Part shown: piece by piece, positions 1 to 25,803 of the stretch | Position numbering within the stretch: the first letter of the stretch is position 1 | How the letters are laid out: each line of letters starts with the position of its first letter | IMG/VR virus record: IMGVR_UViG_3300020446_000072 | Location: 1 to 25,803 of that record | Length of the DNA stretch: 25,803 bases | Direction: 5' to 3' (one strand) | Source: a virus | Program-made: the position numbers and the translations under genes | Notes under the pieces: generated by a model | The model's input: only the letters and a program-made list of their open reading frames with translations | What the model was told of the DNA's origin: nothing | The model's database searches: none

Positions 1-116
1 AGGTATTTGTGTACAAAAACGCCCGTACCGCCCGCTAAAAAGTGTTCTTTTATCGTACGATCGGCAAATTTGTAATCATTACCTCTATTTGGTTTCCATA
101 AACTGAGTCTAGGCAT
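1..116 (-). CDS. Partial virion-protein gene, possibly neck protein gp14-like
   Basis: Minus-strand gene whose first 38 codons are in the window; the rest lies beyond the left edge. It begins MPRLSLWKPNRGNDYKF and continues with a TGGTGVFVHKY segment. The ATG (116-114) is preceded by a good Shine-Dalgarno (AAGGAAG) and a late-promoter-like AATAAATA box. From memory, this kind of N-terminus (SLW.P..GNDYKF.D, then GGTGV..HKY) begins a structural protein in marine T4-like phages that I associate with the neck (gp14-like), which would fit the adjoining gp13. The assignment is weak because only the start is visible. It runs divergently from gp13. Confidence 0.6.
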   Translation of the reverse strand, partial: MPRLSLWKPNRGNDYKFADRTIKEHFLAGGTGVFVHKY

Positions 117-132
117 TTCGCTTCCTTTAAAC

Positions 133-140
133 TATTTATT
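133..140 (-). promoter_or_regulatory. Late-type promoter box for the leftward gene
   Basis: Read on the minus strand this is AATAAATA, one mismatch from the T4 late consensus TATAAATA. With T4 spacing the transcript would start near 127. That gives an 11-nt leader carrying AAGGAAG before the ATG at 116. It sits back to back with the box for gp13. Confidence 0.55.
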
Positions 141-155
141 GAATTTAATTAATCT

Positions 156-163
156 ACTAAATA
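156..163 (+). promoter_or_regulatory. Late-type promoter box upstream of gp13
   Basis: ACTAAATA, a late-promoter-like box, with eight bases between it and the gp13 ATG at 172. The predicted transcript start near 169 would leave a leader of about three bases. No Shine-Dalgarno is visible in front of this ATG. Confidence 0.5.
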
Positions 164-171
164 GTAATACA

Positions 172-918
172 ATGGCAAAACAGCAAACAAAACGACAAGA
201 GCTTATTGACGATATACGTAACATCCTAGGCGATGGTATGGTAGATGTCGAGCTGGATCCTAAACATTACGAACAAGGTATTGATCTAGCAGTAGACAGA
301 TATAGACAAAAAAGTTCAAATAGCACAGAAGAATCCTACATCTTTTTAAAAATATTGAAAGATACAGGAGAATATACACTACCTGAAGAAGTTATTGAAG
401 TACAACAAATATTCAGAAGATCAGTTGCAGGCTCTAATAACAGTATAGATTTAGATCCATTTGAACTTGCTTATACTAACTTGTATTTTTTACAAGGTGG
501 AAGAATTGGCGGTTTAATGACTTGGGACGCATTTGCTCAATATCAAGAAGTTGTAAGAAGATTATTTGGTGGATATTTAAATTTTAAATATGTTCCTGAA
601 AAAAATAAACTTATATTAATGCGTAGACCAAGAGCAGAAGAAAATGTTTTGTTGCAAGTACACATGGAAAAACCTGTAGACACACTTATAACACAAAGAT
701 ACAGTAGACCATGGATCAGAGATTATGCACTCGCACAGTGTAAAATGATGTTGGGTGAAGCAAGATCCAAATATTCTAGTTTACCAGGTGCCCAAGGAAA
801 TGTTCAGTTAAATGGAGATGCTCTCAAGTCAGAGGCCATGGCCGCAATAGAAAAACTTGAAAGAGAAATTGAAACTTACGGAACAGGTGAAGATCCTTTA
901 ACATTTGTCATTGGGTAA
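172..918 (+). CDS. 13: Neck protein gp13 (head completion)
   Basis: 248-residue protein, somewhat shorter than T4 gp13 (309). In T4-type virions gp13 and gp14 close the DNA-filled head at the portal and form the tail docking site. The N-terminus (KRQELIDDIRNILGDG, then a D...Y..G.D.A..RYR helix) is typical of the marine-phage gp13 family, as are the central Y.LP..V..V..I.RR segment and the C-terminal IRDYALAQCK helix. I chose the ATG at 172 over the in-frame TTG at 139: it directly follows a late-type box, and the extra N-terminal residues look non-conserved. It lies just before a dNMP kinase gene, not next to gp15 as in T4. Confidence 0.72.
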   Translation: MAKQQTKRQELIDDIRNILGDGMVDVELDPKHYEQGIDLAVDRYRQKSSNSTEESYIFLKILKDTGEYTLPEEVIEVQQIFRRSVAGSNNSIDLDPFELAYTNLYFLQGGRIGGLMTWDAFAQYQEVVRRLFGGYLNFKYVPEKNKLILMRRPRAEENVLLQVHMEKPVDTLITQRYSRPWIRDYALAQCKMMLGEARSKYSSLPGAQGNVQLNGDALKSEAMAAIEKLEREIETYGTGEDPLTFVIG

Positions 919-937
919 TATTTCTTTAAAAAAGTAG

Positions 938-966
938 TTGACAAAAATTCATTTATATCATACTAT
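938..966 (+). promoter_or_regulatory. Sigma70-type promoter of the dNMP kinase gene, leaderless geometry
   Basis: Perfect -35 TTGACA (938-943), 17-nt spacer, -10 TACTAT (961-966), then exactly six bases before the ATG at 973. Standard spacing puts the transcription start on the A of the ATG. No Shine-Dalgarno is present. The same geometry recurs upstream of uvsW and primase. Confidence 0.75.
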
Positions 967-972
967 AAGAGT

Positions 973-1599
973 ATGTTGATAGGCCTTTTAGGATTTATTG
1001 GATCTGGAAAAAACAGTGTAGCGGAACAGTTTGCTAAAAACGGTTTTGCAACTGATTCTTTCGCGGCACCTTTAAAAGATGCCGTTTCTGATATATTTGG
1101 ATGGCCCAGAAATATGCTTGAAGGTGACACTGATCATAGCAGAGCTTTTCGCGAAGCACCTGATCAGTGGTGGAGTCAGAAATTAGGTAATAGAAGATTT
1201 TCACCTAGATATGCGTTACAAGTAATTGGAACAGAAATATTTAGAGAGAATTTTCATCCTAGTATCTGGCTACACAGCCTAGAGAGCAGGTACACATCAA
1301 AAGGTAGACCAGCTACAGTAATCACTGATTGTAGATTTAAAAATGAAGTTGGACTTATTAAAACAATGGGTGGTTTTATTGTACGTGTAAAACGTGGTCC
1401 AGATCCACATTGGATATCAATGGCAAAAGAAGCCGCCGATGGAGATGAATTCTCAAAAATGTCTTTAGAAGAAATGGGAGTACATCAGTCAGAATGGGAT
1501 TGGATTAATATGAATGCAGATTATACTATAGAAAATAATGGCACATTAACTGATCTAGAATCTAAAGTGAAATCAGTAATACAAGATATTAAGTCTTAA
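973..1599 (+). CDS. 1: Deoxynucleoside monophosphate kinase (T4 gp1-like)
   Basis: 208-residue P-loop kinase that phosphorylates dNMPs to dNDPs, feeding phage DNA synthesis in the cytoplasm. The Walker A loop is GFIGSGKN (residues 7-14), with Asn where Ser or Thr is usual; T4 gp1 itself has GVKRSGKD. Further gp1-like elements are APLKDA (32-37), a central ALQVIGTEIFRENF segment matching T4's ALGTDLIVNNF region, a VITDCRFKNEV strand that likely carries the substrate-side Asp/Arg, and a C-terminal TIENNGTLTDL that parallels T4 VITNDGSLEEL. It has its own sigma70-type promoter and sits between two late structural genes. Its stop overlaps the stop of the convergent HNH gene by 4 nt. Confidence 0.85.
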   Translation: MLIGLLGFIGSGKNSVAEQFAKNGFATDSFAAPLKDAVSDIFGWPRNMLEGDTDHSRAFREAPDQWWSQKLGNRRFSPRYALQVIGTEIFRENFHPSIWLHSLESRYTSKGRPATVITDCRFKNEVGLIKTMGGFIVRVKRGPDPHWISMAKEAADGDEFSKMSLEEMGVHQSEWDWINMNADYTIENNGTLTDLESKVKSVIQDIKS

Positions 1600-1961
1600 G
1601 CGTCAGGCATCAAATCGCCTTGTTTCCAACCTACTTCTTCCATACTTTTAATACGACTGCAATTAGCACATATAGTCTTTAGATTACTCCATTCACAGTT
1701 TTTTAAATTACCATCTACGTGATAAACATCCATCTGTGCGGGGTGTTTGGATTTAAATCCACACTTTTCACATATTGATTTTTTTCTGTATGCAGTCTTT
1801 TCCCATGTTTGCTTTTTACCTGTGTTTAAGCCTTTATCTTCCTTAATACATTGATCGCATTTAGTTCTGTAATAGACTTTCCCTTTACGCCTATAGTTAA
1901 AGGCACGCGGTTTAATCTTACATGATGAACATAGGGGTCTTATATGCTTTTTATCACTCAT
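1596..1961 (-). CDS. HNH-type zinc-binding protein, possible homing endonuclease
   Basis: 121-residue minus-strand protein with an N-terminal zinc finger (C11, C14, C35, C38) and a C-terminal HNH-like ββα domain: CEKC at 64-67, H81 in VYHVDGN, N93, and CANC at 98-101. In many HNH enzymes a His follows the last CxxC (CxxCH); here it is Ser, so activity may be reduced or differently organised. I start it at the ATG at 1961, not the in-frame ATG at 2003, because a late-type ATTAAATA box sits exactly five bases upstream of 1961. It lies against the transcription direction between dNMP kinase and gp18, as free-standing HNH genes in T4-like phages often do. Nicking or homing is inference. Confidence 0.72.
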   Translation of the reverse strand: MSDKKHIRPLCSSCKIKPRAFNYRRKGKVYYRTKCDQCIKEDKGLNTGKKQTWEKTAYRKKSICEKCGFKSKHPAQMDVYHVDGNLKNCEWSNLKTICANCSRIKSMEEVGWKQGDLMPDA

Positions 1962-1966
1962 ACTTG

Positions 1967-1974
1967 TATTTAAT
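1967..1974 (-). promoter_or_regulatory. Late-type promoter box of the HNH gene, N5-ATG geometry
   Basis: ATTAAATA on the minus strand, then five bases (CAAGT), then the ATG at 1961. The predicted transcript starts at the start codon. This is the only minus-strand case of the box-N5-ATG pattern in the window. Confidence 0.6.
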
Positions 1975-2017
1975 ACCTTTAAAGGTGGTAGAGATTGGTA
2001 CATTTTAAAGGAAATTA

Positions 2018-2025
2018 ACTAAATA
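2018..2025 (+). promoter_or_regulatory. Late-type promoter box upstream of gp18
   Basis: ACTAAATA, predicting a transcript start near 2031 and a 58-nt A+T-rich leader. The leader ends in a Shine-Dalgarno GGGAG (2075-2079), nine bases before the gp18 ATG. This highly expressed sheath gene keeps a conventional leader, unlike many neighbours. Confidence 0.5.
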
Positions 2026-2088
2026 TCATTATTAAAAAGGATATTAATACTATTTACATATTGTATATAGAGTAGGGAGATAAAAACT

Positions 2089-5000
2089 ATGCCAACACTA
2101 GTAAGTCCAGGTGTATCAGTTAGCGTTATTGACGAATCAATGTACGCACCGGCGGGCCAAGGTACAGTACCTCTTATACTGATTTCAACTGCACAGGATA
2201 AAACAGATCCTAGCACAGGAAACACAGCTATAGGTACAACTTCAGCCAATGCAGGTAAACCGTTCTTAATAACTTCACAAAGAGAACTGATTACAACCTT
2301 TGGCGAACCATCATTCAAAGAACTGCAAGGAACACAAATCCATGCAGATGAAAGAAATGAATATGGTTTGCTTTCAGCATATTCATACTTGGGTATTGCC
2401 AACAGAGCTTACGTTGTAAGATCAAATGTAGATCTTGATCAACTAGAAGCTCAGTCAACAGTACCTCAGTTAAACCCAGCCAACGGTACATATTGGTTGG
2501 ATCTAGCAAACACAGATTGGGGTCTTTTCACAGCCAACACTACATCAGGTGCTTGGGAGAAAATGACGCCATTAATATTAACAGACAAACCAGGCGCCGC
2601 AGGCGGTAAAGTAGATTCAAATGGTAGACCACAAGGATTTGGTAAATCAGGAGATTATGCTTTAGTGGCTTCAGCCACTCCGGCAGTATTATACCAGCAC
2701 ACAGGAGCAGGATTTGTTGCAGTAGGTTCACCGACGTGGAAAACAAACACAGGTGGAGCGAATGTTTACATTCAAACAGGTAACGGTACAGCACCAACTG
2801 TAGCCGTTTCTGGTAATTTCAAAGACGTTTGGTTAAAATCAACACCAGGCGGACAAGGTGCGAATGTAATTGTTAAAAAATACAGCACATCAACTTCAGC
2901 ATGGGGTTCTGTCAGTGCAAACGTTTATTCAAGAGATGACGCGGCAACTGCCACAGAAGGTTCAACATTAGCTGAAACAGATGTTTACGTAAGATTTGAT
3001 GACTTTGATGATGGTAACATCTCAGCAGAGTTAAAAGCAAACTTCACGTCAACATCAAGCACATTAACATCAGCCGCTTACAACAAGCAGTCAATTGAAG
3101 GATTCACACAAGGTGGTGCAACAGCAACTCCGGAAATTTCTTATCAATTACGTGTAAGAGATGGTGGTGTTAATACAGTAGCAACAGGTAACTCAACTTC
3201 ACTACACTCAGGTGTAGCAACTGGTGGTTCAAACACAGCCATCAACTTTGAAGTTAATGGTCAGTCCATTACAGTAACTGGTGCCGCTGGAGCAGGTAAT
3301 CCAGTAACGCTCGATGAGATTGTTAATGCAATTGAAACTAATTCTACATTAAGAAATGCAGGTATTAGAGCGGAGAAGGAATATCTAAGTGCTACAAGAC
3401 AATACTTAAAAATACAAAGAGCAGGTGGTTATGCAGTTTATCTACATGATGGTACAGACGGCGTGAATATTAACGGTGTTAGTACTGCATCATTAGGTTA
3501 CATTGATAATACATCATCTGGAGCAAACGCTTTCTTCTACAAATCATTATGGTCTAACTTGACATATGAAGCAAGTTCAACAGCACCAAAACAAGATCCA
3601 GCAAATGGAACTTTATGGTACAATAGCTCACAAACAGCAGACATCTATCAAGCAGTTAACGATGGCGGTACAATGAAATGGCACGCCTACGCTAACTCAA
3701 AAGATAGAGGTACAGCTGGTTCTATTGTGTCAGGTGGCTTGAAAGACATACAGATTGTATCGGAAGCACCAACTAAAAAATCAGATGGAACATCAGCCTT
3801 AACAGCAGGTGACATTTGGCTTGACTCAAATGAGTTAGACGTTTATCCAAAACTTTACAAATGGAATGCAGGTACTTCAAAATGGGTATTGTTAGACAAT
3901 ACTGATCAAAGTACAGCGGACGGTGTATTGTTTGGTGATGCAGTTGGTAATCCAGGCGGAGCAGATGAAGATGCACAGAACTGGGGTGCTGTATACACAG
4001 ACTTCCATTCTGACTCTCCAGATCCGGCTGTATATCCAGAAGGTATCTTGCTTTTCAATACAAGATTATCAGGTTACAACGTTAAGAAATACGTAACGAA
4101 CTACACTTTTGATAATACAAACAATGGAAATATTTGGGTCACTGAATCAGGTCTTGAAGAAGACGGTGCTCCATTTATGGGTAGAAAGGCTCAAAGAAAA
4201 GTTATCGTAACTGGTTTGCAAAGTGCATTAGCAAGTAACGATGAAATCAGATCTGAGTCAAGATTCTTCAACTTACTAGCCGCACCAGGCTATCCTGAGT
4301 TGTTAGATGAAATGATCACGCTATCTACAGACAGAAAACAAACTGCTTTTGTATTAGCTGATACTCCATTCAGATTAACACCAGATGGTACGTCAACATC
4401 AGGTTGGGCTAAGAACTCAGCTCTTGCACCAACTAACGGTGAAGACGGTTTAACATCTGCATCACCGTATGCGGCTGTTTACTATCCATCAGGATTTACA
4501 ACTGACTTGTCAGGCAGTAACGTGGTTGTTCCACCAACGCACATTGCGTTAAGAACACTTGCGTTTAATGATCAAGTTGCGTTTCCATGGTTTGCACCAG
4601 CAGGTTACACAAGAGGCCTAGTTGATAACTCAACATCAGTAGGTTATGTAACTAATGAAGGTGAATTCCAAGCAGTGTCTTTATCAGAAGGTCAAAGAGA
4701 TACGCTTTACGCTAACAAAGTCAACCCGATTGCGTTTATACCAAACAGAGGTTTAGTAGTGTTTGGTCAAAAAACTCTATCACCAGTAGCTTCGGCACTA
4801 GATAGAATTAACGTAGCGAGATTGATTGTGTATCTAAGATACCAATTAGACTTAATTGCGAAACCGTTCTTGTTTGAACCTAATGATAGAATCACTAGGG
4901 ATCAAGTTGTAGATACGTTTAACAGATTCATGGAAGATTTAGTCTCTAAGAGAGCACTATTTGATTTCCTAGTAGTTTGTGATGAATCAAACAACACACC

Positions 5001-5118
5001 TGCAAGAATTGATAGAAATGAATTATACATTGATATTGCAATACAACCAGTAAAAGCAATTGAATTTATATACATTCCACTTCGTATCAAAAACACAGGT
5101 GAGAGTTTAACAAGTTAA
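2089..5118 (+). CDS. 18: Tail sheath protein gp18 (enlarged)
   Basis: 1009 residues, against about 659 in T4 gp18. It forms the contractile sheath around the tail tube. The N-terminus (LVSPGVSVSVIDESMY) and the last 250 residues are canonical sheath: GRKAQRKVIVTG, the PPTHIALR region, FGQKTLSP, INVARLIVYLRYQLD and a C-terminal AIQPVKAIEFIYIPLRI strand for tube and neighbour contacts. The extra mass lies at about residues 130-640. This Gly/Ser/Thr-rich region has recurring Trp/Tyr motifs (NGTYWLD near 133, NGTLWYN near 505, GDIWLDSN near 573, each followed by a Y.W...KW segment), resembling modules in fibre proteins. They probably project from the sheath surface. A terminator follows directly. 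Confidence 0.93.
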   Translation: MPTLVSPGVSVSVIDESMYAPAGQGTVPLILISTAQDKTDPSTGNTAIGTTSANAGKPFLITSQRELITTFGEPSFKELQGTQIHADERNEYGLLSAYSYLGIANRAYVVRSNVDLDQLEAQSTVPQLNPANGTYWLDLANTDWGLFTANTTSGAWEKMTPLILTDKPGAAGGKVDSNGRPQGFGKSGDYALVASATPAVLYQHTGAGFVAVGSPTWKTNTGGANVYIQTGNGTAPTVAVSGNFKDVWLKSTPGGQGANVIVKKYSTSTSAWGSVSANVYSRDDAATATEGSTLAETDVYVRFDDFDDGNISAELKANFTSTSSTLTSAAYNKQSIEGFTQGGATATPEISYQLRVRDGGVNTVATGNSTSLHSGVATGGSNTAINFEVNGQSITVTGAAGAGNPVTLDEIVNAIETNSTLRNAGIRAEKEYLSATRQYLKIQRAGGYAVYLHDGTDGVNINGVSTASLGYIDNTSSGANAFFYKSLWSNLTYEASSTAPKQDPANGTLWYNSSQTADIYQAVNDGGTMKWHAYANSKDRGTAGSIVSGGLKDIQIVSEAPTKKSDGTSALTAGDIWLDSNELDVYPKLYKWNAGTSKWVLLDNTDQSTADGVLFGDAVGNPGGADEDAQNWGAVYTDFHSDSPDPAVYPEGILLFNTRLSGYNVKKYVTNYTFDNTNNGNIWVTESGLEEDGAPFMGRKAQRKVIVTGLQSALASNDEIRSESRFFNLLAAPGYPELLDEMITLSTDRKQTAFVLADTPFRLTPDGTSTSGWAKNSALAPTNGEDGLTSASPYAAVYYPSGFTTDLSGSNVVVPPTHIALRTLAFNDQVAFPWFAPAGYTRGLVDNSTSVGYVTNEGEFQAVSLSEGQRDTLYANKVNPIAFIPNRGLVVFGQKTLSPVASALDRINVARLIVYLRYQLDLIAKPFLFEPNDRITRDQVVDTFNRFMEDLVSKRALFDFLVVCDESNNTPARIDRNELYIDIAIQPVKAIEFIYIPLRIKNTGESLTS

Positions 5119-5122
5119 TAAT

Positions 5123-5152
5123 AGGGGGATAGGCAACTATCCCTTTATTTTA
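5123..5152 (+). terminator. Rho-independent terminator after gp18
   Basis: Ten-base-pair stem (5123-5132 with 5137-5146, including two G-U pairs), GCAA tetraloop, followed by a T-rich run ATTTTA. It separates the sheath transcript from the tube gene and allows independent dosage of gp19. Confidence 0.8.
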
Positions 5153-5193
5153 CCTTTACAATTTTTTTTGTGAAGCATAAAAAAAGCGTAGAG

Positions 5194-5201
5194 CGTAAAT
5201 A
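5194..5201 (+). promoter_or_regulatory. Late-type promoter box and RBS of gp19
   Basis: CGTAAATA, predicting a start at 5207 and a 15-nt leader. The leader begins with the strong Shine-Dalgarno AAGGAG (5207-5212), nine bases before the ATG. With the gp18 terminator upstream, gp19 is likely a separate transcription unit. Confidence 0.55.
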
Positions 5202-5221
5202 AAATAAAGGAGCAGTAGATT

Positions 5222-5815
5222 ATGGCAACACTTTCAAAATTTGGTGTACCAATAGACGGATCAACAGGAAGAGGTGGTATTCTTCAACCTAAATTAAAAT
5301 ATAGATTTAGAGTGAGATTTACTAACTTCGGTAACCTAGGAGCGTCTCCACTGCAATTAACACAACAAGTAATGAGTGTGACGAGACCTAAAGTTAACCA
5401 TGAGGAAGTACCGATTCATTCGTACAACTCAATTGCGTACTCGCAAGGTAAACACACATGGGAACCAATCAACATTACTTTACGTGATGACATCAACAAC
5501 AACATTTCTAAACTTGTTGGTCAACAGGTTCAGAAGCAAATGAACCATTTTGAACAAACATCTGCGGTAGCAGGTTCAAACTATAAGTTTGGAACTAAGA
5601 TTGAAATCTTAGATGGTACTAACAACACAGAGTTAGAACAATGGGATGTCGAAGGTTGTTTCTTGCAGAATGTAGACTATTCAGATGGCGATTACGCAGT
5701 ATCAGAACCAGTACAAGTTATTTTAACTCTAAGATATGATAATGCAATTCACCAGGCACCTAGTGACACTATCTTCCCACTAATATCCGTTGGTCTTGGT
5801 GGCACGAGCTTATAA
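5222..5815 (+). CDS. 19: Tail tube protein gp19
   Basis: 197 residues (T4 gp19 is 163). It forms the stacked hexameric rings of the inner tail tube through which DNA passes. Visible family features are an N-terminal strand region ending in YRFRVRFTNFG, a VTRPKVNHEEVPIHSYNS segment that matches the conserved tube region around the α-loop, HTWEPINITLRDDI, and a C-terminal WDVEGCFLQNVDY...VQVILTLRYDNA β-sheet. The position directly after gp18 matches T4 order. The final stretch (about 18 residues) is hydrophobic and glycine-rich and seems to be an extension. Confidence 0.9.
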   Translation: MATLSKFGVPIDGSTGRGGILQPKLKYRFRVRFTNFGNLGASPLQLTQQVMSVTRPKVNHEEVPIHSYNSIAYSQGKHTWEPINITLRDDINNNISKLVGQQVQKQMNHFEQTSAVAGSNYKFGTKIEILDGTNNTELEQWDVEGCFLQNVDYSDGDYAVSEPVQVILTLRYDNAIHQAPSDTIFPLISVGLGGTSL

Positions 5816-5841
5816 TATCAATAGTCTATAAAGTAGGTTAG

Positions 5842-6924
5842 ATGTCCGGTATAGTTTTAAAACCAGCTAATAGAGCCGCTCAACTTTACGTTGGCGGCTC
5901 AGGCGTTCAACAGGCCGTAAGGCAACAGCACCAATATGTATTGGTGTATAACCTATATCCAATAAGAGAAGATGATTTTTTAGATGAAAAGATCGGTTAT
6001 CTAAAAGAATTCAGAGACAGATTACATTTTTTATGTAATTCTGTAGACGGTCCAAAATTTCAAGTACAGCAAGACGTACTAAATCAATACAATAGAAAAA
6101 GAGTAATCAATCGTAAAGTTGATTACGATCCTTTAACAGTGAGAATGTATGATACTGTTGATGGTTTAGGAATAAAATTTGCAAGAACACTTTATGAGTT
6201 TGAGTTTGCAAACGCAAGATTGTATAAGACAAAGGCAGGTGGTGCTCCTTTACAGCATCAAGAACAAGCAAACTATGTTCAAACCGTTTTACAAAACAGT
6301 AACAGGTTTGTTGAGACACATCACTTTGGTATGCAGTCTCATAGATACTATCACAGATTATTAAAAAGCATAGACCTTTATCAAATGGCAGGTGGCACTT
6401 TCAGTAAAGTGAGAATGGTACATCCAAGAATATCAAGAATGGATATGGATACATTCGCTTATGAATCAAGTGCTCCGGTTAATCTTAACTTGGCATTCAC
6501 TTATGAAAATTTAATTTTCGAAGAAACAAATGTTAAGTTAGATGGTTCTGATCCAGAATACCCAATTGACACAATGATGGAAGAAACTGCTGACTTCGAA
6601 GATATATCTGGTAGCAGTGGTGGTGGAGGCAGTACATCAGGGTCTGGAGTTGCTGAAACTATTGCTCCGTCTATTACTAAAAAAGTAGATAACTTGATTG
6701 CAGATTTAAAGTCAGGCAAATTTCCTAAAGGAGATAACAGTGCAAAAGCTGATACAACACCGGGAGGCGAAGTACCTGCAAACGCAAAACCATTTAAAGG
6801 CTCTTACAATCAGAAAACAGAGAAGTTAAAAAACTACAATAATAAAACTTATGTGGTACCTAAAGGTACTTCCAGTTCACAGTCTTCGACGAAGTCAACT
6901 ATAGGTGGAAAGAAGTTAGGTTAA
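5842..6924 (+). CDS. Tail-tube-like virion protein with disordered C-terminal tail
   Basis: 360 residues. Residues 30-245 look like a second tube-fold protein: YNLYPIREDDF, VDGPKFQVQQDVLNQYN, RKVDYDPLTVRMYDT, FEFANARLY and a final NLNLAFTYENLIFEE strand follow the gp19-type pattern. Residues 255-360 differ: a GSSGGGGSTSGSG linker, then a Lys/Ser/Thr-rich low-complexity tail. The size is close to T4 gp48/gp54, the tube-associated baseplate proteins, so a tube-initiator role is possible. It occupies the place where T4 has the portal gp20, but it is too short and lacks portal features. Start chosen at ATG 5842, with only a weak GG-containing RBS. The exact role is inference. Confidence 0.6.
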   Translation: MSGIVLKPANRAAQLYVGGSGVQQAVRQQHQYVLVYNLYPIREDDFLDEKIGYLKEFRDRLHFLCNSVDGPKFQVQQDVLNQYNRKRVINRKVDYDPLTVRMYDTVDGLGIKFARTLYEFEFANARLYKTKAGGAPLQHQEQANYVQTVLQNSNRFVETHHFGMQSHRYYHRLLKSIDLYQMAGGTFSKVRMVHPRISRMDMDTFAYESSAPVNLNLAFTYENLIFEETNVKLDGSDPEYPIDTMMEETADFEDISGSSGGGGSTSGSGVAETIAPSITKKVDNLIADLKSGKFPKGDNSAKADTTPGGEVPANAKPFKGSYNQKTEKLKNYNNKTYVVPKGTSSSQSSTKSTIGGKKLG

Positions 6925-6928
6925 TATC

Positions 6929-7369
6929 ATGGCAAAAAGACCAAGTACACAAATAATAGAAAACTTAGGTGGCATCAAACAAGTTATTAGGTCGTTTGGT
7001 AATATCACTAAAAATTTATCTACTGGTTCATTAAATTCACAAAACGTTGAGGCCTCAAATGAATTAGAAAATCTTGCATTAGGAGTTCCTGAATCTATTA
7101 ACGGACCAAAGTTCGATGTTATAAAAGGAATATTTCAACAACACATTGACAGTGACAGTTTGGCAAATGCGTATACATTACTAACATTAGACGCAATGAA
7201 AAAGTTTGAAGCAAACTTTGATGATCTTTTTACCAAGTATGAAGGAGAATTAACTTTTAGTGAGTTAGGTGTTGCTTTATTGAACAATTACAGACCAAGT
7301 ACAAGTCAAATAGGTACAACAACTACACTTAAACCTAATAAATTTGTAGCACGTCACATAATACAGTAA
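6929..7369 (+). CDS. Small structural-region protein, function unknown
   Basis: 146 residues, starting four bases after the previous stop and probably cotranslated with it. I do not recognise the family. It has a basic N-terminus (MAKRPSTQII), a predicted mostly helical middle (FDVIKGIFQQHID, ANAYTLLTLDAMKKFEANFDDLF) and a Thr/Lys-rich C-terminus. There are no membrane segments and no cysteines. Position between a tail protein and head-completion gp4 suggests a late virion or assembly role, but nothing in the sequence proves it. The promoter box of gp4 overlaps its last codons. Confidence 0.6.
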   Translation: MAKRPSTQIIENLGGIKQVIRSFGNITKNLSTGSLNSQNVEASNELENLALGVPESINGPKFDVIKGIFQQHIDSDSLANAYTLLTLDAMKKFEANFDDLFTKYEGELTFSELGVALLNNYRPSTSQIGTTTTLKPNKFVARHIIQ

Positions 7370-7372
7370 ATA
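7365..7372 (+). promoter_or_regulatory. Late-type promoter box of gp4, N5-ATG geometry
   Basis: AGTAAATA then five bases (GTATT) then the ATG at 7378. It overlaps the stop codon of the preceding gene. Predicted leaderless start; no Shine-Dalgarno. Confidence 0.6.
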
Positions 7373-7377
7373 GTATT

Positions 7378-7803
7378 ATGACGAAGTTTCATCAAGGAGA
7401 ATACAAACTCATTAACCCGCAGAAATATGCAGGTAAAAGAAATCCAAGATATAGATCTGGATGGGAATTGACTTTTATGAGAATGTGTGATAATCACCCT
7501 GCTGTATTAAGTTGGGCAAGTGAACCGGTAAAGATACCTTATAGACATCCTTTTACTGGACAATATACTCACTATGTTCCTGACTTTATTATGGTATATA
7601 AAAATAAAGGTGGTACAAAAATAGCAGAATTAGTTGAGATAAAACCAAAAAGCCAAACTCTTTTAGAAAAAGCTAGATCTTCGAAGGAGAAATCTGTTAT
7701 AATATTGAATAGGGCAAAATGGCAAGCCGCAGGAGAATGGGCAAAAAGGAAAGGTATGCGATTTAGGGTCTTGAATGAAGACTCAATATATGCTATAAAG
7801 TAA
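7378..7803 (+). CDS. 4: Head completion protein gp4 (PD-(D/E)XK nuclease fold)
   Basis: 141 residues (T4 gp4 is 150). gp4 is needed to make filled heads competent for tail joining. The family has a TnsA-like PD-(D/E)XK nuclease fold, whose likely catalytic residues are visible: E30 in YRSGWE, D69 in YVPDF, and E87/K89 in VEIKPK. The match to T4 gp4 is close along its length (YRS.WE, P.V..WASE...IPY, then AELVEIKPK and a C-terminal KWQAA..WA..RGM.FRVL.ED). A leaderless late promoter drives it. It immediately precedes gp16, forming a head-completion and packaging cluster. Confidence 0.88.
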   Translation: MTKFHQGEYKLINPQKYAGKRNPRYRSGWELTFMRMCDNHPAVLSWASEPVKIPYRHPFTGQYTHYVPDFIMVYKNKGGTKIAELVEIKPKSQTLLEKARSSKEKSVIILNRAKWQAAGEWAKRKGMRFRVLNEDSIYAIK

Positions 7804-7805
7804 AT

Positions 7806-8396
7806 ATGAATAAGAAATTAGAAAAAACATTTGATTTACCGAGTATGGAAGAAGCACTAGATAATCAAGAACATGATGAGTCATCAGTTGATATTGATGC
7901 TGATGAGATAGATACTTCATCAGCCGCCGCCCATGCCGAATTAGATAAGGCAGAAGTAGAAGAACAAGAACAAGTTATCAAAAGAGCTCTTACTACTGCT
8001 GAAAAAATTGATAAAGCATTACCACAAGTAAAAGACTTACAAACACATGATACGGATATGGATTCATATTCCGGAGAAGCAATGAAGTCTTACAGAGAAC
8101 TAATGGATCTTGGCATGAATTCAGAAGCCAGACACGCTGGTAAATTTTTTGAAGTAGCACAAACTATGATGAAAAATGCCATAGAAGCCAAGAATGCAAA
8201 AGCAGACAAAAAGTTACGTATGATTGAACTACAACTTAAAAAACAGAGGGTTGATCAGTGGGATAAGCGTGATAATGGCGAACAAGATGTCATAGAAGGC
8301 GAAGGTTTTGTGGTAGGAGACCGTAATAAACTACTAGATCAGCTGATTGAAAAGGTAAAACAAAACGACGATAAAACAGAAGACAAGGATAAATAG
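7806..8396 (+). CDS. 16: Small terminase subunit gp16
   Basis: 196 residues (T4 gp16 is 164). It recognises DNA and regulates the gp17 packaging motor as a ring oligomer. The N-terminal 60 residues are acidic and probably flexible (ESSVDIDADEID). The core, about 85-155, matches gp16: a YSGEAMKSYRELMDLGMNS helix, then FFEVAQTMMKNAIEAK and KLRMIELQLKKQRVD, consistent with the coiled-coil oligomerisation helices. A C-terminal VVGDRNKLLDQLIE recalls T4 FMGSPTELMDEI. The ATG starts two bases after the gp4 stop, so translational coupling is likely. Unlike T4, four genes separate it from gp17. Confidence 0.82.
   Translation: MNKKLEKTFDLPSMEEALDNQEHDESSVDIDADEIDTSSAAAHAELDKAEVEEQEQVIKRALTTAEKIDKALPQVKDLQTHDTDMDSYSGEAMKSYRELMDLGMNSEARHAGKFFEVAQTMMKNAIEAKNAKADKKLRMIELQLKKQRVDQWDKRDNGEQDVIEGEGFVVGDRNKLLDQLIEKVKQNDDKTEDKDK
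8388..8395 (+). promoter_or_regulatory. Late-type promoter box, N5-ATG geometry
   Basis: GATAAATA, one mismatch from the T4 late consensus, overlapping the gp16 stop. Five bases (GAATT) separate it from the ATG at 8401. Predicted leaderless transcript. Confidence 0.65.
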
Positions 8397-8400
8397 AATT

Positions 8401-9048
8401 ATGAAGAGTTTTAAACAATATCTAGCGGAAGCAGTAAAAGAAATTCCAGTAAGAATTAAACTGGCTACAGCAGTAAATGACGAGATGGTAGATACGATTG
8501 AGTCTGAATTACAGCGTTATGATGTGGTCAGCGTAGGCAATCCAACTAAAACAATAATGCAAGAACACCCACTTGATTTTGGTACAAAGATCAAGAATGC
8601 AGAAGTGTTCATTATTGATGCTGTTGTTAGAATGCCAATCAGCTTCGAAACTTTCAGAAGAAACTTATCTGACAAGTTAGCAATACCATATGACTATGTT
8701 GTTGTAAAAGGTGAGAATGATCCATTAGAAGGCGAAAACGAATTAGAAGTTAAAAGAAACACTGCTGACCCAGAAGATTATGAAACTAAAATAGGTCAAG
8801 ACTATACAGATGAAGAAAGTAAAGTTGAAGGTGATCATTTTGGTGAAAAGCACAAAGAGAATTTTTTAAAAACGTTAGCAGATAACAAAGAGAAAGATCC
8901 AGACAGAGCACAGGTTGAAGTAGAAGGTCCTTTAAGCATGAAAAGAGCCGAAGGAGAAAAAGATACTAGTCAGCCAAAAGAAGTAGATGCTAAAGCAAAG
9001 TCTCCTCTTTCACAAGATAACAGACCTGCAAACAATTACAGGAAGTAA
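8401..9048 (+). CDS. Putative capsid-targeted or scaffold-related protein, unknown function
   Basis: 215 residues. The N-terminus MKSFKQYLAEA closely resembles the capsid-targeting sequence of T4 internal proteins (MKTYQEFIAEA). It contains an L-x-E/A site (YLAE then A at residues 8-11) that fits the (I/L)-x-E cleavage rule of the T4 prohead protease gp21. Residues 15-105 look like a compact α/β domain (VRIKLATAVNDEMVDTIESEL, then VFIIDAVVRMPIS). The rest is charged low-complexity sequence rich in Glu, Lys and Asp, typical of head-core proteins. It may be packed in the prohead and cleaved there; this is inference. A strong late box precedes it, and the frameshift gene follows after 4 nt. Confidence 0.65.
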   Translation: MKSFKQYLAEAVKEIPVRIKLATAVNDEMVDTIESELQRYDVVSVGNPTKTIMQEHPLDFGTKIKNAEVFIIDAVVRMPISFETFRRNLSDKLAIPYDYVVVKGENDPLEGENELEVKRNTADPEDYETKIGQDYTDEESKVEGDHFGEKHKENFLKTLADNKEKDPDRAQVEVEGPLSMKRAEGEKDTSQPKEVDAKAKSPLSQDNRPANNYRK

Positions 9049-9052
9049 CGAC

Positions 9053-10071
9053 ATGGAGATCGTAGAGAAGAAATATGTACTTCAAGTTGCCGACTTAGGT
9101 GACTTCGATCTTGATGATGATAGAAGCATTGATTCATCAATTGCTTTTGAATTGAAACAAGCTGGAATACCAGCAACAGTACATGGCAACGAACACACAA
9201 GAGATACAGTTGAGATTGAAACATCAGCAACTTTAGATGAACTAAAGAAAGTATTTCAAGATGCGGATCTTGCCGCGGAGATAGACATGAAAGAAGATGA
9301 ACAATACGTGAGAACAGGTCCAGGTCATTTTAAACAAGATGACTTTGTAAGTTCAGTCAAGAAGTCAAAGAAGTTCAAGTACGTTTCAGCTAAACAAGGT
9401 GACAACGCACTTGCTGATGAAGACCAGCAAACTAAAACAAACGAAGCTGAAGAAAAACTTTACACACAGCTCAAAGAAGAGTACAGCAAGTTTGTAGAAG
9501 ACGCTGAAGAAAAAAAAAGACTGAAAAATCAGGACTAACTGAAAACGACGCCGCGATAGTACAAGCGTTAAATCGCGATAACTCAGGTCTCTTCAACAAA
9601 TACAAAACAGAATACGCCAAGGCATTAAACGATGCCAAGTTAATAGCGGATAGAAATCCAAAAGCATTTACGAATCAAGATATACTTTTACAAACAGCAG
9701 TTGGAAATATTTTTAAACAAGGCAGGGCTAGAAATAATTTTGGCAGAATAGTTCCGGTAAATCAAGATGTTGACAAAATGATCGGAGACATCAAAAGATT
9801 AACAGGTGCAGGAATAGGACCTGTGAGAGTTCAAGTCACTAACCTAGAAGACGTTCAAAATATGTTAAGCAGAATAGCAGTCGGTGAACCATTCTCTGGA
9901 ATGGAAAACATGATTAAGACTGAAGCAGATGTATATCATTTTAACGGTGTCAGAAGTTTGATACTTGACATATTAAGAGGACAAGCCACAGCAACCAGAC
10001 TTGGTAACTTAGGTGGCGCACTTAAAACAGCGGCCGGCGACATTGCCAGAGCGGCAGGCGTAGAACAATAA
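9053..10071 (+). CDS. Two-frame gene, probable -1 frameshift fusion (161 aa / 339 aa)
   Basis: The first frame (9053-9538) gives a 161-residue protein starting MEIVEKKYVLQVADLGDFDL, with a small α/β domain and a charged helical C-terminus. The second frame (to 10071) encodes 184 residues (GLTENDAAIVQALNRDN..., ending ARAAGVEQ) with no ATG, GTG or TTG before 9778. The two meet at an A9 run (9510-9518) containing A AAA AAA in the first frame. A -1 slip there yields 339 residues. The second frame is closed by TGA at 9505-9507, so the shift must fall within 9508-9538. The ATG at 9053 has a GGAAG site upstream. I recognise no family. The alternative is a homopolymer sequencing or assembly error, or a real broken gene. 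Confidence 0.65.
9511..9519 (+). promoter_or_regulatory. Candidate -1 ribosomal frameshift site
   Basis: A AAA AAA followed by AG in the phase X XXY YYZ of the upstream gene: the P- and A-site AAA codons (9512-9517) can re-pair one base back. No strong stem lies at the usual 5-9 nt downstream; a weak TCAG/CTGA hairpin begins 12 nt after the site. Transcriptional slippage on A9 is an alternative. Confidence 0.5.
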
Positions 10072-10075
10072 TAAG

Positions 10076-10089
10076 CAAGGAATTCCTTG
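10076..10089 (+). promoter_or_regulatory. 14-bp palindrome covering the RBS of the radical SAM gene
   Basis: CAAGGAATTCCTTG is a perfect inverted repeat. As RNA it folds into a 5-bp stem with an AATT loop that buries the AAGGA Shine-Dalgarno and touches the first base of the GTG start codon at 10089. It could damp translation, or bind a dimeric protein as DNA. Confidence 0.6.
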
Positions 10090-11408
10090 TGAACAAACTT
10101 GAAAAAACTAAACAAAGACTAGACACGGTTTCGCCATCATTTTGCCTTGCAAAGTGGCAACAAGTGACAATACATTTACAGAATGGACATACCCACAGTT
10201 GTCACCATCCACAAACACACAAGATACCATTAGCGGAAATTGAAAAAGATCCGTCAGCATTACACAACACACTATACAAGAAACAACAGCGTAAACTGAT
10301 GCTGGAAGGAAAAAGACCTGATGAATGTGGTTACTGTTGGAAGGTGGAAGACACACAGGGAGATCACTACAGCGACAGGGTGAAGAAAAGTAGCAACAGC
10401 ACATGGGCTGAACCTTACTTTGACAAAGTGGCCACGAGTAATTGGGACGAGTCTGTAAATCCTGCACAGGTAGAAGTCAGTTTTGGTAACGTGTGCAATA
10501 TGAAATGTGTTTATTGTAGTCCAGTGTTCAGCAGTGAATGGTGGAGTGAAGTCAAGAACCATGGAGCATATCCCACACAGGACAGTTACAACAATCTTGA
10601 ATGGATAGCAGAAACAGACAGGACACCATACCTCAACAGGGAAGACAATCCTTACGTTGATGCATGGTGGAAGTGGTGGCCGGAAGCCAAACAGGATCTG
10701 AAAGTTCTAAGGATAACAGGCGGCGAACCTTTCCTTAACAAGAACACCGCAAAACTGATAAAAGACATTGAAGCAAATCCATTGCCAGATATGAGGTTGG
10801 AAATAAACACGAACCTCAGCCTGTCCTCGGACATAATAACCAACAACGTACTACGGTTAAAACAGTTGAAAGAATCAGGCAAAGTCAAAGACGTGATGAT
10901 ATACACCAGTTGTGATTGTCATGGAAAGCAGGCAGAATACATAAGGGAAGGAATGGACTATGATAAGTGGTATAGTAACTGTAAAATGGTGGTTAAAAGC
11001 GGCATATCCTTGCATATAATGGTGACTGCTAACTTGTTAAGCATTGACACCATGCATGAACTAATGACGGACATATACGCTTTAAAACGCGACTATGACG
11101 GTGTTACGTACGGTGTTAGCATATTGCATAGCCCTAGTTTCTTGAACCTATTGGTATTACCAAAAGACGAGTATTGGAAGCAAAAATTTACAGACGTTTT
11201 TGAGTATGTGAGCGGGTCTAAACACACAGGAGTGAATGAGTTCAACTATGTGCAACGCTTGATGAATTATTATAATGAGAATCAGTTAGAAAACAGTGAG
11301 CTACAGAAAAGAAGAGTTGATTGCAAAAACTTTGTTCAAGAAATAGACCGAAGACGTAATAAAAATTTTACTAATACATTTAGTAACTACAACTTCCTAA
11401 CCATTTAA
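10089..11408 (+). CDS. Twitch-type radical SAM protein
   Basis: 439 residues with a GTG start set by AAGGA eight bases upstream. A radical SAM core is shown by C136-x3-C140-x2-C143 (CNMKCVYC), which ligates the 4Fe-4S cluster that cleaves SAM, and by GGEP (211-214). Before the core lie paired cysteines C38 and C80-x2-C83 (SCHHP, ECGYC), typical of N-terminal twitch-domain radical SAM proteins that bind an extra cluster. The substrate is unknown. Relatives occur in phages and marine bacteria, often with peptide, glycan or nucleotide modification contexts. The first two thirds of the gene look richer in G+C (several lines count 42-52%) than flanking genes, suggesting acquisition. It interrupts the T4-conserved gp16-gp17 pair. 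Confidence 0.88.
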   Translation: MNKLEKTKQRLDTVSPSFCLAKWQQVTIHLQNGHTHSCHHPQTHKIPLAEIEKDPSALHNTLYKKQQRKLMLEGKRPDECGYCWKVEDTQGDHYSDRVKKSSNSTWAEPYFDKVATSNWDESVNPAQVEVSFGNVCNMKCVYCSPVFSSEWWSEVKNHGAYPTQDSYNNLEWIAETDRTPYLNREDNPYVDAWWKWWPEAKQDLKVLRITGGEPFLNKNTAKLIKDIEANPLPDMRLEINTNLSLSSDIITNNVLRLKQLKESGKVKDVMIYTSCDCHGKQAEYIREGMDYDKWYSNCKMVVKSGISLHIMVTANLLSIDTMHELMTDIYALKRDYDGVTYGVSILHSPSFLNLLVLPKDEYWKQKFTDVFEYVSGSKHTGVNEFNYVQRLMNYYNENQLENSELQKRRVDCKNFVQEIDRRRNKNFTNTFSNYNFLTI

Positions 11409-11435
11409 CACATCATATAAAAATTTACGCATACA

Positions 11436-11443
11436 ATTAAATA
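11436..11443 (+). promoter_or_regulatory. Late-type promoter box, N5-ATG geometry
   Basis: ATTAAATA, then TTTTT, then the ATG at 11449. It lies in the 40-nt gap after the radical SAM gene. Predicted leaderless start; no Shine-Dalgarno. Confidence 0.58.
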
Positions 11444-11448
11444 TTTTT

Positions 11449-11883
11449 ATGCGTGACGAATACACCTCGGCTTTTTACAACATAGTCAAAGAAACACAAG
11501 ATAGATATGGTTACGACTTACCTTTTGATATAGAAGTTTATGTTGTTATGCTTTTATCCTCTCGTATTGATAAACCAGACTTCTTGCCAAAAGATAGTTT
11601 CGCTGAAAGTTATATGAAATTAAAAGGACTAGAAGCAAAGCATCTAGGAGATACCTGTTTGTTTACTGTAGGTGTTTTTCCAGAGTATGGAATAAAAAAA
11701 GGACTTACAAATGAGTATTTTTCAAATATAGGTATGTCAAGTTACGATATAGCAACCTCATATCTGGACGACAAACTTTTTTCTGATCTACGAGATCGCT
11801 TTCTATTTCTTTCCAATTTTATTAATGTTTGTGTTACTAATCAAGATAGAATAGATATTTCTTCATTTTTAACAGATCATTAA
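11449..11883 (+). CDS. Conserved protein of unknown function next to gp17
   Basis: 144 residues, soluble and probably mostly helical. Its central motif LGDTCLFTVGVFPE, followed by EYFSNIGMSSYDIA, resembles, from memory, an uncharacterised family also found in bacterial chromosomes (pattern LGD..LF..G.FPE......V..Y...G..AY). That family has no function known to me. Position immediately before the large terminase, with its own late promoter, suggests late expression and perhaps a packaging role, but this is only context. No metal-binding or catalytic motif is obvious. Confidence 0.65.
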   Translation: MRDEYTSAFYNIVKETQDRYGYDLPFDIEVYVVMLLSSRIDKPDFLPKDSFAESYMKLKGLEAKHLGDTCLFTVGVFPEYGIKKGLTNEYFSNIGMSSYDIATSYLDDKLFSDLRDRFLFLSNFINVCVTNQDRIDISSFLTDH

Positions 11884-11890
11884 ATACGCA

Positions 11891-11898
11891 TATAAATA
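11891..11898 (+). promoter_or_regulatory. Exact T4 late promoter box of gp17, N5-ATG geometry
   Basis: TATAAATA, identical to the T4 late consensus. Five bases (AACAT) precede the ATG at 11904. The predicted transcription start coincides with the start codon, and no Shine-Dalgarno is present. Confidence 0.8.
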
Positions 11899-11903
11899 AA
11901 CAT

Positions 11904-13514
11904 ATGGTAAGAAAAAGTCTTGAAGGTAACCTAACAAAAAAAGCATACAGCAAGTCAAAATACAATGACAAAAAGTTATTAGACTTGAAAAAATGTGCTG
12001 ATAAGGATAATGGCTACTTGTGGTTCATGGAGAATCATATGTGGATACAACATCCTACTAGAGGTAGGTTGAAATTCAAACCTTACGAGTTTCAAAAAAG
12101 ATTATTAGAAACTTATAATGATAATAGATTTGCTATAGCGATGTGTGCCAGACAAACTGGTAAGACAACCTGTGCGGCAGGATTTCTGTTATGGTATGCA
12201 ATGTTCAATCCAGATGTTTTGATTTTAATTGCGGCACACAAATATCAAGGTGCCCAAGACATCATGCAACGTGTGAGATTTGCGTACGAAGAGTGTCCTG
12301 ACTATATTAGATGTGGCGTGACAAGTTACAATAAAGGATCAATGGACTTTGATAATGGATCAAGAATCATAGCACAGACAACTACAGAAACAACAGGACG
12401 TGGTATGTCCATTTCAATGATATACATGGATGAGTTTGCGTTCGTTGAACCACAGACCAAAGCACAAGAATTTTGGACTTCCTTATCTCCAACATTGTCA
12501 ACAGGTGGTAAGTGTATTATTACATCTACACCAAATAATGATGATGATGTATTTGCAGGATTATGGAGAGGTGCCAACAGTAAAGTTGATGAGTATGGAC
12601 AGCCAACAAGAGATGGAACAGGTATAAATGGTTTTAAAGCCATAGGAGTACACTGGAGTGAACACCCTGACAGAGATGAAAAATGGGCCAAAGATGAAAG
12701 AGCAAGAATTGGTGAAGAAAGATTTAGGCGAGAACACGATTGTGAATTTATTGCTTTTGATGAGACACTTGTAGATGGATTGAAGTTAGTGACACTGACC
12801 GGCAAAGATCCTCTCTATAAAACAGGACAGGTACGTTGGTATGAAAAGCCAAGGAAAGGAACCACATATGTTGCGGCCTTGGATCCTAGTCTTGGTACAG
12901 GTGGTGACTATGCCGCCATACAAGTTTATAGTGTTCCTGAGTTGAAACAAGTTGCTGAATGGCAACATAATAAAACACCAGTACAAGGACAAGTAAGGAC
13001 CTTGCTAGGTATATTACAAGAATTAGATACACAATTAAAAGACCTCGGAACACCTAATCCAGAATTGTACTGGACAGTTGAGAACAATGCAATGGGTGAA
13101 GGTGCTATTGTGTCAATTGAAGAAATGGATGAATCAAAGTTTCCTGGATTCTTTATGCATGAACCGAGAAGAGCAGGACAACAACGAAGAGATGTACATA
13201 AAAGAAAAGGTTACAACACCACACACAAAGCAAAGATTACGGCTTGTACAAAATTAAAACATTATATAGAATCAGGAAAGATGACTGTAAACAGTAGAAA
13301 CTTGATTAGAGAGTTAAAATTATTTGTTGCCAAAGGAAATTCATATGCGGCCAAACTAGGTGAAAATGATGATTTAGTATCAGCGACTCTTTTGTGTTGT
13401 AGGCTAGTGCAATACCTAACAAGATATGATCCTATATTTGAAAAAAGTCTAGGATTAAGAGATGAGGATGATGAGGGCGATGGTTCTGTAGTACCAATGC
13501 CTATGATCATATAA
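11904..13514 (+). CDS. 17: Large terminase subunit gp17 (ATPase and nuclease)
   Basis: 536 residues (T4 gp17 is 610). It is the packaging motor and headful nuclease docked on the portal. The N-terminal ATPase has an adenine-binding PYEFQKRLL (60-68), Walker A CARQTGKTT (81-89), Walker B MIYMDE with catalytic Glu (172-177) and a TSTPNN coupling motif (208-212). The C-terminal RNase H-like nuclease starts near 320, with D327 in AALDPS as first metal ligand; further acidic ligands should lie in the E394 region (TVENNAMGEG) and near the C-terminal ENDDLVSA. The acidic last 20 residues are typical of marine gp17. It is separated from gp16 by four genes. Confidence 0.95.
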   Translation: MVRKSLEGNLTKKAYSKSKYNDKKLLDLKKCADKDNGYLWFMENHMWIQHPTRGRLKFKPYEFQKRLLETYNDNRFAIAMCARQTGKTTCAAGFLLWYAMFNPDVLILIAAHKYQGAQDIMQRVRFAYEECPDYIRCGVTSYNKGSMDFDNGSRIIAQTTTETTGRGMSISMIYMDEFAFVEPQTKAQEFWTSLSPTLSTGGKCIITSTPNNDDDVFAGLWRGANSKVDEYGQPTRDGTGINGFKAIGVHWSEHPDRDEKWAKDERARIGEERFRREHDCEFIAFDETLVDGLKLVTLTGKDPLYKTGQVRWYEKPRKGTTYVAALDPSLGTGGDYAAIQVYSVPELKQVAEWQHNKTPVQGQVRTLLGILQELDTQLKDLGTPNPELYWTVENNAMGEGAIVSIEEMDESKFPGFFMHEPRRAGQQRRDVHKRKGYNTTHKAKITACTKLKHYIESGKMTVNSRNLIRELKLFVAKGNSYAAKLGENDDLVSATLLCCRLVQYLTRYDPIFEKSLGLRDEDDEGDGSVVPMPMII

Positions 13515-13519
13515 AAAGA

Positions 13520-13527
13520 TATAAATA
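13520..13527 (+). promoter_or_regulatory. Exact T4 late promoter box, N5-ATG geometry
   Basis: TATAAATA followed by GTAGC and the ATG at 13533. It is the second perfect late box in the window and again predicts a leaderless message, for a large unknown protein. Confidence 0.8.
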
Positions 13528-13532
13528 GTAGC

Positions 13533-15800
13533 ATGGCAGTAAATTATTCATCAGTAGCAGAAAAGATTTTTAGAGTACTCAAAGGTTCTGGATACAATCT
13601 TAAGATGTATGACAACAATGAGGGCTCTGAAGTAGCAGATCCACAACAGGCTAGGTTTTTTTACGTACAAGATCCTAACTTAATGGTAAATTTAGATGAT
13701 AAAAATGCAGAAATTAAGATGCACAAAGGCCCTACAAATATAGCTCAAGTGCAGAAAACATTAGATTTGCTTAAAAACCTTTCAAAAACTAACCTTTTGG
13801 ACTTTGATTTAAGGGAGTTTGGTAAGGAGATTAAGCCCAAAAATTATACATTTAGGTTAAATACAAATACTATGTCAGACAATATACAAACAGAAGGCCT
13901 TAGTGCGCCTATCGGAACACCGAAAACTAGTTCACAGCATCTCGAAGGTGCTAAACTTTTAATTAAACATCGTAAACCTGTAAACGAAGAAGTTCCAGGT
14001 TCTAGATCGAGAAACATCAAAGCGTTGTACGTTGAAAACGCAGATGGCGAAAGATTCAAATATCCATTCATACACTTGAATGGTGCTAGAGCGATGACAA
14101 GACACGTACAAGCAGGTGGCACACCTTACGATGAAGTAGGCCAATCAATCACTGGCATGAGTGAGCAGTTAAGCAAAATTAGAGAAGTATTAAATGTAAT
14201 GAGAAGATCACCGGCTGTGCAAGAACAAGCGGGATCAGTCATGAACAGTCTTCTTGCAAGACAAGATAGATTAAGAGAGACAGTAAAAAGATTAACAACA
14301 GCAGAAGGTTACAGAACATATGCTGAAGCATACACAGTACCAGTTAAAAAAGAATTTGACCAAGAAGTACTAAATGCTATGAAAGAAAAATTCACAGTAA
14401 CAAATGTTGATAACAGAATTGAAGAATTATTACCATTTATCACAGAAGTAAATGATGAAGAAAACACTCTTGACAATTTAAGAAACGTTGTAAAAAATAA
14501 AATGGCTAGTGCAGAGTTCCATGAACCAACTGAAAAAGATATTGACACAATGCCAATACAATTTACAAATGATGCTATGAAGATCGCGGCGAGACTAGCA
14601 CTAGTTGCCAAACTTGCAAAAGACGATGAAGTATCAGGTTACCTTTCAAGAATGGCGGCGAAGTTAAGAGGCGAAGATAAAGAACCAGCTGGCGGAAGTG
14701 ATGCAGTTGATAAAAGACCTTACACAAAAGATGACATACAAGTTATTCTAAAGATGTTAGATGACGCAAAAGTTAAAGCAATCATTCAACAAGTTGAAAC
14801 CGGTAAAATGAAAATGATGCAGAATCCAGGAGATGACGCTTATGACAAAGCAGTTGCTGGTGAATCAGTATTACCGGAACTAAAACAGATTGACGAGTCA
14901 TTTGAAAGAATGCTTGGAATGTTTTCACCATCACATATTCACGTGTCTGAAAACGATGGTGATCCAGAAACAGATTTCACAAAATGGTTAAAAATGAATT
15001 ACAACAAAACTCCAAGAGATCTATCAGCGGAGCAATACGCAATATTTTCAAAAGAGTTTAGAAAACAAATGAAAAAGGAAAGCGAAACAGTAGAAGAAGA
15101 TACTGTAGAAGAAGATAACGCTTTCAACACAGCGGCGGCTAAGGCGGCAGTGGCAGGAGAAAAAACTTTTAACTTTAACAACAAATCTTATCCAGTTAAA
15201 ATGAGCAAAGAAGATGCACAGAAATTACTCGATGAGAATGAAGCTGATATGGGTAGATTTTCACAGACAGCACAGAACAAACCAGTTATGTTCAAAGGTA
15301 AACAGATAGATTTGGATTCTGTTGAGTATGATATGCAAGATTACAGCGATATGATATATGAACTAGAAGCCGCAAAATACACAGACGGCACAGATGTTGC
15401 TGATGAAGATTTAGAAGATTTAATGTATGATGAACAAATGATGGATTGGGTAGGACAAGACTACATGGACAGAATGCAAGATAAAGCAGACATGATGCGT
15501 GACAGCAAAGAAGAAGATTCAGTTAAAGAAGGCGGAAACGCTTTTGATATAGCAATGGGTGACGCAGAAGCCATTATATCAGATGCCTCAGGTGATAAAG
15601 AAGCAATGGATAACCTACAAAGACTACATGATGATGAAGATGATGCGTATGCAAAATCAACTATCAAGGACTACATGAGTAGATTGGAAAAAGAAGGGTT
15701 ATTCAGAATGCAAAGAGATATTGCTATGGCGGACAACGCTGGTCCTGAAGAATCAGTGGATCCAACACTATCAAGAATCAAGCATTTAGCAGGTATCTAA
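13533..15800 (+). CDS. Large late protein of unknown function (755 aa)
   Basis: 755 residues. It has an N-terminal α/β region (VLKGSGYNLKMYDNNEG, FFYVQDPNLMVNL) and an EEVPGSRSRNIKALYVENADGERF segment followed by the motif HLNGARAMTRHV. A long helical stretch follows, and then an acidic, low-complexity C-terminal third rich in Asp, Glu, Ala and Met. Two similar acidic segments (VEEDTVEEDNAFN near 525 and EEDSVKEGGNAFD near 665) suggest internal duplication. From memory, large proteins with this GARAM motif occur in other marine T4-like phages, without known function. A perfect late promoter and a following terminator make it its own unit, so a virion or head-core role is plausible. No enzyme motif is seen. 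Confidence 0.8.
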   Translation: MAVNYSSVAEKIFRVLKGSGYNLKMYDNNEGSEVADPQQARFFYVQDPNLMVNLDDKNAEIKMHKGPTNIAQVQKTLDLLKNLSKTNLLDFDLREFGKEIKPKNYTFRLNTNTMSDNIQTEGLSAPIGTPKTSSQHLEGAKLLIKHRKPVNEEVPGSRSRNIKALYVENADGERFKYPFIHLNGARAMTRHVQAGGTPYDEVGQSITGMSEQLSKIREVLNVMRRSPAVQEQAGSVMNSLLARQDRLRETVKRLTTAEGYRTYAEAYTVPVKKEFDQEVLNAMKEKFTVTNVDNRIEELLPFITEVNDEENTLDNLRNVVKNKMASAEFHEPTEKDIDTMPIQFTNDAMKIAARLALVAKLAKDDEVSGYLSRMAAKLRGEDKEPAGGSDAVDKRPYTKDDIQVILKMLDDAKVKAIIQQVETGKMKMMQNPGDDAYDKAVAGESVLPELKQIDESFERMLGMFSPSHIHVSENDGDPETDFTKWLKMNYNKTPRDLSAEQYAIFSKEFRKQMKKESETVEEDTVEEDNAFNTAAAKAAVAGEKTFNFNNKSYPVKMSKEDAQKLLDENEADMGRFSQTAQNKPVMFKGKQIDLDSVEYDMQDYSDMIYELEAAKYTDGTDVADEDLEDLMYDEQMMDWVGQDYMDRMQDKADMMRDSKEEDSVKEGGNAFDIAMGDAEAIISDASGDKEAMDNLQRLHDDEDDAYAKSTIKDYMSRLEKEGLFRMQRDIAMADNAGPEESVDPTLSRIKHLAGI

Positions 15801-15811
15801 AAAAATCCAAA

Positions 15812-15843
15812 AAAAAGTCAAAAAACCGGTTGACTTTTTCTCA
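15812..15843 (+). terminator. Terminator after the 755-aa gene
   Basis: Perfect 10-bp stem (15812-15821 with 15830-15839), 8-nt loop AAAACCGG, ending in TTTTT. The A-rich 5' arm could also make it work on the other strand. Its 3' arm contains the TTGACT -35 box of the gp32 promoter. Confidence 0.72.
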
Positions 15844-15858
15844 AAAGATAAATATATT
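15830..15858 (+). promoter_or_regulatory. Overlapping early and late promoters of gp32
   Basis: Sigma70-type: TTGACT (15830-15835), 17-nt spacer, TATATT (15853-15858), start near 15865. Late-type: GATAAATA (15847-15854), start near 15860. The two overlap and give nearly the same 5' end. This fits gp32, which T4 makes both before and after the switch to late transcription. Confidence 0.65.
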
Positions 15859-15860
15859 AG

Positions 15861-15941
15861 TAGTTAATGCTTAGATGCATTAATTACGTTTAGGCAAACA
15901 TATACTAACAAAGGCTAACATAGGCACAAGGAGGCTAACAT
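15861..15941 (+). promoter_or_regulatory. gp32 leader: 5' hairpin and three 20-nt-phased repeats
   Basis: A 10-bp hairpin (15861-15870 with 15877-15886, loop TTAGAT, one G-U pair) sits at the predicted 5' end. It is followed by AGGCAAACAT (15892), AGGCTAACAT (15912) and AGGCTAACAT (15932), each exactly 20 nt apart; the third includes the first two bases of the start codon. AAGGAGG (15928-15934) is the Shine-Dalgarno and overlaps the third repeat. T4 gp32 represses its own mRNA through a 5' pseudoknot and an unstructured RBS region, so this is a candidate translational operator. Confidence 0.6.
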
Positions 15942-16992
15942 GGCTACATTAGAAGAAATCCGTGCGAAACTGGCGGAACAAGAAAAAAAGACTTCAGGCG
16001 GAGGTCAAGTTTCAGATAACGCAATATTTCCTTTTTGGAACATTCCAGAAGGAACAACTTCAACTCTTAGATTTTTACCAGACGCAAATAAAGACAACAC
16101 GTTCTTTTGGGTAGAAAGAGCAATGATCAAGTTACCTTTTCCAGGTATCAAAGGTCAAGCAGACACTAAACCTACTATCGTACAAGTACCTTGTATGGAG
16201 ATGTTTAATGAACCTTGCCCAGTACTTGCAGAAGTAAGAACTTGGTTTAAAGATCCTGCATTAGAAGACATGGGAAGAAAATATTGGAAGAAGAGAAGTT
16301 ACATCTTCCAAGGTTTTGTAGTTAACTCAACATTAGATGAAGAAACTACACCAGAGAATCCAATCAGACGATTCGTAATTAATCCATCTATTTTTAACAT
16401 TATTAGATCGGCATTGATGAATCCAGAGATGGAAGACCTACCAACTGATAATGAATCAGGAAGAGATTTCAAATTAACGAAAACTCAAAAAGGTGGTTAT
16501 GCTGATTACTCAACTTCAACGTGGAGTTTCAAGGCAAGATCATTAGGTGAATCAGAAAGATCAGCGATTGATCAATATGGTTTACATAATTTAAGTGATT
16601 ATATGCCAAAGAAACCTTCACAGGAAGAGCTTAACATAATTCAAGAGATGTTTAAAGCATCTGTTGATGGTGAGCTTTACGATCCAGACAGATTTGGTCA
16701 GTACTACAAGCCAGCAGGCTTTAGTAACAATTCTTCGTCTGGTGGTTCTACTGCGACTGCAAAGCCAGTAGAAACAGTTGCTCCAGCAGTTGCACCAGCA
16801 ACTGAAACTGTAGCACAACCGGTTCAATCAACTCCTGAACCAGCAAAAGTTGAAGTCACAGAAACAGTGACAGCAACGGCTAGTGAACAACCTGCACCTG
16901 CAACCGCAAGTGCAACGGCTACTGAAACAGGTGGTAAGGTATCTGCAGAGGATATCTTGTCAATGATTAGAAGTAGACAGGCTGGCAAGTAA
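15940..16992 (+). CDS. 32: Single-stranded DNA-binding protein gp32
   Basis: 350 residues (T4 gp32 is 301). It coats ssDNA in replication, recombination and repair and organises the other replisome proteins. The N-terminal B-region (ATLEEIRAKLAEQEKK) is followed by the core OB-fold: FPFWNIPEGTTSTLRFLPD, LPFPGIKG, DMGRKYWKKRSYIFQGF, RRFVINPSIFNII, KGGYADYSTSTW and ASVDGELYDPDRFGQYYKP. This is the marine-phage pattern. Only two of the four zinc ligands of T4 gp32 are apparent (C85, C93). The C-terminus is a Thr/Ala/Pro/Glu-rich linker (about 260-330) ending in AEDILSMIRSRQAGK, a basic helix in place of the acidic T4 tail. The strong RBS AAGGAGG fixes the start. Confidence 0.92.
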   Translation: MATLEEIRAKLAEQEKKTSGGGQVSDNAIFPFWNIPEGTTSTLRFLPDANKDNTFFWVERAMIKLPFPGIKGQADTKPTIVQVPCMEMFNEPCPVLAEVRTWFKDPALEDMGRKYWKKRSYIFQGFVVNSTLDEETTPENPIRRFVINPSIFNIIRSALMNPEMEDLPTDNESGRDFKLTKTQKGGYADYSTSTWSFKARSLGESERSAIDQYGLHNLSDYMPKKPSQEELNIIQEMFKASVDGELYDPDRFGQYYKPAGFSNNSSSGGSTATAKPVETVAPAVAPATETVAQPVQSTPEPAKVEVTETVTATASEQPAPATASATATETGGKVSAEDILSMIRSRQAGK

Positions 16993-17003
16993 TAGTGTAT
17001 AAT
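16974..17003 (+). promoter_or_regulatory. Sigma70-type promoter upstream of uvsX
   Basis: TAGACA (16974-16979), 18-nt spacer, perfect TATAAT (16998-17003). The predicted start near 17010 lies inside the hairpin that follows. A conventional Shine-Dalgarno AGGAG (17037-17041) is placed five bases before the uvsX ATG. Confidence 0.55.
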
Positions 17004-17005
17004 AT

Positions 17006-17027
17006 GGCTGTGGGGAAACCCACAGCC
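17006..17027 (+). other. 9-bp GAAA-tetraloop hairpin between gp32 and uvsX
   Basis: GGCTGTGGG and CCCACAGCC form a perfect 9-bp stem closed by a GAAA (GNRA) loop. There is no U-tract after it, only TATAACTTT, so it is a poor terminator. It more likely marks an mRNA 3' end, a processing or stability site, or an attenuator on gp32 read-through. Confidence 0.75.
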
Positions 17028-17046
17028 TATAACTTTAGGAGAAATT

Positions 17047-18147
17047 ATGGTAAGACCGTTTGACGTAAGTAAATTTAGACATAGTCTAACAAAAAGTATT
17101 CAAGGTATTAGTGTAGGTTTTGAATCTGACCCAAACACGTGGGTATCTACAGGAAACTATACTTTGAACTACTTAATCAGTGGTGACTTTGATAAAGGAA
17201 TTCCTTTAGGTAGAGTTACTATGTTAGCAGGTGAATCAGGTTCTGGTAAGAGTTTGATTGCATCTGGTAATTTAATTAAGAATGCACAAAAGCAAGGTAT
17301 CTTTTGTGTAGCAATAGATTCAGAAAATGCACTACATGAAGATTGGTTACAAGCATTAGGTGTTGACACAGCACCAGAAAAGATGCTTAGAATTAATTGT
17401 TCAATGGTAGATGATGTTGCAAAGATAATCAGCGACTTTATTTCTAACTACAAGAAAGATTATGAAGGTAAAGAAGAAGCTGATAGACCAAAAGTACTGT
17501 TCGTAATTGACAGTTTAGGTATGTTGTTAACACCAACTGACAGAGATCAGTTTGAAAAAGGTGATATGAAAGGTGACTTAGGTAGAAAAGCAAAGTCATT
17601 GACAGCATTAATTAGAAACTCAGTTAATTTGATTGGTAGTTTAAACATCGGTCTAGTAGCAACTAACCATACGTATGCATCACAAGATATGTTTGATCCA
17701 GATGACAAGATATCAGGCGGACAAGGATTTGTGTATGCAAGTTCAGTTGTAGTTGCAATGAAGAAACTCAAACTAAAAGAAGATGAAGATGGTAATAAGA
17801 TATCAGACGTAACTGGTATTAGATCTGCTTGTAAGGTAATGAAGTCAAGGTTTAACAAACCGTTTGAGGCTGTACAAGTAAAAATTCCATATGAATCTGG
17901 TATGGATCCATATTCTGGACTTGTTGAATTGTTTGAGAAGAAAGGTCTTCTAGTCAAAGAAGGAAATAGATTGAAATATATTGATAGATTTGGCAAAGAA
18001 CATAAGCATTATAGAAAACAATGGACCGGAGAAAACTTAGATCTTGTAATGGCTGAGTTCAAAGAAAGTGAAGTTGCTGACGAGGTAAATAAAACCGAAG
18101 GAGCAACGGCTAATGAAGATTCAACAGGAGGCGGAGATGCTTCTTGA
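17047..18147 (+). CDS. uvsX: UvsX recombinase (RecA/Rad51 family)
   Basis: 366 residues (T4 UvsX is 391). It forms filaments on ssDNA and drives strand invasion, which in T4-like phages primes recombination-dependent replication. The Walker A motif is GESGSGKS (62-69), followed by an AIDSEN segment with the likely catalytic Glu, a Walker B strand VLFVIDSLGML (near 155), and a Q-containing KISGGQGFVYASS region corresponding to DNA-binding loop 2. The C-terminal 30 residues are acidic and Gly-rich. It has its own promoter and RBS, and overlaps the next gene by 11 nt. gp32 before it and a UvsY-like protein after it complete the presynaptic set. Confidence 0.93.
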   Translation: MVRPFDVSKFRHSLTKSIQGISVGFESDPNTWVSTGNYTLNYLISGDFDKGIPLGRVTMLAGESGSGKSLIASGNLIKNAQKQGIFCVAIDSENALHEDWLQALGVDTAPEKMLRINCSMVDDVAKIISDFISNYKKDYEGKEEADRPKVLFVIDSLGMLLTPTDRDQFEKGDMKGDLGRKAKSLTALIRNSVNLIGSLNIGLVATNHTYASQDMFDPDDKISGGQGFVYASSVVVAMKKLKLKEDEDGNKISDVTGIRSACKVMKSRFNKPFEAVQVKIPYESGMDPYSGLVELFEKKGLLVKEGNRLKYIDRFGKEHKHYRKQWTGENLDLVMAEFKESEVADEVNKTEGATANEDSTGGGDAS

Positions 18148-18355
18148 GGCGTGGCAAAAATTAGTTGAGTATGTCCCACAAAAAGACAGACTAGACGCCG
18201 CAAGAGCATACGTAACCTTAATCGATGACTTTAATTTAGATCAGTCATCACTGGAAGAAATCAAAGACAGCGATCACTATCTTGAAGCGGCCATAGAAGA
18301 ATACTATGGGCAAGATGAAGAGGACCGGTACGACGAAGAAACAGAGGAGTGGTAA
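18137..18355 (+). CDS. Small acidic protein following uvsX, function unknown
   Basis: 72 residues. I start it at ATG 18137, not the upstream in-frame ATG at 18113, because AGGAGG lies five bases before 18137 and the predicted N-terminus MLLEAWQKLVEYV begins there. The first 50 residues look like two amphipathic helices (KLVEYVPQKDRLDAARAYVTLIDDF). The end is highly acidic (GQDEEDRYDEETEEW). Similar short ORFs follow uvsX in other marine T4-like phages, as I recall, with no function assigned. The acidic tail could mimic DNA or contact a basic partner. It overlaps uvsX by 11 nt and shares one base with the next start (TAATG). Confidence 0.75.
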   Translation: MLLEAWQKLVEYVPQKDRLDAARAYVTLIDDFNLDQSSLEEIKDSDHYLEAAIEEYYGQDEEDRYDEETEEW

Positions 18356-18828
18356 TGCCACAAGGATGGTACGGTCAGGTATCCGCTAATTTAGGAAAGA
18401 TAGCAGATTGCATCACTTTCTACGAGTCACAACTAGAGGAAGCAAGAGTCGAATGTGGACTAGCAGGCAACATTGAAAAAAATGCTACAAGAATTCCAGG
18501 TATTGTTGAACACCGTTTTAATCAATTACAAGAAATAGAAGCGATACTCGAATTCCTTAATATACAATTAAGGAAAGTTAGAAGTAAGTTCTATAAAAGA
18601 TATCTTGAAAACTATCAAAGAGCACTAACATCAAATGATGTAAAGAATTATATTGATGGTGAACAAGAAGTAGTTGATATGGCAAATGTCGTTAATGAAT
18701 TTGCTCTCTTAAGAAACAAATATCTTGGACTGATGAAGGCTATAGACGCCAAACAGTTCCAAATCAACAATATTGTGAAATTGCGAGTAGCTGGACTTGA
18801 TGATGCTGAATTGTTTGCAAAAAAATAA
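18355..18828 (+). CDS. uvsY: UvsY-like recombination mediator (probable)
   Basis: 157 residues (T4 UvsY is 137). UvsY loads UvsX onto gp32-coated ssDNA. The evidence is structural pattern and context rather than a strong signature: an all-helical, charged protein with RFNQLQEIEAILEFLNIQLRK, KFYKRYLENYQRAL (compare T4's LDYYSG segment), a DGEQEVVDM turn region and a C-terminal helix ending in QINNIVKLR, resembling T4's FAIKHIQDMR. It is placed between uvsX and uvsW, and in T4 uvsY lies near uvsW. I use ATG 18355 (TAATG overlap, GAGGAG upstream) rather than the GTG two codons earlier. It may be an unrelated conserved helical protein. Confidence 0.6.
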   Translation: MPQGWYGQVSANLGKIADCITFYESQLEEARVECGLAGNIEKNATRIPGIVEHRFNQLQEIEAILEFLNIQLRKVRSKFYKRYLENYQRALTSNDVKNYIDGEQEVVDMANVVNEFALLRNKYLGLMKAIDAKQFQINNIVKLRVAGLDDAELFAKK

Positions 18829-18843
18829 AGACTGTGTTACAAT
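18815..18843 (+). promoter_or_regulatory. Sigma70-type promoter of uvsW, leaderless geometry
   Basis: TTGCAA (18815-18820), 17-nt spacer, TACAAT (18838-18843), then exactly six bases before the ATG at 18850. The -35 lies in the end of the preceding gene. The transcript is predicted to start at the start codon; there is no Shine-Dalgarno. Confidence 0.72.
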
Positions 18844-18849
18844 AACAGT

Positions 18850-20301
18850 ATGCAAAAAGCAATATTACATATCAAAGACGAAGTAAACGTCAAATTCGAA
18901 GGACTTGATGTTACTACACGCCGTAAGATATCAGATAAACTAAAATATTTTGTTCCATATGCTTATCATTTACCAGCATATAAGTTGGGAAGATGGGACG
19001 GGTTTGTTAGATTCTGTGACATTGGTGGTAGGACTTCGTTAAATCTAATTGATAAAATATTACCTATCATAGAACAACAAGGATTTGAGATTGAAATCAA
19101 GGATGATAGGAAAGAATACAAGTTTGATTTTGAGAAAGTTGATGCAGAACACCTATCACACATCAATTGGCCAAAAGGTCATACACACGAAGGCCAACCG
19201 ATAATTTTAAGAGATTATCAAGTTAAAGTTATTAATGACTTTATTGCTAATCCACAGTGCTTACAAGAAATAGCCACAGGTGCAGGTAAGACGATTATTA
19301 CTGCCACATTGAGTAAGATGTGTCAGAAGTATGGTAGAACAATAGTAATTGTTCCTAACAAGAGTTTAGTAACACAGACAGAAGAAGATTACATTAATTT
19401 AGGTCTTGATGTTGGTGTTTATTATGGAGAAAGAAAAGAATTAAATCACAAACATACAATTTGTACATGGCAAAGTTTAAATGTTTTACACAAGAAGACT
19501 AAAAAAGTTGAAACAGACTTTCCATTAGATGAATTTTTAGATGATGTAGTTTGTGTAATGGTAGACGAAGTACACATGGCAAAAGCAGATGTGTTGAAAC
19601 AATTACTGACAGGTCCATTTGCTGATGTACCAATACGTTGGGGACTGACAGGAACGATACCAAAAGAAGAATATGAGAAGGCGAGTCTTATAGCAAGTTT
19701 AGGACAAGTTATAAGCAAGTTAAGTGCTAGTGAGTTACAGAATAAAGGTGTGTTAGCAAACTGTCATGTAAACGTGATACAGACACAAGACCATCAAGCA
19801 TTTAGATCTTACCAAGAAGAGCTGACTTATCTTACTACAAACACATCAAGGTTGCAGTTTATTAGTAACCTAATGGAAGAAATAAGATCTGGCGGTAATG
19901 CCTTAATACTGGTAGATAGGATAAAGACAGGTGAGCTACTTAAAGATATGATACCTGGTAGTGTATTCATACAAGGTAAAACTAAAATGGAAGAAAGACA
20001 AGAAGAATATGATGAAGTAGCAACAGAACAATATAAAGTTCTTATAGCAACATATGGAGTTGCGGCAGTGGGTATTAACTTACCAAGAATATTTAATTTG
20101 ATACTAGTAGAGCCAGGCAAGAGTTTTGTAAGGGTAATACAGAGTATTGGTAGAGGTATTAGAAAAGCAAAAGACAAGGATCATGTACAGATATGGGATA
20201 TAACATCTAGTTGTAAGTTTTCAAAAAGACACTTGACTACAAGGAAAAAGTTTTACAAAGAGGCAAATTATCCGTATACTATAAACAAGGTAAACATATG
20301 A
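18850..20301 (+). CDS. uvsW: UvsW helicase (SF2)
   Basis: 483 residues (T4 UvsW is 503). It is a RecG-like DNA/RNA helicase that unwinds R-loops and branched DNA, shutting off origin-dependent initiation and driving fork regression. An N-terminal substrate-binding domain (1-110, with KLGRWDGFVRF) precedes the helicase core: a Q-like RDYQ (121-124), motif I ATGAGKT (142-148), motif Ia VPNKSL, motif II DEVH (239-242), motif III LTGT, and motif VI QSIGRGIRKA near the C-terminus. It leads an operon of five genes in which each start overlaps the previous stop by 4 nt, so its dosage is tied to gp62 and the DnaE-like protein. Confidence 0.92.
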   Translation: MQKAILHIKDEVNVKFEGLDVTTRRKISDKLKYFVPYAYHLPAYKLGRWDGFVRFCDIGGRTSLNLIDKILPIIEQQGFEIEIKDDRKEYKFDFEKVDAEHLSHINWPKGHTHEGQPIILRDYQVKVINDFIANPQCLQEIATGAGKTIITATLSKMCQKYGRTIVIVPNKSLVTQTEEDYINLGLDVGVYYGERKELNHKHTICTWQSLNVLHKKTKKVETDFPLDEFLDDVVCVMVDEVHMAKADVLKQLLTGPFADVPIRWGLTGTIPKEEYEKASLIASLGQVISKLSASELQNKGVLANCHVNVIQTQDHQAFRSYQEELTYLTTNTSRLQFISNLMEEIRSGGNALILVDRIKTGELLKDMIPGSVFIQGKTKMEERQEEYDEVATEQYKVLIATYGVAAVGINLPRIFNLILVEPGKSFVRVIQSIGRGIRKAKDKDHVQIWDITSSCKFSKRHLTTRKKFYKEANYPYTINKVNI

Positions 20302-20798
20302 AGATATTAAAAACAGACAACACACCATTTAATTTAGATAAGGTACCCGAAACAGGAGATGATATTCAGTATTGTGTTCTTGATACTAACAACAATAAGA
20401 ATATAGATTTCTTTTTCATACCTTTAATTTTTATGGAAACATTTAACGCACCAAGTATGGTTATGGAAGTAGGAGAGTACACAATACAGATGCCCATCGA
20501 CTGGAGTGTAATGGTTACTGAAAAGGAATTAGGACAGTGTGAGATGGTACCATTGACTAGTATAAATGATAGAGGTTTTGAAGCAATGGTAATAAATCCT
20601 TTAACTGTCAATATGACTCAGAGTCATGAAATAAAGATAGTAAACATTTTTCAAGATGTTAAATGGTATTTTCCAAAGTTAAAACATGGTCATATTATGT
20701 CGGTTCCACTAAATGATAAACCAAATCCACCATGTATGTTTTTTGCAAAAGAAATAAATCAAATACCAGATGTGATTAATGTTGGAGATTTTCTGTGA
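20298..20798 (+). CDS. Conserved phage protein in the uvsW operon, unknown function
   Basis: 166 residues, ATG overlapping the uvsW stop (ATGA). It looks like a β-rich protein: YCVLDTNNNKNIDFFFIPLIF, MVMEVGEYTIQMPIDWSVMV and HGHIMSVPLNDKPNPPCMFF. The MPIDWSV and SVPL motifs recall an uncharacterised family in marine T4-like phages, but I cannot name it. There is no signal peptide or membrane segment. The hydrophobic patch around 40-50 is probably a buried strand. Tight coupling to UvsW and gp62 suggests a role in DNA replication or its control. That is context only. Confidence 0.7.
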   Translation: MKILKTDNTPFNLDKVPETGDDIQYCVLDTNNNKNIDFFFIPLIFMETFNAPSMVMEVGEYTIQMPIDWSVMVTEKELGQCEMVPLTSINDRGFEAMVINPLTVNMTQSHEIKIVNIFQDVKWYFPKLKHGHIMSVPLNDKPNPPCMFFAKEINQIPDVINVGDFL

Positions 20799-21271
20799 GT
20801 AAGCCAACTATAAACTTAAATCAAATGCTGTATAACCTTGATATGGGAAACAAGCAGTGGTATGAGAGTTTAGATAGTGAATTAAAGAAAACATTTTCAT
20901 CTTACGTTAGTATGAGATTTGCATCGAGTGTTAAGTCAAATAAGATACTGCAAGAATCTTATATAGAAAGCGTGAATGAATTCTGTAACAAATATTTTAG
21001 TACAATACAAAAACATGAAGGGGATAGTTTGTTGTTTTGGAAACTGTTATGTTTGTGCGGATCTGGACAGAAACAATTTCATCCTTGGTTAAAAGCACCA
21101 AAAGGTAAAGGAAAGAAAACTAAAATATTTGATTTTATACAATCTTGCTATCCTAATTATAAAAATGATGAGATAGAGACTTTAATAAAAGTACTTGACA
21201 AAAAAGAAATAAAAGAAATGGCCAAGCAGGCAGGATTAGATGATAAAGAAATCAAGTTGTTGATAAAATGA
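20795..21271 (+). CDS. 62: Sliding-clamp loader small subunit gp62 (probable)
   Basis: 158 residues (T4 gp62 is 187), GTG start overlapping the previous TGA (GTGA). With the gp44 ATPase it would load the gp45 clamp at primer ends. The match to T4 gp62 is modest but patterned: an N-terminal W-containing segment (NKQWYESLDSEL), a helical YVSMRFASSV, and a central NKYF...LFWKLLCLCGSGQKQFHPWLKAPKGKGKK that parallels T4's ALSQF...YAMNLIGSG...FNYLMAAVPRGKR. The C-terminus is a Lys-rich helical pair (KKEIKEMAKQAGLDDKEIKLL). In T4 gene 62 follows gene 44; here no 44 homologue is in the window. Confidence 0.62.
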   Translation: MSKPTINLNQMLYNLDMGNKQWYESLDSELKKTFSSYVSMRFASSVKSNKILQESYIESVNEFCNKYFSTIQKHEGDSLLFWKLLCLCGSGQKQFHPWLKAPKGKGKKTKIFDFIQSCYPNYKNDEIETLIKVLDKKEIKEMAKQAGLDDKEIKLLIK

Positions 21272-21945
21272 GTTATGTTTGTAAATTTTGTAAAAAGACT
21301 TTTGGTAGTGAACAAACACTATTAACACATCTTTGTGAACCAAAAAGAAGATGGAACAACAGGAAAGATGCAAATGTGCAGTTGGCTTTTAGATGTTTTC
21401 AACACTTTTGGAGGATCACAGCCACTAATATGAAAAGCGAAAAAACATACGAAGACTTTATGGGCAGTAAGTATTATCTTGCTTTCGTTAGATTTGCAAA
21501 TTATGTTATGGGAGTCTATATAGCAAGTGTTGAAGATTATATAGAATGGTTATTAAAGTCAAGAGTACGAATAGACAAATGGTCAACAGATGAAGTCTAC
21601 GAAACATATATCAAAGAATTCAATGTAAGAGAAAGTGTTGACAGAGCTATAGAAAGAACTGTGTTAACCATAAAAACATGGGCAGAAGAAAACAAAAAAG
21701 ATTGGACTACATTTTTTGATGAAGTTAGTGTACCACGTGCTATACATATGATTAGGGCTGGAAAGATATCACCGTGGATACTTTACAACAGTAAAGGTGG
21801 TATCAAGTTAATGGAATCTTTCAATGAAGAGCAGATGATAATGATTGAAGAATACGTATCACCAAATGCATGGACAAAAAGATTTCAACAGAGTCCTGAT
21901 GATGTTAAGTTTGCACTTGACGTAACAAAGGCGGCAGGTTTATGA
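21268..21945 (+). CDS. C2H2 zinc-finger phage protein, unknown function
   Basis: 225 residues, ATG overlapping the gp62 stop by 4 nt. Residues 4-22 are a near-perfect C2H2-type finger: C5-x2-C8-x12-H21 followed by C23, so the fourth ligand is Cys or a nearby residue (CKFCKKTFGSEQTLLTHLC). The rest is helical and rich in aromatic residues: RCFQHFWRIT, SKYYLAFVRFANYVMGVYI, VPRAIHMIRAGKISPWILYNS. It resembles, from memory, a conserved T4-like marine-phage protein with a single N-terminal finger. Nucleic-acid or partner binding through the finger is likely. The position between gp62 and the DnaE-like protein suggests replication. Confidence 0.75.
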   Translation: MSYVCKFCKKTFGSEQTLLTHLCEPKRRWNNRKDANVQLAFRCFQHFWRITATNMKSEKTYEDFMGSKYYLAFVRFANYVMGVYIASVEDYIEWLLKSRVRIDKWSTDEVYETYIKEFNVRESVDRAIERTVLTIKTWAEENKKDWTTFFDEVSVPRAIHMIRAGKISPWILYNSKGGIKLMESFNEEQMIMIEEYVSPNAWTKRFQQSPDDVKFALDVTKAAGL

Positions 21946-22523
21946 TAGTAAAAACAGATATAGATATAGATACTAAAAATAGAAATGATCTGTTAAGTTT
22001 AATAAAGCACATTCCAGCAGGTATAGTAAAAGATAACGTTATTAAAAAACACAACACAGGTGTTTATGTAACAGATGTTCCAAAAGATCCACTACAAGGT
22101 GTGAGTAGTATTGACTATGCAGAAGCAGAAGACAGAGGATACTTTAAATTAGACATCCTTAACGTTAGCATCTATGAAGATGTCAAAGATGAAGATCATT
22201 TGTTGAAATTAATATCAGCGGAACCTGACTGGAGTTTATTAGAACACAAAGAGATAGTAGAACAACTATTTCACGTACACAACCATTTTGATATTGTTAA
22301 CAAACTGAAGCCAAAGTCTGTAGAAGACTTGGCGGCTGTGTTGGCAATAATACGTCCTGCAAAACGTAATTTGTTAAATGAATCCTGGACTACGATTAAA
22401 GAAAAGGTTTGGGAGAAACCACAAGATGGCACTTACTTCTTTAAGAAAAGCCATGCTGTAGGATATGCACTTGCAATAGTTTTACAGTTAAATTTGCTTA
22501 TTGAAAAAACAAAAAATAGTTAA
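21942..22523 (+). CDS. Miniature DnaE-like (family C polymerase) protein
   Basis: 193 residues that align in order with separated motifs of the bacterial Pol III α subunit (about 1160 residues). TDIDID (5-10) followed by a K.R..LL helix matches DnaE PDxDxDF and its helix. KKHNTGVYVTDV matches the KHAGGVVI region. EDRGYFKLDIL with D71 matches LVKFDFLGL, carrying the third catalytic Asp. LKPKSVEDLAAVLAIIRPAKR (122-142) matches the region ending ALFRPGP, and FFKKSHAVGYALAI (167-180) matches FNKSHSAAYAL of the fingers. PHP, thumb details, β-binding and OB domains are missing. Whether it polymerises, or is a regulatory remnant, is unknown. I recall similar short proteins in other marine T4-like phages. 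Confidence 0.72.
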   Translation: MIVKTDIDIDTKNRNDLLSLIKHIPAGIVKDNVIKKHNTGVYVTDVPKDPLQGVSSIDYAEAEDRGYFKLDILNVSIYEDVKDEDHLLKLISAEPDWSLLEHKEIVEQLFHVHNHFDIVNKLKPKSVEDLAAVLAIIRPAKRNLLNESWTTIKEKVWEKPQDGTYFFKKSHAVGYALAIVLQLNLLIEKTKNS

Positions 22524-22885
22524 CCTTTTTTAAGAAGGCTAATATTTCTTCTAATTATTCTTTTCTTTAATACGTTGTTGATACTCGTAGTAGGACCAAA
22601 CATAACTTCAACATCTTTTGTATTGAATGTTTTTATACAATCTCTAAATCTAGTCAGTTCTCTGTTTAAGAATATGTTTATTGGTATAGTTCTGTTAGAT
22701 TCCCACCACCAAATTTCTCCTAGATCTAAAAACTCTTGTTTAAGATCTTCAGTCTTGATGAGATCGTACACGTATATTGAAGTCACGTGATTATCTTGAT
22801 TCTGTAAAATACCAACATATTCGTTGTTTGCGTACTTTATACAGCTCAAAAACGGAAACTTTTCTTGTAATTCTGCGTATTCCAT
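22520..22885 (-). CDS. Conserved marine T4-like phage protein, unknown function
   Basis: 121-residue minus-strand protein. The patterns KFPFLSCIKYANNEYVGI, QNQDNHVTSIYVYDLI, EIWWWESNRTIPINIFL and a basic C-terminus (KKRIIRRNISLLKKG) are ones I associate with a small conserved protein of marine T4-like phages; I know no function. It looks like a compact β-rich domain with a WWWES motif and a positively charged tail, possibly binding nucleic acid. The stop overlaps the DnaE-like gene's stop by 4 nt (TTAA). Its ATG (22885-22883) overlaps the late-promoter box of the divergent gene. No clear Shine-Dalgarno or late box is seen for itself. Confidence 0.78.
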   Translation of the reverse strand: MEYAELQEKFPFLSCIKYANNEYVGILQNQDNHVTSIYVYDLIKTEDLKQEFLDLGEIWWWESNRTIPINIFLNRELTRFRDCIKTFNTKDVEVMFGPTTSINNVLKKRIIRRNISLLKKG

Positions 22886-22890
22886 AAATA
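22883..22890 (+). promoter_or_regulatory. Late-type promoter box, N5-ATG geometry, overlapping a minus-strand ATG
   Basis: CATAAATA then TTACT then the ATG at 22896. The CAT at its left edge is the reverse complement of the start codon of the leftward gene, so the promoter of one gene physically includes the start of the other. Confidence 0.65.
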
Positions 22891-22895
22891 TTACT

Positions 22896-23687
22896 ATGTC
22901 AAATTCTGTTACTCTATATGTTTACAACAATACTTATACTTTGTCAACCTCAACGAAGTTAAATAACAGTATGCCTTTATATGATAAAAACATATTACTA
23001 TATTGTGGAGTAGATAACAAGTCAAATTTTAAGATTGTTACAGATAATAATGTACCAAAAAACTTGACTGGTTTAACACTTTACTTCAATATTACGGACA
23101 TCGAAAGTGAAGAAACGGTGTTGTCAAGACCAATGACGGTAACAAATGCTACAAGAGGTGAAGCAGAAATAGATATATCACAAGCAGATTTATACAGCGT
23201 AGCAGAAGGGTTTTATAACTTTACTGTTTACAGTGTGGATTCAAATCAAGTGAAATCGGCTGTTTATACAGATAGATCAGGCGACGTACAAGGTACAGTA
23301 GAAGTTAAGAATTCCGGATTACCTAAAACTAGAGCAACACAGACAGCAGATACATATACATTACGTAACACTTACTATTACAGTAATAACTTGTCTGGTT
23401 CTACAACACAAAACTTAACAGCGTCAAATCACACGTTAGCAGTATACACAACCAACTTCACAGGAACAGTGCAAATTGAAGGAAATCTTGATAATACTGC
23501 AAGTTCAAATGATAGTGACTGGTTTCCATTATTAATGCAAGGACAATCAGTAACAGATATAACATATACCGGTGTGTCAGGTGTTACTCCATATTTCTTT
23601 GTATCAAATACTAAATGGATTAGAATAAGATATAAGCCTGACGCAGGTAACACAGGCACATTTGATAAAGTATTATTAAGAAATTAA
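22896..23687 (+). CDS. Fibre/baseplate-type structural protein
   Basis: 263 residues. I use ATG 22896, five bases after a late box, rather than the in-frame ATG at 22824, which would overlap the leftward gene. Residues 35-130 look like the β-sandwich seen at the N-terminus of phage baseplate upper proteins: NFKIVTDNNVPKNLTGLTLYFNITD, then TNATRGEAEIDIS and AEGFYNFTVYSVDSN. After a linker, residues 165-263 form a second β-domain with TVQIEGNLDN, SDWFPLLM and a final WIRIRYKPDAGNTGTFDKVLLRN, like carbohydrate-binding or discoidin-type folds. It is probably a late virion protein at the baseplate or fibre attachment. It is an isolated structural gene among replication genes. Confidence 0.7.
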   Translation: MSNSVTLYVYNNTYTLSTSTKLNNSMPLYDKNILLYCGVDNKSNFKIVTDNNVPKNLTGLTLYFNITDIESEETVLSRPMTVTNATRGEAEIDISQADLYSVAEGFYNFTVYSVDSNQVKSAVYTDRSGDVQGTVEVKNSGLPKTRATQTADTYTLRNTYYYSNNLSGSTTQNLTASNHTLAVYTTNFTGTVQIEGNLDNTASSNDSDWFPLLMQGQSVTDITYTGVSGVTPYFFVSNTKWIRIRYKPDAGNTGTFDKVLLRN

Positions 23688-23689
23688 TA

Positions 23690-24646
23690 ATGAAATACAC
23701 TACAGCTCTACAAAATATATCGCCTCAAGACAAGAGATGCTACTCTTTTGTTGATTTAGGGAAACCTACCAGAAGAAAATTTATTACAACAGATTACAAG
23801 AGCGATAAAGATTTTCAAGTTCGTGTTAATCGTGCTATAAAAAATGAACACACGAGATTATTATTTTCTACTAAAGATATTGATATAGGTGTTGCAGTTG
23901 TGGCCAATAACTTTGCTGATAGAGGTAATTTAGAGGGCAAAGCATTAACACAATTAATTAATTTTTTTCTACTTAAACAAGATTATCTTTTATTTCCATC
24001 ATCTAACTTAAACAACGAATTATATAAAAATTTAAACGCTAAAGTATATAAGTCTTGGCCAGATGATTTGCAATGTTTTGAAGCAGACTACATATCTCTT
24101 TTCAATTGTTTAGTGGCCTGTGCCACGAAAACAGATTATAACACAGTAGGATTTGATGGGGATAACTTTACTAAAAATGAATTTGTTGATATGATAAGAC
24201 AGAATAATGAACATATAAAATACCAGGCATTTGGATTTGATATACTAGTAACAGATCATTACATAGATAGAGAATACGCTAAGAAATTAATAGCCATGAA
24301 ACCCAAAGTAGTCGTGTGTGCTTCGGATATAGATTTAGATGAAGGTTATGTAAAAGAATTAATGGATAACAATATCCAGATTGTCCCTGGATCCATAGCC
24401 ATGAACGGAAACTTTTATGTATATGAAGGGCTGGTATCAAAAACCAGGAACATGGAAGAAAATATGCAACTGTCGGCTGTTTCATCATTACACTTAAACA
24501 AGTCGATATGGCATAGTGTTCTTAATTCGAGAAAAAATTTTTACACTATTGTTGAAGAAATATATCATGCAAGTACTGACCCAGGAGCAAAAACCAACTT
24601 CAAATTCGGAGTAGAAGGTGTTGGTACCATGAGTTTCAAAGCATAA
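23690..24646 (+). CDS. Protein of unknown function (318 aa)
   Basis: 318 residues, ATG two bases after the previous stop, so probably cotranscribed. I do not recognise the family. The first 110 residues look like a tail or structural domain (CYSFVDLGKPTRRKFITTDYKSD, then a VAVVANNFADRG segment). The middle has a Rossmann-like alternation of strands and helices: QAFGFDILVTDHYIDREYAKKLI, KPKVVVCASDIDLDEGYVKEL and NNIQIVPGS. The C-terminus is mixed. No nucleotide-binding loop or catalytic triad is obvious. Cotranscription with the fibre-like gene suggests virion or assembly function, but this is weak. Confidence 0.62.
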   Translation: MKYTTALQNISPQDKRCYSFVDLGKPTRRKFITTDYKSDKDFQVRVNRAIKNEHTRLLFSTKDIDIGVAVVANNFADRGNLEGKALTQLINFFLLKQDYLLFPSSNLNNELYKNLNAKVYKSWPDDLQCFEADYISLFNCLVACATKTDYNTVGFDGDNFTKNEFVDMIRQNNEHIKYQAFGFDILVTDHYIDREYAKKLIAMKPKVVVCASDIDLDEGYVKELMDNNIQIVPGSIAMNGNFYVYEGLVSKTRNMEENMQLSAVSSLHLNKSIWHSVLNSRKNFYTIVEEIYHASTDPGAKTNFKFGVEGVGTMSFKA

Positions 24647-24649
24647 CTG

Positions 24650-24678
24650 TTGACTTCTAGTCTAGTTTAGTGTACAAT
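24650..24678 (+). promoter_or_regulatory. Sigma70-type promoter of primase, leaderless geometry
   Basis: TTGACT (24650-24655), 17-nt spacer, TACAAT (24673-24678), exactly six bases, then the ATG at 24685. The -10 box and the following AACA match those of uvsW. This geometry argues for ATG 24685 over the in-frame GTG at 24670, which would place the -10 inside the coding region. Confidence 0.75.
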
Positions 24679-24684
24679 AACACT

Positions 24685-25680
24685 ATGAACTTGCAATCTA
24701 CAATCTTAACAGCAATTAGTGGAAGCACTAAAAAGACTCCTAGTGGTTGGCATACAATAAACTGTCCAATGTGTACCAAGCAAGGACACACAAGACCAGA
24801 CAAAAGGCATAGAGGTGGTTTTAAGTTTAGTGACGTAGTGAGCTATCACTGTTTTAATTGCAACTACAAGGCTTCTTTTACTCCTGGAAGATTAATTGGA
24901 AGAAAGTTGCAAACTTTACTTGTTGAAATTGGAGTGAGTGAACAGAAAGTAAAAGAACTCCAATTTGAAGCAATGAAATTAAAAGATGCTGATATTGAAA
25001 TTGGTAAAAAGTATGAAAGCGTAACGGAATTTAAAACTAGACAGTTGCCAAAAGGTGCTAGGCTATTAAGAGATATTGTCAATGATGATAATCCACCTGC
25101 TGATGCATTGTTTGTTTACAAATACATAATGGATAGAGATTTAGAATTTTACAAAGACTTTTACTGGAGTCCTGATCCATACATGAAGATCAATAAAAGA
25201 CTTCTTGTTCCTTTTATGGCTAAAGGAGAAATAGTAGGATACACGGGCAGAGTAATTGAAGATATTCCAAATGTACCAAAGTATTACAGTGATGTACAAC
25301 CTGGATACATTTTTAATATTGATAATTTACATACTGATAGAAAGTATGTTATAATAACAGAAGGAGTGTTAGATGCATTATCTATAAACGCAGTAAGTTC
25401 ATTAGGTAATAAATTAACACAAGGTCAAATCGATCTAATAAATGCTACAGGAAAAACAATAATAGTTTGTCCTGACAGAGACAAGTCGGGTAGTAATTTA
25501 ATTGATGTGGCCGTTGAAAACAACTGGATGGTCAGTTTTCCCAAATGGGGATCTGGCATTAAAGACTGTGCCGACGCAGTTAAACAATATGGAAGATTGT
25601 ATACTTTGAAATCTGTTATAGATAGTGCGGTTTCGAACAAAGCAAAAATTCAAGTTTATAAAAAAATTGGAGTAGCATAA
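24685..25680 (+). CDS. 61: DNA primase gp61
   Basis: 331 residues (T4 gp61 is 342). It synthesises RNA primers for the lagging strand, working with the gp41 helicase. The N-terminal zinc ribbon has C27-x2-C30 (CPMC) and C56-x2-C59 (CFNC). The central region (PYMKINKRLLVPFMAKGEIVGYTGR) matches the DnaG-type catalytic core. The TOPRIM fold follows with VIITEGVLDALS (catalytic Glu) and CPDRDKSG (metal-binding DxD). The predicted leaderless sigma70 promoter fixes the start. The stop shares one base with the next start (TAATG). Confidence 0.92.
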   Translation: MNLQSTILTAISGSTKKTPSGWHTINCPMCTKQGHTRPDKRHRGGFKFSDVVSYHCFNCNYKASFTPGRLIGRKLQTLLVEIGVSEQKVKELQFEAMKLKDADIEIGKKYESVTEFKTRQLPKGARLLRDIVNDDNPPADALFVYKYIMDRDLEFYKDFYWSPDPYMKINKRLLVPFMAKGEIVGYTGRVIEDIPNVPKYYSDVQPGYIFNIDNLHTDRKYVIITEGVLDALSINAVSSLGNKLTQGQIDLINATGKTIIVCPDRDKSGSNLIDVAVENNWMVSFPKWGSGIKDCADAVKQYGRLYTLKSVIDSAVSNKAKIQVYKKIGVA

Positions 25681-25803
25681 TGAAAACAGATATGAATAAT
25701 AAGAAAACAACGCAGGCACAGATGGCTAAACCTCCTGTACAACCAGGACAATTAATGTACGAGAGTGGAATAATTTATTTTAGCGATCACTTTGATAGCA
25801 CAA
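25680..25803 (+). CDS. Partial gene after primase, unknown
   Basis: The first 41 codons of a gene running off the right edge: MKTDMNNKKTTQAQM, then AKPPVQPGQLMYESGIIYFSDHF. The ATG overlaps the primase stop by one base and has GGAG seven bases upstream, so it is translationally coupled. The Lys/Thr/Gln-rich start looks flexible, followed by the beginning of a β-domain. I cannot identify it. Confidence 0.65.
   Translation, partial: MKTDMNNKKTTQAQMAKPPVQPGQLMYESGIIYFSDHFDST

Follow-up and report, generated by a model that had tools for sequence, protein, structure and literature searches.

A single gene in the structural cluster of a marine T4-like myophage may encode two proteins, with programmed transcriptional slippage at a run of nine adenines (A9) as the most likely cause, a reading to which we give a probability of roughly 0.58. 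The source record is an IMG/VR-type viral contig of 25,803 bases with T4-like gene content; this whole stretch of DNA is referred to here as the window. According to the proposed mechanism, the templated A9 reading would end just past the run and yield a 161-aa protein consisting of the N-domain. A transcript with one additional A (or two As fewer) would be read on in the -1 frame through a mostly helical second domain, giving a protein of 339 aa. RNA polymerase would realign on the A9 and thereby produce a mixture of A8, A9, A10, and A11 mRNAs, of which only A10 (modulo 3) would lead to the long protein and the other lengths to short proteins. Given its place in the head/tail structural cluster, the gene probably specifies a virion or assembly protein as its short form, to which the long form would add a variable C-terminal domain. 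Three points are inferred from the sequence: the production of both proteins, slippage by the polymerase and not by the ribosome, and a role in the virion.

Two overlapping frames at the A9 run

The features of the gene in the window are as follows.

9053..9538, + strand: N-domain ORF in the 0 frame, 161-aa short product with the C-terminal end EEKKRLKNQD*
9510..9518, + strand: putative A9 slippage run, holding A AAA AAA, the -1 heptamer, at 9511-9517
9509..9537, + strand: 29-nt junction GAAAAAAAAAGACTGAAAAATCAGGACTA, defined by sequence comparison
9508..10071, + strand: C-domain ORF, read in the -1 frame over 187 codons (9508-10068), with the stop extending to 10071
9540..9990, + strand: hypervariable stretch of the C-domain, with approximate boundaries from 60-nt blocks

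The hypervariable stretch is limited by the slip site on its left and by the conserved last part of the C-domain on its right. A preliminary description of the window had reported two overlapping ORFs at the A9 run, and this holds for both frames, for the end of the 161-residue ORF, and for the TGA at 9505-9507 that closes the -1 frame. After this TGA the -1 frame is open as described, with a length of 187 codons and not the 184 originally counted. It likewise proved correct that no ATG, GTG or TTG precedes position 9778 in this frame, the first being the ATG at 9778, 243 nt in and inside the conserved domain, and that the heptamer A AAA AAA lies in the correct phase. In conceptual translation, ten As at the run joined the N-domain and C-domain into the 339-aa product that had been predicted, and seven As restored the long frame as well. 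Eight As had also been expected to give one continuous frame; this was mistaken, as the reading then stops at EEKKD*. The peptide SGLTENDAAIVQALNR is the predicted second-frame sequence of the long product. Besides the junction, the 25.8 kb of the window contain no second run of at least nine As or Ts, and a near-identical contig from another metagenome carries the same A9.

Conservation of the junction among relatives

Relatives were collected by scanning viral contigs with single proteins and with alignments, which yielded 38 loci, and the junction was readable in 32 contigs, the window counted. An exact A9 with the C-domain in the -1 frame occurs in 23 of these 32, so the two-frame arrangement for which the preliminary description had wished homologues to be checked is indeed shared. 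The remaining contigs fall into three types. Ten As fuse the frames into one ORF in three contigs (L047, L049, and L063); a TAATG stop/start overlap without any run is found in five (L069-L072 and L074), where the C-domain ORF begins at the ATG of the overlap; and in one contig (L073) only the N-domain is present, with another gene behind it. The five relatives with separate ORFs and the one with the N-domain only speak against a universal fused form. Besides the window, 25 contigs have A9 or A10 at the same junction.

Reads with eight or ten As giving one continuous frame, and relatives with a single ORF and no slippery run, had been named beforehand as evidence against the frameshift. Relatives with ten As and one continuous frame exist, but they retain an A10 run of which the A9 and A11 versions terminate immediately, and as judged from these sequences the A10 relatives extend the pattern and do not refute it. 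The five relatives that lack the run are arranged as two ORFs.

The A9 run occurs in two codon phases, xAA AAA AAA AGA (the window, L006, L007, L004, L053, L048, L050, L051, and L052) and xxA AAA AAA AAG (L054-L062 and L064-L068). Run length is kept at 9-10 As in either phase and the phases are split by clade; because 9-10 As persist in both, it is the run itself and not one heptamer that appears to be kept. Moreover, the A9/A10 arrangement spans about six N-domain clades. In the N-domain tree, whose deeper forks are weakly supported, the TAATG group forms one clade and A10 appears at two positions; at one of these, L063 groups with the A9 relatives L065-L068, the N-domains being about 88% identical. 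The presence of A9 and A10 inside one clade is what one would expect were a mixture of products to arise from either length.

The 29-nt junction is identical in the window, L002, L003/L007, L004, and L005/L053. The C-domain of L005 is just 38-39% identical, yet its junction is unchanged. Additionally, a scan with the DNA pattern for KKRLKNQD returned 13 stretches, comprising four homologues, all with the identical junction (4/4), and nine unrelated sequences. Taken from these alignments, the junction is a conserved frame switch, a real recoding site rather than a sequencing error. As a separate observation, N-domains of the FDLDEDRSI type are found on their own or in different surroundings too (L077, L078, L079, and L073), in L078 immediately upstream of a gp32-like gene.

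Selection and hypervariability in the second frame

Past the 0-frame stop, the -1 frame of the C-domain has a dN/dS of 0.15-0.34 in nine of ten pairs and of 0.44 in the remaining pair, whose sequences are almost identical. The C-domain protein can be aligned across all clades. The second frame is thus coding and under purifying selection. Sequence identity between close relatives drops directly past the slip site and rises again towards the end of the C-domain; this is seen in the pairs window/L009, window/L004, L070/L069, and L062/L054, and the pattern is weaker in L052/L048 and L066/L068. Between the window and L007, dS is 0.058 in the N-domain before the slip site versus 0.945 in the C-domain past it. 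From just past the slip site, the C-domain can be described on these comparisons as a hypervariable cassette in several lineages, for which the exchange of divergent alleles would be the simplest reading. The C-domain is hypervariable between conserved flanks also in the TAATG relatives, which have no A-run.

Proposed polymerase slippage and alternative explanations

In many bacterial genomes such runs are avoided at a length of nine nucleotides, and selection against them elsewhere in the genome serves as a criterion for slippage sites (PMC1088944). At the present junction a run of at least nine is conserved together with an alternative frame, and such runs are avoided elsewhere. In 20 representative loci, only one run of at least nine As or Ts lies outside the junction in 182 kb of coding sequence; these loci contain 16 runs in all, 15 of them at the junction, versus 19.9 +/- 3.3 in synonymous shuffles. 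Across roughly 340 kb of DNA from relatives, runs away from the junction are nearly absent. In the clade of L056, the radical-SAM gene has a second A9 close to its start (L056 at 6811, L057 at 7033, and the corresponding site in L058-L061); this run is in frame (KTKKKL), and slippage there would truncate the radical-SAM protein.

Furthermore, both frames that do not give the long product stop soon past the run in all 18 of the A9/A10 loci tested, although the closure of the +1 frame gives modest support as stops are estimated to be common in such AT-rich DNA. Nor is the persistence of nine As purely polymerase evidence, since Glu, Gln, and Lys codons partly force the flanking As. In the A10 lineages the system would be a mirror image, with the long protein templated and the short protein slipped.

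The principal alternative is programmed -1 ribosomal frameshifting at A AAA AAA (or at A AAA AAG in the other phase), by which the 339-aa fusion would be made from A9 mRNA; we regard it as possible, with a probability of about one in three. The heptamer is in phase at 23/23 A9 loci, with A AAA AAG also available in one phase, and the 0-frame stop comes within a few codons of the run. Frameshifting of the -1 type is usual in phage tail genes (PMC5009743), and a simple -1 slip at low yield needs no strong stimulator. However, no RNA fold 3' of the run is shared among 14 loci (z from -2.9 to +0.6, the -2.9 belonging to L054), a search result with which frameshifting by weak or absent stimulators is compatible. 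A common Shine-Dalgarno-like element 5' of the run was not seen in alignments inspected by eye, and Rfam gave no match in the window. Ribosomal frameshifting also does not predict A9 in two phases, in-frame A10 relatives, closure of the +1 frame in 18/18 loci, or the avoidance of A9 and T9 runs. The two phases, the A10 relatives, the closed frames, the avoidance elsewhere, and the lack of a shared fold together favour slippage by the polymerase, which on comparative grounds we place ahead of the ribosomal shift at roughly two to one. Transcriptional slippage, which the preliminary description had mentioned as a second possibility, would thus move to first place, with the ribosomal shift behind it.

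It is very improbable that the C-domain is made separately through internal initiation or termination-reinitiation, the A-run being incidental. The five TAATG relatives do start the C-domain ORF at the ATG of the overlap, and a TTG overlaps the stop in some L056-type loci. In the other direction, the first canonical start lies anywhere from 0 to 393 nt past the stop, and the conserved A9/A10 would be left without a reason; an internal start for the second domain was rejected as the start codons are not conserved. Finally, a sequencing error or a decaying frameshifted gene, with a single A10 ORF as the true gene, would suit a homopolymer with single-ORF A10 relatives but is hardly credible given A9 in 23 contigs, on which count sequencing error was rejected, and purifying selection on the second frame.

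Comparison with known systems

Polymerase slippage of the proposed kind has close parallels in bacteria. Thermus thermophilus dnaX (A9), Shigella mxiE/spa13, and tssM1/tssM3 all share with the present gene a long in-gene A run, a short and a long protein, and slipped frames that are closed nearby. In Thermus dnaX, transcriptional slippage at an A9 is accompanied by stops near in the other frames (PMC5009743, PMC1088944). Slippage at the A11 of tssM1 gives a long form and at the A9 of tssM3 a short form (PMC4256274), so that, as proposed here for A9 and A10 relatives, the templated product of one relative is the slipped product of the other. Unlike these systems, the gene described here belongs to a lytic-type T4-like phage structural cluster, occurs in several phage clades, and has a hypervariable second domain, a distinction drawn from sequence. 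Bacterial IS elements with A9 transcriptional slippage similarly join two overlapping ORFs at the A9 (PMC1088944), whereas here no transposase is involved and the gene lies in a phage virion-gene cluster.

The phage tail-assembly chaperone pair gpG/gpGT, made by -1 ribosomal frameshifting, resembles the present gene in its short and C-terminally extended forms (predicted at 161 and 339 aa here), in coming from a morphogenesis gene, in the -1 direction, and in an overlap located towards the first ORF's end. It differs in that the present gene has no chaperone-family match, a different gene position, and A10 in-frame relatives. The suggestion that both forms could be made in a fixed ratio, by comparison with tail-assembly chaperones, amounts to a possible analogy at most, there being no homology and the gene position being different.

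If true, these findings would mean that conserved slippage by RNA polymerase is used in a phage structural cluster. The natural series (two phases of A9, in-frame A10, TAATG overlap, lone N-domain) would then show a gene switching between routes to two products. Gene callers split or truncate the gene, so the 339-aa protein is absent from annotations. Moreover, the slip site coincides with the edge of the hypervariable domain, which would make the question of why the short form is constant and the long form variable directly testable. In the open-access papers searched, no phage structural gene was described as having a conserved site of transcriptional slippage. For a T4-like Campylobacter phage, transcriptional slippage has been suggested for a single methyltransferase gene (PMC2853527).

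Protein identity and gene neighbourhood

The AlphaFold model of the N-domain (mean pLDDT 68) has the order beta-alpha-beta-beta-alpha-beta with a conserved loop, and its long C-terminal helix ends at the slip site; the domain as modelled is ferredoxin-like in the order of its strands and helices. For the C-domain, the model (mean pLDDT 80) consists mostly of helices. For either domain, there was no significant match in Pfam or PHROGs at the thresholds used, and none in sequence and fold searches of the PDB. Capsid-protein matches of the C-domain profile (E 0.03-0.04) were weak and judged to be chance, as were weak PHROG matches. In tblastn against 50,697 annotated phage records, neither domain found a match apart from a lone chance one at E 8, and no relative was found in GTDB genomes. 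Small terminase (gp16) was rejected as an identity for want of a small-terminase family match in PHROGs or Pfam for either domain. A tail-assembly chaperone of the G/GT type was also rejected, as these databases gave no chaperone-family match and the gene is not located between tail tube and tape measure. On sequence comparison it is an undescribed two-domain protein encoded in the structural cluster, and its position suggests a virion or assembly role.

The genes of the window include those for tail sheath, tube, head closure (phrog_218), the large terminase (11904-13514), and recombination. The frameshift gene has a head structural gene on one side and a radical-SAM gene on the other, with gp17 two genes downstream. 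It had been placed between the terminase genes, which does not hold: no small terminase is evident, neither domain matches one, and the large terminase lies beyond the radical-SAM gene (10089-11408) and another ORF. In many relatives, a sequence of the radical-SAM-gene type (LEKTKxxLDSVSP...CLAKWQQVT) comes after the C-domain.

The cluster is syntenic with that of Pseudomonas phage PA5oct, comprising dNMP kinase, sheath, two tubes, head closure, two structural proteins, and terminase. The two PA5oct genes ahead of the terminase are annotated as coding for structural proteins detected by ESI-MS/MS, and the window gene upstream of the frameshift gene has phrog_14802 in common with its PA5oct counterpart. 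PA5oct gp281 (YP_010678933.1), a structural protein whose annotation likewise gives detection by ESI-MS/MS, occupies the same place in the cluster as the frameshift gene. However, it is a single ORF of 498 aa which, apart from a possible AK(x)GDNAL motif, has no clear sequence homology; as a homologue it was rejected, the likeness being one of synteny only. Elsewhere in the window, the gene at 7806-8396 shares phrog_16202 with PA5oct 9277-9783 (L082), whose protein has a weak match to a tail-assembly-chaperone PHROG (E 0.003). On the minus strand, a Cys-rich ORF of 135 aa at 1596-2003 looks by eye like an HNH-type endonuclease.
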